A stretch of 64,000 bases of DNA from Haloarcula pelagica (GTDB lineage Archaea; Halobacteriota; Halobacteria; Halobacteriales; Haloarculaceae), in NCBI RefSeq assembly GCF_030127105.1, contig NZ_CP126162.1, forward strand, positions 372,001 through 436,000, read 5' to 3'. The position numbers were made by a program, and so were the translations under genes. The notes below the pieces were generated by a model, which had not been told where the DNA came from, did no database searches, and saw only the letters and a list, made by a program, of their open reading frames with translations. Positions 1 through 64,000 of the stretch are shown here, piece by piece. The first letter of the stretch is position 1. Every line of letters begins with the position of its first letter.

Positions 1-3
1 ACG

Positions 4-849
4 ATGGACCACGCACAGGCCCGCTATCTCGAAGCCAAGCGGACCGTCGACGAGCGCGCGCTCGACCGGCTGGTCCGGGACGAACTGCTCGACCGGCTCC
101 CGCCTTCACCGTCGGTCGTGGAGTTCGCTGCCGGGACCGGCGTGACGGTCCCGCGCCTGCTGGAGTGGGGCGTCGAGCCGTCCTCCTACGTCGGTATCGA
201 GCAGGACGCCGACCTCGTCGACTACGCCTGCGAGACCCGCGCCCTGGACCTCGACGAGCGCGGCTATCCGGTCACAGGGACCGACGAGGGGTTCTCGGTC
301 GGAGCCGACGAAGCCGTCGACGTGCGGTTCGTCGCCGGCGACGCGACCGCCGTCGCGGACGGGGACGCCGACCTCGTGGTCGCCCAGGCGTTCGCCGACC
401 TTGTCGACCACGGAACCCTGCTGGACGCGCTCGACCGCGCCGTCGGGGACGACGGGCTGGCCTATCTCCCGATCACTTTCGACGGCGGGACGCTGTTCCA
501 GCCCGACCACCCCGCCGACGACCGGATCGAGCGGGCGTATCACGACAGTATCGCCGAGCGGCCGGGCCGGGACCCACGGACCGGTCGCCACCTGCTGGAC
601 CGGTTCCGAACGGCGACGGGGGAGTTACTCGCCGTCGGGGGTTCGGACTGGATCGTTCGCCCCCGCGACGACGGCTACCCGGCCGACGAGCGGTACTTCC
701 TGAGCTGTCTCCTCGATTTCGTCGCCGACGCTCTCGACGGGCGCTCCGTCGACGGAACCGGAGACTGGCTCTCGAGCCGCCGACAGCAACTCGCCGACGG
801 GAAGCTCACGTACGTCGCTCACCAGTACGACCTGCTGTACGCACCGTAG
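4..849 (+). CDS. class I SAM-dependent methyltransferase
   Basis: A 281-residue soluble protein with a Rossmann methyltransferase pattern. The motif I glycine loop is seen as VVEFAAGTG (about residues 38-46), followed by an acidic strand end near GIEQDADL and a post-motif stretch VVAQAFADL (about 125-133). The family transfers a methyl group from S-adenosylmethionine; nothing here shows the acceptor. The start lies only 3 bases inside the window, so an upstream start cannot be excluded. It is convergent with the next gene. Confidence 0.75.
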   Translation: MDHAQARYLEAKRTVDERALDRLVRDELLDRLPPSPSVVEFAAGTGVTVPRLLEWGVEPSSYVGIEQDADLVDYACETRALDLDERGYPVTGTDEGFSVGADEAVDVRFVAGDATAVADGDADLVVAQAFADLVDHGTLLDALDRAVGDDGLAYLPITFDGGTLFQPDHPADDRIERAYHDSIAERPGRDPRTGRHLLDRFRTATGELLAVGGSDWIVRPRDDGYPADERYFLSCLLDFVADALDGRSVDGTGDWLSSRRQQLADGKLTYVAHQYDLLYAP

Positions 850-891
850 CACAGGAAGAACCGGGCAGTCACGGCTTGGGCCGCGGGCACC

Positions 892-1278
892 TCACTCGCG
901 CCGGATGAGCAGGACCAACACGCCCAGCAAGAGGACCTGCGCGATCTTGTCGATCGCACCGAGCGTCCCCACGTCCGCCGGGAACGCCTTCGGCCCCGCG
1001 ACGAAGTTCACGTAGTACCAGAGGACGATCTGGCCGGCGGTAAACGGGAGCCCCAGCCGGTAGACGAGCCCGCGGCGGACGTTCGCGACCACCGCGACGC
1101 TGGCGAGGACGAACACCACTCCGGCGAACAGGAAGGACAGCCCCAGCGGACTCGGCGCGAAGGAGACACCGAGTTGGAGGTGGATGAGTCCGCTGACGAG
1201 CGCGAGGGCGATTCCCAGGTAGTGCAGCGGCTCCAGCGTGTCGAGATCGACCAGTCCGGACTCCGTCGCCGTACTCAT
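892..1278 (-). CDS. four-helix membrane protein, DUF7475-like
   Basis: A 128-residue hydrophobic protein with about four membrane segments and a short charged C-terminus (LLIRRE). It is a clear paralogue of the protein at 42927-43334: both carry the block PFTAGQIVLW in the third segment and the same hydrophobic layout. I recognise it as a haloarchaeal DUF7475-type family member from memory; no function is known. The start is the ATG 20 bases inside the minus-strand TATA-poor spacer, and the gene appears monocistronic. Confidence 0.75.
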   Translation of the reverse strand: MSTATESGLVDLDTLEPLHYLGIALALVSGLIHLQLGVSFAPSPLGLSFLFAGVVFVLASVAVVANVRRGLVYRLGLPFTAGQIVLWYYVNFVAGPKAFPADVGTLGAIDKIAQVLLLGVLVLLIRRE

Positions 1279-1463
1279 ATCCGGTGATGGAACCGGACGA
1301 GAATAAATGGTCGGCCGGGATCGCTCCGCCCGTCGGCCGCGAGCGCCGCTGGTGCACGCGGGATATGTCGAAAATGTAATGATAGGGGGAGTTACACGAG
1401 GGAAACAGCATCGAATCGGCTCCTATTCTATCACGTGGCAGTCACGGAACATGAGGATTCATT

Positions 1464-4172
1464 GTGCTTCATAGAAACATCCCGCGCATGGGTGAGACAG
1501 AGCGTGCGGAGGACCCAGCGCGTCGTACGCTCGATCGAGTGGTGGACCCGGTGATCGGATTCGACGCCGATCTACGGTGTTCGTACGTGAACAGGGCGTC
1601 GGCGGTCGCGGCTGTCGACGAGACCGATCTCCGGGGGACGCCCCTCGGAGAGCTGTTCCTCACGCCCGCGGGTGTCGAGGCGGTCAGAACGGCCGCCGAG
1701 ACCGGGCAGCCTCAGACCTTCCAGTGGCACCGCGAGGAGACCGCGACGGAGTACACCGCTCGGGTCCACCCCGGTCCCGACGGCGTCTCCGTCGTCTTCA
1801 CGCCAACCTCGGCCGCCGTTCCCGACGAGAGCGACGTGGAACCGGCACCATCCGGGGACGGGAACGCCGAGCACGGTTACACGGAGACGGATCGGACGAA
1901 ACAGCGACTCGAACGGAACCAGCGCCGGTTCGAGGCGGTGTTGAACGACCCGCAGTTGCTGGTCGGGATCGTCGAGCCCGACGGGACGACCGACCACGTC
2001 AACGAGGCGGCGCTGGCGCGGGTCGACGCCGACCGCGAGGCGGTCGAGGGCGAACCGTTCCCCGAGACGCCGTGGTGGAACCACGACGAGGACCTCGTCG
2101 AGGACGTGACCGAATGGCTCGACCGGGCTGCCGAAGGGGAGTACGTCGAGTTCGACGCGGTCCATCCGGGACAGGACGACGGCGAGGTGGTCGTCACCGG
2201 CACCGTCAGACCGGTCGTCGACGACACCGGCGAGGTGGAGTCGCTGATCGTCTCGGCGCGTGACATCACCGAACGGCGCTCTCGGGAGGTGCAACTGGAA
2301 GAGGCAGAGCAACGGCTCGACGCGATCGTCCAGAACACGTCCGAGGCAATCTTCATCAAGGAGGCGACGGGCGAGTACCGGTTCATCAACGAGGTCGGTG
2401 CGGACGTGTTCGGGTTAGAGCCGGAGGCGGTCGTCGGGAAGACCGACGAAGAGCTGTTCGAGGCGCCAAGCGCCGCCGCCATCAGGCGGGACGACAGCGC
2501 GGTGATGGCGGCCGGCACGCCGTCGACGATGGAGGTGGTCCGGTACGTCGACGGCGAGAAACACGTCTTCATCGACAACAAGTTCCCCTACCGGGACGAG
2601 ACGGGCGAGGTGGTCGGACTGATGGGTGTCAGCCGCGACATCACCGAGCGGAAGGACCGCGAGCAGGAACTCGAAGCGACGAAGAACACGCTCGCGGCCG
2701 TCGTCGAGTCGGCGCCGAACCCGATCGTCATGCTCGACAGCGACCACCGCGTGACGCTGTGGAACGAGAGCGCGACACAGGTGTTCGGCTGGACCGCGGA
2801 CGCGGTCGTCGGTGAACCCGCGCCGTTCGTCCCGGAGCAGCGCCGCCCACAGTTCGAGCGGATACTCGATTCGGTCGACGAGCAGGGGACGATCCACTCG
2901 ACGGAGACGGTCTGTCGAGCGAACGACGGCGACCGGATCGATGTCAGCCTCTCGCTGACCACTGTCGAGACAAGCGAGGGGACGGAGTATCTGGCGATCC
3001 TCGAAGACATCAGAGAGCGAAAGAGCTACCAGCGAGCGATCGAGGCGCTCCACGACGCCACGCGGGACCTCATCGACGCCGACTCCAGACGCGAAGCCGC
3101 CGAGCGAACCGTCGACGCGGCGAACGAACTGCTCGGGTTCGAGGCCCCGACCGTCTGGGTCCCGACCGAGAGTCACGACGGTCTCGAACTGGCGGCCCAC
3201 TCCGATACACTGGCACCCCACCTCCCCGACGACCCCGTGACACACGATCGCGGCGACTGGCTCTGGGAGCTCTACGAACAGGAGGAAATCGAGATCCTGG
3301 ACACTCTTCAACGGGACGAGATCGCGCCCAACAGACCGCTCGGATCGGCGATCTTCGTCCCGCTTGGATCGTACGGGATTCTGTCGTGTGCAGCGCTCGA
3401 ACAGCGCACGATCACCGACGATCAGCGGTATCTCGCCGAGACGCTCGGGCAGAACGCGACGACGGTCCTAGAGAGTCTCGACCGCAAAGCGACGCTCAAA
3501 GACCAGCGCAACGACCTCGAAATGCTGGACCAGATGGTCCGCCACGACATCCGCAACGACCTCCAGGCGGTGTTTGGCTACGCCGACGCCCTCAAGCCCC
3601 GCGTCGACGAGGGCACGCAGGAGACGCTCGACCGTATCCTCGCGAACACGGAGTCGGCGGTCGAACTGACGCGATCCGCTCGGGAACTGGCTGAAGTGAT
3701 GTTACAGGACGATGCGACCGCCGACCCAATCCCGCTCAGGCGAACGCTCCGGGGGCAACTCGACAACGTCCAGCGGGCCCACAGCAACGTCGAAGTGTCG
3801 ATCGAGGAGTCGATTCCGGGCATCCACGTCCGGGCGAACGAGATGCTCCCGTCGGTGTTTCGGAACCTCCTGACGAACGCGGTCCAGCACAACGACAAGG
3901 AGACCGTCGAGATCGATGTCGCCGCGACCGAACGATCGGACTCTGTCGTGGTCGAAGTCGCCGACAACGGCACTGGGATCGACGAGACGCGGAAAGACAC
4001 GATCACCGACGAGGGCGAAACCGGGCTCGACAGCACCGGTACCGGGATCGGCCTGTATCTCGTCCAGACGCTGCTCGACACCTACGGTGGCGACCTCCGG
4101 ATCGACGACAACGAGCCCGAAGGGAGCGTCTTCACCGTCGAACTCCCGAAAGCGGAGTCGGCGACCCCCTGA
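1464..4172 (+). CDS. PAS-domain sensor histidine kinase (four PAS, GAF-like, HisKA-HATPase)
   Basis: A 902-residue predicted soluble sensor kinase without membrane segments. PAS-like units fall at about 20-115, 150-270, 280-395 and 400-520; each later unit ends in a PAC-type sequence such as SARDITER or VSRDITER. A GAF-like region follows at about 525-680. The phospho-acceptor is His694 in QMVRHDIRND. The ATPase domain has Asn801 (N box), DNGTG at about 834-838 and a GTGIGLYL lid near 860. It would autophosphorylate and pass phosphate to a separate response regulator, which is not encoded nearby. The start could be GTG 1464 or ATG 1488 (nine residues in); the ATG looks at least as good. Confidence 0.9.
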   Translation: MLHRNIPRMGETERAEDPARRTLDRVVDPVIGFDADLRCSYVNRASAVAAVDETDLRGTPLGELFLTPAGVEAVRTAAETGQPQTFQWHREETATEYTARVHPGPDGVSVVFTPTSAAVPDESDVEPAPSGDGNAEHGYTETDRTKQRLERNQRRFEAVLNDPQLLVGIVEPDGTTDHVNEAALARVDADREAVEGEPFPETPWWNHDEDLVEDVTEWLDRAAEGEYVEFDAVHPGQDDGEVVVTGTVRPVVDDTGEVESLIVSARDITERRSREVQLEEAEQRLDAIVQNTSEAIFIKEATGEYRFINEVGADVFGLEPEAVVGKTDEELFEAPSAAAIRRDDSAVMAAGTPSTMEVVRYVDGEKHVFIDNKFPYRDETGEVVGLMGVSRDITERKDREQELEATKNTLAAVVESAPNPIVMLDSDHRVTLWNESATQVFGWTADAVVGEPAPFVPEQRRPQFERILDSVDEQGTIHSTETVCRANDGDRIDVSLSLTTVETSEGTEYLAILEDIRERKSYQRAIEALHDATRDLIDADSRREAAERTVDAANELLGFEAPTVWVPTESHDGLELAAHSDTLAPHLPDDPVTHDRGDWLWELYEQEEIEILDTLQRDEIAPNRPLGSAIFVPLGSYGILSCAALEQRTITDDQRYLAETLGQNATTVLESLDRKATLKDQRNDLEMLDQMVRHDIRNDLQAVFGYADALKPRVDEGTQETLDRILANTESAVELTRSARELAEVMLQDDATADPIPLRRTLRGQLDNVQRAHSNVEVSIEESIPGIHVRANEMLPSVFRNLLTNAVQHNDKETVEIDVAATERSDSVVVEVADNGTGIDETRKDTITDEGETGLDSTGTGIGLYLVQTLLDTYGGDLRIDDNEPEGSVFTVELPKAESATP

Positions 4173-4223
4173 GCACCGGACGATCGGGCCGGTTCGGCGA
4201 CCCGACGGCGTCCCGCTCGGCGG

Positions 4224-4397
4224 TCACTTCGCGAAGTAGCTTGTGAAGAACCCGGAGAGAAAGCCCGTGATCGCGACTGCCAGTGCCACCTCGCTCAGCT
4301 CGTACGGGCCGCCGTCGTCGTCGGCCATCGCGACGGTGATGGCGACGCTGATAACCAGTGAGACGATTCCGTTCAAGAGGTCTGTCGCGAGTCCCAT
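4224..4397 (-). CDS. small two-helix membrane protein
   Basis: A 57-residue protein beginning MGLATDLLNG with two hydrophobic segments (about 8-24 and 36-53) separated by an acidic DDDGGPYE turn. It is the C-terminal part of a longer open frame whose upstream part has no coding character, so I place the start at the ATG at 4397. No function recognised. It is convergent with the kinase gene, 51 bases away. Confidence 0.6.
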   Translation of the reverse strand: MGLATDLLNGIVSLVISVAITVAMADDDGGPYELSEVALAVAITGFLSGFFTSYFAK

Positions 4398-4596
4398 ACC
4401 GGCAGTTCGGGCTCGATACACATATACGGCCGTGCCGGGACCCGGACGGGTGTGGCTGCCCCGCGGCCGTCGACAGCGCCCGCCTCCGGCGCCAAACCGG
4501 TTTAGGCGGGCAGTCCTAAGCCGCGGCCGATGACCGAGGTGTCCACCGCAGCCGTGACCGCGTCGTGTTCCGAAGCCATCCCCGACGAGTCGTCCA

Positions 4597-5184
4597 GTGG
4601 AGCCGATGAGTAGCGCGCTCTCGACGCTGCTCACACGGATCCTCGCGCTCGACGCGGCGATGGTCGACCTGGTGCTCGCGATCCGTCATCCGGTGGTGAC
4701 GAAGCTCATGACCTCCGTCACCGGGCTCGGATCGGCGTCGGCGGTCGTCGTCTTCCTCGGGCTCTGTCACGTCGCGGGCTGGCGCCGAGAACTGCGAGTC
4801 GGGGCGATAGCGATGCTCTGCTCGGGGGTCGTGGTCGTGTCTCTGATGGCGCTCGTCCAGCGCCCGTTCCCGCCCCAGCCGGTCTGTCTCACCGACGGAA
4901 CCGGCGTCGCACCACACTCGTTTCCCTCCGGCCACGCGGCCGCGGTGACGGTCTACGCGCTCGTCGCTCGGGAGTCGACACGGCTCCCGGGCGGTGTCGT
5001 CGCCGGCCTCGCCGCGCTCGTCGCGTTCTCCCGGATCTATCTCGGAACCCACTACCTGAGCGACACCGTCGTCGGCGTCGTGATCGGCGTCGGCGCGTTC
5101 CTGGCCGCGACGCGGGCGCTCGACCGAGACGGCTGGCCCGCTCTCGACGGGACCGGCCTGCTCTCCCTCGGCCGTCGTCGGTGA
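4597..5184 (+). CDS. PAP2-family membrane phosphatase
   Basis: A 195-residue membrane protein with about five helices. It shows two of the three signature motifs of PAP2 (type 2 phosphatidic acid phosphatase) enzymes: PSGHAAA at about 110-116 and SRIYLGTHYLSD at 145-156, giving the catalytic His113 and His152 plus Asp156. The first motif (Lys-x6-Arg-Pro) is only partly present: RP at 89-90 without the lysine. The family dephosphorylates lipid phosphates such as isoprenyl or phosphatidyl phosphates at the membrane. The start may be GTG 4597 or ATG 4606. Confidence 0.8.
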   Translation: MEPMSSALSTLLTRILALDAAMVDLVLAIRHPVVTKLMTSVTGLGSASAVVVFLGLCHVAGWRRELRVGAIAMLCSGVVVVSLMALVQRPFPPQPVCLTDGTGVAPHSFPSGHAAAVTVYALVARESTRLPGGVVAGLAALVAFSRIYLGTHYLSDTVVGVVIGVGAFLAATRALDRDGWPALDGTGLLSLGRRR

Positions 5185-5237
5185 TGCCGGCCGCTACCAC
5201 GGGCACACTCAAGTGCGCGTGCACCGTCCGATAGCGT

Positions 5238-5711
5238 GTGCTGTTCGTGACGCATCTCGCCGCAGCCGCCCTCCTCGGCCGGTGGTCACGGCTGGCGCCG
5301 CTGTGGCTGGTCGCCGGTGCGGCGCTGCCCGACCTCGTCGACAAACCCCTGGCGACTGTCGGCGTCGTCGACCTCTTTCACTCTGTCGGCCACACCGCGC
5401 TGCTCGCTCCCCTCGCTGTCGCCGTCGCCGCCACCGGACTGCGAGGGACGGCGGTCGCCGTCGGGTGGGCCTCGCACCTGTTCCTCGACGCCCTCCACAT
5501 CGTGATCAACGGCCGACCCGGCGACGCGCTGTTTCTGGCCTGGCCGCTCGTGACCCCGCCGGATCCGCTGGCGATCCCGCCCGGCGATTTCTTCTTCTAC
5601 TACCTCTGGTCACCGTCGTTCTTCCTCGAATGTCTCCTCTGGATCGGCGTCGTGGCTATCGTCGTCTCCGAAGTCCGAACGCGGCGCGAGACTGTCACGC
5701 GCGGGGACTGA
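5238..5711 (+). CDS. membrane-bound metal-dependent hydrolase (DUF457/YdjM-like)
   Basis: A 157-residue integral membrane protein with about four helices and a GTG start. Conserved polar sites sit inside hydrophobic stretches: ALPDLVDKP (about 29-37), FHSVGHTALL (about 48-57) and SHLFLDALH (about 78-86). This His/Asp pattern matches predicted membrane-bound metal-dependent hydrolases. It lies 53 bases downstream of the PAP2 gene and may be co-transcribed; the substrate is unknown. Confidence 0.65.
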   Translation: MLFVTHLAAAALLGRWSRLAPLWLVAGAALPDLVDKPLATVGVVDLFHSVGHTALLAPLAVAVAATGLRGTAVAVGWASHLFLDALHIVINGRPGDALFLAWPLVTPPDPLAIPPGDFFFYYLWSPSFFLECLLWIGVVAIVVSEVRTRRETVTRGD

Positions 5712-5740
5712 GGGCACGACCCGGCGCCGGCAGGCCGTGG

Positions 5741-7051
5741 CTACGATCCGTCGCGTCGTCTGAGGACGACCGGAACGGGACCGCTGGGCTGTGCTGTCAT
5801 CTGTGGCGAGACGCTCACCGGCTCGGGCGCCTCGATCCGATACCGGGCCAGGACCGTCACCAGCGCGAGCTTCATCTCCAGGCGTGCGAAGTGGCGGCCG
5901 ATACAGATTCGCGGACCGGCTCCGAAGGGGACGTACTCGTAGCCCCGCTCTCTGGGCGTCGTGTCGGCCCAGCGGTCCGGGCGGAACTGCGCCGGGTCGT
6001 CGTAGAACCGGCCGTCACGGTGCATGTTCCAGACCGCGAGCAGGACCTCGCTGTCCGCTGGAATCGTGTGCTCGCCCACGGTCACGTCTGTGGTCGTCAC
6101 TCGCGGGATGCCATGGACCGGGGGAAACAGCCGGAGCGTCTCGTCGACTACGGCGTCCAGCGACGCCAGGTCCCGTATCTCCGCCAGCGACGGCTCCGCC
6201 CCGATCGCGTCGATCTCGGCTGCCACCCGCTCGGCGGGCTCGGGGTTGCGACCGAGCTGGTGGAGCGCGTAGGTCATCGCCAGCGCGGTCGTCTCGTGGC
6301 CGGCGAACAACATGCCCACGACCTGATCTATGATCTCCTCGCGATCGAACGCCGACGAGGGATCGTCGCGCAGACTCACCAGTGCCGAGAGGAGGCTGTC
6401 CTCGGCCGGATCGGACCCGGCGTCGGCGAGCAGCGACTCGGCCCACTCCCGAAGCTCCGCGGCCCCCCGCCGGAACCGGTACCGGGCCGGCGTCGGGACC
6501 CACTGCGGGAGCGCCCACGAGGTCGGTTTGAACCAGAGATTGAGTGCGTGGGCCGACTCGGCGAGGTCGTCGAACTCCTCGGCGGACAGCGACTGTCCCA
6601 GGACTACCTCGAAGAGGTTCCGCAGCGCTAGCTGGCGCATCTCCCGATCGAGTTCGAGCCGTTCGCCCGCTTCCCAGCCCTCGACCTGGCGCTCGGTCAC
6701 TGTCCGGATCGTCTCGGCGTGGTCGCGGATCCGCCGCGGGCTGAAAAACTCCTCCATCGCGTGCCGCTGTCGCTGCCACTGCTCGCCCTCTACCGACAGC
6801 AGGGCGTCGCCGAAGGCGATCCGAAAGTCGTCCAGTTTCGCGAACGACTCCCGATCCAGCAGCGCCGTCTCGATGTCCGACGGGCCGGCGAGGACGTAGA
6901 TGTCACGACCGCACAAGTCCATGACGAACCGGTCACCGACCGACTCGACCGCGTCGCTGACGAACCCGAACGGGTCCCTGGCGAACGACGGCGCGTGGCC
7001 GACGACCGGGAACGACGGCGGTGACGGCGGTGCAGTCTCACGCTGCATCAC
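5741..7051 (-). CDS. cytochrome P450
   Basis: A full-length 436-residue P450. It has the I-helix oxygen-activation motif AGHETTA (about residues 247-253), the K-helix ETLRLFPP and the haem-binding loop FGAGPRICIG with axial Cys383. It lacks an N-terminal membrane anchor, as is usual for prokaryotic P450s. It would insert oxygen from O2 into a hydrophobic substrate using electrons from a ferredoxin or flavoprotein; no redox partner is encoded beside it. Haloarchaeal genomes often carry one such gene (CYP174 type, from memory). Confidence 0.93.
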   Translation of the reverse strand: MMQRETAPPSPPSFPVVGHAPSFARDPFGFVSDAVESVGDRFVMDLCGRDIYVLAGPSDIETALLDRESFAKLDDFRIAFGDALLSVEGEQWQRQRHAMEEFFSPRRIRDHAETIRTVTERQVEGWEAGERLELDREMRQLALRNLFEVVLGQSLSAEEFDDLAESAHALNLWFKPTSWALPQWVPTPARYRFRRGAAELREWAESLLADAGSDPAEDSLLSALVSLRDDPSSAFDREEIIDQVVGMLFAGHETTALAMTYALHQLGRNPEPAERVAAEIDAIGAEPSLAEIRDLASLDAVVDETLRLFPPVHGIPRVTTTDVTVGEHTIPADSEVLLAVWNMHRDGRFYDDPAQFRPDRWADTTPRERGYEYVPFGAGPRICIGRHFARLEMKLALVTVLARYRIEAPEPVSVSPQMTAQPSGPVPVVLRRRDGS

Positions 7052-7105
7052 GTGGGCACAACACGCCGGGACTTATCAGCGTACTCGTCGTGACAACCCT
7101 GGGTC

Positions 7106-8032
7106 TCACCCGGTGTAGTCGACGAAGTACCACTCCCTATCGTACCGAGCCAGTCCCACCCTGTCGGCAGCGAGCGGGGCGAGCCGTCCCTGCAGGTCGC
7201 TGTACGCGCCCGAATACGGCTCACACTCGCCGTAGGTGCCCTCGGTCGCTTCGGCGACGATCTCCCGCTGCCGATCCGTCAGCGAGTCCAGAACGACGCC
7301 GCGCTCGGCCCCGACGACCTCGACGAACCCGTCGCGCGAGGTCGCGACGCGCTCAGCAGACACGGTGGTACTCGTCACGTCGACCGACCGTCGGGCCTCG
7401 AACGACAGTCGGAGCAGGACCCCGTCCCACTCCAGATACCGGTCGCTCTCTCCCGGGACGAACACGGACCGCCGGCGCTGTTCCGCCCGCTCGTACGCGA
7501 ACACGACCGCAAACGAGGTGTAGTGTGGTGCGTGGAGCAGCGTCGGGTTCCCGATCGCGCTCCGGAGCGACGCCCGATCCTGTGGCGGGAGCTTCTCGAA
7601 CGACCGGATCGGTGTCCCGTCTTCGACTGCCGATTCGTCGACATCGATGGTCACCTGGTACGCCGGGGCACGCACCGACACCGCCTCGCCGGTCGCCGTC
7701 TCGACCCGGTAATAGTGTGGCTCCGGACCCGTGACGACGAACTCCGTCGGCGGCGCGGGGGAGTAGTATCCACGGGCGGTCGCCTCGCCGTCGTCGGCCG
7801 CGATCGCGTCGGCGACGGCTGTCCGGGTCGCGTGTCCAGTCCCGTCGAGCGGCGTGCTGAACTCGTTCGAGATGTGCGCAGACCTCGCTCTGCGCAGGGA
7901 CAGTTCCGCCCGGGACGTACATCCGGCCGATCGAGACTCGTCGGTCACACAGCCGGCGACGGCACCGACGCTCGTCGCTCCGACCGCCCGAAGTACCCCT
8001 CGGCGGGACCAGTCGTGTGGAGGGCCGTTCAT
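7106..8032 (-). CDS. Tat-exported lipoprotein of unknown function
   Basis: A 308-residue protein from the ATG at 8032. The N-terminus has a twin-arginine motif (SRRGVLRAVG), a short hydrophobic stretch and a lipobox ending AGC at about residue 28, so export by Tat and lipid anchoring are predicted. The mature part has no recognised domain; it holds paired short beta-type stretches and a YYRVETATGEAV region. An in-frame upstream ATG (8128) gives a Tat-incompatible N-terminus and lies beyond the TATA box, so I reject it. Confidence 0.7.
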   Translation of the reverse strand: MNGPPHDWSRRGVLRAVGATSVGAVAGCVTDESRSAGCTSRAELSLRRARSAHISNEFSTPLDGTGHATRTAVADAIAADDGEATARGYYSPAPPTEFVVTGPEPHYYRVETATGEAVSVRAPAYQVTIDVDESAVEDGTPIRSFEKLPPQDRASLRSAIGNPTLLHAPHYTSFAVVFAYERAEQRRRSVFVPGESDRYLEWDGVLLRLSFEARRSVDVTSTTVSAERVATSRDGFVEVVGAERGVVLDSLTDRQREIVAEATEGTYGECEPYSGAYSDLQGRLAPLAADRVGLARYDREWYFVDYTG

Positions 8033-8062
8033 CGTTAGAACTCGATCGGAGATGTCCCGCGC

Positions 8063-8073
8063 GGTATATAAAT
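8063..8073 (-). promoter_or_regulatory. TATA box for the lipoprotein gene
   Basis: The plus strand reads GGTATATAAATTCC; on the minus strand this gives a TTTATATACC-type archaeal TATA box centred about 36 nt upstream of the start at 8032. It predicts a transcript with a leader of under 15 nt. Confidence 0.55.
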
Positions 8074-8119
8074 TCCGGCGACTCGGCCGCATGAAACGTC
8101 CAGATATGTCGATAGAAAC

Positions 8120-8317
8120 GACTGTCATATATCTGTATGTGGGAATATGAGTGTGAAAAGACTTTTCTGGCCCTCAAAAATTTTAAGCAGTGATAAATAA
8201 CACTCGAAAAAGAAATAAGAAGACAAAAACGGAAGATATGGAGGCAGATACAATCCCCCTCCACCGATCTGAAACGACGGTCCCCGGACCGGACCATCGT
8301 GTCGGCGCCGTGCTCTC
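8120..8317. other. AT-rich intergenic stretch between rtcB and the lipoprotein gene
   Basis: About 200 bases of strikingly low GC compared with the flanking genes. On the minus strand, just after rtcB, it carries T-rich runs (CTTTTTC and AAATTTTTGAGG) that could act as an archaeal terminator. It also has a second TATA-like stretch (GATATATGAC, near 8124-8133) and an imperfect palindrome GTGATAAATAACAC at about 8190-8203. No coding frame is convincing. Confidence 0.4.
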
Positions 8318-9755
8318 TCAGCCCTTGATGTTGGCGACCGGCCGCGTCCGGGCGACTCTCGTCCCGATGTCGAGCGCGTCGCTGACGCGGATCACCTCGT
8401 CGATGTCCTTGTACGCGCCCGGTGCCTCCTCGGTGAGCGTCCCGCCCGACCGCGCCCGGACGTAGATTCCCTGCTCGCGGAGGGTCCGCTGGAGTTCGTT
8501 CGCTGTGTACTCTTTTTTGGCCTGGGTGCGTGACATGACTCGACCGGCCCCGTGAGCGGTCGAGCCGAACGTCAGGTCGAGCGACCGTTCGCCGCCACAG
8601 AGGACGTACGACGAGGTGCCCATGCTCCCCGGGATGAAGACGGGTTGGCCCACGTCCCGATACGCGGCCGGGACTTCGGGACGACCGGCCGGGAAGGCCC
8701 TCGTCGCGCCCTTGCGGTGGACCAGCACCGTCTCGTCCCCGCCGTCGACGCGGTGGCGCTCCTCCTTGGCGACGTTGTGACACACGTCGTAGACCAGTTC
8801 CACGGCGGTACAGTCGAACAGGTCCGCGAACACCTCGCGGACGCCCTGGGTCATCGCCTGTCGGTTCGCCCACGCGAAGTTCGCGGCGGCGTACATCGCG
8901 CCCCGGTAGCGCTGGGCGACGGAGTCGGACAGGGGCGCGTAGATGAGCTGTCGGTCCGGCAGCGAGTCCGCGATGTCGGGGAAGGCCCGCTCGAAGCGGC
9001 GGATGTACTCGGTGCAGGTCTGGTGACCCAGGCCGCGCGAGCCCGAGTGGATCATCACGACGACCTGGTCCTCCCGGAGCCCGAAGGCTCCGGCCCGCTC
9101 GCTGTCGTACACCTCGGCGACGCGCTGGACTTCGAGGAAGTGGTTCCCCGACCCCAGCGAGCCGACCTGGTTGTGCCCGCGCTCCCGCGCCGTCTCGGGT
9201 ACCGCCGCCGGAGTACCGTCGAGTCGCCCGCCCTCCTCGCAGTGCTCGATGTCCGCTGCGGTCGCGTGGCCGTTGTCGTGCATCCACGCGAGCCCGCGAT
9301 CGAGGATGCCACGGAGGTCGTCGGCGTCGGTGTCGAGGTAGCCGCCCTTGCCGAGCCCGCACGGGATCGTCCGGTAGAGCGCGTCGACGAGTTCCTGTTC
9401 ACGCCCCCGCACGTCGGCGACGGTCAGCGGGGTTCGCAACAGCCGGACGCCGCAGTTGATGTCGAAACCCGATGCCGCCCGGGCTGACCACCCCCGTTTC
9501 CGTGTCGACGGCCGCGACGCCACCGATGGGGAACCCGTACCCCTGGTGCCCGTCGGGCAGGACGATGGCGAACTTCCGGATGCCGGGGAGTGTCGCGACG
9601 TTGCGGCCCTGGCTCAGGGTCAGATCGCCCTCGGCTCGCATCTCCTCGATGAGCGACTCCGAGCCGTACACCCGCAGCGGGACACGCATCTCGCCCGCTC
9701 GCGGGACCTCGTAGACGTTCGGTGCAACCTCTGTGAGTTCGATCTGGTCGGTCAT
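8318..9755 (-). CDS. rtcB: RtcB-type RNA ligase, frame interrupted by one extra base at 9465-9467
   Basis: RtcB joins RNA 2',3'-cyclic phosphate (or 3'-phosphate) ends to 5'-OH ends using GTP and Mn2+; in archaea it seals spliced tRNA halves. The protein is encoded in two frames. Residues 1-97 start at ATG 9755 ([10 protein letters not shown]) and run to [16 protein letters not shown] to the stop at 8318 lies in the next frame. Removing one T from the coding-strand GGGTTTCGAC restores a continuous 478-residue protein of normal length. The break falls immediately before the Asp-x-x-Cys metal ligands. Later motifs are intact: [26 protein letters not shown] and the [10 protein letters not shown] region with the guanylylated His. 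No archease gene is adjacent. Confidence 0.9.
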
Positions 9756-9903
9756 GAGTGCCGTATCGTGTGCTACGTTGTCACGAACCGTAAGTACAGG
9801 TGGTCCCTGGCTCGGTCCCACCGTCGCGCCGTCCGGCCACCCGACGCAAGTTGGCAACCAATCGATACGAACGGTAATGTGCGAGACGGCCCTATCCGGA
9901 GGC

Positions 9904-10146
9904 ATGGCCGATACCAGAGAAGGCCGTGACAAGAAAGGGCTCGACGAAGAGAAGGCCCAGCGGAAACAGGAACTCGCCGAGGAACTCGCCCACGAGGGGG
10001 CCGACGAGGAACCTCCGGAAGAGGAGGCCCCAGAAGAGGAAGTAGAGGAGGAAGCAGAGGAGGCCCCAGAAGAGGAAGCAGAGGAGGAAGCTCCAGAAGA
10101 GGACGCCGTCGAAGACGAAGCCCAACGGGAGACGCCGGCGGAGTAG
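9904..10146 (+). CDS. highly acidic low-complexity protein
   Basis: An 80-residue protein from ATG 9904. The N-terminal third ([20 protein letters not shown]) is a mixed-charge helix. The rest is almost all Glu/Ala/Pro in imperfect EEEAPEE-type repeats, encoded by GAGGAAGCAGAGGAGG-type DNA repeats. It is predicted to be disordered and soluble. The frame is open upstream to 9733, but that part overlaps rtcB start DNA and is not protein-like. No function recognised. It is divergent from rtcB. Confidence 0.55.
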
Positions 10147-10231
10147 CGATCGATCCTGCGGGGCCAGGTATGCCCCTCGCTGCGACGCCCGGTTTTAACC
10201 CCCTTCGTCGCGTGGGTTCGAACGACGGCGT

Positions 10232-10606
10232 ATGCCAGCACAACCCAGTCCAACACCGGAACGTATCGACGGCCGGACCCAGCGAGCAGCGGGGCGACCC
10301 GTCCCGTTCCCGGTCGATGTCGAGGATCACGGCGGGGAGTTCGTCGTCTCGGCGGACCTCCCGGGACTCCGGAAACAGGACATCGACATCAGCGTCCGCA
10401 AAGACAGACTCCGCATCGTCGCGGATTTCGGCGACGACGATGCCGGGCCGTACCGACGGCGAGAGCGCCGCCGGGGGGAACACCAGCGCGTCATCCGCCT
10501 CCCCGACCGGGTCGACGAGGCACGCGTCGCCGGCGCGTACGTCGACGGCGTCCTGCAGGTAACGCTCCGGAAGCGAGAGCGACCCAGACGCGTCGATATC
10601 GAGTGA
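10232..10606 (+). CDS. Hsp20/alpha-crystallin small heat-shock protein, Arg-rich
   Basis: A 124-residue small heat-shock protein. The alpha-crystallin core runs from about residue 25 to 122: [19 protein letters not shown] near the start, [10 protein letters not shown] in the middle and the typical [12 protein letters not shown] near the end. It would hold unfolding proteins in a soluble state. Unusually for a haloarchaeal protein it has arginine clusters ([16 protein letters not shown]). It lacks the C-terminal I-x-I of many family members but ends VDIE like the second Hsp20 here. A palindromic TTTTAA-containing promoter-like stretch lies upstream near 10191. Confidence 0.85.
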
Positions 10607-10684
10607 ACCGGCCCCGATCGAGGCACCGCCGGGCCGGCGCGTCCCTGTGGAGTGTTTAATACGTGGCGTCCCGTAGCTCCGTGT

Positions 10685-11326
10685 ATGGCCGACCAGACCG
10701 ACCGTACGGTTTCGATCCCGGCCGGGGACGCCCGTCTCGAGGGCGAACTCGTCGTGCCCGCGGCGGGGCGTGGCCTCGTCGTGTTCGCCCACGGGAGCGG
10801 CAGCAGCCGACACAGCCCGCGAAACACGTACGTGGCAGAGATGCTCGGCGAACACGACCTCGGGACGTTGCTGTTCGATCTGCTCACCGAAGCGGAAGAC
10901 CGATCGCGCGAGACGCGGTTCGATGTCGACCTCCTGACCGAGCGACTGCTCGCGGCGACCGACTGGCTCCGCGAGCGCGAGCTGACTGCGTCGCTGCAGC
11001 TCGGATACTTCGGGTCGAGCACCGGAGCCGCGGCCGCGCTCCGGGCTGCCGCCCGTCGGGGTGACGACATCGACGCCGTCGTCTCGCGGGGCGGCCGGGT
11101 CGATCTCGCGGCCGAGCAGCTCCCGGCGGTGACGGCGCCGACGCTGTTCGTCGTCGGCGGCGCGGACACCGGTGTCCTGGAACGCAACCGCGAGGCCTTC
11201 GCCCGCCTCACGTGTCAGAAGGACCTCGCGGTGATCGAGGGCGCCCAGCACCTCTTCGAGGGACCGGGAGAACTGGAGGCGGTCGCCGGCCTCGCGGCCG
11301 ACTGGTTCGAGCGGTTCCTCTCCTGA
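10685..11326 (+). CDS. alpha/beta hydrolase (dienelactone-hydrolase-like)
   Basis: A 213-residue alpha/beta hydrolase. It has an early oxyanion-type motif VVFAHGSGSSRHSPRN (about 32-47), a nucleophile elbow GYFGSSTGAAAAL (about 104-116) with Ser as the likely nucleophile, an Asp region FVVGGADTGV (about 158-167) and a His in EGAQHLFEGPGE (about 187-198). The substrate is unknown; the family includes serine hydrolases and phosphoribosyltransferase-linked esterases. ATG 10685 is chosen because the frame upstream has no coding character. Confidence 0.85.
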   Translation: MADQTDRTVSIPAGDARLEGELVVPAAGRGLVVFAHGSGSSRHSPRNTYVAEMLGEHDLGTLLFDLLTEAEDRSRETRFDVDLLTERLLAATDWLRERELTASLQLGYFGSSTGAAAALRAAARRGDDIDAVVSRGGRVDLAAEQLPAVTAPTLFVVGGADTGVLERNREAFARLTCQKDLAVIEGAQHLFEGPGELEAVAGLAADWFERFLS

Positions 11327-11410
11327 GGCGCCGACGGCAGGGACCCCAAGCGGGTGCCCGAACCGGTCCCATTCCCCGGTGTGGTCCGTGGATCGGGCGC
11401 GGGGTGATAG

Positions 11411-11857
11411 CTATTCGATCTCGATTCGGCGTGCCTCTTCGACTTCGAGTTTGGGGAGTGTGACACTCAGAACGCCGTTTTTCATCCGGGCGCTCACGTT
11501 CTCCTTGTCGACCTCGTCGGGGAGCCGGATCGATCGGTGCATCGACTCGTGGTGACGCTCCTGGCGGAGGTAGTTCTCTCCTTCCTCCGCCGCTTCCTCC
11601 TCGTGTTCGGCCTCGATCCGGAGGGTGTGGTCCGTCACCTCGATGGTCACCTCGTCGCGCTCGTACCCGGGCAGGTCGACGGTCACGACGAACTCCTCGT
11701 CGTGTTCGATGAGATCGACGGCCATCTCCTCGAACCCCCGTGTCCAGCGGGTGAGCGGACTATCCGCTCCCCACGAGCGCGAGGACTCCTCGAACTGTCG
11801 GTTCATCCGTTCGAACAACTGTTCCAACTCCTGAAAGGGATTGGTGGACGTACTCAT
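11411..11857 (-). CDS. Hsp20/alpha-crystallin small heat-shock protein
   Basis: A 148-residue small heat-shock protein with an N-terminal region FQELEQLFERMNRQFEE and a well-conserved alpha-crystallin domain (about 48-148): FVVTVDLPGYERDEVTIEV, SIRLPDEVDKENVSARM and NGVLSVTLPK. Compared with the Hsp20 at 10232-10606 it is acidic (EHEEEAAEEGEN) and has a longer N-terminal arm. The two genes face each other around the hydrolase gene and may be two chaperones of different partner range. Confidence 0.92.
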   Translation of the reverse strand: MSTSTNPFQELEQLFERMNRQFEESSRSWGADSPLTRWTRGFEEMAVDLIEHDEEFVVTVDLPGYERDEVTIEVTDHTLRIEAEHEEEAAEEGENYLRQERHHESMHRSIRLPDEVDKENVSARMKNGVLSVTLPKLEVEEARRIEIE

Positions 11858-12002
11858 TGGTTGGGCCTCCAACACGACAGTTCGCCTCCCAGTACAAATA
11901 ATTATACGGTCCGAACCACCGACAGGGCGCTCGGTGTCGATTCGCGCCGGCCACTGAAGAGATGTCAGATCCCACATTGAGCCGGCGACGGTAGCCGCTC
12001 GG

Positions 12003-12485
12003 CTATACGCCGGCGCGAACGATGTTGACGGCCGTCCGAAGGAGCTCGCGGCCGGTAAACTCCGTCGGCGCGATCCCGAGTTGTTGGAGCATCCCGAATC
12101 GATCGACTGTCCCCCACGTCTCCTTTGCGGTTCCGTCCTCGCCGTAGCGGACGACGTACGTCCCGGTGACTCGCAGCGTCCGTCCGGTCGGTTTGACACC
12201 GAGGAACTCCCCGGTGTGATCCCCAGCCATCACCCAGTGGCCGGCGACCATGTTGCCTTCGACGACGACCGGTTCGAAGGTAAACTCGGCGGCTGGAATC
12301 CCCTCGACGAGCTGTCGCTGCATCTGCTTGTACTCGCTGTTGGTCAGGTCCTCGCCGTCGATGTGGCCGACCCAATCCGGCGCGTGGTAGTCGTCGATGA
12401 AATCGAGGTTGTGCTTCCCGTGGACCTCCTCGGCCCACTGCTGTGGAAACTGTCGATACTGCGCTGTCTGTGACGATTGATCCAT
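12003..12485 (-). CDS. SnoaL-like ester cyclase/NTF2-fold protein
   Basis: A 160-residue protein of the SnoaL/NTF2-like type: a conserved ending DGTAKETWGTVDRFGMLQQLG (about 118-138) and the mid-part GDHTGEFLGVKPTGR, both typical of polyketide-cyclase-like proteins annotated as ester cyclases. These small alpha+beta proteins form a cone-shaped pocket; many are of unknown function. The start at 12485 is well placed. There is no obvious partner gene. Confidence 0.75.
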   Translation of the reverse strand: MDQSSQTAQYRQFPQQWAEEVHGKHNLDFIDDYHAPDWVGHIDGEDLTNSEYKQMQRQLVEGIPAAEFTFEPVVVEGNMVAGHWVMAGDHTGEFLGVKPTGRTLRVTGTYVVRYGEDGTAKETWGTVDRFGMLQQLGIAPTEFTGRELLRTAVNIVRAGV

Positions 12486-12721
12486 ACGGTGTCACTCCGT
12501 TCTTTCGGGCACGCGCTGTCGGGACCCGACACGCGGATAGGGGGCCGTGCCGTATAGAATCCACACCTGAACCCGGGGGTGGGTTCCGACTGGACGGAGT
12601 TGAGCGACGGAGCGGACGCTGACGAGCCAGTCCAGACCGGTAACCGTCAGTTATCCGGGCCGGTCCCGTCGCGACGGCCGATAAGCGGGTGCTAATCGAA
12701 TAACGAGAGTACATTCGTTAT

Positions 12722-12739
12722 TGTCGAGTAAGCTCGACA
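12722..12739 (-). terminator. candidate hairpin downstream of the 12769-13083 gene
   Basis: A perfect 7-bp inverted repeat TGTCGAG / CTCGACA with a TAAG loop, 30 nt past the stop codon of the minus-strand gene. A second inverted repeat (AATAACGA at 12699-12706 and TCGTTATT at 12715-12722) follows directly. Tandem hairpins here could end transcription; no strong T tract is seen. The remaining bases between 12486 and 12768 show no gene. Confidence 0.35.
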
Positions 12740-12768
12740 CACTGTCGGTTCAGCGCTGCTTAGCGCAC

Positions 12769-13083
12769 TTAGTGCGGTTCGAGCCGGTGGAGCTTGTACC
12801 GATACCGGCGCTGTTCTTTCGTGACCACGATGTAGTGGTCGTCACCGTCCCGTTCGAACCTATCGAAGTGCGCCCCGAGGTTGCCCGGATTGAGCGACTC
12901 CGTGGACCCCTGGAGATCGAAGTACAGCGTCGCGGTCTCGTGGCGCACGTCGTCGACCTGTCTCGCTTCGACCGCGAGCGTCTCGCCGGTTTCACGCGCC
13001 TCGATATCGCCGGTCAGTTCCCACGTCTGGTCGCGGTAGCGCAGTTGCGTACCGCCCAGGCTCTCCCAGTGAGCCGTGTGCAT
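12769..13083 (-). CDS. small conserved-type hypothetical protein
   Basis: A 104-residue soluble protein (MHTAHWESLGG to HRLEPH), rich in beta-type alternation and charged residues, without signal peptide or membrane segments. No motif recognised. Its stop codon lies within a CGCAC-TTA-GTGCG palindrome. It is a lone gene, 97 bases downstream of the CapA-like gene on the same strand. Confidence 0.55.
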   Translation of the reverse strand: MHTAHWESLGGTQLRYRDQTWELTGDIEARETGETLAVEARQVDDVRHETATLYFDLQGSTESLNPGNLGAHFDRFERDGDDHYIVVTKEQRRYRYKLHRLEPH

Positions 13084-13179
13084 ACCTGTGCTTCTCGGCG
13101 GTCCCTAATCGCTCTTTCGGCGAGTGGCAGTTCCGCCGAGGGACGCCTGTCCCGGCCTGAACGGGGCTCGCTCGCCATC

Positions 13180-14175
13180 TCACTGACCGAGACCGACAAC
13201 GAGTCCCGGTCCGTCCCGCTCGAAGGCCGTCCCGAACGGGGCCGAGAGCGATTCCATCCGCTCACGGGACCACTGGACCGTCACGGGATCGGCAGCGTGG
13301 ACGGCGCAGTCGCGGATCTCGGTCGGTGAGAGCCGGAGTTCACGGGGGGTCCCCGCGTCAGAGACGCCGACTTCGAACAGGAAGCTTCGGTCGTTGCGGA
13401 GTCGGCCATCGACCGCGTAGTCGTCGACGAAGTCGCCGGTGTCGTAGAGGATCGGCCGCCCATCGTACACCTCGATTCCCTGGAAGACGTGCGCGCTGTG
13501 GCCGTGGACGATGTCGACGCCGGCGTCGACGAGCCAGCGCGCGAACGCCCGGTGGGCCGGGGGTGGCTTCTCGACCATGTTCGGCCCCCAGTGCAGCGAG
13601 GCGATCAGCAGGTCGGGATCGGTGGCCTGCGCCCGGGCGAGGGTCTCGGCCACGGCCGCTCGCGTCTGGTCACTGGCCGTGTCGATCTCGACGTGCGCGG
13701 TCCCCGGCGTCGTCGCCGTCGCGGCGTATTCGGGCGTGTTGTCGGTCAGCGAGACGAACGCGACGGTCACCCCGTCCACGGCGACCGTCGTCGGCCGGAA
13801 GGCCGCGTGCCGGGTCCGGCCCGCGCCGGCGTAGGCGATCCCGCTGTCGGTGAGCCAATCCAGCGTGTCCAGCAGCGCCGGCTCCTCGAAGTCCAACACG
13901 TGGTTGTTCGCCAGCGCACAACAGTCGACACCGGCGCGTTCGAGCGCGGGGAGCGCCCACGCCGGATCGGCGCGGAAGTGGAACGCGTGGGGGGTCCGAC
14001 GCCACGGGCGACCACGGGTCGAGAGGCAGCATTCGAGGTTGACGAACAGTCCGTCGAGCGACGCCAACCGGCCCAGTAGGTCGCCCCAGACCGCCGTCAC
14101 CGGCCGCTGGCGCTGGCGCTCGTCGACGAGTCGTCCCAGCATCACGTCCCCTGTCAGCCCGATCCGGACGCTCAT
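13180..14175 (-). CDS. CapA-family (poly-gamma-glutamate capsule-type) metallophosphoesterase-fold protein
   Basis: A 331-residue protein with the CapA/PGA_cap pattern: GLTGDVMLGR at the start, a LECC stretch near 50, CALANNHVLDFE (about 86-97), SLHWGPNM (about 196-203) and GHSAHVFQGIEVYDGRPIL towards the end. These sites fit the calcineurin-like fold with metal-binding Asp, Asn and His. CapA proteins are tied to poly-gamma-glutamate surface polymers, but many homologues stand alone, as here, with no capB or capC. It sits at the 3' end of the importer gene run. The start is ATG 14175, not the longer frame to 14250. Confidence 0.8.
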   Translation of the reverse strand: MSVRIGLTGDVMLGRLVDERQRQRPVTAVWGDLLGRLASLDGLFVNLECCLSTRGRPWRRTPHAFHFRADPAWALPALERAGVDCCALANNHVLDFEEPALLDTLDWLTDSGIAYAGAGRTRHAAFRPTTVAVDGVTVAFVSLTDNTPEYAATATTPGTAHVEIDTASDQTRAAVAETLARAQATDPDLLIASLHWGPNMVEKPPPAHRAFARWLVDAGVDIVHGHSAHVFQGIEVYDGRPILYDTGDFVDDYAVDGRLRNDRSFLFEVGVSDAGTPRELRLSPTEIRDCAVHAADPVTVQWSRERMESLSAPFGTAFERDGPGLVVGLGQ

Positions 14176-14233
14176 GTCCGCAGCGTTCGTCCGCCAGCGG
14201 CAAATAGCTGTGTCGCGGGCCGCGCCTCGCTCG

Positions 14234-15445
14234 TCAGCCGACACCCTCACGGATCCGTTCGACCACGACCGGTACCTGCTCGTCCCGGAGACACCTGGGG
14301 TCGAGGGTGATCCGGCCCTCGTCGACGTGTCGTTCGCCGACGATCACCTTCGGTCGCTCGTCCCGGAGCCGTCGAACGAGTTGCGTGGCACTGGTCGATC
14401 CGTCCGGATCGGGTTCGACGACGACCGTCGGGGGGGAGCGACAGTCCGACCGGTCGTCGTCGGTGACAGTGACGGCAAGCCCGCCGACCGCTGACAGCGC
14501 GGTCGCCAGTCGGGTCGCCCGGTCGTGCCAGCCGGCGACGAGCGCGGCCTCGTCCTCGTCGCAGTACAGTTCCAGCGCCCGAATCAGCCCCGCCAGTTCC
14601 TCCTTGCCGACTTTCATCGCCCGGCCGAGCCCGTGGTTGGGCGTCCCGTCGGGAAGTGACTCGGTCGAGAGCAGTTCCTCGGGCGGGTCCCAGAACGGGG
14701 CGGGCGTGTCGACGGGGAGGTGCTGGAGTGCGACCGAGCGGACCAGCCACTCGCGGCCGGCGACGATCCCCGTCGACTGCGGACCACGCACCGCTTTCCC
14801 GCCGCTGAAGACGACGGCGGTCGCGCCCTGGTCGACGTACTTCGTCAGGTTACTCCGGGGCGGGAGTTCCGCCGCCGCGTCGACGATCACCGGCACGTCG
14901 TGGCTGGACGCGACGCCGACGACGGTCGACAGCGAGAGGTCGTTTCGCGGGCGGTCGACGTACGCGACCGCGGCGGTGTCGGCGGAGATTGCGTCGGCCA
15001 GTTCCCACGGCTGGAGTTGCTCGGTTCCGGTGTGGTTGTCGATCAGGCCGACAGATCGCAGTGTCGCGCCCGGTACCCGGAACGCGAAGCCGTACTCGAT
15101 CCGGTGGGCGGCCGGAACGAGGACCTCGCTGGGGACGCCCCTGGTGTCAGGAAGTCGGTCCATGACGCCGAAGTCGTCGCCGGCGATGCAGGCCGCCGTC
15201 GCCAGCGCGAGGCCCGAGGCGGCGCCGCTGGTGACGTAGCCGGCCTCGGCGCCGGTCACGTCGGCGATCACCTCGGCGGCCCGTGCCTGGAGGTCGGCGA
15301 TCTCGACGAACTCGTCGGCGGCCTTGACCATTGCTTCGCGGGCGGCCGGCCGGATCAGGCTGCCGCCCACGCGGGTGTGGTTACCGACGGCGTTGATCAC
15401 GGTCGGTACGTCGTGGGTCTCGTAGATGTCGTTCGGGTCGGGCAT
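14234..15445 (-). CDS. SelA/DgaE-like PLP-dependent enzyme
   Basis: A 403-residue fold-type I pyridoxal-phosphate enzyme of the SelA-like group, which includes L-seryl-tRNA(Sec) selenium transferase and D-glucosaminate-6-phosphate ammonia-lyase (DgaE). The N-terminus INAVGNHTRVGGSL and ADLQARAAEVIADVTGAEAGYVTSGAAS are typical; the cofactor region has Asp189 and the Schiff-base lysine Lys217 in VFSGGKAVRGPQSTG. A role in eliminating ammonia from an amino-sugar acid would suit the neighbouring importer and NagB-fold genes, but that is inference. It lies in the minus-strand run, 27 bases after the phosphoesterase gene. Confidence 0.82.
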   Translation of the reverse strand: MPDPNDIYETHDVPTVINAVGNHTRVGGSLIRPAAREAMVKAADEFVEIADLQARAAEVIADVTGAEAGYVTSGAASGLALATAACIAGDDFGVMDRLPDTRGVPSEVLVPAAHRIEYGFAFRVPGATLRSVGLIDNHTGTEQLQPWELADAISADTAAVAYVDRPRNDLSLSTVVGVASSHDVPVIVDAAAELPPRSNLTKYVDQGATAVVFSGGKAVRGPQSTGIVAGREWLVRSVALQHLPVDTPAPFWDPPEELLSTESLPDGTPNHGLGRAMKVGKEELAGLIRALELYCDEDEAALVAGWHDRATRLATALSAVGGLAVTVTDDDRSDCRSPPTVVVEPDPDGSTSATQLVRRLRDERPKVIVGERHVDEGRITLDPRCLRDEQVPVVVERIREGVG

Positions 15446-15472
15446 GGGTCGATAGGTATGAGTATACGGTGC

Positions 15473-16345
15473 TTACCACTCCGTTCTGGCGAGTCGGCCG
15501 TCCGTTCCCGTCCCCACGTCGTGGTAGTGGACCGTCGCGACGTTCCGGTCGGTGTCGACTCGCAGCCACCGCACGTCACCGCCGTAGTCCGGGTCGCGGT
15601 TGTGGACGAGGTGGCGCGCGAGGACGTAGCGGACGCCGTCGACGACCTCGACGCTACGGCCGTTGTCCGGCCAGTAGTGACCGCTGTTGACGAACACCGT
15701 GTTCCCCCGGGCGAGCACCCGCTGGACAGTCGGGTAGTTGAGCGTGAGTTTGTACGCGGCGGTGTGACCCGTCTCCCAGTCGTCGATCCCCTGGTGTTTC
15801 GCGACCGGTGCGTGGAGGAAGACGAACGTCGGGATCTCCGGATCGGTGTCCATCAGCCGTTCGAGCATCGAGATCTGCGGGGCGGAGACGAAGTTCTGCT
15901 GGTCCCGCAGCGCGTGATGGCCGGGGTGTGGGTTCGTATCGAGGACGACGTAGCGTGCGCCGTCCTCGACGAACCACCCCCACTGCGGGAACGCCTCGGC
16001 CGGGAAGTACTCCCGGTACACGTCCAGCGGTCGGTCGTTGTTCCCGCGGGCGACGACGTAGTCGCCGTCGAGGCGCTCGTCGAACAGCCGCTTCGCTCTC
16101 CCGAAGTCCCGGCGATAGAAGTAGTTGTCCGGATCGCCGTGCCACCCGCCCCAGTCGGTCCGGCCGTCGTTGTGCTCGTTTGCGGCCCCCAGCAGATGCC
16201 GGAGGTCCCCGCCCACGACCGTCCAGTCGACGGGGACCTCGTTCAGCCTGTCGATGGCCGCCTCGACGGTCGGCACGCCGTCGTAGCCGTCGCGGCCGCC
16301 GGCGACGATGTGTGGGTCGTACAGCAGGCCGATGGTCCGGCGCAT
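15473..16345 (-). CDS. calcineurin-like phosphoesterase with variant motifs
   Basis: A 290-residue protein matching the metallophosphoesterase scheme: D-x-H as LLYDPHIV (about 8-15), a GGDL block (about 45-48), GNND in place of the usual GNHD (about 100-103), LHAPV (about 197-201) and NSGHYWP (about 237-243). The change of His to Asn in GNHD removes the usual acid/base residue, so activity may be altered. No signal peptide. It starts 3 bases beyond the stop of the preceding unknown gene, so the two are likely co-translated. Confidence 0.72.
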   Translation of the reverse strand: MRRTIGLLYDPHIVAGGRDGYDGVPTVEAAIDRLNEVPVDWTVVGGDLRHLLGAANEHNDGRTDWGGWHGDPDNYFYRRDFGRAKRLFDERLDGDYVVARGNNDRPLDVYREYFPAEAFPQWGWFVEDGARYVVLDTNPHPGHHALRDQQNFVSAPQISMLERLMDTDPEIPTFVFLHAPVAKHQGIDDWETGHTAAYKLTLNYPTVQRVLARGNTVFVNSGHYWPDNGRSVEVVDGVRYVLARHLVHNRDPDYGGDVRWLRVDTDRNVATVHYHDVGTGTDGRLARTEW

Positions 16346-16347
16346 CG

Positions 16348-16992
16348 TCACTCGCTCCAGAGGTGGACGGCCGTCCCCTGGTCGACGAACCCGATGCCGC
16401 CCGAGACGCTCGCCCGGAGTTCGTAGCCCGCGACGACGCACCCGTCGGGCTCGTAGTCGCCGGTGTCGGGCGCGAACTCGACCATCGGCGCGAGGACGTA
16501 GTCAGCGTCTTCGCCGGAAATCTCGACGCTCGTCTCGTAGGGCTCTCCGCTGCGCTGGACGTGGTCGGTCGTCAGTTCCAGTGTCAACTCGGCGCCCGCC
16601 GAGCCAGTCCACGCTCGCCCACAGACGTTCAGATAGGCGATGCTACAGCCGATCGGGGCGACGTAGGCCACTGGGAGGTAGTTCCGCTGGAGGGTGATGG
16701 GCTCTGATTCCGTGATCCGCCATGCGTCGTCGTCGGGAGCGGCCTGTGCGGGCGGTGGACCCAGCGGCCACGACGCGAGCAGTTCCGGCCCGCCGACGCG
16801 GGGCTGGTAGTCCCGGGAGACGAGCGCCGAATCGCTGTGTTCGACCGGGGACCGGCGAGCGAGCATCCGATTGGTGTCCCGGCGTTGCTCGACTGCCCGA
16901 CTCCCGCCGCGGAGCCGTGGCCGTCCGCTCTCCCGTTCGGCGCTGTCTGTCCCGGGCGCGCCGTCTTCGCTGTTGTCGTCTCCGTCTGTCAT
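16348..16992 (-). CDS. unknown protein in the sugar-import locus
   Basis: A 214-residue protein from ATG 16992 (MTDGDDNSED). The first 60 residues are acidic and low in complexity, then Arg-rich (ERESGRPRLRGG). The C-terminal 130 residues look like a beta-sandwich with several short hydrophobic strands. No signal peptide, membrane helix or motif recognised. The next codon upstream that could start the frame is a TTG overlapping the SDR stop (17037), which is less likely. It is tightly packed between the SDR and phosphoesterase genes (2-nt gap to the latter), so it probably serves the same pathway. Confidence 0.65.
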   Translation of the reverse strand: MTDGDDNSEDGAPGTDSAERESGRPRLRGGSRAVEQRRDTNRMLARRSPVEHSDSALVSRDYQPRVGGPELLASWPLGPPPAQAAPDDDAWRITESEPITLQRNYLPVAYVAPIGCSIAYLNVCGRAWTGSAGAELTLELTTDHVQRSGEPYETSVEISGEDADYVLAPMVEFAPDTGDYEPDGCVVAGYELRASVSGGIGFVDQGTAVHLWSE

Positions 16993-17033
16993 ATTCTGTG
17001 TTGCATCGGTCGTGTTGGTTCGGTCTGCGGCGA

Positions 17034-17888
17034 TCAATCGTCCTCGATGCGGTCGGCCTGGTCGACGGCCTTTCCTTTCCGGCTCACCAGCCGACCGCCG
17101 TCACACGGGATCACCGCACCGGTGACGAACCCGGCCTCGGGGGACGCGAGGAAGGCGAGCAACGCAGCTACGTCGCTGGCCCGTCCCCAGCGACCGACGA
17201 GCGTCGCGGCGCGGTCGTCGACCTCCGGTGGGACCTGGTCGACTGCTTCCTCGATCGGGAGGTCGGGGTGGGCGTCGACGGCGGCCTGGTGGATCGGGCC
17301 GACCATCGCGGTGTTGACCGTGATGTCGGCGCCGGGCGCGGCCGACCACTCGCTGGCCAGACTCCGCGTGAGCCCGTCCAGCCCCGCCTTGGAGGCGGCG
17401 TAGGCGGCCGCTCCCGGGAGGGGCGAGCGGCTCTGGATCGCACCGACGTTGAGCACCCGCCCGTAGCCGCTCTCGCGCATGTGTGGGTACGCGTCACGGG
17501 CGAGCTGGAACGGACCGGTGAGGTTCGTCGCGAGGACGGATTCGAAGGTCGCCCGCTCCATCTCCGCGGCCCACTCGACGGTCAGGTCGGCCGCGTTGTT
17601 GACGACGATGTCGACGCTCCCGAACTCCGCGACGGTCCGCTCGACCAGCGTCTCGATGTCGTCGGCGTCGGTCAGATCGGTCCGGACGAACACCGCCGCA
17701 CCACCGATCTCCTCGATCCGGTCGACGACTCGCCGTGCCGACGGCTTCGACCGCTGTGCGACGACGACGTTCGCGCCTTCCCGGGCGAACCGGACCGCCG
17801 TCCCCGTTCCGATCGTCCCGCCCCCGCCCGTGACGATCGCCGTGTGGCCGTCCAGCCGATCCGGGACGGCGTAGGTATCGGCAGGCAT
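17034..17888 (-). CDS. short-chain dehydrogenase/reductase (SDR)
   Basis: A 284-residue classical-length SDR. The nucleotide-binding motif TGGGGTIGTG is at about 20-29, the NNAA block at 97-100, and the active-site YAASK gives Tyr163 and Lys167. The catalytic serine expected 13 residues before the Tyr is Ala150 (VGAIQS); Ser153 or Ser155 might substitute. The acidic-to-Gln/Arg end of strand 2 (VVVAQRSKPS) suggests NADP(H) more than NAD(H). It likely oxidises or reduces the imported sugar or its acid. It is 2 bases downstream of the beta-domain membrane protein gene. Confidence 0.88.
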   Translation of the reverse strand: MPADTYAVPDRLDGHTAIVTGGGGTIGTGTAVRFAREGANVVVAQRSKPSARRVVDRIEEIGGAAVFVRTDLTDADDIETLVERTVAEFGSVDIVVNNAADLTVEWAAEMERATFESVLATNLTGPFQLARDAYPHMRESGYGRVLNVGAIQSRSPLPGAAAYAASKAGLDGLTRSLASEWSAAPGADITVNTAMVGPIHQAAVDAHPDLPIEEAVDQVPPEVDDRAATLVGRWGRASDVAALLAFLASPEAGFVTGAVIPCDGGRLVSRKGKAVDQADRIEDD

Positions 17889-17890
17889 GG

Positions 17891-18358
17891 TTATCGGTCG
17901 AGGACCAGGCGGACGTGCATCGTCTGATCGGGGAAGTACGCGTGCCGGAAGTAGGTCGGCGACTGCGTGCCGTCCTCGGTGGTGACGCGGATCCGCAGTT
18001 CCATGCCGGCCGCGCTCCCGCTGCCGGAGTACTCTTCGATCCCGAACTGCCCGTCCCCGTCGGTGACCGTCTCGTTCCGGTTGATGACGTTCTCGATGCC
18101 GACGACGTTGACGAGGACGGTGGCGTTCGCGACCGGCGTCCCGTCGGCGGTGACGACGGTCCCCGTGAGCCGGTTCCCGTCGTTTTCTGCCATGTAGGCC
18201 GTCGCACCGGCCGAGGCGGCGAGGATGACCAGGACGACGACGGTAAAGCGGTTGAGCAGCAGCGTCCGGAGACTGAGTCCCTCGCGGACGAGCAGCGCCA
18301 ACTGGGCGACCGGTTCGACGACGTACGCGACGAGTCGGCGGAGTGGACGATCCTGCAT
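17891..18358 (-). CDS. membrane-anchored extracellular beta-domain protein of the ABC operon
   Basis: A 155-residue protein. Residues 1-36 are cytoplasmic and basic, one membrane helix follows (about 37-56, NRFTVVVLVILAASAGATAYM), and residues about 62-153 form a carboxypeptidase-regulatory-like domain (LTGTVVTADGTPVANATVLV, then a DGDGQFGI turn). The domain should face outward. The gene lies 2 bases after the permease stop and 2 bases before the SDR, so it is embedded in the importer operon. No such subunit belongs to the standard MalFGK-type importer. It may hold the binding protein or glycan near the permease; that is inference. Confidence 0.7.
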   Translation of the reverse strand: MQDRPLRRLVAYVVEPVAQLALLVREGLSLRTLLLNRFTVVVLVILAASAGATAYMAENDGNRLTGTVVTADGTPVANATVLVNVVGIENVINRNETVTDGDGQFGIEEYSGSGSAAGMELRIRVTTEDGTQSPTYFRHAYFPDQTMHVRLVLDR

Positions 18359-18360
18359 GG

Positions 18361-19263
18361 TTACTCCTTGATGCTCCCCATCACGGCGCTCTCGATGAAC
18401 TGTTTTTGTAGCAACAGGAACAGCACGACCATCGGGACGACGGCCATGAGAGTGAACGCGTACATCAGCCCGTACCGGCCCTGGTTGTTGCCCTGGAAGG
18501 AGGCAAGCGCCTGCGTCAGCGTCATCAGTTCCTGCTCGTTGAGGATCAACAGCGGCCAGATGTAGGTGTTCCAGGCGAAGACGAACGCCAGGATGACGTT
18601 CGCGGCCAGCGCCGCCTTCGACAGCGGCCAGTAGATGCCGAAGATGATGTACAGTTCGGAGGCGCCGTCCAGCCGCGCGGACTCAATCATCGACTCCGGG
18701 ACGGCGTCGAAACTCGTGTACAGGACGAAGATGTTGATGATGATGATCGCCAGCGGCAGGACGACACCGAAGCGGTTGTTCAGCAGGCCGAGTCGCTGTG
18801 AGACGAGGAAGGCCGGGATGATGACCGTCTGAGCCGGGATCATCATGTTGGCGACCAGGAAGCCCTGGACGAGTCGTCGGCCGCGGAAATCCAGCGTCAG
18901 GCCGTAGGCCGCAAGCGAGTTCAGGATCAGGTTCGCGCCGACGACGGTCACCGCGATGAAGGCGGTGTTGAAGAGGAAGGTCAGGAAGTCGACCTCGAAC
19001 AGCACCTTCGAGAAGTTCGCCAGCGAGGGGTTCTCGATCCCGAGCGTCGGGACGCCGCCGTAGAGGTTCGCCGACGGCCACATCACTGAGATCTTGACCA
19101 GCCAGTACAGCGGGAACACGAAGGCCACGCCCATGATCGCCGCCAGCAGGAAGTAGCCGGTCCGAGTCAGCAGTTCCGTCCGGTCGGCGGCCCGCCAGAA
19201 CGACACCCGTTCGCGGAGCAGGCCGATGTCCCGTCGGTTCAGGACCTCGTTGTCACGGCTCAT
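18361..19263 (-). CDS. carbohydrate ABC transporter permease (MalG type)
   Basis: A 300-residue inner permease with six membrane helices. It carries the ABC-importer coupling loop near residues 190-210 (ESARLDGASELYIIFGIYWPLSKAA, EAA-type), and a MalG-like C-terminus QKQFIESAVMGSIKE. The ATG overlaps the stop of the upstream permease by 4 bases (ATGA), indicating translational coupling. The two permeases form the membrane channel driven by the MalK-type ATPase at 23444-24595. Confidence 0.93.
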   Translation of the reverse strand: MSRDNEVLNRRDIGLLRERVSFWRAADRTELLTRTGYFLLAAIMGVAFVFPLYWLVKISVMWPSANLYGGVPTLGIENPSLANFSKVLFEVDFLTFLFNTAFIAVTVVGANLILNSLAAYGLTLDFRGRRLVQGFLVANMMIPAQTVIIPAFLVSQRLGLLNNRFGVVLPLAIIIINIFVLYTSFDAVPESMIESARLDGASELYIIFGIYWPLSKAALAANVILAFVFAWNTYIWPLLILNEQELMTLTQALASFQGNNQGRYGLMYAFTLMAVVPMVVLFLLLQKQFIESAVMGSIKE

Positions 19264-20195
19264 CGGTACGACTCCCGTTGGACGAACCGGCCGACGGCGA
19301 TCAGTGAGAGCATCAGCAGGAACAACACGACCGTCAACACGGCGGCGTAGCCGAAGTTCCCGTTCGTGAACGCCTGTCTGTACAGGTAGGTGATGAGGAT
19401 CTCCGTCGCGTCGGCGGGGCCGCCGCCGGTCAGCACCCGGATCAGGTCGAACAGTTTGAACGAGAGGATCATCCCGACGAGGATACAGACCCCCATCGTC
19501 GGTTTGAGCAGGGGCAGCGTGATGTAGCGGAACCGCTGGCGGCGGTTCGCGCCGTCGATACGCGCGACCTCGTACACCTGCTGGGGGATCGTCTGGAGGC
19601 CCGCCAGGATGATGACCAGATACAGCCCGATGCTCTTCCAGATGTGGACGACGAACACCGACACCTTCGCCCAGGTGCCGTCGCCGAGCCAGGAGATGTT
19701 CGATTCGATGAGCCCCAGTTGGAGCAGGACGTGGTTCGCCACTCCTCCGCTGGTCTTGAAGATGTAGTTCCAGATGACGGCGATCCCGACCATCATCAGG
19801 ATGTACGGGACGAAAAACAGCGACCGGAACCCGTCGCTGCCGACGAACTGCTGGTTCAAGAGGAGGGCGATCCCCAGCGCGAGCGCGATGCCGACCGGGA
19901 TCGTCAACAGAAACAGGACGTTGTTGACGAGCGCGGTCACGAACACGTCGTCGGTCAGCAACCGCTGGTAGTTCTGGAGGCCGGCGAAGGAGGTCTCCCC
20001 GGTCCAGGACATCTCCTGGAAGGAGAGGAGGACCGTCCACAACAGCGGGATCGTCCGATAGAGCAGGAGCACGGCGATCGTCGGGACGAGGACGAGCCAC
20101 GCGACGATCGATCGACGCCGCTGTTCGGAGAACAGCGTCGCTAGATCCGCCTCGCCGATACGCCGGCTGACTTCCGTGAGCATCCCGGATGACAT
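19260..20195 (-). CDS. carbohydrate ABC transporter permease (MalF type)
   Basis: A 311-residue permease with six predicted helices. A long hydrophilic N-terminus (to about 28) precedes the first helix IVAWLVLVPTIAVLLLY, and the coupling loop EVARIDGANRRQRFRYITLP lies at about 212-231. It pairs with the MalG-type permease that overlaps its 3' end. The gene lies 31 bases downstream of the binding-protein gene. Confidence 0.93.
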   Translation of the reverse strand: MSSGMLTEVSRRIGEADLATLFSEQRRRSIVAWLVLVPTIAVLLLYRTIPLLWTVLLSFQEMSWTGETSFAGLQNYQRLLTDDVFVTALVNNVLFLLTIPVGIALALGIALLLNQQFVGSDGFRSLFFVPYILMMVGIAVIWNYIFKTSGGVANHVLLQLGLIESNISWLGDGTWAKVSVFVVHIWKSIGLYLVIILAGLQTIPQQVYEVARIDGANRRQRFRYITLPLLKPTMGVCILVGMILSFKLFDLIRVLTGGGPADATEILITYLYRQAFTNGNFGYAAVLTVVLFLLMLSLIAVGRFVQRESYR

Positions 20196-20226
20196 CGTTC
20201 GGTGATGGAGTCCTCTACCTGGGAAC

Positions 20227-21708
20227 TCAGTTCTCGATCGCCTGGTTGATCGCTTGCTCGGCGTCCGCTGCGGCCTGTTCGGGCGACTTCTCGCCGAGCG
20301 CGCAGGCCGAGACCATGTCCTTGTCGATGATGACCTCGATCTCGGCCGACGCGGGGATCGTCGGGGGCGCCCAGGCGTTGCTTCGGTTCTGGCTCCAGAG
20401 GTCGTACTGTTTGGCGAGGATCGGGTTGTTCGACCGGAACTCCTCGCTGTCGGCCAGGTCGCGGTGGGCGTTGAGGTTCGCGACGGGCCGGGTCGGGCCG
20501 GCGGTCGCGTTCTCCTTTTGCCACTTCTCGCTCAACACTACGTCGTTGATGAAGTGGAAGGCGGTCCGGACCTGCTCGGTGGGGTGGTACTCTTCGCTCG
20601 TGATCCCCCAGCCGTGAGCCGCGTAGACACCGGAGTTGCGCGGTCCCGGGCCGACACCGAGCGTGTCGACGTTGATCCAGTCGCCGTTGGCTTTGATTGT
20701 CCGGAGGTTGTTGAAGTGCGCGAAGTTCATCGCCGTGTTGCCGGCCGCGAACGTCTGGTTCGGGGCCGTCCACCGGCCGGTGAAGGAGGTCTCGGCGATG
20801 ATGCCGTCCTGGGTGAGTTCCTGGATCCGCGAGAGGATCTCGACGGTCGTCTCGGTGTTGAGCGCCGCTGCGGTGTTGTCGTCGTTCAACAGGTCGACGC
20901 CTTCCGTCTGGAACAGCGGCCAGAAGTGGAACCCGAAGGTCAGCATCATCAGTCCCATCTCGGCGCTGGAGTTCGCGACCACTTCCTCGGCCACGTCGAA
21001 GTAGTCGAAGGTCGTGTAGGGGTTCTCCACGGTGGGCGGCTCGACGCCGGCCTCCTCGAAGAAGGACTTCCGGTAGCCGGTCCAGGTCGTCGAGTGGTAG
21101 AACGGAAGCCGGTACAGCGTCCCGTCGACGGAACTGAAGTTCAGGATCTGCTCGCCGAACTTCTCCTGGATCGCGTCCATCCCGCCTTCGACCTCCTCCT
21201 CGATGATCGGATCGAGGGGCGCGAACACGCCGGCGCTCGCGTACCGGGAGAAGATCCCCGCCTGAGTGTCGACCGCGTGTGGCGGGTTCCCCCCCTGAAT
21301 TCGCGTCTGGAGGTACGACGGGAAGTCGCTGCCCGGCCTGTCGACCCAGTTCATCTCCACGCCTGAGTAGCGGTCGATGGCCGTGAAGTCGTCCATCCAG
21401 CCGTTGATCGCGTTCTCGTGGTAACCGATGTTCCAGGTCAGGAAGGATAGCTCGAACTCCGGCGCAGCCGGGGTGTCCCCGCTGCTGCCGTCGCCGCTCC
21501 CGCCGTCACCGCTGCCGCCCGAGCCACCGTCCCCGCCCGACCCACCGTCACCGCCGTTACCGCCTGTCCCGCCGTCCGACCCGCCATCGCCGCCGTCGCC
21601 GCCACAGCCGGCCAGTGCTGGCAGCGCCGCGCCCGCCGCCAACGCACGGAGGTACTTGCGCCGCTGGAGTCTACTCGGGAGTCCTGTGGGATCGCTCTCT
21701 TCACCCAT
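20227..21708 (-). CDS. extracellular solute-binding lipoprotein of the carbohydrate importer
   Basis: A 493-residue family 1 (sugar-type) binding protein. The N-terminus has a basic region, a hydrophobic stretch and a lipobox ending LAGC at about 34. A Gly/Asp/Ser linker (about 35-80) keeps the domain away from the lipid anchor. The mature part has typical elements such as FLTWNIGYHENA and a C-terminal helix AEQAINQAIEN. It would capture the sugar outside the cell for the two permeases. The specificity cannot be read from sequence. Confidence 0.92.
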   Translation of the reverse strand: MGEESDPTGLPSRLQRRKYLRALAAGAALPALAGCGGDGGDGGSDGGTGGNGGDGGSGGDGGSGGSGDGGSGDGSSGDTPAAPEFELSFLTWNIGYHENAINGWMDDFTAIDRYSGVEMNWVDRPGSDFPSYLQTRIQGGNPPHAVDTQAGIFSRYASAGVFAPLDPIIEEEVEGGMDAIQEKFGEQILNFSSVDGTLYRLPFYHSTTWTGYRKSFFEEAGVEPPTVENPYTTFDYFDVAEEVVANSSAEMGLMMLTFGFHFWPLFQTEGVDLLNDDNTAAALNTETTVEILSRIQELTQDGIIAETSFTGRWTAPNQTFAAGNTAMNFAHFNNLRTIKANGDWINVDTLGVGPGPRNSGVYAAHGWGITSEEYHPTEQVRTAFHFINDVVLSEKWQKENATAGPTRPVANLNAHRDLADSEEFRSNNPILAKQYDLWSQNRSNAWAPPTIPASAEIEVIIDKDMVSACALGEKSPEQAAADAEQAINQAIEN

Positions 21709-21727
21709 AAGAAATTATCGATGACCA

Positions 21728-21761
21728 ACATATGTAAACGTTTCGCACGGCACTTTATATC
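21728..21761 (-). promoter_or_regulatory. promoter region of the binding-protein/permease operon
   Basis: The plus strand has CTTTATATC at 21753-21761, a GATATAAAG TATA box on the minus strand about 45-50 nt before the start at 21708. Between box and start lies the perfect 8-bp palindrome ACATATGT (21728-21735), placed where a repressor could block transcription. Confidence 0.45.
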
Positions 21762-21804
21762 ACATCGGTATTGCCGACACTCCGGCCCTCCACGGACGAC
21801 AGGT

Positions 21805-23394
21805 TCACTCGATCCAGACCGGCGAGGCCCAGGCGTACTGCCCGTCCCGCTGGGCGAGTCGGACGTAGTAGTGGTCACGGTCGGCGGGGAGGTCGGCGAA
21901 CTCGACGGTCGCTCGGCAGGCCGAGGCGGGCGCGGCGGGGTGGAACTTCACCTTCCGCGCGTTGTGATAGGCCACGTCGGGGTTGTCGATGTCCTCGCGG
22001 GCCCGACCGAACTCCGCGGCGATGCGGTCGTAACAGTCCTCTGTGAACGCGACGACGTGTGTGTCGCCTAGGAGGTCCCCGAGCGCGACGGTCACGTCCT
22101 CGTGGCGGTCGAGCGCGAGCGACAGCGTCGTCGCCGCCGTTCCCGAAACCGTACAGACGAACCCCTGCGTGACCTCGTACACCGGGCTGTCACGTTCGGT
22201 GGTCACCGAAAACGAACAGCTGTCGCCGTCGTGGTCGTACCGCTGCCCCCAGCCGTTGAAACGCGGCTGGACCGCCGCAAGGTCGCCGTCCGTGACGGTC
22301 AGGTCGCCGTCGAACTCGTTTTCGGCCCCGTGCCAGTCACCGTACTCCGGCGTGGGACCCCACCCCATCTCCACGAGCACCGAATAGGTCGCTCGCTCGT
22401 CCTCGGCGGGGTACTCCCAGCGACTCGCGTGGGTGTACGTCTCCCGGACGCGCCCTTCGGCGACGAGTTCGACCCGGTCGAGCGGCCGGGCGCAGTCGAC
22501 CTCGACGGTCGCGGTCACCGGTTCGTCGGTCTCGACGACGCCGCCCATCGGTTCGCCGGCGAGCTCGTACCACAGCGTGATCCGATCGCCGGTGGTCCCG
22601 TAGGTCCGCCGAGCGGTGAGTGCGTCCCAGACCGCCTCGCGGGTCAGGTCTGTCGCCCAGAGGCCGGCCACACCGTCGCCCCACGAGCCAGGCAGGCCGC
22701 CGCCGTCGTTCGAGGCGATGACGCCGACGCGGTGGCCCTGTTCGAGCGCGTCCTGGAAGCTCCCGCCCGACGCCCGCGGCCCCATGCTGGGGTTCGCGTC
22801 CATCGGGACCGGCGTGCCGACGCCCTCGCTCGATCCATGAGTCGAGTACACTTCCGTCACCGGCGACAGCGCCGGGTCGTGCAACTCCCAGTCTTTCGCC
22901 CGCTCGCCGGCCTTGTAGGCCGTGTGATGGGGGATGGCGAGCGCCGGCATCTCCAGGTCGTTGAGGTGGTCGAACAGCCGCGGCAGTTTCCAGGCGTCGT
23001 CCAGCGGCCCGCCCTCGGCGAAGTGGATCACGTTGTGGTCGCCCCACGCGCGCCGGTTCCCGTTCCACTCGTAGCCCGGGAAGGTGACGAACTCGCCGGG
23101 GTCGTTGTGATCGGCCACCGCCCGCTGGATCCGGTCCCACCACTCCAGAAACTGTGGCCTGTTCTGTACCGTCTCCTCGCGCATCCCCCACCGGTCACGG
23201 TCGGTGACGCGGTACTCGAAGCCGATGTCGCCGGCCGCGAACCACGTGAACGGGTAGCACAGCACCGGGTAGATGTCGACGTTGTGACTGGCGTCGATCA
23301 GCGCCTCGTCGATGCGGTCCAGCGTCGCGACCGGTTCGGTCGCGTGCTTGTGGAAGTCCCCCCAGTACACCTGGTAATCGGCCGGGCCGGTCAT
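21805..23394 (-). CDS. DUF3604/PHP-like metal-dependent hydrolase
   Basis: A 529-residue soluble protein from ATG 23394. The opening YQVYWGDFHKHA carries the GD-x-H-x-H signature of PHP/DUF3604 metal-binding proteins. A second conserved block is PALAIPHHTAYK (about 146-157), and a third is GVIASNDGGGLPGSWG (about 226-241). The last 200 residues are beta-rich, probably a C-terminal sandwich. PHP-type enzymes are phosphoesterases or hydrolases; DUF3604 members often occur with glycan or sugar uptake genes. It lies between the ATPase and binding-protein genes of the importer. Confidence 0.72.
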   Translation of the reverse strand: MTGPADYQVYWGDFHKHATEPVATLDRIDEALIDASHNVDIYPVLCYPFTWFAAGDIGFEYRVTDRDRWGMREETVQNRPQFLEWWDRIQRAVADHNDPGEFVTFPGYEWNGNRRAWGDHNVIHFAEGGPLDDAWKLPRLFDHLNDLEMPALAIPHHTAYKAGERAKDWELHDPALSPVTEVYSTHGSSEGVGTPVPMDANPSMGPRASGGSFQDALEQGHRVGVIASNDGGGLPGSWGDGVAGLWATDLTREAVWDALTARRTYGTTGDRITLWYELAGEPMGGVVETDEPVTATVEVDCARPLDRVELVAEGRVRETYTHASRWEYPAEDERATYSVLVEMGWGPTPEYGDWHGAENEFDGDLTVTDGDLAAVQPRFNGWGQRYDHDGDSCSFSVTTERDSPVYEVTQGFVCTVSGTAATTLSLALDRHEDVTVALGDLLGDTHVVAFTEDCYDRIAAEFGRAREDIDNPDVAYHNARKVKFHPAAPASACRATVEFADLPADRDHYYVRLAQRDGQYAWASPVWIE

Positions 23395-23443
23395 CGGGCT
23401 GTCCTCCCGATCCGTCGCTGTCGGTCGGTCGTGTTCGTCGGAG

Positions 23444-24595
23444 TCACTGGTACATCTCGCTGGTCGGTTCGGCCTCCTCGGGCACGGTCTGGTGTTTGAT
23501 CGTCTCGCCAGTCTCGGCGTCGAAGAGGTAGCTGTTCGCCTCGGGGAACTGGAGTGTGACGGTGCTCCCGACCGAGAGCTGTTGGTGGCCGCTGACACTC
23601 GCGGTGTAGCGCTCGCCGTCGAGTTCGTAGTAGAACAGTTGCTCCTTGCCCAGCGGTTCGACGACCTCGATCTCCACGTCGACGGTGTCCCCTCCGTCCG
23701 ACCCCCGTGCGAGACGCGCGTCTTCGGGTCTGATCCCGAGGATCACGTCGGTCTCCTCGCGCCTGTCGATCGTGTCGAGCGTCTCCGAGAAGGTCAGTTC
23801 GAACGCCGGGTGGGTCAGCGTGAGTGCGTCCGTGCCCCAGGCGGCCTCACAGGGGATGAAGTTCATCGACGGCGAGCCGATGAAGCCGGCGACGAACTGG
23901 TTCGCCGGCCGGTGGTAGGTGTCCATCGGCCTCCCGACCTGCTGGACCGCTCCGTCGTTCATGATCGCGATGCGGTCGCCCATCGTCATCGCCTCGGTCT
24001 GGTCGTGGGTGACGTAGATCGTCGTCACGCCCAGTTCCTGCTGGAGCTCCTGGATCTCCGTGCGCATCGTGGTCCGCAGCTTCGCGTCGAGGTTCGAGAG
24101 CGGTTCGTCCATCAGGAACACCGCGGGCTCTCGAACGATCGCTCGCCCCAGCGCGACACGCTGTTTCTGCCCGCCCGACAGTTCGTTGGGCATCTTCTCC
24201 AGCAGGTCGGTGATCCCCATGATGCGAGCGGCCTTCTCGACCTGGCTGTCGATGTCGTCCTTCGGCAGGTCCCCCTGCATCTTGAGACCGAACGACATGT
24301 TCTTCCGGGCGGTCAGGTGTGGGTACAGCGCGTAGTTCTGGAACACCATCGCGACATCCCGGTTCTTGGGTTTCACGCCGGTCAGTGACTCGCCGTCCAG
24401 TCTGATCTCCCCGTCCGTGATCGACTCCAGGCCGGCGACCAGCCGTAGCAGAGTCGACTTCCCGCTGCCAGACGGCCCGACCAGTACGACGAACTCGCCG
24501 TCCTGTATCGTCATCGTGACATCCTCGACCGCGGCGATGTCACCCTCCGGGCCGGAGAACACCTTCGAGACGTTATCCAGCTCTACCGATCCCAT
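23444..24595 (-). CDS. carbohydrate ABC transporter ATP-binding protein (MalK/UgpC type)
   Basis: A 383-residue ATPase. The nucleotide-binding domain (1-235) shows Walker A GPSGSGKST (about 39-47), signature LSGGQKQRV (about 138-146), Walker B FLMDEPLSNLD (about 158-168) and the switch His in VTHDQTEA. A C-terminal TOBE/OB region (about 240-360), usual in MalK-type proteins, can bind regulators or sense substrate. It powers the permease pair at 18361-20195. It has its own TATA box and is separated from them by the DUF3604 gene. Confidence 0.95.
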   Translation of the reverse strand: MGSVELDNVSKVFSGPEGDIAAVEDVTMTIQDGEFVVLVGPSGSGKSTLLRLVAGLESITDGEIRLDGESLTGVKPKNRDVAMVFQNYALYPHLTARKNMSFGLKMQGDLPKDDIDSQVEKAARIMGITDLLEKMPNELSGGQKQRVALGRAIVREPAVFLMDEPLSNLDAKLRTTMRTEIQELQQELGVTTIYVTHDQTEAMTMGDRIAIMNDGAVQQVGRPMDTYHRPANQFVAGFIGSPSMNFIPCEAAWGTDALTLTHPAFELTFSETLDTIDRREETDVILGIRPEDARLARGSDGGDTVDVEIEVVEPLGKEQLFYYELDGERYTASVSGHQQLSVGSTVTLQFPEANSYLFDAETGETIKHQTVPEEAEPTSEMYQ

Positions 24596-24617
24596 ATTCT
24601 TGAATTTCCATCCACAT

Positions 24618-24628
24618 TGTCATATACC
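24618..24628 (-). promoter_or_regulatory. TATA box for the importer ATPase gene
   Basis: The plus-strand sequence GTCATATACC gives GGTATATGAC on the minus strand, centred about 28 nt before the start codon at 24595. This spacing predicts a nearly leaderless transcript that starts separately from the upstream dehydrogenase gene. Confidence 0.5.
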
Positions 24629-24666
24629 TTGGGGTGTGCTCACAGACCTGGTGACGCCGTTCCTCC

Positions 24667-25830
24667 TCACACGATGTCGTAGTTTCCGTCGATTTCGACG
24701 ACGGCGCCGTCCCGGTCGATCGACCGCTCGGCGGCCAGCGACACCGCGGCCGCCTTCTTCGCGTCGACCGCCGTCGCCGGGGGCGCCGCCTTTCCCTGGA
24801 GACACCGCAGGAACCGTCGCATCTGGTAGATGTCGCCGCCGTGGGAGCCCGCTGCGCCGACGGTGATCTCCTCGGTTTCCCCCCGCCGCTGGACGAGAAG
24901 GTCCTCGGGACTGTCGGGCGCGATGACGACGCCGTCGGTCCCGCGATACTCGGATGTCTTGCGCGTGTGGACATCGTAGACATCGGCGTGGCCGACACCG
25001 TTGTACAGACACAGCTCTAGCGAGCCCACCGTCCCGTCGTCGTACTGGACGTTGACGGTGGCCTGGTCGACGATGTCGGTGTCCCGCGTGAAGACGTGCT
25101 GCCCGCCGAACGCCGACACCCGAACCGGCTCGGCTTCGGTGTACCAGTTGAACAGGTCGAAGTCGTGGGAGTTCTTCTCCAGGAGGGCGCCGCCGCTGCG
25201 CGCCTCGCTGAACCGAAACCCGCCCGAGGACGACTGGAACGGATCCCGTACCTCGACGTGGCTCACCATCCCGAGGTCGCCGACGGTTCCCGCCGTCAGT
25301 AGCTCCTTTATCTTTCGGTAGTACGGCGCGACCCGTCGCTGGAACCCGACGTAAAACAGGGCGTCGGTGGCCTCGGCGGCTCCGATCAGCTCGTCGTGGG
25401 CCGGCAGTGTCGTCGCCAGTGGCTTCTCACAGAACGTGTCGATGTCCCGCTCCAGCAGCGGCACGGCGCTCTCGACGTGTCTGTCGTTGGGCGAGGCGAC
25501 GACGACGGCGTCGAACGCCCCCTCGTCGAGGAACGGCTCCAGATCGGCGTACAGTGCCGGGTCGTCGCCGTGTTCCCGACAGCGTTCGGCCGCCGTCTCG
25601 CGGGACTCGTCCCCCGGGTTCATGATCGCGGTGATCGAGGGCTGGAGGTCGCTCACGTCGTCGACCCAGTCGGGGGTCTCGGTGGCGAACTCGTCGTAGA
25701 ACCCGTGTGGCCAGCCGTCGTCGCGGTTACACAGGAAGTACTCCTGGTCGCGGATCGTGTACAGGTGGTCCATCAGTGTCCGGGCTCGCTTGCCTGCGGC
25801 GACGAACCCGATTGCTGGGCGGAACGGCAT
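24667..25830 (-). CDS. Gfo/Idh/MocA-family oxidoreductase
   Basis: A 387-residue sugar dehydrogenase-type protein. It has an N-terminal Rossmann domain (glycine loop in a variant form, IGFVAAGKRAR), the family motif CEKP at 134-137, and a second-domain motif LLEKNSHDFDLFNW (about 197-210) with the catalytic His/Asp. Members oxidise or epimerise sugars and inositols with NAD(P). It is the first gene of the minus-strand run and may process the imported sugar. The start at 25830 fits a leaderless transcript from the TATA box just upstream. Confidence 0.9.
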   Translation of the reverse strand: MPFRPAIGFVAAGKRARTLMDHLYTIRDQEYFLCNRDDGWPHGFYDEFATETPDWVDDVSDLQPSITAIMNPGDESRETAAERCREHGDDPALYADLEPFLDEGAFDAVVVASPNDRHVESAVPLLERDIDTFCEKPLATTLPAHDELIGAAEATDALFYVGFQRRVAPYYRKIKELLTAGTVGDLGMVSHVEVRDPFQSSSGGFRFSEARSGGALLEKNSHDFDLFNWYTEAEPVRVSAFGGQHVFTRDTDIVDQATVNVQYDDGTVGSLELCLYNGVGHADVYDVHTRKTSEYRGTDGVVIAPDSPEDLLVQRRGETEEITVGAAGSHGGDIYQMRRFLRCLQGKAAPPATAVDAKKAAAVSLAAERSIDRDGAVVEIDGNYDIV

Positions 25831-25852
25831 ACGAGAACTGTCGCCGCCCTGC

Positions 25853-25859
25853 TACTTAT
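25853..25859 (-). promoter_or_regulatory. TATA box for the Gfo/Idh/MocA gene
   Basis: ACTTATG on the plus strand reads CATAAGT on the minus strand, 23-29 nt upstream of ATG 25830. This suggests a leaderless mRNA. It lies 24-30 bases from the divergent TATA box at 25883, so the two promoters share one short control region. Confidence 0.45.
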
Positions 25860-25882
25860 GTGCTTGCCAGCGACGGCCGTAG

Positions 25883-25892
25883 CTATAAATAT
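25883..25892 (+). promoter_or_regulatory. TATA box for the MFS transporter gene
   Basis: CTATAAATAT is a near-consensus archaeal TATA box, about 45 nt before the ATG at 25935. It shares a 104-bp intergenic region with the divergent dehydrogenase promoter. Confidence 0.6.
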
Positions 25893-25934
25893 CGGACCGC
25901 CGACTGTTCGAGTGAGACGACCGGAGTTCGACCA

Positions 25935-27194
25935 ATGGGCGACACGTCACCACCGCTCGGCCAGGACTACCAGCGACCGATCATCGGTGTCTCGGCGTTG
26001 CTGTGGTCGCTGCCGACCAATCTCGCGACGACGACCCTGGCCGTCTTCGTCGGCCGCCAGGGGACCGCGTTCCAGGTCAGTCTCGTGACGATGTCGCACT
26101 TTCTCGCGCTCTTGCTGTTCGCGCCGGTGTGGGGAGTCGTCGCCGATCTCACGGGCGAACACCGGCGGCTCCTCGCTGGCGCCGGGATCGCCGGGTCACT
26201 GGTACTGGTCGTCCTGGGGCTGACCGAGGGCGTCTGGTACCCGATCCTCCTGCGGGGGCTGTACGCGACCTTCTTTGCGGCGTTTCCGCCGCTGATGTTG
26301 ACGATCGTGAGCGAACGTGGCGGCGCCAGCCGGCGGGGACAGGCGCTGGGCACGTTCAACAGCTGGCGGTCGGTCGGTTTCGCGCTCGGACAGTTCTTCG
26401 CCGGGCTCTCGCTGGCGTTGCTGACGTACTTCGAGATCTACTTCGCGCTGGCCGTGGTCACCCTCGCTGCGACGGCCGTGACCTGGTTCGTCGCGAACCC
26501 GGTCCCGGCCCGGGAGACGACGCTCCGGTGGACCACCGTCCGCGAGCAGGTCCGCCACCGCTTGCTCCCGGTGCGGGGGGACCGCTCACATCTGACCACC
26601 AGCGGCCTCCACTGGGTCTACGTCGCCGTCGGCCTCCAGGGGGTGACCTTCTTCGGCCTGCTGAGCCTGCTCCCGGTGTATCTCACGGACGAGGTCGGTG
26701 TCTCAGAGACGCTGATGGGGTTCTTTCTGGGGCTCAACCCGCTCAGCCGAATCGCGCTGATGCTGGTCTTCGGGGCGGCCGTCGAGCGGTACGGCCGGAA
26801 ACTGATCCTGGCGCTCGGTCTCCTGGGGACCGGCGTGTTCGCGGTGGTCCTGGCCGCAGCGACGGTCCCGCCTCCGGGCGTCCTCCGGCTCGTGGTCGTC
26901 GGCGTCGGCTTCGGGATCATCGCCGTCTCCTTCTCGGCCGCGGTCATCGGCAGCCAGACTTTCATCGGGGACGTGGCGGCGGTCGACCGGGAGTCCGAAC
27001 TGATGGGGGTCCGGTCGACGGCGATGGGCGTCGGTGGCGTGATCGGCCCGCTGCTCGTCGGCGGGCTCGTGACACTGCTGACCTACGACATCGCGTTCGT
27101 CCTGCTGTCTGGCTTCTCGTTCGCCGGGACCGCGCTGGTCGTCGTCGGCGTCTCCGAGACGGTCACCGGAACCGCCGTTCCCGGTCTCGACTGA
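25935..27194 (+). CDS. MFS transporter
   Basis: A 419-residue protein with twelve predicted helices and the major facilitator loop motif after helix 2 (GVVADLTGEHRRLL) and a repeat of it after helix 8 (VERYGRKLIL). The direction and substrate are unknown; it could export a product or act as a second uptake route for the sugar handled by the ABC importer. The start at ATG 25935 is chosen over an upstream frame that lies beyond the TATA box. Confidence 0.9.
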   Translation: MGDTSPPLGQDYQRPIIGVSALLWSLPTNLATTTLAVFVGRQGTAFQVSLVTMSHFLALLLFAPVWGVVADLTGEHRRLLAGAGIAGSLVLVVLGLTEGVWYPILLRGLYATFFAAFPPLMLTIVSERGGASRRGQALGTFNSWRSVGFALGQFFAGLSLALLTYFEIYFALAVVTLAATAVTWFVANPVPARETTLRWTTVREQVRHRLLPVRGDRSHLTTSGLHWVYVAVGLQGVTFFGLLSLLPVYLTDEVGVSETLMGFFLGLNPLSRIALMLVFGAAVERYGRKLILALGLLGTGVFAVVLAAATVPPPGVLRLVVVGVGFGIIAVSFSAAVIGSQTFIGDVAAVDRESELMGVRSTAMGVGGVIGPLLVGGLVTLLTYDIAFVLLSGFSFAGTALVVVGVSETVTGTAVPGLD

Positions 27195-27199
27195 GACGC

Positions 27200-28057
27200 T
27201 CAGCCCTCCTCGGCACCGGTCGCCTGGGTGATGTCGGGGTCGGGCCGTCGGGCGGCCAGTTCCGTCATCGTCACCCGCAAGTCGGGGTGGAGCTGGAGCA
27301 GCGATCCCGGACACTGCTCGGTTACCGGGCCGAGCAACGCCCGTCGGAGCGTGCCCGCGTGCCAGTTGCGCATGAACGTGAGGTGGACACGATCGGAGAG
27401 GAGCAGTTCGTACATCCCCAGGGTCACCGCCCGTTCGGGGATCAGCTCCCAGTTCCCCAGGGTCCCGCCCATCGCCATCTGCGTGGTGCTCTCCCGTGAG
27501 ATGGTGAGCGTTCGCGTGCGCGTCTCCGCGAGGTCCTGTGCAGTCATCTCTTCGTCCGGTTCCGGCGGGTCGTTGAACGCGAAATGGCCGGTGATCCCGA
27601 ACCCGCCGTAACAGGCGTTCACGCCGTCGATCGCGTCCAACTCCTCGGTCACTGCCGCCGGGTCGTCGGGGTCGGGAAACACCACGTCGGCCATCGTCAA
27701 CCCGAGGTCGCCAGCGAGGTTCTCGACGAGACTCTCCCGCATGAACGCGCGGAAACTCAGCGGGTGGGACTCGGGGAGTAACGCGCCGTCGTCGTCGAGG
27801 TACTCGTCCATCATGTAGATCGTCACGTCCGCCAGCGACAGCCGTTCCCTGTTACAGATGTTGGCGAGATACTCGTAGTCCAGCGGGCCGACCGGGAGGA
27901 TCAGCGTGGTGTCGTCCTCCGCCTCGTTGTTGCGGGCGATCAGGTCGGCGATCTCGCGTGCGATTCGTCTGTCGAGTGCCTCCGTGTCGGCGACGAGCGT
28001 AAACGGGATGTCGTCGTGTGCGAGGAGGTCCTCGGCGGTTGCCTCGTATGGCTCCAT
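27200..28057 (-). CDS. NagB-fold sugar-phosphate protein, variant active site (copy 1)
   Basis: A 285-residue protein aligned with glucosamine-6-phosphate deaminase (NagB): MMDEYLDDDG with Asp84 matching the NagB Asp72, and GGFGITGHFAFNDP at 151-164. Against E. coli NagB (GGVGNDGHIAFNEP), the Asp141 equivalent is Thr156, His143 is kept as His158, and Glu148 is Asp163. Phosphate-site and closing-loop regions look preserved (ILPVGPLD, CPGSLLQLHPDLRVTM). The fold is confident but deamination is not; it may isomerise another sugar phosphate or be a 6-phosphogluconolactonase relative. It is divergent from copy 2 and convergent with the MFS gene (5-nt gap). Confidence 0.8.
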   Translation of the reverse strand: MEPYEATAEDLLAHDDIPFTLVADTEALDRRIAREIADLIARNNEAEDDTTLILPVGPLDYEYLANICNRERLSLADVTIYMMDEYLDDDGALLPESHPLSFRAFMRESLVENLAGDLGLTMADVVFPDPDDPAAVTEELDAIDGVNACYGGFGITGHFAFNDPPEPDEEMTAQDLAETRTRTLTISRESTTQMAMGGTLGNWELIPERAVTLGMYELLLSDRVHLTFMRNWHAGTLRRALLGPVTEQCPGSLLQLHPDLRVTMTELAARRPDPDITQATGAEEG

Positions 28058-28105
28058 CTCTGTGTGCCTCACTAGCACGTCGGCGGCGCCGCAGATAATA
28101 GTTGG

Positions 28106-28155
28106 CTCGCGAAACAGTCCGCTCGACAAACCTTTTTGTGCCAGTCTCGCGACAC
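28106..28155. promoter_or_regulatory. shared control region of the two NagB-fold genes
   Basis: The 107-bp gap between the divergent genes holds a near-perfect direct repeat, CTCGCGAAAC (28106-28115) and CTCGCGACAC (28146-28155), spaced 40 bases. A CTTTTTG-type box (about 28131-28138) sits at leaderless distance from ATG 28165, and a minus-strand CTATTATC box (about 28096-28103) serves the other gene. The repeats are good candidates for sites of the DeoR-type regulator encoded at 29095; this is inference. Confidence 0.4.
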
Positions 28156-28164
28156 ACTAGCCGT

Positions 28165-29025
28165 ATGCTCCCGACCACAGAGCGCGGCGACGAGGTGCGG
28201 CGACTCCTCGAACTCGGCCCCGAGGCTCTCGACCGTGAGGCGGGCGACAGGGTGTCGGTTCTTGGCGACCTCGATGAACTGTTCGAACAGTTCGCACAGG
28301 CGGTCGCCGACGAGATCGCGGCCAGCAACGACGCTGGCGAACGAACGACACTGATCCTCCCGGTCGGCCCGGTCGACCACTACCCGCGGCTGGCGGAGCT
28401 GATCAACGAGCGCGAAATCGACATGGCCGACTGTCACCTCTTTTTCATGGACGAGTACTGCGACCACAGCGGCCGCGTCGTCCCGCCCGACCACCCGCTG
28501 AGCTTCCGCCGGGAGATGGACGCGGTGTTTTTCGACCACCTCGACCCCGCGCTCGCCGTCCCGGACGACCAGGTGGTCTTTCCCACCCACGAGAACGTCA
28601 CCGACCTCCCCGGGATGATCGCCGACGCCGGCGGCATCGACACCTGCTACGGCGGCATCGGCGTCCACGGCCACGTCGCGTTCAACGAACCGGAACCGGG
28701 CGTCGCCGACACCGATCCCCGTCTGGTCTATCTCAACGACTACACCCGGACTATCAACGCCATCCGCGCGGGCGTCGGCGGCAACCTCGAAGGGTTCCCC
28801 CGGAAGGCGGTCACCGTCGGGATGAACCAGGTGCTCGGTGCCGACCGTGTCCGGCTTTACTGCCGGAACGACGTGCCCGGCCTCGACTGGGCCAACACCG
28901 TCCTCCGGCTGGCGGTCCTTGGCGACCCCGGCCCCGACTATCCGGTGACGTATCTCACCGATCACGACGATTACCGGGTCGTCACCGACGAACGGACCGC
29001 CGCGCGACCGGATCACGTGCTCTGA
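28165..29025 (+). CDS. NagB-fold sugar-phosphate protein, variant active site (copy 2)
   Basis: A 286-residue NagB homologue: FFMDEYCDHSG with Asp96 matching NagB Asp72, and GGIGVHGHVAFNEP with His168 in place of the catalytic Asp141, while His170 and Glu175 match His143 and Glu148. The following region (VYLNDYTRTINA, RKAVTVGMNQVLGADRV) aligns well with NagB. It shares layout with copy 1 but differs at the key positions, so the two may act on different substrates or form a hetero-oligomer. It is the first gene of a plus-strand set with the regulator, kinase and aldolase. Confidence 0.82.
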   Translation: MLPTTERGDEVRRLLELGPEALDREAGDRVSVLGDLDELFEQFAQAVADEIAASNDAGERTTLILPVGPVDHYPRLAELINEREIDMADCHLFFMDEYCDHSGRVVPPDHPLSFRREMDAVFFDHLDPALAVPDDQVVFPTHENVTDLPGMIADAGGIDTCYGGIGVHGHVAFNEPEPGVADTDPRLVYLNDYTRTINAIRAGVGGNLEGFPRKAVTVGMNQVLGADRVRLYCRNDVPGLDWANTVLRLAVLGDPGPDYPVTYLTDHDDYRVVTDERTAARPDHVL

Positions 29026-29094
29026 CCCGCCCAGTCGCCCCCCGGTGTGGCCGTCGCCAACAGTTATGACACTGAAGCTAAAACTCTAGGTAGG

Positions 29095-29859
29095 ATGCTT
29101 CCCGAAGAACGGAAACAGGAGATCGTCGGCTACGTCGAACGCCAGGACGGCGCGTCGGTCAGCGAACTCGCCGACGAACTGCGCGTCTCGGAGTCGACGA
29201 TCCGGCGTGACCTCACGGAACTCAATCAGGACGGGCTCGTACGACGGTCCCACGGCGGCGCGCTCCCGGCGGCACACGTCGCCAGCGAGCCCTCGTTCGC
29301 ACAGCGCAGCGTCCAGAACCTGGACGCGAAGCGGCTGATCGCCGAGCGTGCGGTCAAGGAGATCACCGACGGGGACGTGGTGTTCTTCGACTCCGGGACG
29401 ACGGTGCTGGAAGTGGCGAAGGCGGCACCGAAAGACGGCTCGTTCACCGCGGTGACGAACTCCATCGAACTGGGGTTCGAACTCGGGACCGGCGACGGTC
29501 GACTGAAGGTGACCGGCGGGAACCAGCGCAACAAGTCCCGCTCGCTCGTCGGGCCCGTCGGCGAACGGTTCCTGCGGAGCCACCACTTCGATCTACTGTT
29601 CCTCGGGACGAACTCGATCGACCTCGACGCCGGGCTGTCGACGCCCAACGAACCGGAGGGTCGGATGAAACAGCTCATGGTCGATCAGTCCGAGCGGGTC
29701 GTCCTCTTGGCGGACGGCTCGAAGTTCGGGCGGCGCAGTTACGTCCAGTTTGCACCGCTCACGGCGATCGATACGCTCGTCACGGAGGCCCGACTCGCCG
29801 ACGAACGGCGCCGGGCGCTCCGGGACCGATCCATCGAGGTCGTCGACGCACTGGCCTGA
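29095..29859 (+). CDS. DeoR/GlpR-family transcriptional regulator
   Basis: A 254-residue repressor-type protein. The N-terminal winged helix (1-57) has the classic DeoR recognition region VSELADELRVSESTIRRDLTEL, and is followed by VRRSHGGAL. The C-terminal DeoRC domain (about 75-230) has the sugar-phosphate-binding features FDSGTTVLEVA, GGNQRNKSRSLVG and ADGSKFG. In haloarchaea GlpR controls fructose and glucose genes; here it most likely controls the NagB-kinase-aldolase set in response to a sugar phosphate. ATG 29095 starts the HTH cleanly; an upstream GTG would add 16 residues. Confidence 0.92.
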   Translation: MLPEERKQEIVGYVERQDGASVSELADELRVSESTIRRDLTELNQDGLVRRSHGGALPAAHVASEPSFAQRSVQNLDAKRLIAERAVKEITDGDVVFFDSGTTVLEVAKAAPKDGSFTAVTNSIELGFELGTGDGRLKVTGGNQRNKSRSLVGPVGERFLRSHHFDLLFLGTNSIDLDAGLSTPNEPEGRMKQLMVDQSERVVLLADGSKFGRRSYVQFAPLTAIDTLVTEARLADERRRALRDRSIEVVDALA

Positions 29860-29867
29860 GGAGGTGA
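29860..29867 (+). promoter_or_regulatory. strong Shine-Dalgarno site of the kinase gene
   Basis: GGAGGTGA begins immediately after the regulator's stop codon and ends 7 nt before ATG 29875. It fully matches the anti-SD of archaeal 16S rRNA. It supports the ATG start and co-transcription with the regulator. Confidence 0.75.
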
Positions 29868-29874
29868 CACAGGT

Positions 29875-30990
29875 ATGCTGGACTCAGCGACAGAGGCGGC
29901 ACTGGCGTCCTGCCGGCGCGACCTCCCCGAGCGACTCCCCGAGACCCACGTCGTCCACGGCTTCGACGGCTACTGTGACCGCGTGCGGACCATGGTCGAC
30001 GCACGAACCGGACCCGAAGAGTACGACCGGATGGACGACCTGTCGGCGCTTTCGGCCCGCATCGGCGGGTCCGTCGACCTCGGGACTTCCTGTAGCATCG
30101 AGTGGTTCACCGAGGACTCACGCGCCGGCGGGCACACCTCCCACTTCGGCCGCGCGTTCGCCCGGTTGGGGTTCGAGCCGACTCTCGTCGGAACCTACGG
30201 CGATCCGCCTCGGTCGATCTTCGAGGAGGAACTCGACGGCTGTGAGCTGCGGTCGGTGGGGTCGCCCTCCTACACCGACGCCGTGGAGTTCGACGACGGA
30301 AAACTGATGCTCAACGAGATCGGGTCGATGGCGTCACTGGACTGGGAGCGCCTCCGTGAGCGGCTCTCGGTCCAGCAACTCGCGACGGCGATCGACGGCG
30401 CGCCGGTCCTCTCGATGGGGTACTGGGCGACGATCCCGTTCCTCCCGACGATCTGGCGCGGCCTCCGCCGGGAGGTCTGGCCGGTCCTGACCGACCCGCC
30501 GCGGACGGTGTTCGTCGACCCGGCCGACATCCGGCGGCTCTCGACGGAGCGGCTCACAGCGGGCCTCGACTCCCTCGCGGCGCTCGACGACACCGTTCCG
30601 GTCGTCGTCAGCGCGAACCGCGCCGAGACGGCAGTGTTCGCGGACCTCGGCGAGTCGACGGCCACGGAGATGCGCGAGCAGGCGATCGCTGCCCGCGAGC
30701 TACTGGGCGTCTCGGAGTTCGTCGCCCACGCCGCCGACCGCGCCGTCCGCGTCGACGAGGACGGGACCGCGACCGTCCGGACTCCTCACGTCGCCAAGCC
30801 GACACTCACCGCGAGCGCGGGCGACCACTTCAACGTCGGGTACGTGCTCGGGCAGCTCCTCGGCCTCGGCGGCCCGTCGTCGCTCCTGCTGGGGAACGCC
30901 GTCGCGAACTGGTTCCTCCGGCGCGGCGAACCGCCGACGTACGGCGAACTACTTGGCTTTCTCTCGCGGTTCGACAGCTACTTCGAGTGA
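29875..30990 (+). CDS. PfkB/ribokinase-superfamily sugar kinase
   Basis: A 371-residue kinase, longer than typical PfkB proteins. The glycine-rich N-terminal motif is seen as AGGHTSHFGRAFARLG (about 82-97), and the C-terminal signature as SAGDHFNVGYVLG with likely catalytic Asp317. It would phosphorylate a sugar or sugar phosphate using a nucleotide. Placed between the DeoR regulator and an aldolase, it probably makes the bisphosphate or 1-phosphate that the aldolase splits. ADP-dependent kinases share this fold and cannot be excluded. The N-terminal 40 residues are unusual. Confidence 0.75.
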   Translation: MLDSATEAALASCRRDLPERLPETHVVHGFDGYCDRVRTMVDARTGPEEYDRMDDLSALSARIGGSVDLGTSCSIEWFTEDSRAGGHTSHFGRAFARLGFEPTLVGTYGDPPRSIFEEELDGCELRSVGSPSYTDAVEFDDGKLMLNEIGSMASLDWERLRERLSVQQLATAIDGAPVLSMGYWATIPFLPTIWRGLRREVWPVLTDPPRTVFVDPADIRRLSTERLTAGLDSLAALDDTVPVVVSANRAETAVFADLGESTATEMREQAIAARELLGVSEFVAHAADRAVRVDEDGTATVRTPHVAKPTLTASAGDHFNVGYVLGQLLGLGGPSSLLLGNAVANWFLRRGEPPTYGELLGFLSRFDSYFE

Positions 30991-31109
30991 CCGCCGTGTG
31001 CGGATCGACCGCAAACAACATACTTCTGCGGTGACAATCTCCTGTCGAAGCAGATGAACAGAGTGTATCTCATCCAGTCGTCCAGTCCAGCCAGGCGGGG
31101 ACCGTCCCG

Positions 31110-31916
31110 ATGAGCGGGGCCGACCTGCTCGATACCGACTCGGAGAACGCGGTCGTCGTCGCGCTCGATCACGGCATCGCCAAGGGCGCTCTCGACGGGT
31201 TCGAGGACCCGCGCCGGACGCTCGCGGCGGTACTGGCGGGGGGTCCCGACGCTATCATCGCCCGCGCGCCCTTCGTCCAGCGGTTCGCGGACCTGATCGA
31301 GGACTCGTCTACGACCGTCGTGCTCGCGCCCGATGTCCTCACCTTCTCGACGCTCCCCGCACAGGACGACGGCGACGACATGTGGACCGGGGCCTACAGC
31401 GCGGAGTTCCTCCGCGCTGCCGAGCCATCGGGGGTCAAGGTCGTCCTGAACTTCGGCCGGGAGAACCGCGAGCGCCACCGTGCGAACATCGAGTACATCG
31501 TCCACCTCTACGAGGAACTGCGGGAGACGGAGATCCCGCTGATCGTCGAACCGGTGCTGTGGGGCAGTCGCGTCCCGGAGGGCCTGGCCTCGGACCCAGA
31601 CAGTATCGCCGACGCCGCACGGATCGGCTGGGAACTCGGGGCGGACATCCTCAAACTCCCGTATCCCGGCGAGCAAGCGGCCTTCGCCGACATCGTCGAC
31701 CGCACGCCGGTCCCGACGATGATCCTCGGGGGGCCGGCGACCACCCCCGAGGCGACCCTCGGTGACGTGGAGGCGGCGATGGCGGCCGGCGCGCGCGGTG
31801 TCATGATCGGTCGGTCGATCTGGCAGACCGCCGACCCGGCGGCGATGGTCGAGGCGATGCGCCAGATCGTCCACGAGGGCCGGAGCGCGGACGCGGTGGC
31901 CGGCCTGACGCCCTGA
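31110..31916 (+). CDS. class I aldolase (DhnA/FbaB/LacD-like)
   Basis: A 268-residue TIM-barrel aldolase. The N-terminal VVALDHGIAKG is typical of archaeal class I fructose-bisphosphate-aldolase-type enzymes. The Schiff-base lysine is Lys182 in GADILKLPYPG, and the phosphate-binding end strands read MILGGPATTPEAT and AARGVMIGRSIWQ-like. Candidates for its reaction are cleavage of a ketose-1,6-bisphosphate or a related sugar phosphate to triose phosphates. It follows the kinase by 119 bases and completes a kinase-aldolase pair. Confidence 0.88.
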   Translation: MSGADLLDTDSENAVVVALDHGIAKGALDGFEDPRRTLAAVLAGGPDAIIARAPFVQRFADLIEDSSTTVVLAPDVLTFSTLPAQDDGDDMWTGAYSAEFLRAAEPSGVKVVLNFGRENRERHRANIEYIVHLYEELRETEIPLIVEPVLWGSRVPEGLASDPDSIADAARIGWELGADILKLPYPGEQAAFADIVDRTPVPTMILGGPATTPEATLGDVEAAMAAGARGVMIGRSIWQTADPAAMVEAMRQIVHEGRSADAVAGLTP

Positions 31917-32451
31917 CGGGTATCGGGTCTGCCGTGCGGACCCCGACGAGGCAGACGACCGGCATCCACCGCTGTTCATTTCTGCCGGCTTCCGACTCGA
32001 TTTTACGCGTCGATCTCTCGGGTCTCGCCATCGTTCGCAGTTTCGCTCACGAACCGTCCGCTCTCCGCAGCGAGACCCACAGCGACGCACGAACGAGCGG
32101 ATTCAGCGCAACAGTGTGAAAAGTATGTCACAACTATGCAAACGAAAGGGTCCGAGGACCGACGTTCGTCCCGGCGGCGCGACCGCCGCCAAACCGGTAT
32201 CGAATAACAAGCGTACGGATGATAGTCCCGATTCGAGGACGACCGTTCGAGGACTGCTATCGATAGCGAATCCATCCATCGAAAACACACTTACATATCT
32301 ATATTCGAATATACATACAGATTTTCGACTTTACGGAATCAAATATACGAAAATATTTTCACTTTGCGCGTGAGAGGGTAGGGGCACCTCTTTGTAGAAC
32401 GCACTCGCCCCAATCCGAAATCGGATTCGACATTTCGGTTGCAGCGACCGA
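31917..32451. other. 535-bp intergenic region with palindromes, between convergent genes
   Basis: The aldolase gene points in from the left and the methyltransferase gene from the right, so neither needs a promoter here. The right half (32100-32400) is AT-rich with several TATA-like boxes. It holds the perfect palindromes GCTATCGATAGC (32256-32267) and TATATTCGAATATA (32300-32313), the inverted repeat AATCCGA-AA-TCGGATT (32413-32428), and the direct repeat TTCGAGGAC (32232-32240 and 32246-32254). No convincing coding frame is seen; a small RNA or a remnant element is possible. Confidence 0.4.
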
Positions 32452-33069
32452 TCACGGACTGCGAAACACACGTATCGTATCCCGCTCTGTCGGCTCCCGG
32501 ATCAGCTGTGCGAGCCCCAGGTCGGAGAAGATCGCCTTCCAGTTGCGGTGATAGAGGGGGAACTCGTCGTCGACGTAACTCACGGCCGTCTCGCCGCGAC
32601 CCCGCTGTGGGCTGTTGCCCTCGTTCTCGGCCGTGACGAGGAGGTCGCCGGCGACTCTGACGATCTCTTCGAACACCCACTCGTCGTCGGGATGGATGTG
32701 CTGGAGCGTCTCGACGGTGTAGACGACATCGAACGCGTCGGTCTCGAACTCCGAGATCAGGTCCTCGACGGCACCGACGTGGACGGTCGCTCGTTCGCGC
32801 AGCTTCGGGTAGCGAGTCGCCATCACGTCGAGGGCCTCGTCGTTGATGTCGACGCCGACCAGGTTCTCGTAGCCCTCCGCAAGCAGGTTTGCGAGGTGGC
32901 GGCCGGAGCCACAGCCGATCTCCAGGATTCTCGCGTCCGTCCCGACGTAGTGACCGAGGACATCGACGAGTGTCTCGCTGACCTTGTTGGGGCCGATATC
33001 GGCGTAGTACTCCGGCGAGTACTTCCCCGACCTGTCGGCCCAGTCCGCGCGGACTTCGTCCGGGTCCAT
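32452..33069 (-). CDS. class I SAM-dependent methyltransferase
   Basis: A 205-residue methyltransferase from ATG 33069. Motif I is ILEIGCGSGRHLANLL (about 52-67), then VGVDINDEAL (strand 2 acidic end), DVVYTVETLQHIHPDDE (motif II/IV) and a C-terminal sheet ending DTIRVFRSP. The substrate is not evident. An in-frame ATG 12 codons upstream exists, but MDPDEVRADW is the more typical beginning. Confidence 0.88.
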   Translation of the reverse strand: MDPDEVRADWADRSGKYSPEYYADIGPNKVSETLVDVLGHYVGTDARILEIGCGSGRHLANLLAEGYENLVGVDINDEALDVMATRYPKLRERATVHVGAVEDLISEFETDAFDVVYTVETLQHIHPDDEWVFEEIVRVAGDLLVTAENEGNSPQRGRGETAVSYVDDEFPLYHRNWKAIFSDLGLAQLIREPTERDTIRVFRSP

Positions 33070-33119
33070 ACCGGTTCGAACGGGCGACTGTCGTTTATGT
33101 CTCACGGGATCGACCGGGT

Positions 33120-33992
33120 TCAGTCCCCCTCCGTGTGTTTCGTGGCGATCACCGGCACGTCGCTCAGCCGGACGACACGCTCGGTGACACTCCCGAGGAT
33201 GTACCGATCGAGCCCCGTCCGGCCGTGCGTTCCCATGACGACGCAGTCGATGTCGTTCTCGGCGGTGTAGTCGACGATCGCTCGGTGGACCGCCCCGCTT
33301 GCCACCGACGCCTCGACCGTCCCGATATCGGCCGCGGTCGCCTGGTCGACCACCTCGTCGATCGCTTCCCGGCCCGCCTCCTCCAGGGCTTCCAGTACCA
33401 TCCCCACGTCCACGTCGCCCCAGACCACGCCGGTGTCGACGACGTTGAGCGCGTGCAGCGTCGCGTCGGTCTCGCTGGCCAACTCGATCGCGTGTGTGGC
33501 CGCCGACCGGGCGGCCTCGCTCCCGTCGGTCGGCACCAGGATTCCCTCGGGCGCCGCCGTGACGACCGTCTCCTCGTGGACTGTCAACACCGGTACCGGC
33601 GACTCGCGGAGCGTCTGCTCGGTGACGCTCCCGAGGACGAACCGATCCAGTCCCGTCCGGCCGTAGGTCCCCATGACGATCAGGTCCGCCGATTCCTCGA
33701 CGGCTGCCGTGACGATGGTCCCGTGGATAGTGTCGGCCCGGTCGACGACGCTCGACGTGACCGAAACCCCCGCTGCCTGTGCCTGTTGAGCCACCGAAGC
33801 GGCCGCCGCCTCGCCGCTGTGGGCCAGGCCGTCGGCGTCGCTGTCGTCGACACCTGGGGGGAGTTCCCCCAGTTCGAGCACGTGGACCACGTGTAGCGTG
33901 GCGTCGAACCGCTCGGCGAAGGTGATCGCCGCCGTGGCCGCGGTCTCGGCCACGTCGCTGCCGTCGGTCGGAAGCAGGATTCGTTCGTACAT
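33120..33992 (-). CDS. tandem-domain universal stress protein (UspA)
   Basis: A 290-residue protein made of two UspA domains (about 1-140 and 148-288). Each begins with an ILxPTDGS element and ends with the ATP-binding pattern G-x2-G-x9-G-S/T: VMGTYGRTGLDRFVLGSVTE and VMGTHGRTGLDRYILGSVTE. Such proteins bind ATP and help in stress survival. A second tandem UspA is at 44347-45210; they share architecture but not close sequence outside motifs. Confidence 0.93.
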   Translation of the reverse strand: MYERILLPTDGSDVAETAATAAITFAERFDATLHVVHVLELGELPPGVDDSDADGLAHSGEAAAASVAQQAQAAGVSVTSSVVDRADTIHGTIVTAAVEESADLIVMGTYGRTGLDRFVLGSVTEQTLRESPVPVLTVHEETVVTAAPEGILVPTDGSEAARSAATHAIELASETDATLHALNVVDTGVVWGDVDVGMVLEALEEAGREAIDEVVDQATAADIGTVEASVASGAVHRAIVDYTAENDIDCVVMGTHGRTGLDRYILGSVTERVVRLSDVPVIATKHTEGD

Positions 33993-34120
33993 TGTCACGT
34001 GTCGACGATACACACAGCCTCGTAGTAAAACCGCGCCCGGTCGGGGCGTGACCACGGCGAGTACGATACCGGAGCAGGGGGGTCCGACACCCGCCCCGAC
34101 TGGTCGATCGTCCGCGCGAC

Positions 34121-35353
34121 TCAGCGTGCCTCCGCGGCGAGATATTCGCTCATGGCGAAGCTCATCCAGGCCTGACACCACCGCATCAGCGTCACGCGCC
34201 GGGTGAAGTACCGCTCTTTCCGGTAGTAGAAGCGGCCGTCGCCGGCCGCGAGGTTCTCGAACACCCACTGGAGTGCCCGGCGGGCCCGCTCCAGATCGCC
34301 GGCGTAGGTGAACACGAGCGCCAACTGCGTGCTGGCGTGGATGTCGCGCGGATAGCTCGCTGCCTCGTCGAAGTTCGGCGCCCCGTCCGGTTCGATCAGG
34401 TCGCGGCGGACGAAAGCCAGCGCGTCGTCGACCGTCTCCGCGTACCGGTCGGTGTCGGTGACCTCCCGGTGGCGCTGGAACCCCTCGACGACGAACCCGT
34501 TGTGGTGGGTGTCCATCGAGAGGTGTGAGGCCTCCGGCGGGTCCCGGTACATCCACCCGCCGCAGTCGGTCTGTAGCGCCGCGATGTGGTCGAGCAACGC
34601 CTCGGCCCGCTGGCGGTACTCCCGGTTCCCGAAGTAGGCGTAGAGGTCCAGCAACAGCCGTGCACCCATCGCGCCGGCGTTGATCGTGTAGTAGTCCTGC
34701 GGGTGTTTCGTGTGGTAGTCGATCACCGCGCCCCGGCCGCTGTCCGGGGGCTGAAACTGCAGGTCCTCGACGACGAACCGGTCGGCGTCCGCGACGACTG
34801 CCGCGTACCGCTCGTCGTCCGCCGCCGCTCTGAGCAGCGCTTTCGCGCCGAAGGAGGTGTTGATGATGTCCGGCTCGCCCGGGTCGCCCCGCCCGTCGAG
34901 GTGCTGGATCGGGTGGGGGTAGCCGGCACAGTAGCCGCTGTAGCCCTCGATTTGGTTCTCGACGAGCCAGTCCGCGAGCGCCCTCGCCTCTCGTGCGTAC
35001 ATCTCGTCTCCCGTCAGGTCGGCCATCGTCCGGTTCGCCATCGCGAACAGCGCCGCCCCCTGGTAGTTCCGACGCTGTCGAACCCCCAGGAGGGGCCTGA
35101 CGTTGACCGGACACCGTTTCACGAGTTCCTGGAACCCGATGTTGACCCACTTCGAGTCGACGGGCAACGCCTCCCGGACCCGGTTGTCCATGCCGTCGCC
35201 GTAGTCCCAGCCGGTGTACTCACGGTCGCGAGCGTACCGTAGCGTCGCGGCCAACCACGACTGGATGCCGTGGTCGTCGGGGGTGTCGGTCCCGCCGCCG
35301 GTTCCGACGCGCTGGCGAAGGTCACCGAGCGACAGGAGCGAGTCGACACGCAT
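34121..35353 (-). CDS. (alpha/alpha)6-toroid-like protein, unknown function
   Basis: A 410-residue soluble protein with repeating helix-hairpin units: repeated stretches such as ALADWLVENQIEGYSGYCAG, AGAMGARLLLDLYAYFGN and LDHIAALQTDCGGWMY. Conserved aromatic and acidic residues (GGWMYRDPPE, DIHASTQLALVFTYAGD) suggest a six-hairpin barrel as in glycan epimerases, lyases or terpene-cyclase-like folds. No signal peptide. It is divergent from the ATP-grasp gene with a 186-bp gap, and the two may act together. Confidence 0.6.
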   Translation of the reverse strand: MRVDSLLSLGDLRQRVGTGGGTDTPDDHGIQSWLAATLRYARDREYTGWDYGDGMDNRVREALPVDSKWVNIGFQELVKRCPVNVRPLLGVRQRRNYQGAALFAMANRTMADLTGDEMYAREARALADWLVENQIEGYSGYCAGYPHPIQHLDGRGDPGEPDIINTSFGAKALLRAAADDERYAAVVADADRFVVEDLQFQPPDSGRGAVIDYHTKHPQDYYTINAGAMGARLLLDLYAYFGNREYRQRAEALLDHIAALQTDCGGWMYRDPPEASHLSMDTHHNGFVVEGFQRHREVTDTDRYAETVDDALAFVRRDLIEPDGAPNFDEAASYPRDIHASTQLALVFTYAGDLERARRALQWVFENLAAGDGRFYYRKERYFTRRVTLMRWCQAWMSFAMSEYLAAEAR

Positions 35354-35539
35354 CGTTCGGTGATTGGTGCGCCACTCGGGCGTATAGGTATGGACACGCT
35401 ACTCCCCGGCAGTCGCTGTCAGCCGTCCGCTGGGCCGGGCGGGTCGCCCAGTCTACCACGTCGTTCGAGGTTCTGCCCCGCTCTCGCTCGCAGCGGTAGG
35501 GGCTCTATACTGAAACGCCCTACCGTGGAACGGGTGACT

Positions 35540-36838
35540 ATGACCCCAGGTCGCGCAGGTGACGCGGCCCTGATCCCGACCGGGACCGAACTGAAGAGTT
35601 ACGGGATCATGCGCTCGCTCCACCGCCACGGCATCGAGACGGTGGTGGCATCGCCGTATCCGGACCTGCCACATTTCGCCTCGCGGTACTGCTCCGAGCG
35701 GGTCCACCTGGACGCGACGCCGGCCGACCTGCCCGCCTACCGGGACGCGCTCCTCGATATCGCTCGCCGACCGAGCGTGGTGACGGCTTACCCCGTCAGG
35801 GAGTGTGACGTGTTCGTCTTCGCCAAGTACCGGGAGGCCTTCGAGAAGCACCTCTCGCTCGTGACGCCCGACCTCCACACGCTCCGGCGCGCACACGACC
35901 GCCTGGCGCTCGCTCGACACGCCGAGTCGATCGGCGTCCCCGCCCCGGAGACCCGCCTCCTCTCCGAAGTCGAGACCTGGGACTCCTCGGTGGTCGTCAA
36001 GTCCCGGTACAACGTCCTCACGAACGACTACGAGCCGACGTATCCGCCGGACACGCTCGAAGAAGTCAAGCGGGTCTCGCTGCTCGGCCCCGGACAGCGG
36101 CCCGACGCCGAGGCGTTGCGCGAGGCGATGGGCCACGAGCCGATCGTCCAGGCGTTCGTCCCGCAGACGGACAAACACCTCTACTGTGCGCTGTGGGACC
36201 ACGGTGAGCCCCTGGCGACCTATCAGCACCGCCAGATCCGCCAGAACGCCTGGGTCGGCGGCGGCGGCGTCTACCGGGAGTCGGCCTACTCACAGGCCGT
36301 CGAGGACAACGCCTACGACCTGCTCAGCTCGCTCGACTGGCACGGCTACGCCTGCATCGAGTACCTCGAAGACGCCGAGACCGGCGAGTGGAAGTTCATC
36401 GAGATCAACCCCCGCGTCTGGCAGTCGCTCCCGGAGGCCGTCCGCGCCGGTGTGGACTTCCCGTATCACTACTGGCTTCGGGCGACCGACCAACAGGAGC
36501 TGATCGAGGACGACTACGACCTGGGGGTCGCCTGCCACATCGCCTACGGCGAGCTCGCGCACCTCCGGAGTATCCTCACGGACGACTCGCCGTTCGTCGA
36601 GCGCCCGTCGTTCCTCGGGACCCTCCTGGCCGTCGTCTGGAGCTCCGTCCGCCACCCGCGCTTTGACTACATCCGCCGGGACGATCCGAAACTGTTCCTG
36701 AGCGCCTGCCGACAGTTCCTCGAACAGGGCGTCACTGCCAGTCGGACCTACGATTCGGGCAGTGACACGGCCAGCGACGCCGACGAGACCCGCGCTACCG
36801 ACGACCCACCGGTCGAGAGCCGCGTGAAGAACTCGTGA
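35540..36838 (+). CDS. ATP-grasp-fold ligase
   Basis: A 432-residue protein with a Rossmann-like N-terminus (LIPTGTELKSYGIMRSL), a lysine-containing central region (VVVKSRYNVLTNDYEP) and the ATP-grasp C-terminal block EWKFIEINPRVWQSLPEAV with metal-binding Glu and Asn (about 300-312). This is the carboxylate-amine/thiol ligase superfamily, which activates a carboxylate as acyl phosphate. The tail after about 405 is a low-complexity Asp/Thr/Ser stretch. The substrate is unknown. ATG 35540 is preferred; GTG 35534 is possible. Confidence 0.8.
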   Translation: MTPGRAGDAALIPTGTELKSYGIMRSLHRHGIETVVASPYPDLPHFASRYCSERVHLDATPADLPAYRDALLDIARRPSVVTAYPVRECDVFVFAKYREAFEKHLSLVTPDLHTLRRAHDRLALARHAESIGVPAPETRLLSEVETWDSSVVVKSRYNVLTNDYEPTYPPDTLEEVKRVSLLGPGQRPDAEALREAMGHEPIVQAFVPQTDKHLYCALWDHGEPLATYQHRQIRQNAWVGGGGVYRESAYSQAVEDNAYDLLSSLDWHGYACIEYLEDAETGEWKFIEINPRVWQSLPEAVRAGVDFPYHYWLRATDQQELIEDDYDLGVACHIAYGELAHLRSILTDDSPFVERPSFLGTLLAVVWSSVRHPRFDYIRRDDPKLFLSACRQFLEQGVTASRTYDSGSDTASDADETRATDDPPVESRVKNS

Positions 36839-36985
36839 CGGTGGTGTCTCGCTGACCCAGCTCTCCGTATCGACAACGCGAGTGGACCGATCCCGGCGGT
36901 TCGTGCTCGGTCAGTGACTCCGGGTTTCAACCCCAGAAACAGTGGGGGCGCCCTTATCGCCGACTCCCGAGTACAGCGAGCCACG

Positions 36986-37660
36986 ATGCGAAACAGACGA
37001 CAGTCGTCCGTCTCGCGTCTCGGACGCCTCCCACGAGTAGCCGTCGCGAACACGGCGCTCGCGCTCCTCGCGCTCCCGGTGCTGTCGGCGCTGAACCGCT
37101 TCTCGCTGCTCGGTCTGGGGCGGCTCGATCAGATCGCTGTCCAGTGGGTGATCGCCGCTGCCGTCGTCGGTATCGCGGTCGGTATCGAAGACCGGTCGCT
37201 CGCCGAGATCGGCTTCCGGCGACCGGCCTGGCGGGACCTGGGCTACCTGCTCCTGACTGCGGTGGCGGCGCTGCTCGTGTTCGCCGGCACGGATCCGCTC
37301 GTCTCGGCGACGGGGCTACCTGTCGCGGACGACGCCGGAACGATGGCGGTCTCGGCCGGCATCGGGGTCGCACTCCTCGGCGCGCTGACGACCGGTGTCG
37401 TCGAGGAAGTCCTCTTCCGGGGCTACCCGCTGGAGCGACTGCTGGACTACTCGGAACGCCCCTTCGTCGCCGGGGGACTCACCTGGGGCGTGTTCACGGT
37501 CGCCCACGTGGCGGTCTGGCCACTCGGCAATCTCGTCCAGATCGCCGCCGTGGCGGCGCTGTTCACCGTGGTGTACCTCCGGCGGCGGACGCTCGTCCCC
37601 GTGATCGGCGCCCACGTCCTCGTCTGGGGGCTCTCGGTTCTGGGGCAGGTATACGGTTGA
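36986..37660 (+). CDS. CPBP-family intramembrane metalloprotease
   Basis: A 224-residue membrane protein with about six helices and the ABI/CPBP (Rce1-like) motifs: EEVLFRGYPLERLL (about 138-151) with the catalytic Glu pair and Arg, FTVAHVAVWP (about 170-179) with a metal-binding His, and a third His in GAHVLVWG (about 209-216) where the usual Asn/Asp partner is replaced. The enzymes cleave within membranes or process prenylated proteins; substrates in archaea are unknown. Confidence 0.85.
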   Translation: MRNRRQSSVSRLGRLPRVAVANTALALLALPVLSALNRFSLLGLGRLDQIAVQWVIAAAVVGIAVGIEDRSLAEIGFRRPAWRDLGYLLLTAVAALLVFAGTDPLVSATGLPVADDAGTMAVSAGIGVALLGALTTGVVEEVLFRGYPLERLLDYSERPFVAGGLTWGVFTVAHVAVWPLGNLVQIAAVAALFTVVYLRRRTLVPVIGAHVLVWGLSVLGQVYG

Positions 37661-37711
37661 GCGAAGCGCGAAGCACCCGGATTTATCAGGCGATCACGCC
37701 CTCGGTCCGCT

Positions 37712-37954
37712 ATGCGCGACCGGATCGAGTCGTTCTTCTACACGCACATGTACGGCGAGTACGAGTCGGTCACCCGGCCGCTGTGGCTCTACGGGCACGT
37801 CGCCATCCTGCTCGCGACAGCGCTTGCCGGCTACACCGCCGCTCGCGGTGCCTACGTGGCGACGTTGTTGCTGGTACCGTTCCCGCTCGTGTACCTGTAC
37901 AAGCGTTACGAGAAGGCCAGAACCTACACCGTTCACGCGGACACGCCCGACTGA
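37712..37954 (+). CDS. small two-helix membrane protein
   Basis: An 80-residue protein with aromatic N-terminus (ESFFYTHMYGEYESV), two hydrophobic segments (about 25-44 and 46-60) and a charged tail (KRYEKARTYTVHADTPD). No motif recognised. It lies 51 bases after the CPBP gene on the same strand and may be co-transcribed. Confidence 0.6.
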   Translation: MRDRIESFFYTHMYGEYESVTRPLWLYGHVAILLATALAGYTAARGAYVATLLLVPFPLVYLYKRYEKARTYTVHADTPD

Positions 37955-37961
37955 GCGCCGG

Positions 37962-39182
37962 TCACCCCGGCAGGGTCGTACCGGCGACCTGCCGGCGGCG
38001 GAGCCGTCGGACTACCGCGTCCGGGACGGCCCTGATCGCGGCGTTGCGCAGGCGGCACTTGACAGTCGACTGCATCGTCCCCAGTCGGCCGAGGCGGTTC
38101 GACTCCCGGCGCACCCGGTCGGCACGGGACCGCCGGGCGCGCTGGTACTGGTCGGCGGCCGCCGCGGGAGTCCCGCAGGTCGCCACGGCGTCCGCGAGCG
38201 CGGGGCCGTCCTCGATCGACTGTGCGGCCCCCTGGGCGGCAAACGGGAGCATCGCGTGGGCGGCGTCGCCGGCGAGGACGACCCGTCCCCGCGACCAGGT
38301 CGGCAGCGACGGGAGGTCTTCGAGGGCCGAGACGACGATGTCCTCGGGGTTCAGGGCGTCCAGCGCCGCCGGGATCGGTCGCGGGTAGCCCGCCAGCCGC
38401 TCCCGGAGTGCCGCCGCGGCCGCACTCGGCGGTGCCTCCGGACCGGTGAGCCGCTCGGGGACGGTCGCGAACAGGTAGAAGCGGTCCCCGTCGATCGGTG
38501 CCCCGCCGGCGTAGACGCCGTCGCCCCAGACCTCGAACCCGGAGGCCCGGTAGGCCGACGGCAGGTCGACCGACACCAGCGCCCGGTAGGCCACGGCGTC
38601 GATTGCTCTGGGCGTGACGCCGGGTGCCACCGCCTCACGGACCGTCGAGTGAATGCCGTCGGCACCGATCAAGAGGTCCGGCGTGATTGTCGTCCCGTCG
38701 TCGAACCGCGCCCGCGGCGGGTCGGTACTCGACACAGCGACACAGTCCATGTCGGTCCGGACTTCGACCGACAGCGCGTCCAGGAGGATCTGCTGGAGGT
38801 CGGCCCGGTGGACGGCGACGAACCCGTACCCGAACCGCTCGCGTTCGACCGCGTCCAGATCGAACCGGGTCATGAACGACCCGCTCGTCGACCGCAGGCC
38901 GCCCCCGACCAGCGGGACCCCGGCTTCCCGGATGCGGTCGGCGAGTCCCAGGCGATCGAAGACGAGCATGGCGTTCGTCTGGAGGAGGATGCCCGCGCCG
39001 ACCGGCCGGTACGCCGACGCGGCCTCGTACACCGTCGGTGAGAGCCCCCGCTGTTCCAGGGCGACGGCGGTCGTGAGGCCGCAGATGCCGCCGCCGACGA
39101 TGGCGATATCCCGCGGCGGGTCCCGATCGCCAGCGGTCCCGTCCGTTCCAGTCGTGCCGTCGTGTGGTCGCGCTCCCGTCAT
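37962..39182 (-). CDS. FAD-dependent monooxygenase (group A type)
   Basis: A 406-residue flavoprotein from ATG 39182 (another ATG at 39209 adds nine residues). It has the FAD dinucleotide motif AIVGGGICGLTTAVALEQRG near residue 25, a mid-protein LIGADGIHSTVR (DG motif) and the second FAD motif VVLAGDAAHAMLPFAAQGAAQSIEDG (GD motif). This matches 4-hydroxybenzoate/salicylate-hydroxylase-like enzymes, which add one oxygen atom to aromatic or terpenoid substrates with NAD(P)H. The substrate is unknown. Confidence 0.9.
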   Translation of the reverse strand: MTGARPHDGTTGTDGTAGDRDPPRDIAIVGGGICGLTTAVALEQRGLSPTVYEAASAYRPVGAGILLQTNAMLVFDRLGLADRIREAGVPLVGGGLRSTSGSFMTRFDLDAVERERFGYGFVAVHRADLQQILLDALSVEVRTDMDCVAVSSTDPPRARFDDGTTITPDLLIGADGIHSTVREAVAPGVTPRAIDAVAYRALVSVDLPSAYRASGFEVWGDGVYAGGAPIDGDRFYLFATVPERLTGPEAPPSAAAAALRERLAGYPRPIPAALDALNPEDIVVSALEDLPSLPTWSRGRVVLAGDAAHAMLPFAAQGAAQSIEDGPALADAVATCGTPAAAADQYQRARRSRADRVRRESNRLGRLGTMQSTVKCRLRNAAIRAVPDAVVRRLRRRQVAGTTLPG

Positions 39183-39266
39183 ACCGTCAGATAGGCCCCC
39201 ACGCCCCACCGGTGTTCCGTGGGTTATTCACGACGCTTTAAGTCGGCCGCCGCGCTGGGTCGTCGT

Positions 39267-39923
39267 ATGCGGTATCTCACGGTCGAGCTGTCGCCGGCCG
39301 ACGGCGGCGGGTTCCACCCGCTCGGGGAGCGACTGACCGCCGAACCCTCGATCCAGCGGGACGCGATCCACCACGTCGAACTGCTGGACGACGGGACTGT
39401 CCTGACCCTCGCCGAGGGCAGCGGCGACCGCGAGCGCTACGAGGCGATCATGGCGGACTCGCCCGCCGTCGACGAGTTTCTGGTCTCGGGCGAGCAGCGC
39501 TGGATGGCGGTCAGTCGGTTCGAGCCGTCGGCGGCGGTCCGCGAGATTCTGACCTGGCGCCGGCAGTCCGATGTCGTCGTCGAGACGCCGATCCGGTTTC
39601 GCGACGACGGCGGCCAGCGACTCACACTACTCGGCGACGACGCGGCGTTCAAAGCGCTGTTCGAGTCGGTGACGGGGCTCGATTCCGTCGCCGTCGAGGT
39701 CGTCGCGACCGGCGAGTACGACCCCGAGGCCGAGCGGTTCACTCGCTCGCTGACCGCCCAGCAGGAGACGGTGCTGGCGGCCGCCGTCGAGGTGGGCTAC
39801 TACCGTGCGCCACGGGAGGCGACCCAGAGCGAGGTCGCCGAGGCGGTCGGACTCGCACCGTCGACCGTGGGCACCCATCTCCGGAAGATCGAGGAACGGG
39901 TGTTCGGGGCGCTCACCCGGTGA
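39267..39923 (+). CDS. bacterio-opsin-activator-type HTH regulator
   Basis: A 218-residue protein with the haloarchaeal HTH_10 domain at the C-terminus (about 155-215): LTAQQETVLAAAVEVGYYRAPREATQSEVAEAVGLAPSTVGTHL is split by a conserved loop, and ends in a recognition helix with KIEERVFG. The N-terminal 150 residues form a beta-rich bacterio-opsin activator-like sensor region. It is a DNA-binding activator of unknown target. It is divergent from the FAD monooxygenase gene (84-bp gap), which could be its target. Confidence 0.88.
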   Translation: MRYLTVELSPADGGGFHPLGERLTAEPSIQRDAIHHVELLDDGTVLTLAEGSGDRERYEAIMADSPAVDEFLVSGEQRWMAVSRFEPSAAVREILTWRRQSDVVVETPIRFRDDGGQRLTLLGDDAAFKALFESVTGLDSVAVEVVATGEYDPEAERFTRSLTAQQETVLAAAVEVGYYRAPREATQSEVAEAVGLAPSTVGTHLRKIEERVFGALTR

Positions 39924-40019
39924 GACGCCGGGTCGGGCTGTCGCCACTGTGGCAGGCCACCGAGTCGTCCGACTCGATCACGCGGGCCGCCCGCGGAGCG
40001 GACCGGTGTCGTGACCCGC

Positions 40020-42278
40020 TCACTCGCGGTCGTCGGCACGCGCTGCGCGGCGGCTCGCCCACAGCGCCGCGGCCAGGATGGTAACCACCGCGACGAGCGG
40101 CCCAGGGCCAGGCCCGTCGGCGTTCGTCGTGGTCGCCGGCATCGCCGTCGGTATCGGGGTCTCGGTAGCCGACTGTGTCGGCGTCGGTGTCGCGGTCGCA
40201 GTCGGCGTGGCCGTCGGCGTTGCGGTGGCGGTCGGTGTCGGCTCGGCCGGCGTGGGCGTCGGCGTCGTTGCCGGGACGATCTCGCCCTCGACAGTCGCCA
40301 GGGTCCCGCCCGTGTCGCGGACGCTCGCCTCGAAGCGCTGGCCGACTTCTGCCCCGGAGAAGTCGTGTCTGGTCGCCCAGGTGCCCTCGTCGGTGACCGT
40401 GGCGGTCGTCGTCTGTGTGATCGTCCGGCCGGTGGTCGTTCGGGTCCGGACCAGCAGCGTCGACCCGGGTGCGAGGTTGGTCGTTCCGGTCAGTTCGACG
40501 CCCGCGACCGGCTGGGCGGTGAGTCCCTCGTCGCTGTCTCGGAACGACGCCTCGCGGTCGACGAACTCGAAACTGGTCGTCAGCGTCTCCTCGCCCCCGG
40601 GGGCGAGATACGGATAGCCGGTGTGGGACGGCTGCGTGCGCTTGACGCTGTACCGCTCGACATCCTCGTCGACACCGGTCAGCGTGAACGTCGCCTCGTA
40701 CACCTGGCCCGCCTCCAGTTCGCGGGTCGTCCGGACCCGTTCGGTATCGATCGCGGCGAAGAGGATGTTCTCCCGCTCGTCGAGTGCGAGCGCCGTCCCC
40801 GGGCCGTCGAGATCGAACTCGATCGGCTCGCGGTTGGCCGAGCCGTCCGCCTGTTCGACGGTCAGATTGATCCCCTCGGCGTCGTTTTCGACGACGCCCT
40901 CGATCCCACCGTCGTGTTCGGTCAGCAGGTGGCCGTAGACGCCCGAGACCTCGACCGCGACGACGACGCGGTCGCCGAGCGCGATCGTTCCGTCTCGGGG
41001 CAACGCCCGGAAGGTCGCGACACCGCCGCTCCCGGCCGCTCCCGCCGACGCGGCCCGGGACTCGATGCGCCGGAGCCGTGGCGATCCCAGGGTCAGTGCG
41101 GCCTCGTCACGGTCGTCACGGATGTTCAGTCTGTTGCCGGACCGCCGGATGTCGGTGGTCGAGGCCGCGACGATCGGGTAGTCGGTCGCGTCAAGCGGGG
41201 CGTCGAGGCCGCCGCTGACGCCGATCCCGCTCCGCAGTTCCCCGAGTGTCTCTCCACTCGCGAGGTCGTCGGATCGCCGGAGAGCGTCGGCGCTGTCTCG
41301 GTTCGCGACCGCCCGATACGGCCTGATGTCCGACGGGACGCCCGGATCGGACGGGTCCAGTCCCATGTACCGGGTGTTCAGCCTGACGCTCACGCGCCCG
41401 TCGCCGCTCCCGTCGGTCACCTCTACCACGTCGAGGAAGTTGCTGTCGTGGTCGCCGACGACGAGATACGCCGTCTCGGCGTTGTCGATACTGACGTTCA
41501 CCAGGGCCACGTCACCCTGTTGTTCGGTGACGACCGTGCGTTCGAACTCCACGTCGGCACGGCTCAACCCGACCGAGACGGTCGCGGTCGCCGTGACGTT
41601 CGTGTCGACGACTTCGGCCTGGAAAGTGTAGGTGTCCGGGTCGATGTCGGTGAATCTGGCCCGGAGCGGTTCGTCGTTCGCCACGTCGAGCAGTATCTCG
41701 TCGTCGCGCTCGCGGTCGTCGTAGCTGTCGGCGAAGTCGTCCTCGTCGAAGATCCGTTCGAGGTCCTCGAACTGCAGTCCGCCCGCCGAGACCGCCACGG
41801 TGTAGCTCCCGCGGTTGGAGAGCAGTTCCAGGTCGGCGCTCCGGCCGGCGCCGACCGATCGGGTCGACCACCGGGCCCGGAAGTCCTGTTCGACGACTTC
41901 GAACACCTGCTCGCGCTCGGCGGTGATCCCCGGGCCACGGAGGAAGTACCGCCCGTCGAGTGTCTCCGTCGACAGCGTCAGTGTACCGTTCGCGTCGCTC
42001 CCGCGAGCGACCGCGAAGGCGCTTGAGTCACTGCCGGTGATCCGGCGAAGTTCGTACCGCTCGCCGGGGTCCAGGCCGGTCACCGCCAGGCGTTGGCCCT
42101 GCCAGAACAGGCCCTCGTCCAGATCGGTGTACGGTACGGTGTCGTCGGCTACCTGCAGGGCCGTTCCGCTCTCTCCGACGATGGCGGCGCTCCCAGAAAC
42201 GGCGATCGTACTCGGTGCGACTGCGAGGAGGACGGCGACCGCGATTGTGGCTGTCCGGCGGGTCGGTTTCGATGCCAT
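40020..42278 (-). CDS. surface protein with signal peptide and PGF-CTERM-like anchor
   Basis: A 752-residue exported protein. It begins with a Sec-type signal (MASKPTRRTATIAVAVLLAV, cleavage near 30). The body (30-665) is a series of beta-rich segments; a central block LGELRSGIGVSGGLDA and the BGTF-type opening resemble haloarchaeal S-layer-like surface glycoproteins. A Thr/Pro-rich stalk (about 665-715) precedes PGPGP, one helix (VVTILAAALWASRR) and a basic end, i.e. a PGF-CTERM-like tail processed by archaeosortase A and lipid anchored. It likely coats the cell surface; its ligand is unknown. Confidence 0.8.
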   Translation of the reverse strand: MASKPTRRTATIAVAVLLAVAPSTIAVSGSAAIVGESGTALQVADDTVPYTDLDEGLFWQGQRLAVTGLDPGERYELRRITGSDSSAFAVARGSDANGTLTLSTETLDGRYFLRGPGITAEREQVFEVVEQDFRARWSTRSVGAGRSADLELLSNRGSYTVAVSAGGLQFEDLERIFDEDDFADSYDDRERDDEILLDVANDEPLRARFTDIDPDTYTFQAEVVDTNVTATATVSVGLSRADVEFERTVVTEQQGDVALVNVSIDNAETAYLVVGDHDSNFLDVVEVTDGSGDGRVSVRLNTRYMGLDPSDPGVPSDIRPYRAVANRDSADALRRSDDLASGETLGELRSGIGVSGGLDAPLDATDYPIVAASTTDIRRSGNRLNIRDDRDEAALTLGSPRLRRIESRAASAGAAGSGGVATFRALPRDGTIALGDRVVVAVEVSGVYGHLLTEHDGGIEGVVENDAEGINLTVEQADGSANREPIEFDLDGPGTALALDERENILFAAIDTERVRTTRELEAGQVYEATFTLTGVDEDVERYSVKRTQPSHTGYPYLAPGGEETLTTSFEFVDREASFRDSDEGLTAQPVAGVELTGTTNLAPGSTLLVRTRTTTGRTITQTTTATVTDEGTWATRHDFSGAEVGQRFEASVRDTGGTLATVEGEIVPATTPTPTPAEPTPTATATPTATPTATATPTPTQSATETPIPTAMPATTTNADGPGPGPLVAVVTILAAALWASRRAARADDRE

Positions 42279-42404
42279 CTGGGGATCACTTACTGCCGAT
42301 TTACAAGGCGCGGGCCATAATAATGGTTGCTAAACTGAAGGGTAATGGCGGCGTACCCGCCGTCGGCCTGTTCGGGAGGGTGCACCGCTCCGGCCGGCCG
42401 TCGG

Positions 42405-42920
42405 TCACGTCGGTTCACCGGGACCGCCCAGGGCGACGAAGACGGCCCCTTTCATCCCGAGTGACTGGTGTGGGCTACAGTAGTAGCGATAGACCCCTGG
42501 CCTCTCGACGGTCCACTCGAACGTGTAGCCGGCCTGGTCGATGGGGCGGCCACTCGTGAACACCCCGCTGGTCGAGACGCAGTTGTGGGTCCCGCCCCGT
42601 CCGGTCCAGGTCCAGACGACCGTCGTCCCGGGCGAGACTGCCACCGCTGCTGGCCCGTAGTAGTAGTAGCCGTTGGCGCCCTGGACCCCCACGGAGACGC
42701 CGGTCGTCTCCTGGCCGCGCGCGTCGACGGTCCCCCGGTAGTTGCTGACGTTCTCGAACCAGCCCTGGTAGTTGGGTTCCGTCGGAACGTACGTCTCGTC
42801 GCCGTCGTCGTCGGGATCCCCTCGACAGCCGGCGACCGCGGTGCTCCCGACCGCCAGGCTCACACCCAGCGCGCGGAGGAACGACCGCCGCCCGCCGCCA
42901 GCGTTGGTCGTCGGCGCCAC
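42405..42920 (-). CDS. halocyanin-type blue-copper lipoprotein
   Basis: A 171-residue exported cupredoxin. It has a twin-arginine N-terminus (GRRSFLRALGVSLAVG), a lipobox ending VAGC, then a plastocyanin-like domain (about 45-165). Type 1 copper ligands are His in GGTHNCVS, then Cys, His and Met in YYCSPHQSLGMKGAV. Unlike the other halocyanins, the residue after the ligand His-Asn is Cys, not Val. It would carry electrons at the outer membrane face. It lies 6 bases downstream of the DUF7475-like gene and is probably in one operon with it. Confidence 0.92.
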   Translation of the reverse strand: MAPTTNAGGGRRSFLRALGVSLAVGSTAVAGCRGDPDDDGDETYVPTEPNYQGWFENVSNYRGTVDARGQETTGVSVGVQGANGYYYYGPAAVAVSPGTTVVWTWTGRGGTHNCVSTSGVFTSGRPIDQAGYTFEWTVERPGVYRYYCSPHQSLGMKGAVFVALGGPGEPT

Positions 42921-42926
42921 GGCGGA

Positions 42927-43334
42927 TTACTGTCTCACCAGCGCATCCTCGTTCAGGAACAGGTACACCAACAGCAGGATCAGCAACACCTGGACCGGCT
43001 TGTCGACGAGCGCGATGCTCATGTCCGGCATTCCCTGTGCGGCCCAGAGAACGATCTGGCCCGCAGTGAACGGGATGCCGAGGAGGTACAGGAGCCGACG
43101 ATAGAGGTTCAACAGGAGCGCGACGATCGCTCCGAAGAAGACGAGGGCGGCGAACAGGAACGCCGGGAACCCCTGTTCGAGGTACAGGTACAGGTGAATC
43201 CCGCCCGTGATCGCCGCGAGGCCGCCCGCGAGCCAGTGCGCCCAGCTCATCCTCCCCGTGTCGAAGCCGACTTCGCCCCGCTCGAAGATGCCGTACCGCT
43301 GTGCAATTCCCATCAGTCGTTCGATACGAGCCAC
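42927..43334 (-). CDS. four-helix membrane protein, DUF7475-like (paralogue)
   Basis: A 135-residue membrane protein with about four helices, paralogous to 892-1278 (shared PFTAGQIVLW block). It is first in an operon with a halocyanin, which hints at a link with membrane electron transfer or copper, but no metal-binding residue is conserved between the two copies, so this is only context. Confidence 0.75.
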   Translation of the reverse strand: MARIERLMGIAQRYGIFERGEVGFDTGRMSWAHWLAGGLAAITGGIHLYLYLEQGFPAFLFAALVFFGAIVALLLNLYRRLLYLLGIPFTAGQIVLWAAQGMPDMSIALVDKPVQVLLILLLVYLFLNEDALVRQ

Positions 43335-43402
43335 GGACGGACTTTGCTATACGCCACTTATCGGGCATACGAGCCGCTTATCGTTCCGGTAGGGTCGAAC
43401 AG

Positions 43403-44020
43403 TCACAGCCGGCGCAGACCGGCGAAGTACGCGGGCGTCGCTCCCCACCGCCGCTCGAACGCCGTCTCGAACGCGAAGGCCAGTTCCCACTCGCCGGTCG
43501 ACTCGAACCGGTCACGGAGTTCCGCGGGCGTGATCCCGTAGCTGCTGCGACCGACCTGTCGCGCGTCGCCGAGGACGCAGTAGTAGCCGCCGCGCCGGAC
43601 GACGCCGCTCAGTTCGTCCACGAGGCGGTCCCGCTCGCGGTCGCCCAGGACGTGCAACATCGCGGAGTCGACGGCGGTCCGGAAGCTGAGTCCCGCGTCC
43701 CGGAGCCGCCAGAGGCCGAGCGCGTCGAGGACGAGGAACTGTGCGGGAATCCGTCGCCACCGCGCCTTCTCGCGGGCCTGCGTGATCGCCAACTGGGAGA
43801 GGTCGATCCCCAGCACGTCGTACCCCTGCCGGGCGAGAAACAGTGCGAGTTCGCCGGTGCCACAGCCCAGATCCAGGACCGGACTCCGCACGTAGCCGGC
43901 CTCGACGAGCGCGACGAACGGCCGCTGGGGGCGGCCGATGTCCCAGTTGGGCACGCCCGTGTACGCGGCGTCGTAGACGTGCGTCAGCGGGTTCTGTGGC
44001 GGTGGGCCGAGCTTACGCAT
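43403..44020 (-). CDS. class I SAM-dependent methyltransferase
   Basis: A 205-residue methyltransferase from ATG 44020. Motif I VLDLGCGTGELALFLA (about 48-63), strand 2 end LGIDLSQLAI (about 70-79) and motif IV FRTAVDSAMLHVLGD (about 113-127) are all present. The remaining part resembles thiopurine or small-molecule methyltransferases, which suggests detoxification of a small nucleophile, but this is inference. Confidence 0.87.
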   Translation of the reverse strand: MRKLGPPPQNPLTHVYDAAYTGVPNWDIGRPQRPFVALVEAGYVRSPVLDLGCGTGELALFLARQGYDVLGIDLSQLAITQAREKARWRRIPAQFLVLDALGLWRLRDAGLSFRTAVDSAMLHVLGDRERDRLVDELSGVVRRGGYYCVLGDARQVGRSSYGITPAELRDRFESTGEWELAFAFETAFERRWGATPAYFAGLRRL

Positions 44021-44346
44021 CCGCGGACGGCGCCTCCCGGACGGACATACCCGACAGTTCGTCCGCTCGTGTCGTAGTAGTTCGTGTCCGACACCGGAGC
44101 TTCTGCCGCCCGTTCCGGTATCACCTTTCGTGTCACTCACGTCGCGGACCGCGACCGCCGGTGCCCTCATGGCCGGCGTGCTCGGGTTGCTCCTGGCCGT
44201 CGCTGTTCTCGGCCTCGCACCCGTCGGCCAGTCGCTCGCCGCGGCGCTCCTGAGTCCCCCGGTGAGGGCGGTGCGGGACCGATACGGGCGGCCGCTGTCC
44301 GTCCGGGCGACGTTTATTGTCATCGGCGCTAAACCACTCACGTACC
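44021..44346. other. 326-bp intergenic region before the UspA gene
   Basis: The region between divergent genes holds CGTTTATTGT at 44311-44320, a TATA-like box about 28-35 nt before ATG 44347, which fits a leaderless UspA transcript. A GTG-initiated frame from 44130 would encode one hydrophobic helix but runs on into UspA coding DNA in another frame, so I do not annotate it as a gene. Nothing else is seen. Confidence 0.4.
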
Positions 44347-45210
44347 ATGTTCCGGACGATCCTGGTCCCGACGGACGGCAGCGCCGGCGCCCGACGGGCG
44401 TTCGCTCACGCCGTCGCACTGGCCGAGCGGTACAGGGCCGATGTCCACACGCTCGCGGTCGATTCCGCTGACGGCGGCGTCGACACGACGGCGCGGCTCG
44501 CGTCGACGGTCGAGGCCGCCGACACCACTGCCGACGTAACCCAGGCGGATCGAACCGGGGTCGCCCACGAGGAGATCCTGGACTACGCCGAGGCGGTCGG
44601 CGCGGACCTGTTGGTGCTTGGCACCCACGGCCGCACTGGCGTGCGCCGGTACCTGCTGGGGAGCGTCACCGAGAAAGTCGTCCGGCTCTCGGACGTGCCC
44701 GTCCTCACTGTCCGGGCCGGCGACGACGCCCGCGTCCGGTTCCCCTACCAGAACGTTCTGGTGCCGACCGACGGTTCCGAACAGGCGGCGGCCGCGGTCG
44801 ACCCGGCGACCGACATCGCCGCTACCTGCGAGGCACACCTGCACGCCGTCTCCGTCGTCGATACCAGGGCGATGGGGACGGTGACGCGGCCGGATGTCCT
44901 CCTCGATCAACTGAAATCGCAGGCCCGGTCGGCCGTCGACGCGGTCGCTCGCGAGGCCTCACACGGTGGGGTCGACTCCGTCCGGACCGCCGTCCAGGAG
45001 GGACTCCCGTACCGGGCGCTCCTGGCCTACGTCGACGAGTTCGACATCGATCTGGTCGTGATGGGGACCCACGGCCGCCGCGGCGTCGACCGGTATCTGC
45101 TGGGGAGTGTCACGGAGAAACTCGTCCGGACGGCCCCCGCTCCCGTGCTGTCGGTCCGTGCTCCGGACGACGCGGCGCAGTCCACGGGGACCTCGGCGAC
45201 GCCCGAATGA
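44347..45210 (+). CDS. tandem-domain universal stress protein (UspA)
   Basis: A 287-residue protein of two UspA domains (about 1-134 and 137-276), each starting with TILVPTDGS or NVLVPTDGS and carrying the ATP-binding pattern GTHGRTGVRRYLLGSVTEK or GTHGRRGVDRYLLGSVTEK. Both domains appear ATP-binding competent. Its stop overlaps the ATG of the next lipoprotein gene by 4 bases (ATGA), so the two are translationally coupled. Confidence 0.93.
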   Translation: MFRTILVPTDGSAGARRAFAHAVALAERYRADVHTLAVDSADGGVDTTARLASTVEAADTTADVTQADRTGVAHEEILDYAEAVGADLLVLGTHGRTGVRRYLLGSVTEKVVRLSDVPVLTVRAGDDARVRFPYQNVLVPTDGSEQAAAAVDPATDIAATCEAHLHAVSVVDTRAMGTVTRPDVLLDQLKSQARSAVDAVAREASHGGVDSVRTAVQEGLPYRALLAYVDEFDIDLVVMGTHGRRGVDRYLLGSVTEKLVRTAPAPVLSVRAPDDAAQSTGTSATPE

Positions 45211-45839
45211 ACCGCCGAACCCTCCTTCGATCCGGCCTGGCACCCACACTCCTCGGACTCGCCGGGTGCGGGGAGGGCTCGGGCACGGCGTCCTTCGAGG
45301 AGGGGTTCGAGGACGGCATCGGACAGTGGGCGTCGGCGGCCGCGATCGGTCCGGAGGTCGCTCTCGACGACTTCGACTGGTCGGCGGCGGTGACCGACGA
45401 CCGGGCCGCCAGCGGCCAGCGGAGCCTGGAACTGTTCACCGAGGGCGACCACGACGACGGCACTGCCTGGGTCGTCCACCCGGTTCGTGTGCCGTCGCCG
45501 GGACGGTACCAGGCTACCGTGACAGCGTCGTTCTGGAGTGAGTCGGAGTCGTTCAACACGCTCCGGAACGCCGTGATGCGGCTCGGTCCCGACCGACCCG
45601 AGAGCGAGGCAGACTTTCCAGACCCGGGGGTGAACACGACGGCGCTGGGGACGGTCCCCTACGGTGGACTCCGTGAACCGTTGCACCTCTCCGAGGGATG
45701 GCGGGAGTATCGCTTCGAGTGGACCACGCCGCCGCTGTCGACCGACACGCTGTACGTCGCTGCCGGCACGAGCGTCGTCTGGGAGGCCGACGCCACCCAT
45801 TACCTCGACGACCTGACCGTAGACCTCTCCTCTCGGTGA
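45207..45839 (+). CDS. exported lipoprotein with a jelly-roll-like domain
   Basis: A 210-residue protein. The N-terminus MNRRTLLRSGLAPTLLGLAGC has twin arginines and a lipobox ending AGC. The mature region (FEEGFEDGIGQWAS, QRSLELFTEGDHDDG, HYLDDLTVDLS) resembles concanavalin/carbohydrate-binding-type jelly rolls found in extracellular sugar-binding modules. Coupling to an UspA gene is unusual for such a protein. The ligand is unknown. Confidence 0.7.
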   Translation: MNRRTLLRSGLAPTLLGLAGCGEGSGTASFEEGFEDGIGQWASAAAIGPEVALDDFDWSAAVTDDRAASGQRSLELFTEGDHDDGTAWVVHPVRVPSPGRYQATVTASFWSESESFNTLRNAVMRLGPDRPESEADFPDPGVNTTALGTVPYGGLREPLHLSEGWREYRFEWTTPPLSTDTLYVAAGTSVVWEADATHYLDDLTVDLSSR

Positions 45840-45945
45840 CCCGGCACGGACGACGACTCCCGATCTGCGAAATGGTTTGGAAAAATGAAACAACCGGGAA
45901 ATGAATTATATCTGCCCGTTCCCGAACGCGGTGGTATCTGCTGGT

Positions 45946-46518
45946 TCAACCCAGCAGGAGCTTGAGCCACGAGTTGTTCTTGACGATCGAGAGTTTCTCG
46001 ATGTAGCTGTCCAGCCCGAGGATGCGACCGGAGCCGAACGCGCCCAGGCCGAACAGCAACACCGCATAGACCATGTGGTCGTCGACGACCCAGCCGTGCG
46101 CCACCGGGAGTCCGGCCATCAGCCCGCCCTCCAGCGCCGCGAGCCAGTAGAACAGCATCATCACGGCGCCCCAGAACGCGTTGAACCGGACGAACGCGCC
46201 CAGCAGGAGGCCAAGCCCGGTCAAGGTCAGCCCGAGCATGTTGAGCCAGTCGATCAACGGCATCCCCGCCATCGAGGCGAAGAAGCCGGTCAGCGGGTTC
46301 CCCGCCGGGATCGCGTTCTGCAGGAAGCCCGCGGCGGTCCAGTTGTTCGCCGGGTTCCCGTCGAGATACGTGACAAGCTTCGTGATCCCGCCTTGGAACA
46401 GCGTCCAGCCCATCACGATCCGCATGAAGAACAGGGAGTATCCGACCCAGGTCTCCGAGTAATCGAACGTGACGCTGCGCCCGAGCATCTCCGACTGTAG
46501 AGTCTGTTTGGTGCTCAT
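45946..46518 (-). CDS. DoxX-family membrane protein (copy 1)
   Basis: A 190-residue protein with four membrane helices and the DoxX pattern: LFFMRIVMGWTLFQGGITKL (first helix) and GLTLTGLGLLLGAFVRFNA (central helices). It ends NSWLKLLLG. DoxX proteins are found with terminal oxidases and thiosulfate:quinone oxidoreductase in archaea; their own role is uncertain. It belongs to a set with the small membrane protein and the second DoxX, upstream on the same strand. Confidence 0.85.
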   Translation of the reverse strand: MSTKQTLQSEMLGRSVTFDYSETWVGYSLFFMRIVMGWTLFQGGITKLVTYLDGNPANNWTAAGFLQNAIPAGNPLTGFFASMAGMPLIDWLNMLGLTLTGLGLLLGAFVRFNAFWGAVMMLFYWLAALEGGLMAGLPVAHGWVVDDHMVYAVLLFGLGAFGSGRILGLDSYIEKLSIVKNNSWLKLLLG

Positions 46519-46558
46519 GTACTCACGTTGGTCAAATGAACATATATTTGTTAGGGCA

Positions 46559-46574
46559 ATTCTTTATATCCGAG
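46559..46574 (-). promoter_or_regulatory. TATA box for DoxX copy 1
   Basis: On the minus strand the sequence reads GGATATAAAGAATTGCC, a good archaeal TATA box about 45-50 nt before the start at 46518. A second AT-rich stretch (AAATATATG, near 46538-46546) lies between. DoxX copy 1 is therefore likely transcribed separately. No gene is seen in the remaining bases to 46741. Confidence 0.5.
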
Positions 46575-46741
46575 AATACTGACCCCTGAGATGGAACGAT
46601 CGGGGTCGTAGTCCCGTGGGGCTCGGAACCGGTCCCTGGCAGTCTGACCTTGATCGGTCGGTTCGGCCGTGTCGACAACACCATCGCTGGTCGGCGTGGG
46701 CAGAACGGGGAGAATCAGGACGCGTCTGTGTCCGACACGGT

Positions 46742-47026
46742 TCAGTCGGCCGTGACCTCGCGGCTGGCCGCGGTCTCTTCGGGGACGGGCGTGGCGAGTT
46801 TGTACGCCGCGTAGATGCCCAGGACGGCGATGCCGGCCAGGACGAGTCCGGTCCGGATCGTGGGGTCGATCATGGGGGTGGCGACGATCTCGCCCGCGTC
46901 GTTGGTGATCGGTGCCGCGCCGAAGGGTTTGCCCGCCAGCGTCTCGATCAGTCCCATGACGACGACGCCCAGGACGAGCAGTCCGCCGCTCAGTGCCATT
47001 GCCGCCTTGTCGATGATGTCAGTCAT
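46742..47026 (-). CDS. small two-helix membrane protein of the DoxX cluster
   Basis: A 94-residue protein with two helices (about 12-31 and 60-77) and a charged tail (PVPEETAASREVTAD). The loop between helices contains GKPFGAAPITNDAGEIV. No family recognised. Its position between two DoxX genes, with 65 bases to the upstream one, suggests it is a small partner subunit of the DoxX proteins. Confidence 0.65.
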   Translation of the reverse strand: MTDIIDKAAMALSGGLLVLGVVVMGLIETLAGKPFGAAPITNDAGEIVATPMIDPTIRTGLVLAGIAVLGIYAAYKLATPVPEETAASREVTAD

Positions 47027-47091
47027 TGGTGGTCTCCGTTGGTTGGTCGGGGGGTGGTGTTGGTGTTTGTGTGGTCGTCAGTCGGTGCTGT

Positions 47092-47616
47092 TCAGCCCAG
47101 CAGGTATTTGAGCCGGGGGCGCTGTCGGACGAACTCCATCTTCTCGATGATGGCGTCGAGGCCGTAGTAGCGCCCGGTGCCCAGGACGATCATGGTGACG
47201 AACAGCAGGAGTCCCATGAAGTCGCTGTTGACCAGGCCGTGGCCGAAGCCGGCGTTGCCGACCCAGAACAGGGTCATGAAGACGACCCCGCCGAAGGCCG
47301 CCAGCCGCGTCAGCGCGCCGGCGATCAGCGCCAGCCCGATCAGCGTCTCGAACAGCGGCACACCGGGCGCGATCAGCCACGCCAGGTTGTTGCCCATCCA
47401 GACCGGGATCGGCCCGAGTGCCGTACCGGTCATCTGTTGCATGTAGGCCGGCCCGTACGCGAAGTTCAGGCCGTCCTCGATGAGCTTGGTCACGCCCGCG
47501 TGGAAGAACCACCAGCCAGTCAGCACACGCAGCATCGCCAGCCAGTAGGCCGTCCACGGTCCGTCGAGCTCTAGCTCGAACGCCTCGCCCAGGGGGTTGG
47601 TTGCTTGGTAGGACAT
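47092..47616 (-). CDS. DoxX-family membrane protein (copy 2)
   Basis: A 174-residue four-helix protein from ATG 47616. Helix 1 LAMLRVLTGWWFFHAGVTKL and the region LFETLIGLALIAGALTRLAA match copy 1 in pattern. It ends RPRLKYLLG, echoing the copy 1 ending, so the last residues may have a conserved role. Upstream, an AT-rich TTATTACC-type stretch near 47658 could be its promoter. The rest of the gap to 47867 shows no gene. Confidence 0.85.
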   Translation of the reverse strand: MSYQATNPLGEAFELELDGPWTAYWLAMLRVLTGWWFFHAGVTKLIEDGLNFAYGPAYMQQMTGTALGPIPVWMGNNLAWLIAPGVPLFETLIGLALIAGALTRLAAFGGVVFMTLFWVGNAGFGHGLVNSDFMGLLLFVTMIVLGTGRYYGLDAIIEKMEFVRQRPRLKYLLG

Positions 47617-47866
47617 CGGTGGTTCCCTCACATGTACGACTCGTGCCTGAAGTGGGTAATAAGCGGTACACTGTTCTCATCGGCTGGGAACGACCGAGAG
47701 CAGGTCGCTGTGGCGTTCCCAGGCCGTGAGAACACCGGGTCCGTTTGAAGCCGTCTCTCACGAAAGACCCAACTAGATGTCACGCTCGTCACCGTCGACC
47801 CCACTCTCCCGGCGCGGAGCAGGGGTGGTCGACACCCGATGAACCACCACCGACTCACCCAACTCA

Positions 47867-48172
47867 ATGATCCCAACGACTACTTCGACGGTGTTGCTCG
47901 TCGTCGTGACCGCGGCGACGCTGGTCGTCGGCGGCAGCATCGCTCACCTGGCGCATCGCGCGGCACGGCGAACCGATTCGGAACCGCTCAGGCTGTTCAG
48001 CTACGGCTTCGGCATCATCGCCGTCGGTGTCGCAGTTAGCGGGCTGGTCTCGCTGGTCACGACCTGGACGACCGGTGAGGTGCTTCTTGTCCAGGGCGGG
48101 TTCGTTCTGGTCGGGCTTGCCTTCCTCGTTCGCTCGCTGTACGTCGGAACGCCGACCCCGGACCACGCGTGA
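47867..48172 (+). CDS. three-helix membrane protein, DUF7521-like
   Basis: A 101-residue protein with three hydrophobic helices (about 8-27, 43-62, 70-89) and the pattern SEPLRLFSYGFGIIAVG. I recall similar proteins as haloarchaeal DUF7521, often beside an ArsR-type regulator, but no regulator is seen here. It is convergent with the copper ATPase (9-nt gap). Function unknown. Confidence 0.65.
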   Translation: MIPTTTSTVLLVVVTAATLVVGGSIAHLAHRAARRTDSEPLRLFSYGFGIIAVGVAVSGLVSLVTTWTTGEVLLVQGGFVLVGLAFLVRSLYVGTPTPDHA

Positions 48173-48181
48173 TCGCCCCGT

Positions 48182-50560
48182 TCAATCGGCGTCGGCGGCG
48201 ACCGCGGCCGTCGGCTCCCGAGGCCGGGACCCGGGCGTGTCCGACCCCGACGACAGCGACCGGGCGGAGTTCCCGACGACCAGCAGGCTGCTCGCGGCCA
48301 TCGCCAGCGCGGCGAACAGTGGATTGAGGACTCCCAGCAGCGCGAGCGGGAGCGCGACGGCGTTGTAACAGAACGCCCACGCGAGGTTCTGGCGGATGCG
48401 CGAGCGAGTCGCGGCGGTGAGGGAGAATACCGCCGGGACCTGCCGGAGGTCGTCCGTGGTCACGACTGCGTCGGCGGCCTCGGCCGCGAGTTTCGTGCCC
48501 GACTCCAACGCGATACCCAGGTCCGCGGTCCCGAGCGCCGGCGCGTCGTTGGTCCCGTCCCCCACCATGGCGACTGTCCCGCGGGACTGGAGGCGCCCGA
48601 CGACCTCGGCCTTCGCCTCGGGAGGGACGCCGGCGAACACCTCGTCGACGGCGTCGTGCGTCCGGAACTGTTCGGCGGCCTCGGGGCTGTCGCCGGTGAT
48701 GACGACGACCTCGTGGTCGGCGGCCAGCGCGGCGACGACCGATTCCCAGTCGTCCCGCGGGCGGTCGCCGCCGACGATCGCGTCCCGGGCGCGCCCGTCC
48801 CACCCGACGAGCGCGGGGACGTTGGCCTCGGCCCGTGCCTGTTCACACCGTTCCCGGAGGGCTGGGGAGACGGTCAACCCCTCGTCGACGAGCAGCGACG
48901 GCGTGCCGACGACGACGCGCTCCCCGTCGACAGTCGCGCTGACGCCCCGACCGGGGTGTTGCTCGAACCCGTCGACAGTCGCGGTCGGGGCCGACGCGGC
49001 GTCCGTGATCGCCGCCGCGAGCGGGTGGTCGGCGAACTGCTCGACCGCGGCGGCCCGGCGCATGGCCGGGTCGTCGGCCCGTTCGAACAGGGTCACGTCG
49101 CCCGTCGTCAGCGTCCCGGTCTTGTCGAAGGCGACCACGTCGGCCTCGGTAGCCGTCTCGAACACGGCGCCGTCGGTGACGACAACACCGTCGTCGAGCG
49201 CCTGTTTCACGCCCGCGGCCGTCGCCAGTGGTGTCGCCAGCCCGAGCGCGCAAGGACAGGAGACGACCAGCACCGCCAGCCCGGTCAACAGCGCGTCGGT
49301 CGGCGCCGCGCCGGCGGCCAGGTGTGCGCCGGTCGCTACGACGGCGAGGACGACCACGAGCGGGACGAAGACGGCGGCGATCCGGTCGACGAGCCGCTGG
49401 ACATCCCCTCGGTCGCTCTGGACCTCCCAGAGGAGGTCCGTCAGCCGGTCGACCGTGCTCCGTGCGTCGGGGCCGACCGAGACGACGAGGCCGCCGTCGG
49501 TGACCAGTCCGCCGCCGACCACCTCGTCGCCGGGGGTCTTCCGGACGGGCAGGGACTCCCCGGTGACCAGCGACTCGTCGACGGCTGCGGTCCCCTCGTG
49601 CACCGTCCCGTCGACCGGGACTCGCTCGCCCTCGCCGACGACCACCTCGTCGCCGGGCGCGAGGTCGTCGAGGCCGACCGTCTCGGTCCCGTCAGTGGTC
49701 CGCCGGCGAGCGCTGTCGGCGCGTTGCTCGGTGAGGTCGGTCAGCCGCCCGGCCGCGGCCTCGCGGACCCGGTCCTGGTAGTAGTCGCCGATCGAGACGG
49801 CCAGGACGATGACCGTCGCCACGTCGAAGTACACCTCCGTGTGGCCCACCAGCAGGGCGAGGACGCTGTAGCCGAAGGCCGTCGTCGCGGCCATCGCCAC
49901 GAGCAGGTCCATGTTCGGCCGGCCGGCCTGCAGACTGACGTAGGCGCCCCGCAGGATCGGAAAGCCAGTGTAGCCGACGACCACGGCGGCCATCACGGCG
50001 GTGTTCCACAGCAGGTACGCCCCGGCCGGGCCAGTGGGGTCAACGAACAGGAACTCGCTCCCGAGTCCGAGATAGGCCGGGTAGAGAAAGAGGACGTACC
50101 ACAGCATCGTCATCATCCCGAAAAAGCCCCCGACCAGCAGCCGGCCTTCGAGTTCGTGGTCGTCGCCGGCGTCCGTGTCGGCCGGGCCGGCCTCGTAGCC
50201 GGTCCCCGCGACGACCGCGGGCAGCTCCGCGGCCGAGAGCCGTTCGGGGTCGTAGCTGAGTTTCATCGTCCCGGTCGAGTAGCTCGCGGCAGCGCCGGCG
50301 ACTCCCTCGCGGTCGGTCGCTCGGGCTTCCAGAAACGTCTCGCAGGTCGCACAGTGCATCCCGTCGACGGAGAGATACGCCGTCTCGCCGTCGACGGCGT
50401 CGGGGTCGGCGCCGCTTTCGACATCCTCGACGGACCGGTCTGTGGGCTCGTCCAGCGTCCGGGCGACTTCCAGACAGCCCCGACAGCAGAACTCGCCGCC
50501 GACACCGCTGTCGGTGACGGGCGGATCGGCCGACAGCCCACAGAGTGTACAGTCCGTCAT
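48182..50560 (-). CDS. copper-type P1B ATPase with CcoI/FixI-like N-terminus
   Basis: A 792-residue heavy-metal P-type ATPase. The N-terminus has a Cys-rich CTLCGLSADPP and EFCCRGCLEV domain as in CcoI/FixI, then a GMHCATC metal-binding domain (about 68-74). The membrane CPC motif is in VVSCPCALG, the phosphorylation site is Asp479 in DKTGTLT, with TGES, the HP dipeptide (ADHPLAA) and GDGTNDAPALG also present. It should move Cu(I) across the membrane. The CcoI-type N-terminus and the adjacent oxidase operon suggest supply of copper to the terminal oxidase. It lies 4 bases after the SafE-type gene. Confidence 0.93.
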   Translation of the reverse strand: MTDCTLCGLSADPPVTDSGVGGEFCCRGCLEVARTLDEPTDRSVEDVESGADPDAVDGETAYLSVDGMHCATCETFLEARATDREGVAGAAASYSTGTMKLSYDPERLSAAELPAVVAGTGYEAGPADTDAGDDHELEGRLLVGGFFGMMTMLWYVLFLYPAYLGLGSEFLFVDPTGPAGAYLLWNTAVMAAVVVGYTGFPILRGAYVSLQAGRPNMDLLVAMAATTAFGYSVLALLVGHTEVYFDVATVIVLAVSIGDYYQDRVREAAAGRLTDLTEQRADSARRRTTDGTETVGLDDLAPGDEVVVGEGERVPVDGTVHEGTAAVDESLVTGESLPVRKTPGDEVVGGGLVTDGGLVVSVGPDARSTVDRLTDLLWEVQSDRGDVQRLVDRIAAVFVPLVVVLAVVATGAHLAAGAAPTDALLTGLAVLVVSCPCALGLATPLATAAGVKQALDDGVVVTDGAVFETATEADVVAFDKTGTLTTGDVTLFERADDPAMRRAAAVEQFADHPLAAAITDAASAPTATVDGFEQHPGRGVSATVDGERVVVGTPSLLVDEGLTVSPALRERCEQARAEANVPALVGWDGRARDAIVGGDRPRDDWESVVAALAADHEVVVITGDSPEAAEQFRTHDAVDEVFAGVPPEAKAEVVGRLQSRGTVAMVGDGTNDAPALGTADLGIALESGTKLAAEAADAVVTTDDLRQVPAVFSLTAATRSRIRQNLAWAFCYNAVALPLALLGVLNPLFAALAMAASSLLVVGNSARSLSSGSDTPGSRPREPTAAVAADAD

Positions 50561-50564
50561 CGGC

Positions 50565-51337
50565 TCACATCCACGGCATCGGCAGCGGTGGTTTCGGTAG
50601 CGAGACTCCGAAGACGCCCAGCCCGTTCGACAGCGGGACGAGCGCGAGCACCAAGAAGACGGCTCCGAGGACCCGATGGATCGCGACCCGGCGAGCGGGG
50701 GACAGCGACCCGAACGCCGTCCCGTAGGCGAACACCAGCGGGATGGTCCCGAGCCCGAGCGCCGCGAGCGAGAGCCCACCGGTCACTGCCGATCCGGTGG
50801 CGAAGGCGTACAGAAACGCGGGGTACAGCAACGGACACGGGAGCAGCCCGTGCATCGCACCGAGCGCGACCATCCCGGGGCCGTCGACCCAGGCGTCGAC
50901 GCGGGCGACCAGTGCCGCCGACACTCGGCGGAAGAGCCCGCCGACGACCGGGACCGACGCCGCGATGTCGACGGCGTTCCCACGTGTGAGATAACCCAGA
51001 CCGACCGCGAGGATGGCGAGTCCGACGGCGACGCCGACGACACCGCGGACGGCCGTCCCGAGCCGGGCCAGGCCGGCCACGTCGAACAGGGCACCGCCGG
51101 CGGCCCCAGCGCCGCGCCGACGACTGTGTAGCTGACCGCCCGGCCGACGTTGAACGCGGCCTGCTGGCGGAGTTCGTGGAGCGACACCGGACCACCGTCG
51201 TCCAGCCGCTCGGCGTAGGTCGTCACCAGCGGGCCACACATCCCGAGACAGTGGACGCTCCCGACGAGGCCGAGGCCGGCGAAGGCGGCGATCCCGACGG
51301 TCTCGCCGGCGGTCAGGCCTCCGCTCAGCGGTCCCAT
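50565..51337 (-). CDS. SafE/CcoH2-type membrane protein, frame interrupted at 51104-51107
   Basis: A multi-helix protein of the sulfite-exporter/urease-accessory (SafE, UreH-like) type. Residues 1-78 (from ATG 51337) include GSVHCLGMCGPLVTT, the conserved Cys-x-x-x-Cys helix of this family. After VVGAALG the frame breaks; adding one G to the four-G run restores a protein of about 257 residues continuing AAGGALFDVAGLARLG to PLPMPWM. The second half has AMHGLLPCPLLYP, matching the second Cys helix. Such proteins assist copper loading of oxidases or cytochrome c assembly. It lies in an operon with the copper ATPase. Confidence 0.8.
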
Positions 51338-51338
51338 C

Positions 51339-51515
51339 TCAGGCGGGCTGGCCCTCGTGGGGCGCGGTCATCAGATAGAGGCTCGCGGCGATGATGACGA
51401 CGCTGACGAGCGACAGCGCGACGATGGTCCGCCCCGTTCCCTGGAGATAGTACGCGACGGGCGCCAGCCCGAGCAGGGCCAGCACCGTCACGAGTCGCGG
51501 ACTGGATCCGGACAT
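51339..51515 (-). CDS. small membrane protein of the oxidase/copper operon
   Basis: A 58-residue protein with two helices (about 7-22 and 30-48) and an acidic C-terminus (APHEGQPA). It is too short for most gene finders but has an ATG, a TATA box at leaderless distance (51538-51547), and a stop 1 base before the SafE-type ATG. It starts the copper operon. It may be a small oxidase-assembly subunit (compare the CbaC/CbaD names used in haloarchaea), which I cannot confirm. Confidence 0.65.
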   Translation of the reverse strand: MSGSSPRLVTVLALLGLAPVAYYLQGTGRTIVALSLVSVVIIAASLYLMTAPHEGQPA

Positions 51516-51537
51516 ACTCGCCCCTAAGATGGAGGGG

Positions 51538-51595
51538 ACATAAAAACGATAGGCCCGTTCCTGACCGGCGGGAAGGCGGGATCAGATTTTTTAAA
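51538..51595. promoter_or_regulatory. divergent promoters of the copper operon and the oxidase operon
   Basis: Minus-strand box GTTTTTATGT (51538-51547) is about 27 nt before ATG 51515. Plus-strand box TTTTTTAAAC (51587-51596) precedes a possible 21-codon leader frame at 51617-51682. The halocyanin gene itself has a GGAGGGG Shine-Dalgarno site at 51661-51667, 5 nt before ATG 51673. One 157-bp region thus serves both operons and could coordinate copper supply with oxidase expression. Confidence 0.5.
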
Positions 51596-51672
51596 CTGGT
51601 TGTTGACGGCCCGACTATGGGCCGATCAACTGCTGGAGCATCGCACGGCTCGCGACACCGGGAGGGGTCGCG

Positions 51673-52857
51673 ATGGCGCTGAACCGGCGTCAGTTCGTCC
51701 AGACAGCGGCTGCTGCCGGAGCGCTGGCCGGAGCTGGCACGGCGACTGCACAGGAAGAACCCGACTACGGCGGCTGGTTCGACGACGTATCGAACTTCGA
51801 GGGCACCGTCGACAGGCGGGGCCAGGACACCGTCGAGATCACCGTCGGTGCGGAGGGCAACAACGGCGCGTTCGCGTTCGATCCACCCGCGGTGATGGTC
51901 AGTCCGGGGACGGAGGTCGTCTGGACCTGGACGGGCGCGGGTGGGGGCCACAACGTCGTCTCGGACGGCGACGGGCCGCTGAACTCGGGCGATCCGGTGT
52001 CGGAGTCGGGGACGACCTACAGCCACACCTTCGAGAGCGAGGGGATCTTCAAGTACGTCTGTACGCCCCACGAGGCGCTGGGGATGAAAGGCGCCGTCGT
52101 GGTCCGACCGGGCGGGTCCGGTGGCGGGGGCGACCAGCCGACGGGGCCGCCGGCCAACCCCGACTACGGCGGCTTCTTCGACGGTGTCTCGAACTTCGAC
52201 GGGGAGACCGTCGACCGGACCGGCCAGGATTCCGTCGAGATCAGCGTCGGTGCACAGGGCAACAACGGCGCGTTCGCCTTCGACCCGCCGGCGGTCCGCG
52301 TCTCGCCAGGGACAGAAGTCGTCTGGACCTGGACGGGCGCGGGCGGCGGTCACAACGTCGTCTCGGCCGGCGACGGGCCGCTGAACTCCGGTGATCCGGT
52401 GTCGGAGTCGGGGACGACCTACAGCCACACCTTCGAGGACACCGGCATCTACCGGTACGTCTGTACGCCCCACGAGGCGCTGGGAATGAAAGGCGCCGTC
52501 GTCGTGGGCGCACCCCCGGGAAGCAGCGGTGGCGGCGGTGGCGGACCGAGCGTCGAGGTCTCGGGGCCGCGCTGGCTCTTTACGAGTTCGATCATGCTGG
52601 CGTTTTTCACGCCGCTGCTGTACGCGGCCGCGGTGCGCCGCCGGAAGGGACAGGCCCCGCCCTCGGTCACCGACGAGGACGGGCAGGCACTCGTCGAGGA
52701 AGCGGCGGAGACGGCACCGGCCAACGAGATCGGTCACGACGAGTACGACCCCTGGGGGACGGCCGCCCTGGTGGCGTTCTACTTCGTGTTGATCGCCCTG
52801 CTGTGGGTGTTCATGTACTTCGTGGAGTTCCTCGGCCGCGTCTCGGTGATCGGGTGA
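51673..52857 (+). CDS. tandem-halocyanin protein with two C-terminal membrane helices
   Basis: A 394-residue protein: Tat signal (NRRQFVQTAAAAGALAGAG), cupredoxin domain 1 (about 30-145) with copper ligands His93, Cys130, His133, Met138, a Gly-rich linker, cupredoxin domain 2 (about 164-279) with His227, Cys264, His267, Met272, then helices at about 302-321 and 362-386. The final helix (WGTAALVAFYFVLIALLWVF) resembles the short subunit of ba3-type oxidases. It likely delivers electrons to subunit II at the outer face while anchored in the complex. It is first in the operon with cbaB (4-nt gap). Confidence 0.88.
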   Translation: MALNRRQFVQTAAAAGALAGAGTATAQEEPDYGGWFDDVSNFEGTVDRRGQDTVEITVGAEGNNGAFAFDPPAVMVSPGTEVVWTWTGAGGGHNVVSDGDGPLNSGDPVSESGTTYSHTFESEGIFKYVCTPHEALGMKGAVVVRPGGSGGGGDQPTGPPANPDYGGFFDGVSNFDGETVDRTGQDSVEISVGAQGNNGAFAFDPPAVRVSPGTEVVWTWTGAGGGHNVVSAGDGPLNSGDPVSESGTTYSHTFEDTGIYRYVCTPHEALGMKGAVVVGAPPGSSGGGGGGPSVEVSGPRWLFTSSIMLAFFTPLLYAAAVRRRKGQAPPSVTDEDGQALVEEAAETAPANEIGHDEYDPWGTAALVAFYFVLIALLWVFMYFVEFLGRVSVIG

Positions 52858-52861
52858 TATC

Positions 52862-53407
52862 ATGCAGGTCCACAACTTCGAGAAAATCTGGCTCGGTGTC
52901 GCGCTCCTGTTGATCGTCGGCTTCATCGCCACCATCGCCTACGGGTCGGTCGGCGCTGGCATCTCGATGGTCGACGACAGCGGCGGAACGATCAGCGCCC
53001 AGGCGGTCCAGAGCGGCGAGACCGGTACGGGATTCGACGACCCCGGCGTGGTCAAACAGAGCGACGACCACTACGTCGTCTACGTCGTCGCCCAGCAGTT
53101 CCAGTTCCGCCCGGGCAGCGGTGACAACCCGATCAGAGTCCCGGCCGACGCCCGGATCACCTTCATGGTGACCAGCCCGGACGTGGTCCACGGCTTCTCG
53201 ATCACTGAAACGAACATCAACACAATGGTTATCCCAGGACAGGTCGCGGAGGTCTCGGCACGGTTCGACGAGCCTGGCACGTACGGGCTGGTCTGTCACG
53301 AGTACTGTGGCGCGGGCCACCACACGATGGGCGGCTCCATCGAGGTGGTCGCGCCCTCGAACTACACCGCCCAGCAGCAGGCGGTCGACGGGGAGGTGAG
53401 CGCCTGA
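52862..53407 (+). CDS. cbaB: ba3-type cytochrome c oxidase subunit II
   Basis: A 181-residue CuA subunit with one N-terminal helix (about 10-30) and an outer cupredoxin domain. CuA ligands read His110, Cys145, Glu147, Cys149, His153 and Met156 in HGFSITETN and CHEYCGAGHHTMGG, the same spacing as Thermus ba3 subunit II. It takes electrons from the halocyanin and passes them to subunit I. Its stop overlaps the subunit I ATG by 1 base. Confidence 0.95.
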   Translation: MQVHNFEKIWLGVALLLIVGFIATIAYGSVGAGISMVDDSGGTISAQAVQSGETGTGFDDPGVVKQSDDHYVVYVVAQQFQFRPGSGDNPIRVPADARITFMVTSPDVVHGFSITETNINTMVIPGQVAEVSARFDEPGTYGLVCHEYCGAGHHTMGGSIEVVAPSNYTAQQQAVDGEVSA

Positions 53408-55095
53408 TGGTCTACGTCGACGAGTTCCCGAAGACGGCGAAACTCGTGCGGGGCCAGTTCCTCGTCGCCTTCGGCGCCCTGGCTATCGGGGCGCTCTTCG
53501 GCGTGATCCAGGCGCTCCACCGGACCGGCGTCTTCCGTGGCTTCGTCAGTTCGGCGGACTACTACACGCTGCTGACCGGCCACGGCGTCCTGCTGGCGCT
53601 GGTGTTTACGACCTTCTTCATCGCCGGGCTGTTCGGCTGGGCGGTCTCGAACAGCCTCGACCGGGAGCTGTCACAGCGACTCGCCTGGGGCGGGTTCTGG
53701 ACGATGCTCGTCGGGACGGTCCTCGCCGCAGTCGCCATCATCGGCGGGCTCATCGGGGCGCCCAGCATCCTCGGGCACTCGCTGAAGGCCGACGTGCTCT
53801 TTACGTTCTACGCGCCGATGAAGGCCCACCCCGCGTTCTACGTCGGGGCGGCGCTGATCATCGTCGGTTCCTGGGTCGCTGGGGCCTCGTACTTCAAGTC
53901 GCTGTGGGAGTGGCGCTCTGAGAACCCCGGCGAGCGCATCCCGCTGCGGACGTTCATGGTCGTGACCACGATGCTGATGTGGTACATCTCGACTATCGGC
54001 GTCGCCGTCGAGGTGGTCGCCTTCCTCATCCCGTGGTCGCTGGGACTGATCCAGAACGTCGACCCACTGCTGACCCGGACGCTGTTCTGGTACTTCGGCC
54101 ACCCGGTCGTGTACTTCTGGCTCATGCCGGCGTATCTGGTCTGGTACACGATCCTGCCGAAACTGGCCGGCGGGCGGCTGTTCAGCGACCCGCTCGCACG
54201 CGTCGTGTTCGTCCTCTTCCTCTTGCTGTCGACGCCGGTCGGCTTCCACCACCAGTACGTCGACCCCGGCATCCCGGAAGGGTTCAAGTTCATCGCGATG
54301 ACGAACACGATGTTCCTCCTGCTCCCGTCGCTTCTGACCGCCTTCACCGTGGTCGCCTCGATGGAACACGGGGCGCGTCAGCGCGGCGGAAAGGGGTACC
54401 TCTCCTGGCTCCGTGACCTGCCGTGGGGCAACCCCGCTTTCGCCGGCTGTGCGCTCGCGGGGCTGATGTTCGCCGCCGGCGGGTTCAGCGGGATGATCAA
54501 CGCCGGGATGAACATCAACTACCTCATCCACAACACGCTGTGGGTCCCCGGTCACTTCCACCTCACCGTCGGGACGGCCTTCGCACTGACGGCCATGGCG
54601 ATCAGTTACTGGCTGGTCCCACAGCTCACCGGAAAACAGCTCCAGCGGCGCTCGCTGGCGCTGGCCCAGCCCTACGTCTGGTTCATCGGCATGACCCTGA
54701 TGTCCAACGCCATGCACCGCGCGGGGCTGGCCGGCATCCCGCGCCGGACCGCCGAACCGACCTACGACGAGTTCGCCTTCGAGGGGGTCGCCGGCACCGT
54801 CGGCGAGATGCGCCTCCAGATCGCGATCGGGGGCTTCCTGCTGTTCGTCGGCGCCGCCCTCTTCCTGATCGTGATGGCCGAGACGTTCCTGGCTCGCCGT
54901 GGCGGGACCCTCTCGGTCAACAGCACGATCCCGGAGCCCCTGTCCGGTCCCGAGCACAGCCCGCGCATCCTCGACAACTACAAGCTCTGGACGGCCATCG
55001 CGCTGGTGCTCATCGTCATCGCATACGGGCCGCCCCTGGCGAGCATGATCGCCGACGGCATCACCGCGCCCGGGAGCCCGCCGATCCCGGTCTGA
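53407..55095 (+). CDS. cbaA: ba3-type cytochrome c oxidase subunit I
   Basis: A 562-residue subunit with about 13 helices. Haem and copper ligands are all present: His59 (low-spin haem) in TGHGVLLALV, His232 and Tyr236 in GHPVVYF (CuB and the cross-linked Tyr), His281 and His282 (CuB), and His383 and His385 in GHFHLTVG (haem a3 and b). It reduces O2 to water and pumps protons. The D-channel residues of A-type oxidases are absent, as expected for B-type enzymes. Confidence 0.97.
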   Translation: MVYVDEFPKTAKLVRGQFLVAFGALAIGALFGVIQALHRTGVFRGFVSSADYYTLLTGHGVLLALVFTTFFIAGLFGWAVSNSLDRELSQRLAWGGFWTMLVGTVLAAVAIIGGLIGAPSILGHSLKADVLFTFYAPMKAHPAFYVGAALIIVGSWVAGASYFKSLWEWRSENPGERIPLRTFMVVTTMLMWYISTIGVAVEVVAFLIPWSLGLIQNVDPLLTRTLFWYFGHPVVYFWLMPAYLVWYTILPKLAGGRLFSDPLARVVFVLFLLLSTPVGFHHQYVDPGIPEGFKFIAMTNTMFLLLPSLLTAFTVVASMEHGARQRGGKGYLSWLRDLPWGNPAFAGCALAGLMFAAGGFSGMINAGMNINYLIHNTLWVPGHFHLTVGTAFALTAMAISYWLVPQLTGKQLQRRSLALAQPYVWFIGMTLMSNAMHRAGLAGIPRRTAEPTYDEFAFEGVAGTVGEMRLQIAIGGFLLFVGAALFLIVMAETFLARRGGTLSVNSTIPEPLSGPEHSPRILDNYKLWTAIALVLIVIAYGPPLASMIADGITAPGSPPIPV

Positions 55096-55125
55096 GGACC
55101 CACTCTCTATCACCGCTACCTACCC

Positions 55126-55683
55126 ATGTTCGACGACATCGACGGCCCCGAACAGACGACGCTGGTCCGGACACTGATCGTCCTGGCGATCGCGCTCCCG
55201 ATTCTCATCGAGGTGGCGACCTTCGGGAGTCTGCTCAGTCATTCGCTGCTGGGGGTCGGCGGCGACGCCGGTGGCGCCGCGACAGCGACGGCGACGCCGA
55301 CGGCCGAGATCGAGGGGGCCAGCGTCGGCGACGAAGTCCTGCCCGCGACGCCGGCAGTCGAGCGGATCGATCGCGCCGCTGTCGTCACCGGTGAGGACGG
55401 CTGGCGGTTCGTCCTGACGGTGGCCGTCTCGAACCCAACCGATCACCCCTACGAGCTTCGACTGGGCGAGGTCCACACGAGGGACGGCGAGACGGTCGCC
55501 GGCGGCGCGACGACCGGGACCGTCGCCGCCGGCGGGAACGGGACCGTCACCGGCGCGTGGGTCCTCCCGACGGGCCACCAGCCCGAGACGGTCGCCGTCA
55601 CGGCGGTCGACCGGACCGCTGACGGGGCCGAGACGGAGACGTACTCCATCCGGCTCGGCTCGGTCCAGCTCTCGAACGGCTGA
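55126..55683 (+). CDS. oxidase-operon membrane-anchored protein
   Basis: A 185-residue protein with one N-terminal helix (about 14-40, IVLAIALPILIEVATFGSLL) and an outer beta-type domain (about 65-183) of Ig-like character (FVLTVAVSNPTDHPYELRLGEV). It directly follows cbaA (30-nt gap). It may be a haloarchaeal CbaE-like accessory subunit, but I cannot match it to one with confidence. Confidence 0.65.
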   Translation: MFDDIDGPEQTTLVRTLIVLAIALPILIEVATFGSLLSHSLLGVGGDAGGAATATATPTAEIEGASVGDEVLPATPAVERIDRAAVVTGEDGWRFVLTVAVSNPTDHPYELRLGEVHTRDGETVAGGATTGTVAAGGNGTVTGAWVLPTGHQPETVAVTAVDRTADGAETETYSIRLGSVQLSNG

Positions 55684-55689
55684 GCCCGG

Positions 55690-56502
55690 TCACGGCTCCT
55701 GTGGCGAGCCGTCGCCGGCCCACGCCGGGCGCGAGACGGTAGTGTTCCCGATGGCCGTGACCTGTTGACTGATACTGACCTGCACCTGTCGGTCGCCGAC
55801 GCTCGTGTCGTACCGCACCAGCAGCGACTCGACGACGCCGTCGGCCGTCACCAGTAGCCGCACGGAGGCGTTGCGGGGAGTGGCAGTCGCGACCGGTAGC
55901 GGCCGGCGTGGGAACCGAACCCGACCGGTCGACACTAGAACCGCACCGCCCCCGGATCGGCGGTTGATATCGTACGTCGCCGCGGCGAGATAACCGCTGG
56001 GCCGTGCGGCAGCGAGGGTGTGGATCGCCGGTCGTTCGGGCTGTGGAACGGTACTTACGTGTCCGTTTGCCAGCGTCGAACGGACCCAGTACCGGGACTC
56101 CTTCCCCCAGAGGTCGCTGCGGGTGACCGTCGGCGTGAGCGGTCCGGCGCCGTCGGCGCGGAACGACTGCTTGACGCGCCCTTCGGGTGTCACGTGGCGC
56201 TGCCACCGGATGTGAAGCGAGCGGTTGGGGCCGGCGAGGATGGCCGTCTGCGTGACGGTGTAACTCCGATCGTCGAGACGCCTCGCGTCGGCACGGCGCA
56301 CCGCTGCCCTATCGATGGTCTGAGGGGCAGGTCCGGTTGCTGCGGATGCCGGGACGCCCGGAGCGAGCGGCGCTGGCTGGTCCGGGACGGGGGCCGGCGT
56401 CGCCGGCGGCGGGGACGGTCCCGGCGACGCGAGCCCGGGACAGCCGGCGAGGACTGCCAGTGTCACCGCCAGCAGAAGCCGCGGACCGACCCGCCTCACC
56501 AC
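55690..56502 (-). CDS. exported lipoprotein, DUF7537-like
   Basis: A 270-residue lipoprotein. It has a signal (MVRRVGPRLLLAVTLAVLAGC, lipobox AGC at 21), a Pro/Ala-rich linker (about 24-60), and a LolA-like beta domain (about 70-265) with repeated YTVTQTAILAGPNR and VRLLVTADGVVESLLVRYD elements. Haloarchaeal homologues (DUF7537, from memory) are of unknown function. It is convergent with the oxidase operon. Confidence 0.65.
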   Translation of the reverse strand: MVRRVGPRLLLAVTLAVLAGCPGLASPGPSPPPATPAPVPDQPAPLAPGVPASAATGPAPQTIDRAAVRRADARRLDDRSYTVTQTAILAGPNRSLHIRWQRHVTPEGRVKQSFRADGAGPLTPTVTRSDLWGKESRYWVRSTLANGHVSTVPQPERPAIHTLAAARPSGYLAAATYDINRRSGGGAVLVSTGRVRFPRRPLPVATATPRNASVRLLVTADGVVESLLVRYDTSVGDRQVQVSISQQVTAIGNTTVSRPAWAGDGSPQEP

Positions 56503-56512
56503 AGCCCCGGAC

Positions 56513-57280
56513 TCACCGCAGACACCGTTCGCGCTGTCCCCGGATCGTGCCGAGACAGTCGGTGATCTCGGTCAGTGCCGGACAGGTCACCGCGCGGTCG
56601 CCGTAGAGAAAGCCGATCAGGCTGTCGGCGTCGACGCCGGCCAGCGGGCTCCCGGAGCGCCGGTGGAGGAGCCGCTGGCGTCGGGTGGCGAGTCGTTCAC
56701 ACGCCGATTCGAGTCGTGTGAGCTCGGCGTCGTACTCCCCGAGTTCGCTGCTCGTGGCCCCCGCCCCGATCGCCTCGCCGAGTTCGGCGGTCCGGGACTC
56801 GATCTCCGAGAGCCGGTCCCGGATTCGCACGAGCGAGTCCCGTTCCGTCTCCAGCGTCGCGCCGAACTCCTCGCGCTCGGTCGTCGCGCGCGCTCCGGCC
56901 GCGACGATCGTCTCCCGAAGCACCGGCGTCAACTGCTGTCCGTCGACGATCTGTGTCGCGATCTCCGCGCCGAACTCCGCGCGCAGATTCTCCGCCAGCC
57001 CCTCCCCGTACACCTCGTCGTAGTGTGGTACCGCCATCACTGTCTCCGCGTAGGTCTCCGTGACCGACTGGAGACCCTTGGACTGCACCTGGTGGCCGCC
57101 GGCCGAGACGGCCAGTGTATCGCCGCCGCCCGTGGTTCGGACGGCCGCCGGCTCCGGTTCTCGGTCCCGCACGTGGCTCGTGAACCGGCGAAACGCGCGA
57201 CGTTCGTCGGTCACGTACTCGATTTCACGGTCCAGTATCTCGATCGCATCGTCGAGTCGGTGGTGGGTCGTTCGTGGCAT
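56513..57280 (-). CDS. coiled-coil protein, DUF7260-like
   Basis: A 255-residue soluble protein, largely helical: long coiled-coil stretches (about 130-205) include TLETERDSLVRIRDRLSEIESR and YDAELTRLESACERLATRR. The C-terminus SLIGFLYGDRAVTCPALTEITDCLGTIR is conserved in form. This pattern matches a haloarchaeal DUF7260-type protein of unknown role. The start is ATG 57280, beginning MPRTTHHRLDDA. Confidence 0.65.
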   Translation of the reverse strand: MPRTTHHRLDDAIEILDREIEYVTDERRAFRRFTSHVRDREPEPAAVRTTGGGDTLAVSAGGHQVQSKGLQSVTETYAETVMAVPHYDEVYGEGLAENLRAEFGAEIATQIVDGQQLTPVLRETIVAAGARATTEREEFGATLETERDSLVRIRDRLSEIESRTAELGEAIGAGATSSELGEYDAELTRLESACERLATRRQRLLHRRSGSPLAGVDADSLIGFLYGDRAVTCPALTEITDCLGTIRGQRERCLR

Positions 57281-57475
57281 GGGGGCGTGGTCGATCGAAC
57301 CGCCGTGTAGTGGTGATCGCGGTGTCCGCACTCGGTACGGTTCGTCGTTCAGTGACGACGAGGTAGTTCGTTGCTATGAGGGATATATACCACACTGAGC
57401 CGAACGTAGTGCTTTGTGGGCGTCCGGCGGGAGAAAGCGACGGCTAACTACGGCACTGGACGCGCGACTGTCCGT

Positions 57476-57991
57476 ATGGCGACGCATCCGACCAGACGGC
57501 GGTATCTGACCGCGGCGACCGCTCTCGCCTGTCTCGCTGCGGGCTGTGGCGGCGACGGCGGTGACGGCGGCGACGGCGCGCCTGGCCCGGACGACTACCC
57601 CCTGATCGACCAGTGGCTCACCGAGACCGAAATCGGCGGGGCCGACGAGACCTACGACGGGACCTTTACCGACAGGCGCGGCCAGGACACGGTGACCGTC
57701 GACGTTGGGACCGAGGGCAACGGGGGGAACTTCGCGTACGCGCCCTCGGCGCTGGTCGTCTCGACCGGCACGGAAATCCGGTGGAACTGGACCGGCGAGG
57801 GGAACCCGCACAACGTCGAAGCGCTCCCCGAGGAGCAACTCGGGGAGTCGGACTACGAGTTCAGTTCCGGCGAAGCCGAGGGAGGGTCCGGAGTCAAGTA
57901 CACGCGCACGATGGACCAGGCCGGTATCGCGCTGTATCACTGTGAACCCCACTTCGCGCTGGGCATGAAGGGCGGGATCGGCGTCGAGTAG
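57476..57991 (+). CDS. halocyanin-type blue-copper lipoprotein
   Basis: A 171-residue exported cupredoxin. The N-terminus THPTRRRYLTAATALAC has a Tat-like pattern and a lipobox near AAGC. The domain (about 45-170) shows the copper ligands His in GNPHNVEA and Cys, His, Met in YHCEPHFALGMKGGIGV. Like the halocyanin at 42405 it would shuttle electrons at the cell surface, for example to the oxidase 4 kb upstream. Confidence 0.92.
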   Translation: MATHPTRRRYLTAATALACLAAGCGGDGGDGGDGAPGPDDYPLIDQWLTETEIGGADETYDGTFTDRRGQDTVTVDVGTEGNGGNFAYAPSALVVSTGTEIRWNWTGEGNPHNVEALPEEQLGESDYEFSSGEAEGGSGVKYTRTMDQAGIALYHCEPHFALGMKGGIGVE

Positions 57992-58033
57992 CGGGGTGTG
58001 ACGCCCCGCCGACAGCGCGTGCCCGGGCGGTCC

Positions 58034-58555
58034 TCACTCGGACAGCAGCCGCCCGTGCACGTCGATCTCCCCGTTCCGGACCCGGGTGCTGCTGATCCGT
58101 CGCCCGTCCTCGGCGACGATAAACGGTGGCGTGTGGATCTCCAGCGGGGCGAGCCCGTTCCCGGTCCGCTGTTGGTTGAGTTCGTAGGCCCGGCGCTGGG
58201 CCTTCGCTTCCGGCGAGACGATCAACGCGTCGAGGTCCTCGCGCGTCGCCGCCGGGCCCAGCGGCGTCGCCAGTTCGAGGATCCGGAACGAACTGCTGTA
58301 GGCGGCACCGATCCGATCGAGTTCCGCCTCCAGGGCGTCGTAACGCTCCTCGAAAGAGCCGAGCAGCTCGGCGTGGCCCGGGTCGCTCCGCGTCTCCGCC
58401 GCCAGTTCCGTCCCCGTCAGCCCGACGACGACGTGGCCGTCGCCGGCGCCGTCGTGACTCGCCGTCTGAAACGCCTTGTGGAGTAACGCTCGGTGGCCGT
58501 TGTGGATCGGCGTGAACGTACCGCCCAGGATCGCGATGCGCTCGGACGCTGCCAT
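58034..58555 (-). CDS. coaD: phosphopantetheine adenylyltransferase (archaeal type)
   Basis: A 173-residue nucleotidyltransferase. The HxGH motif is in GGTFTPIHNGH (about 10-20) and the ISSTRVR motif (about 152-158) binds the ATP phosphates. It converts 4'-phosphopantetheine and ATP to dephospho-CoA in coenzyme A synthesis. The start is ATG 58555. A shared fold with NadM exists, but the length and the sequence between motifs fit the PPAT group better. Confidence 0.85.
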   Translation of the reverse strand: MAASERIAILGGTFTPIHNGHRALLHKAFQTASHDGAGDGHVVVGLTGTELAAETRSDPGHAELLGSFEERYDALEAELDRIGAAYSSSFRILELATPLGPAATREDLDALIVSPEAKAQRRAYELNQQRTGNGLAPLEIHTPPFIVAEDGRRISSTRVRNGEIDVHGRLLSE

Positions 58556-58686
58556 ATTGGGTGGTCGCGGCCGACCGACGTAGATGTATCGCCGCTGTGT
58601 GGTCGCCCTCGTGGCCACCGGCTGTCCCTCTGAGTGACCGAGCGATATTTGTAGTCGTGTCGCGTCAGTAACAACTGGGAGTGACA

Positions 58687-58836
58687 ATGGCTCACACGAT
58701 AGAGATCAGCGACGAACTCAGGGACCGCCTGGACCGCCACCTCGACGAGGACGAGACCTACGAGGAGCTCATCACGGAACTGGTCTCGATGTACGAGACG
58801 GAAGGGACGTTCCTCCAAGAGGGGTATTCGGAGTAA
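58687..58836 (+). CDS. small antitoxin-like/DUF7557 protein
   Basis: A 49-residue protein, shorter than most gene-finder limits: it starts MAHTIEISDELRDRLDRHL and has a charged second half (DEDETYEELITELVSMYE). The pattern is that of a ribbon-helix-helix type N-terminal strand (HTIEIS) followed by two helices, as in haloarchaeal DUF7557 proteins and VapB-like antitoxins. No toxin gene is adjacent. It is divergent from coaD. Confidence 0.65.
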   Translation: MAHTIEISDELRDRLDRHLDEDETYEELITELVSMYETEGTFLQEGYSE

Positions 58837-58937
58837 CGACCGGGACGACGCGGACACACCGTTATCGAAGTGTTCTCGCCGTTCGGTCGTACGGTTAGCT
58901 AGCGGTTACAGCGGGAGCGAAGCGGCAGTCGACCAGT

Positions 58938-59921
58938 TCACTCCGCCGCGTCGGGCTGTTCGGCGCGCGGGACGGTGACGGGCGGTAAGCCCGCTTCGAT
59001 CTCGTCCCGTCGGTCCCCGAAACTGCCGGGGAGGACGAACCGTTCGCCCAGTTCCGAGAGCGGTTCGTCGCTCGTGTAGCCGGGGCCGCTCGTCGCGAGT
59101 TCGAAGAGGACGCCGCCGAACTCCCGGAAGTACACCGACCGGAACCAGTGGCGATCGATCTGCTGTGTCGGCCGCAGGCCCAGCGATCGGACCGCCGCCC
59201 GCATCTCCATCTGGTGGTCGTCGGTCGGCGTCTGGAACGCGACGTGGTGGACCGTCCCGTGGCCCTGCCGCCCGCTCTCGATGGTCGGGAGCACGTCGAC
59301 GTACGTGCCGACCGGCCCTTCGGCGGCGAAGCGGGTCCGCTCGTCGCCCGGTGTGTCGCCCTGTGACGCCTCCGTCCCGACCCGCTCGAACCCCATCGTG
59401 TCGAGCAGGTCCTCGGTCGGGTCCGGGTCCGCGAGCCAGAGCGTCACGGAGTGAAAGCCCCGGATCGCGTGTTCCTCGGGAACGAACTCGGTCCACGGTA
59501 CCGTGGGGTCGTCCTCGGGAATCTCGACCGCCACCAGTTCGACGGGCAGGCCGTCCGGGTCCGAAAACGGCAGGACGGTCTCGCCGAAGCGCTCGATCCG
59601 GTCGTCGTAGTCGACCCCGTAGTCGTCGAACCGATCCTCCCAGTAGTCCAGGCTCCCCTCGGGAACGCGGAACGCGGTCCGTGAGACCTGTCCGGAGCCG
59701 ACTTTCCCCTGCGAGAGGTCTTCCCAGGGGAAAAACGTCATGCTCGTCCCGGGCGTCCCCTCGGCGTCCGCGAAGAAGAAGTGGTAGGTTCCGTCGTCGT
59801 CCTGGTTGATCGACCGCTTGACCAGGCGGAGACCGAGGGTCTCTGCCCAGAAGTCCATGTTCCGCTGTGGGTCGGCGGCGATACAGGTCACGTGGTGAAT
59901 CCCTGGTGTCGGGTCGGGCAT
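58938..59921 (-). CDS. VOC-family ring-cleaving dioxygenase/glyoxalase-like protein
   Basis: A 327-residue protein of two pairs of beta-alpha-beta-beta-beta modules. Metal-ligand candidates are His10 in GIHHVTCIA, His in GFHSVTLWL, His in VHHVAFQT and Glu in FGGVLFELATSGPG. The layout matches LinE/MhqO-like extradiol dioxygenases, which cleave hydroquinones with Fe(II). The substrate is unknown. Confidence 0.85.
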   Translation of the reverse strand: MPDPTPGIHHVTCIAADPQRNMDFWAETLGLRLVKRSINQDDDGTYHFFFADAEGTPGTSMTFFPWEDLSQGKVGSGQVSRTAFRVPEGSLDYWEDRFDDYGVDYDDRIERFGETVLPFSDPDGLPVELVAVEIPEDDPTVPWTEFVPEEHAIRGFHSVTLWLADPDPTEDLLDTMGFERVGTEASQGDTPGDERTRFAAEGPVGTYVDVLPTIESGRQGHGTVHHVAFQTPTDDHQMEMRAAVRSLGLRPTQQIDRHWFRSVYFREFGGVLFELATSGPGYTSDEPLSELGERFVLPGSFGDRRDEIEAGLPPVTVPRAEQPDAAE

Positions 59922-60143
59922 GACGCGATAGTACGGCGTCGAACTACTTGAGTTCCTGCTGGCACGAGTGTTACCGGCTCGGTTGATACCTCGTGCGGGC
60001 GATACCTTTTCGTGTCAGTGTGTGAGATAATGTGGCATGGTAGCACCCGAACACAGTGGGAAACCGGTGCAGCACGTACCGATCACCGGACGGGGGCGTC
60101 CGGGGCAGCCGACAGCCGTCCGCCGATCTCGGGGGCGTCGACG

Positions 60144-60494
60144 GTGAGTCTCAAACTGGTGAAACTCCCCTTCCGCGTCGTGGGCTTTCTGTTCTCGCTC
60201 GTCTTCGTCGGCGGGATGGTGGAGTTTTTCGGCATGGTGTTGTACCTCCAGTGGCGCGACCAGGCCGCGTTGCAGGCACTGACGGCCGGCGGTGTCACGC
60301 CCCCGGAAGCCATCTCGTTCGTTCTCGCTAGCCCCGACAGAGTCGTGGTCGCGGCGCTTCTGGCTGTCCTCTCGGTCGTCTTCGTGGTGACGGGTGATTC
60401 TGGAGGAAGTGGACACGTCGGTGGCGGCTACGACGACGGTGGTGGGGTCGGCGGGTTCGACGGTGGCGGCGGTGGCGGCGACGGGGGCGAGTAG
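60144..60494 (+). CDS. membrane protein with Gly-rich tail
   Basis: A 116-residue protein from GTG 60144. It has two helices (about 8-34 and 68-85) and a Gly/Asp tail from about 88 (VGGGYDDGGGVGGFDGGG). The frame is open further upstream to 60012, but that part lacks protein character. The start is uncertain. No family recognised. Confidence 0.5.
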   Translation: MSLKLVKLPFRVVGFLFSLVFVGGMVEFFGMVLYLQWRDQAALQALTAGGVTPPEAISFVLASPDRVVVAALLAVLSVVFVVTGDSGGSGHVGGGYDDGGGVGGFDGGGGGGDGGE

Positions 60495-60630
60495 CGTTCG
60501 GTGAGACAGACGCCGCTCCTCGTCCCGGGGCGCACTGCCCGCTCTGCAGTCCGACGGAGAACCGGATCACTGGCGGTCCGCGTGGGTACTGCGTCGGGAG
60601 GCTGTCCCCCCCTGCCTGCCGCCCAGCGGA

Positions 60631-60810
60631 TCAATCCGTCGTCTCGGACTGGACGAACTGCTCTCCCAACCAGTCGGCTTCGGTGTGGGACAGCTCCAGC
60701 AGTTTGCTGCTCAATTCGCTTTTCAGGTGCGCGGTCTGGAGGTGTCGGTAGACGGTCTGTTCGTCGCTCCTGAACGTACAGAGTGGACACCGGCGACGTG
60801 TATCGCTCAT
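60631..60810 (-). CDS. small zinc-finger protein
   Basis: A 59-residue protein with a C2H2-type finger: CPLCTFRSDEQTVYRHLQTAH (Cys8, Cys11, His24, His29). The rest is an acidic helix (LSHTEADWLGEQFVQ). Such single-finger small proteins are common in haloarchaea and are likely nucleic-acid or protein binders. A TATA box ATAGATATACAG (60844-60855) lies about 35 nt upstream on the minus strand. Confidence 0.7.
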   Translation of the reverse strand: MSDTRRRCPLCTFRSDEQTVYRHLQTAHLKSELSSKLLELSHTEADWLGEQFVQSETTD

Positions 60811-61270
60811 CGGTCTCGGTTTCGCTGGACGGCGGTCGGTAATAGATATACAGCCGTTACTCGGTGCCACGGGTAGCCGGCCAGTCCCGCGCGGACGGTT
60901 CGGCCGGGAGTACCGGACAGTAACCACGCGCCATCACCTGGGTCGATTCCGTAAGTCGCAGTTGCCACGGAGTACGCCCCGCCTGTCGCGGACGCGTGGT
61001 GTCACACACTTTTGCCCTGACGGTCCACGGTGGGGACACGCTTCGCCCGACCCGTCCGGGGCGGGACACCCGCTCCTGTCGCCGCAGCCCGCGTCGGTCC
61101 GATACCGCCGTCTCTGATGCCCGCAGTTACCGGAGGGTGGTTACCGCTGCTGGCTCCCGCTCCCTCGATAGTCTCCGCCGACAAGATAATAGCTATACAG
61201 TATAATTCGACTAACGGGGTCGTGGTTCCAGAGCACTCCGCTAGCTGGCACACGAGAGCGGCCGGAGAAC
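60811..61270. other. 460-bp intergenic region without a gene
   Basis: After the zinc-finger promoter (60841-60855) the region has no convincing coding frame. It contains an AT-rich island AAGATAATAGCTATACAGTA (from 61183), with the palindrome TATAC-A-GTATA (61194-61204). It is downstream of the minus-strand cupredoxin gene, so the island could be the promoter of an unannotated small RNA or be leftover DNA. Confidence 0.35.
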
Positions 61271-61297
61271 GGACGCCGGGCTTCGCCCCCGGCGTCC
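61271..61297 (-). terminator. hairpin after the cupredoxin gene
   Basis: A perfect 10-bp GC-rich stem GGACGCCGGG (61271-61280) and CCCGGCGTCC (61288-61297) with a 7-nt loop, starting 11 nt past the stop codon at 61309. It resembles an intrinsic terminator, though no T tract follows. Confidence 0.5.
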
Positions 61298-61308
61298 CGA
61301 GCGCAGGA

Positions 61309-62085
61309 TCAGAGGTCGTCCTCGACCGCTTCGACACTCACCGTCCCCTGCGCGTCGATGTTCTCGACGGAGAGTGCGCCGGTCTCGAACACGTCCTGTG
61401 CCGTGGGGAACGGGAACGTGGTGATTCCCAGTCCCGCGAGAGCCGGCCCCGAGACGGGTGGTCTGGGTCCCTGTGGGCCTGCCGGTCCGAAATCCCCGTC
61501 GTACTCGGAGCTGTCCGGGTCGCCGACGACGATCCGCATGACCATCCCGAAGAACTCGTGTGGCGCACAGAACAGGTCGTACGTCCCTGGACTGTCGAAC
61601 TGATAGAGCCAGCTGCCGCCGGCGCCGATCACCGGTGAGGAGAGCGGCGGAACGTCGTCGGGGACTCGCTGCTGGCGCCCCTGGTTCTCGTGATACGCCG
61701 TGACCGTGTGTTCCGGTGTCTGAAAGTCGAACTGGACGATATCTCCTTCCTCGATACGGAGCCCGGTCGGCGAGAAGTGAAACGGGATCGTCGTCGGATC
61801 GCCGTCTTCCAACGCCTCGGGGTGGATGTGGAGTCCGACGGTGGCATCCGGTTGGAGACTCCCCGGGAGCTTCTCCAGCGACGGCTCGGAATAACCGTAG
61901 TACGGGTCGATCTGTGGCGGATGGCCGCCGTCGTGCCGGGCCGTCGCAGCACCGGTCCCAGCGGCCGCCATCGCGCCGAAGCCGAGTGCCCGCAACACGG
62001 TCCGGCGGTCGAATCCGCGGGCCAGTAGCCGCTTCAGTAATTCCCGGTCTCCGAGGTCTGTACTGGGTGAATTGGTATCTGTCAT
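61309..62085 (-). CDS. exported cupredoxin-domain protein
   Basis: A 258-residue protein. Residues 1-30 lead to a twin-arginine signal (FDRRTVLRALGFGAMAAAG). The mature cupredoxin domain has copper ligands His in PEHTVTAYH, then Cys, His and Met in LFCAPHEFFGMVM. An unusual C-terminal part (about 195-215) reads AGPQGPRPPVSGPAL, a Pro/Gly-rich segment, before a final beta strand. It is longer and more divergent than the halocyanins at 42405 and 57476 and lacks a lipobox. Confidence 0.82.
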   Translation of the reverse strand: MTDTNSPSTDLGDRELLKRLLARGFDRRTVLRALGFGAMAAAGTGAATARHDGGHPPQIDPYYGYSEPSLEKLPGSLQPDATVGLHIHPEALEDGDPTTIPFHFSPTGLRIEEGDIVQFDFQTPEHTVTAYHENQGRQQRVPDDVPPLSSPVIGAGGSWLYQFDSPGTYDLFCAPHEFFGMVMRIVVGDPDSSEYDGDFGPAGPQGPRPPVSGPALAGLGITTFPFPTAQDVFETGALSVENIDAQGTVSVEAVEDDL

Positions 62086-62387
62086 GACGTTGAACACCGC
62101 ACTGGCCGTCTCGGCCGGGCCAATTCCGTGTTCTCGACGGCGACTGAATAGTATACACAGGCATCGCAACGATAGGCTCGACGTACCGAACCGGCCGGTA
62201 GAAACGGGTCGATTACTCCCCGGAAAGCCCGGAATACCGTCGGCAAGGTGATGCCCCCGAGAAACGGGGGGCCAGTCGACGACCCGCTGGCGAAAACGAC
62301 GACTCGGTGTGAACAGCATGACACTACCGTCGTCGTCTCGAGGGGACAGCCGCCGCCCGCAGGTAGCCGTCGGGTGTCGTCGCTCGG
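62086..62387. other. 302-bp intergenic region, divergent promoters
   Basis: A minus-strand TATA box GTATACTATTC (62147-62157) lies about 65 nt before the cupredoxin start. The plus-strand DCC gene begins with a GTG at 62388 and no clear TATA is seen. No other feature was found. Confidence 0.4.
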
Positions 62388-62909
62388 GTGGAGACCGCCG
62401 GAGTAAAGAGTTCGAACGACCAACTAGACGGTATCTCCCGGACAACCGACCAACCGACGCTCGGGCCGGGCTACGAGGACCACGGCCCGGTCCTGCTGTT
62501 CGACGGGGTCTGTAACCTCTGTCACGGGCTGGTCCAGACCATCGTCCCGCGGGACCCCGAAGGGCGGCTCAAGTTCGCGTCGCTGCAGTCCGACTACGGA
62601 CAGCGGGTGCGAGCGGCACACGGTCTCCCGACGGAGTCCCTGGGGTCGGTGGTGCTGGTCGATGGTCCCGACGTGTACACCAAGTCACGCGCCGTCATCA
62701 GAGTCGCCGAACTGCTCGGGTGGCCGTACCGACTCGCTGCCGTCGGTCGGCTCGTCCCCGCCTCGATCAGCGACACCGTCTACGACTTCGTCGCGGCCCA
62801 TCGCTACCAGTGGTTCGGCCGAAAAGACCAGTGTATGATCCCTGACACCGACATCAGTGATCGCTTCGTCGACGACGGGATCACTGCCGAGTCGTCGGGT
62901 GGGACGTGA
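62388..62909 (+). CDS. DCC-family thiol-disulfide oxidoreductase-like protein
   Basis: A 173-residue protein of the DUF393/DCC type: the signature FDGVCNLCHG (about 39-48) carries the thiol pair, followed by IVPRDPEGRLKFASLQS and a conserved C-terminal half with WPYRLAAVGRL. These proteins have a thioredoxin-like fold. The role is unknown; proximity to copper proteins suggests a redox or metal-handling task. The GTG start at 62388 is uncertain. Confidence 0.8.
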   Translation: METAGVKSSNDQLDGISRTTDQPTLGPGYEDHGPVLLFDGVCNLCHGLVQTIVPRDPEGRLKFASLQSDYGQRVRAAHGLPTESLGSVVLVDGPDVYTKSRAVIRVAELLGWPYRLAAVGRLVPASISDTVYDFVAAHRYQWFGRKDQCMIPDTDISDRFVDDGITAESSGGT

Positions 62910-62954
62910 GGCGGTACCGGAACACCTAAGCAGGATTGACTTATGGCCTGAAAC

Positions 62955-64000
62955 ATGTCTTCCAGCGGCGTCCGATCGCACTCCCCGACCCTCATTACTG
63001 GGGTCGGAACGCTGCTGTTCGTCGCCGCGATCGTCCACCACATCACGGAACTGCTCGTCGTCGATTCGGTTCTCGCTCCGATCGCCGCGCTGATGCTGGA
63101 CGTTCCCGCGGCCGTCGGGTTGATGTACGCCGGCCACTGGCTGTCGACGACCGATCTCGACCACCAGGAGCGCTGGACGGTGTGTGTCTGGTGTTTCGCC
63201 AGCCTCGTGCTGTTCGTGGCCGTCATCGCGGCGACGTTCGGCATCAGGCTCGCCGAGGACGGCCCGTCTCCGAACCCGGCTTCTCGCTGCTGATCGCGGC
63301 CGAGGCCGGCGGCGTCGCCGGCTTCGTCGGCGGGTACTACAACGCCCGTGCCCGGGCGAGCGCTCGGCGCGCCACCACCGCCAGAAACGCGCTGGGCTTC
63401 GTCAACGAACTCATCCGACACGATCTCCGGAACGATCTGAACGTGATCCACGGGCACGCCGACCTGCTGGCCCAGCGGGAAACCGGGCCGGACCCGGGCG
63501 ACCCGACGGTCGTCCGTGAGAAATCGATGGAGGCGCTGACACGCATCGAGACGAGCCGTGCGATCGCCGACACGCTCCTCAGCGACCCCGACCTCGACGC
63601 CGTCGATGTCGTCCCGATCGTCCACGAGATCACCGAGCAGTTCGACGAGGCCTTCCGGGCGACGGTCACGTCCGACCTCCCGGAGCGCGCGGTCGTCACC
63701 GCCAACGCCGGCGTCCGGTCGGTGATCGACAACCTCGTCGAGAACGCGATCGAACACAACGACACGGCCGAGCCACGCGTCGACGTGACGGTCGTGAGCG
63801 GCCCGAACACCGTCAGGATCGCGGTCGCCGACAACGGATCAGGTATCCCACCGGACCGGCGAGCGGACCTGTTACACCCCGAGACGACCGACGAGGGCGG
63901 TGGCCTCTCGCTCGTCTCGACGCTCGTCGACAACTTCGGTGGGGAGATCAGCCTCGGGGAGTCGGCGTGGGGCGGGGCCGCCGTCGAAGTGACGCTCCCG
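62955..64000 (+). CDS. membrane sensor histidine kinase, frame-broken near 63262-63280 and cut by window end
   Basis: A kinase with four N-terminal membrane helices (residues about 12-105) in the first frame, which ends at 63293. The kinase core reads on in a second frame from about 63278: GFSLLIAAEAGGVAG, a linker, His-box NELIRHDLRNDLNV (His codon 63419), N-box NLVENAIEHND and ADNGSGIPPDRR with a TTDEGGGLSLVSTLVDNFGG lid. One missing base joins the two frames. The gene continues past 64000. It may sense a membrane signal. Confidence 0.8.

Follow-up and report, generated by a model that had tools for sequence, protein, structure and literature searches.

A tandem halocyanin fused to the probable CbaD (subunit IIa) of a ba3-type oxidase in haloarchaea: distribution, topology and likeness of the two domains

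The window, a stretch of 64,000 nucleotides from Haloarcula pelagica, contains an open reading frame of 394 amino acids with exact limits 51673-52857 (+), whose product is probably the IIa (CbaD) subunit of a ba3-type oxidase of haloarchaea, extended at its N-terminus by a tandem halocyanin donor. Arguing for this reading are the two TIGR03102 domains, the helix with a PxGT motif, the place in the operon, the two terminal helices, the company of cytochrome b, the halocyanin partner known from the literature, the homogenised domains, and the existence of one-domain versions. Haloarchaea pass electrons from quinol on to oxygen without using cytochrome c, by a route that is understood only in part, and fusing the donor to a core subunit of the oxidase genetically fixes one halocyanin partner.

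Fusions of halocyanin to a helix have been in print since 2011, and neither the core idea nor the likely role is new. Subunit IIa was described as a halocyanin fusion in Halobacterium and Haloarcula (PMC3128077), the halocyanin/IIa fusion is restated in PMC3403918, and OE_4073R is listed as an uncharacterised halocyanin/cbaD fusion (PMC8305020); the core of our finding was, thus, already known. Likewise, halocyanin is the redox partner of ba3 in Natronomonas pharaonis, according to the literature. Halobacterium salinarum OE_4073R and Haloarcula marismortui YP_135809 resemble the protein reported here in that halocyanin is followed by a C-terminal IIa with PxGT, and the gene lies directly upstream of that for subunit II; judged by its published description, YP_135809, from the same genus, is very likely its orthologue. 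The accounts of these two proteins, as consulted in PMC3128077 and PMC8305020, do not discuss two domains, an adapter helix or domain homogenisation. Nor did we find any discussion of the doubled domain in the literature searched, which covered few subscription papers, and both this domain and the way in which its two copies remain alike appear to be little studied. The nearest named records, from Haloarcula plasmids (86–87% identity), are annotated only as 'halocyanin domain-containing protein'. What is added here is the distribution of the fusion, a topological reason for the first helix (TM1) and the homogenised tandem domains.

The product of the fused gene comprises, in this order, a Tat-type signal, two halocyanin domains and two C-terminal helices, and the oxidase genes follow on the same strand:

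51673..51753 (+), Tat-type signal, residues 1-27 (MALNRRQFVQ...), without a lipobox; TIGR01409
51760..52107 (+), halocyanin domain 1, residues 30-145, with ligands H93, C130, H133 and M138; TIGR03102
52108..52158 (+), Gly/Pro-rich inter-domain linker, from the sequence; low pLDDT at residues 149-157
52159..52509 (+), halocyanin domain 2, residues 163-279, with ligands H227, C264, H267 and M272; TIGR03102
52510..52578 (+), Gly-rich tether toward the membrane, from the sequence; pLDDT below 50 at residues 286-300
52579..52647 (+), TM1, followed by RRRKG, a proposed out-to-in topological adapter, from hydropathy, K/R count and a helix at residues 305-325
52750..52833 (+), IIa/CbaD helix with a PWGT (PxGT) motif, from the sequence; helix at residues 360-387 in the model
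52862..53407 (+), cbaB, oxidase subunit II with an intact CuA motif (CHEYCGAGHHTM); COX2, 5.8e-13
53407..55095 (+), cbaA, ba3-type oxidase subunit I; COX1, 2.9e-89

The sequence-only reading had described a Tat-exported protein with two intact type 1 copper sites and two C-terminal helices, and signal and domain models, ligands and hydropathy bear this out. The TAT signal model TIGR01409 scored above its cut-off (19.7 bits vs 16.7) and Pfam TAT_signal below it (14.4 vs 22.7). TIGR03102 matched the protein twice, with a whole-protein E of 1.3e-105 and 347.5 bits against a curated cut-off of 93.8, and the type 1 copper ligands H, C, H and M are complete in both domains. Hydropathy places the hydrophobic helices at residues 303-321 and 366-384, and the AlphaFold model (single chain, mean pLDDT 69.5, 13 aligned rows) shows two beta-sandwich domains plus two helices at 305-325 and 360-387, joined by low-confidence linkers. 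A scan of viral contigs turned up no relative, so that only 13 rows stand behind this prediction. A structure search with the model retrieved cupredoxin proteins, although the mutual placement of the two domains is unreliable. The top matches are multi-domain cupredoxin enzymes and would suit a two-domain multicopper enzyme (an oxidase or reductase) instead of a carrier; nevertheless, with an rmsd of 13–20 and TM-scores near 0.2 only single domains fit, and the C-terminal IIa and the operon put the protein in the oxidase, which makes such an enzyme extremely improbable. Read directly, the sequence lacks the HxH motifs for T2/T3 copper, and a multicopper oxidase or two-domain laccase was rejected. 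A long minus-strand ORF (51325-52935) is the usual shadow frame of GC-rich DNA and is unsupported.

As had been noticed from the sequence, the fused gene lies directly ahead of the genes for oxidase subunits II and I, with 4 nt between its stop and the start of cbaB, which in turn overlaps cbaA by 1 nt. Their products belong with the B-family (ba3) heme-copper oxidases, because they are nearest to ba3 enzymes and the CuA ligands are intact: the best solved relative of CbaB is Thermus ba3 subunit 2 (3.8e-30), with which the CuA ligands align, and that of CbaA is Thermus ba3 subunit 1 (2e-128). Just past cbaA, positions 55126-55683 (+) encode a protein of 185 aa that has a single helix at the N-terminus and an outside domain, and for which no family exceeded its cut-off. 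Adjoining the oxidase is a divergent cluster (48182-51515, −) for a copper-type P-type ATPase, a DsbD_2-type membrane protein and a 58-aa membrane ORF, which possibly serves in copper delivery for the oxidase.

By its sequence, the last helix of the fusion is that of CbaD/subunit IIa. It has PWGT at residue 360 and a Trp within the helix, in agreement with the PxGT motif named for subunit IIa (PMC3128077) and with its conserved Trp, and PxGT is present in all the fused proteins that we read. The helix shows 55–73% identity with free and fused CbaD helices from other genomes, and the gene occupies the place of IIa, directly upstream of subunit II. When a profile of these helices was compared with the whole PDB, subunit IIa of Thermus ba3 alone matched, and its residues P-x-G, W and Y were in register; that nothing else matched supports the fused-donor reading, whereas the marginal E of 0.25 counts against it. 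Since the last helix corresponds to IIa, the protein is very likely a real oxidase subunit and built-in donor, as first proposed from the sequence, together with a two-copper relay that now looks less likely (see below). Also weighing against a subunit is that, in the literature searched, we found no biochemical report of an intact or co-purifying fusion.

Alternatively, the protein might be a membrane-anchored shuttle, whose halocyanin serves several acceptors (other oxidases or reductases) and whose IIa helix is only an anchor or an assembly factor near the oxidase. The eight COX1 matches in the H. pelagica genome would accommodate it, as would a free halocyanin that ends in a comparable helix and the free CbaD that works without halocyanin in most relatives. 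However, Thermus and Aquifex have IIa as a structural subunit (PMC3128077), and the fused gene stays directly before cbaB at every locus that we read; we thus regard a shuttle as quite improbable.

The tail of the fusion protein matches 263 of the 391 genomes of the class, and from open frames and from reading the loci we found the fusion in 66 of these 391 haloarchaeal genomes; most relatives have a free CbaD without halocyanin. The recurrence of the same architecture ahead of cbaB/cbaA in many further genomes excludes a chance arrangement. Fused genomes are distributed in four families, with 31 in that of H. pelagica and 9, 25 and 1 in three others, and the class survey revealed no fusion in family f3; within the genus of H. 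pelagica, the fusion occurs in 24 of 25 genomes, H. pelagica counted. The sequence-only reading suggested a search for single- and double-domain versions in relatives, and both exist: 56 of the fused genomes have two domains, nine have one (in two clades) and one is frameshifted. This last is the orthologue from Halomicroarcula sp. SYNS111 (genome G333, L091:4250-5471), whose first halocyanin domain is split over two frames by a frameshift or a sequencing error. Through the survey, what had been remarks in print becomes a family open to testing, in which one-domain, two-domain and domain-less versions occur naturally; equivalent copper sites and a topological purpose of the added helix are predicted from it. 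Outside the archaea, the bacterium Aliifodinibius salipaludis (L094) combines a ba3 subunit I resembling that of haloarchaea (65% identity) with a free CbaD, which suggests a transfer between domains of life.

In each fused protein that we read, the last copper domain is followed by exactly two helices; a free CbaD usually has a single one. According to PMC3128077, subunit IIa superimposes on helix 1 of A-type subunit II but has the opposite polarity, which we take to be an inside-to-outside crossing. With the halocyanin outside and IIa running from inside to outside, an N-terminal join needs one more crossing of the membrane, for which TM1, with RRRKG behind it, is available; an out-to-in topological adapter would thus best explain the extra helix. 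Against this, and against a subunit, some clades lack K/R just behind TM1. The helix might have come with the donor, because H. pelagica also has a free halocyanin (L089:357-1055; 72% identity over residues 3-154) that has a similar helix at its C-terminus, followed by RRQTGE; this suggests that the fusion originated when an anchored halocyanin gene was joined to cbaD. Conversely, three loci (L058, L173 and L092) keep TM1 and IIa without halocyanin, and L092 retains a signal-like start and a Gly-rich linker. All three fall inside the fused group in the subunit I tree and have likely lost the halocyanin secondarily, although a constraint joining all fused rows in one clade without them was not rejected (p-AU 0.578), so that this loss is not proven.

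Domains 1 and 2 of one protein are on average 84% identical (70–93%), compared to around 60% across lineages. A tree in which a single ancient duplication gave rise to two persistent domain types was rejected (p-AU 3.45e-05), in a single-tree test that is only approximate if conversion occurs. Likewise, the synonymous distance between the two domains of H. pelagica (0.41) equals or falls below the distances that separate its domains from their orthologues in genomes of the same genus (0.45–1.13), a measure limited by codon bias. Long runs of identical codons, sought as proof of gene conversion, were mostly non-significant (p 0.29 for the H. pelagica protein), and conversion is therefore stated only as consistent with the data; repeated duplication and gene conversion both fit the likeness of the domains.

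All 99 domains of the fused relatives keep the copper ligands unchanged, and the few differences that recur between domains 1 and 2 lie at a distance from the ligand loops. Together with the lack of lasting domain types, this favours two equivalent, interchangeable carriers over a specialised relay. A directional relay, in which the two domains differ in role and potential, the first accepting the electron and the second handing it on to CuA, would agree with two intact copper sites in series along one chain, and with the few columns that differ between the domains in many lineages. It has to contend, however, with the location of those columns, with the one-domain versions in two clades, with domains that are near twins and whose separate lineages were rejected, and with a model that gives no reliable packing between them. 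Two sites with distinct roles, as the sequence-only reading had it, are therefore unlikely.

That same reading saw the fusion as replacing free halocyanin, which is unsupported: the H. pelagica genome contains 12 halocyanin domains over the cut-off, two in the fusion and ten elsewhere (two of them in the window), as well as a bc-type operon that encodes an anchored halocyanin of its own. The other halocyanins could serve the same oxidase, which counts against the fused-donor reading. Single-domain halocyanin genes flank the oxidase region at 57416-57991 (+) and 42405-42920 (−), and both have lipobox-like N-termini. The bc-type operon (L189:691-4272, −) encodes cytochrome b, a C-terminal part of cytochrome b, a Tat-type halocyanin with a C-terminal helix, a DUF7318 membrane protein, and a protein in which Rieske-like CTH...CQCH motifs were seen by eye and for which Pfam made no call. 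A close cytochrome b was found in 62 of 66 fused genomes, but among genomes with free CbaD in only 40 of the 66 sampled. The four exceptions, which also count against a fused donor, all fall into a single clade in the tree of subunit I, and since the sample is clustered by descent, the association of cytochrome b with the fusion rather than with free CbaD is only suggestive.

In the fused-donor reading that we prefer, both copper domains would be exported by Tat and remain outside on Gly-rich tethers, TM1 would cross from outside to inside, and the IIa helix would cross back and lie against subunit II, as it does in Thermus ba3. The two domains would be equivalent tethered carriers, and either might receive an electron from a bc-type complex, directly or through another halocyanin, and the loaded domain would then dock on CuA of CbaB; the second copy would most likely be a second carrier or buffer, not an obligatory relay station. 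Cytochrome ba3 of N. pharaonis (CbaABCDE) and of Thermus thermophilus (I, II, IIa) have the same subunit set I, II and IIa, but there CbaD/IIa is free and small and the donor separate. Tethered carriers with one or two centres also occur in caa3 oxidases and as cytochrome cc (QcrC) in actinobacterial bc-aa3 supercomplexes. These would work similarly, although they are not homologous to the fusion, which has copper for heme and is joined to IIa instead of subunit II or the bc complex. Tentatively, the two interchangeable carriers, kept alike by gene conversion, might even form part of a cytochrome-c-free supercomplex with the bc-type complex; given the anchored halocyanin of the bc-type operon, electrons would there pass between complexes only through tethered cupredoxins.

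Tandem halocyanin domains were also found without IIa, in a 300-aa protein with a lipobox-like start (L090:830-1732, −). Its domain 1 has SEPH at the expected ligand Cys and its domain 2 lacks the ligand Met (GQRG), so that both copper sites look altered. Finally, two halocyanin genes located 147 kb apart on contig C4 (G000:C4:31220-31708 and 178230-178718) have identical scores, and part of this contig may thus be duplicated.
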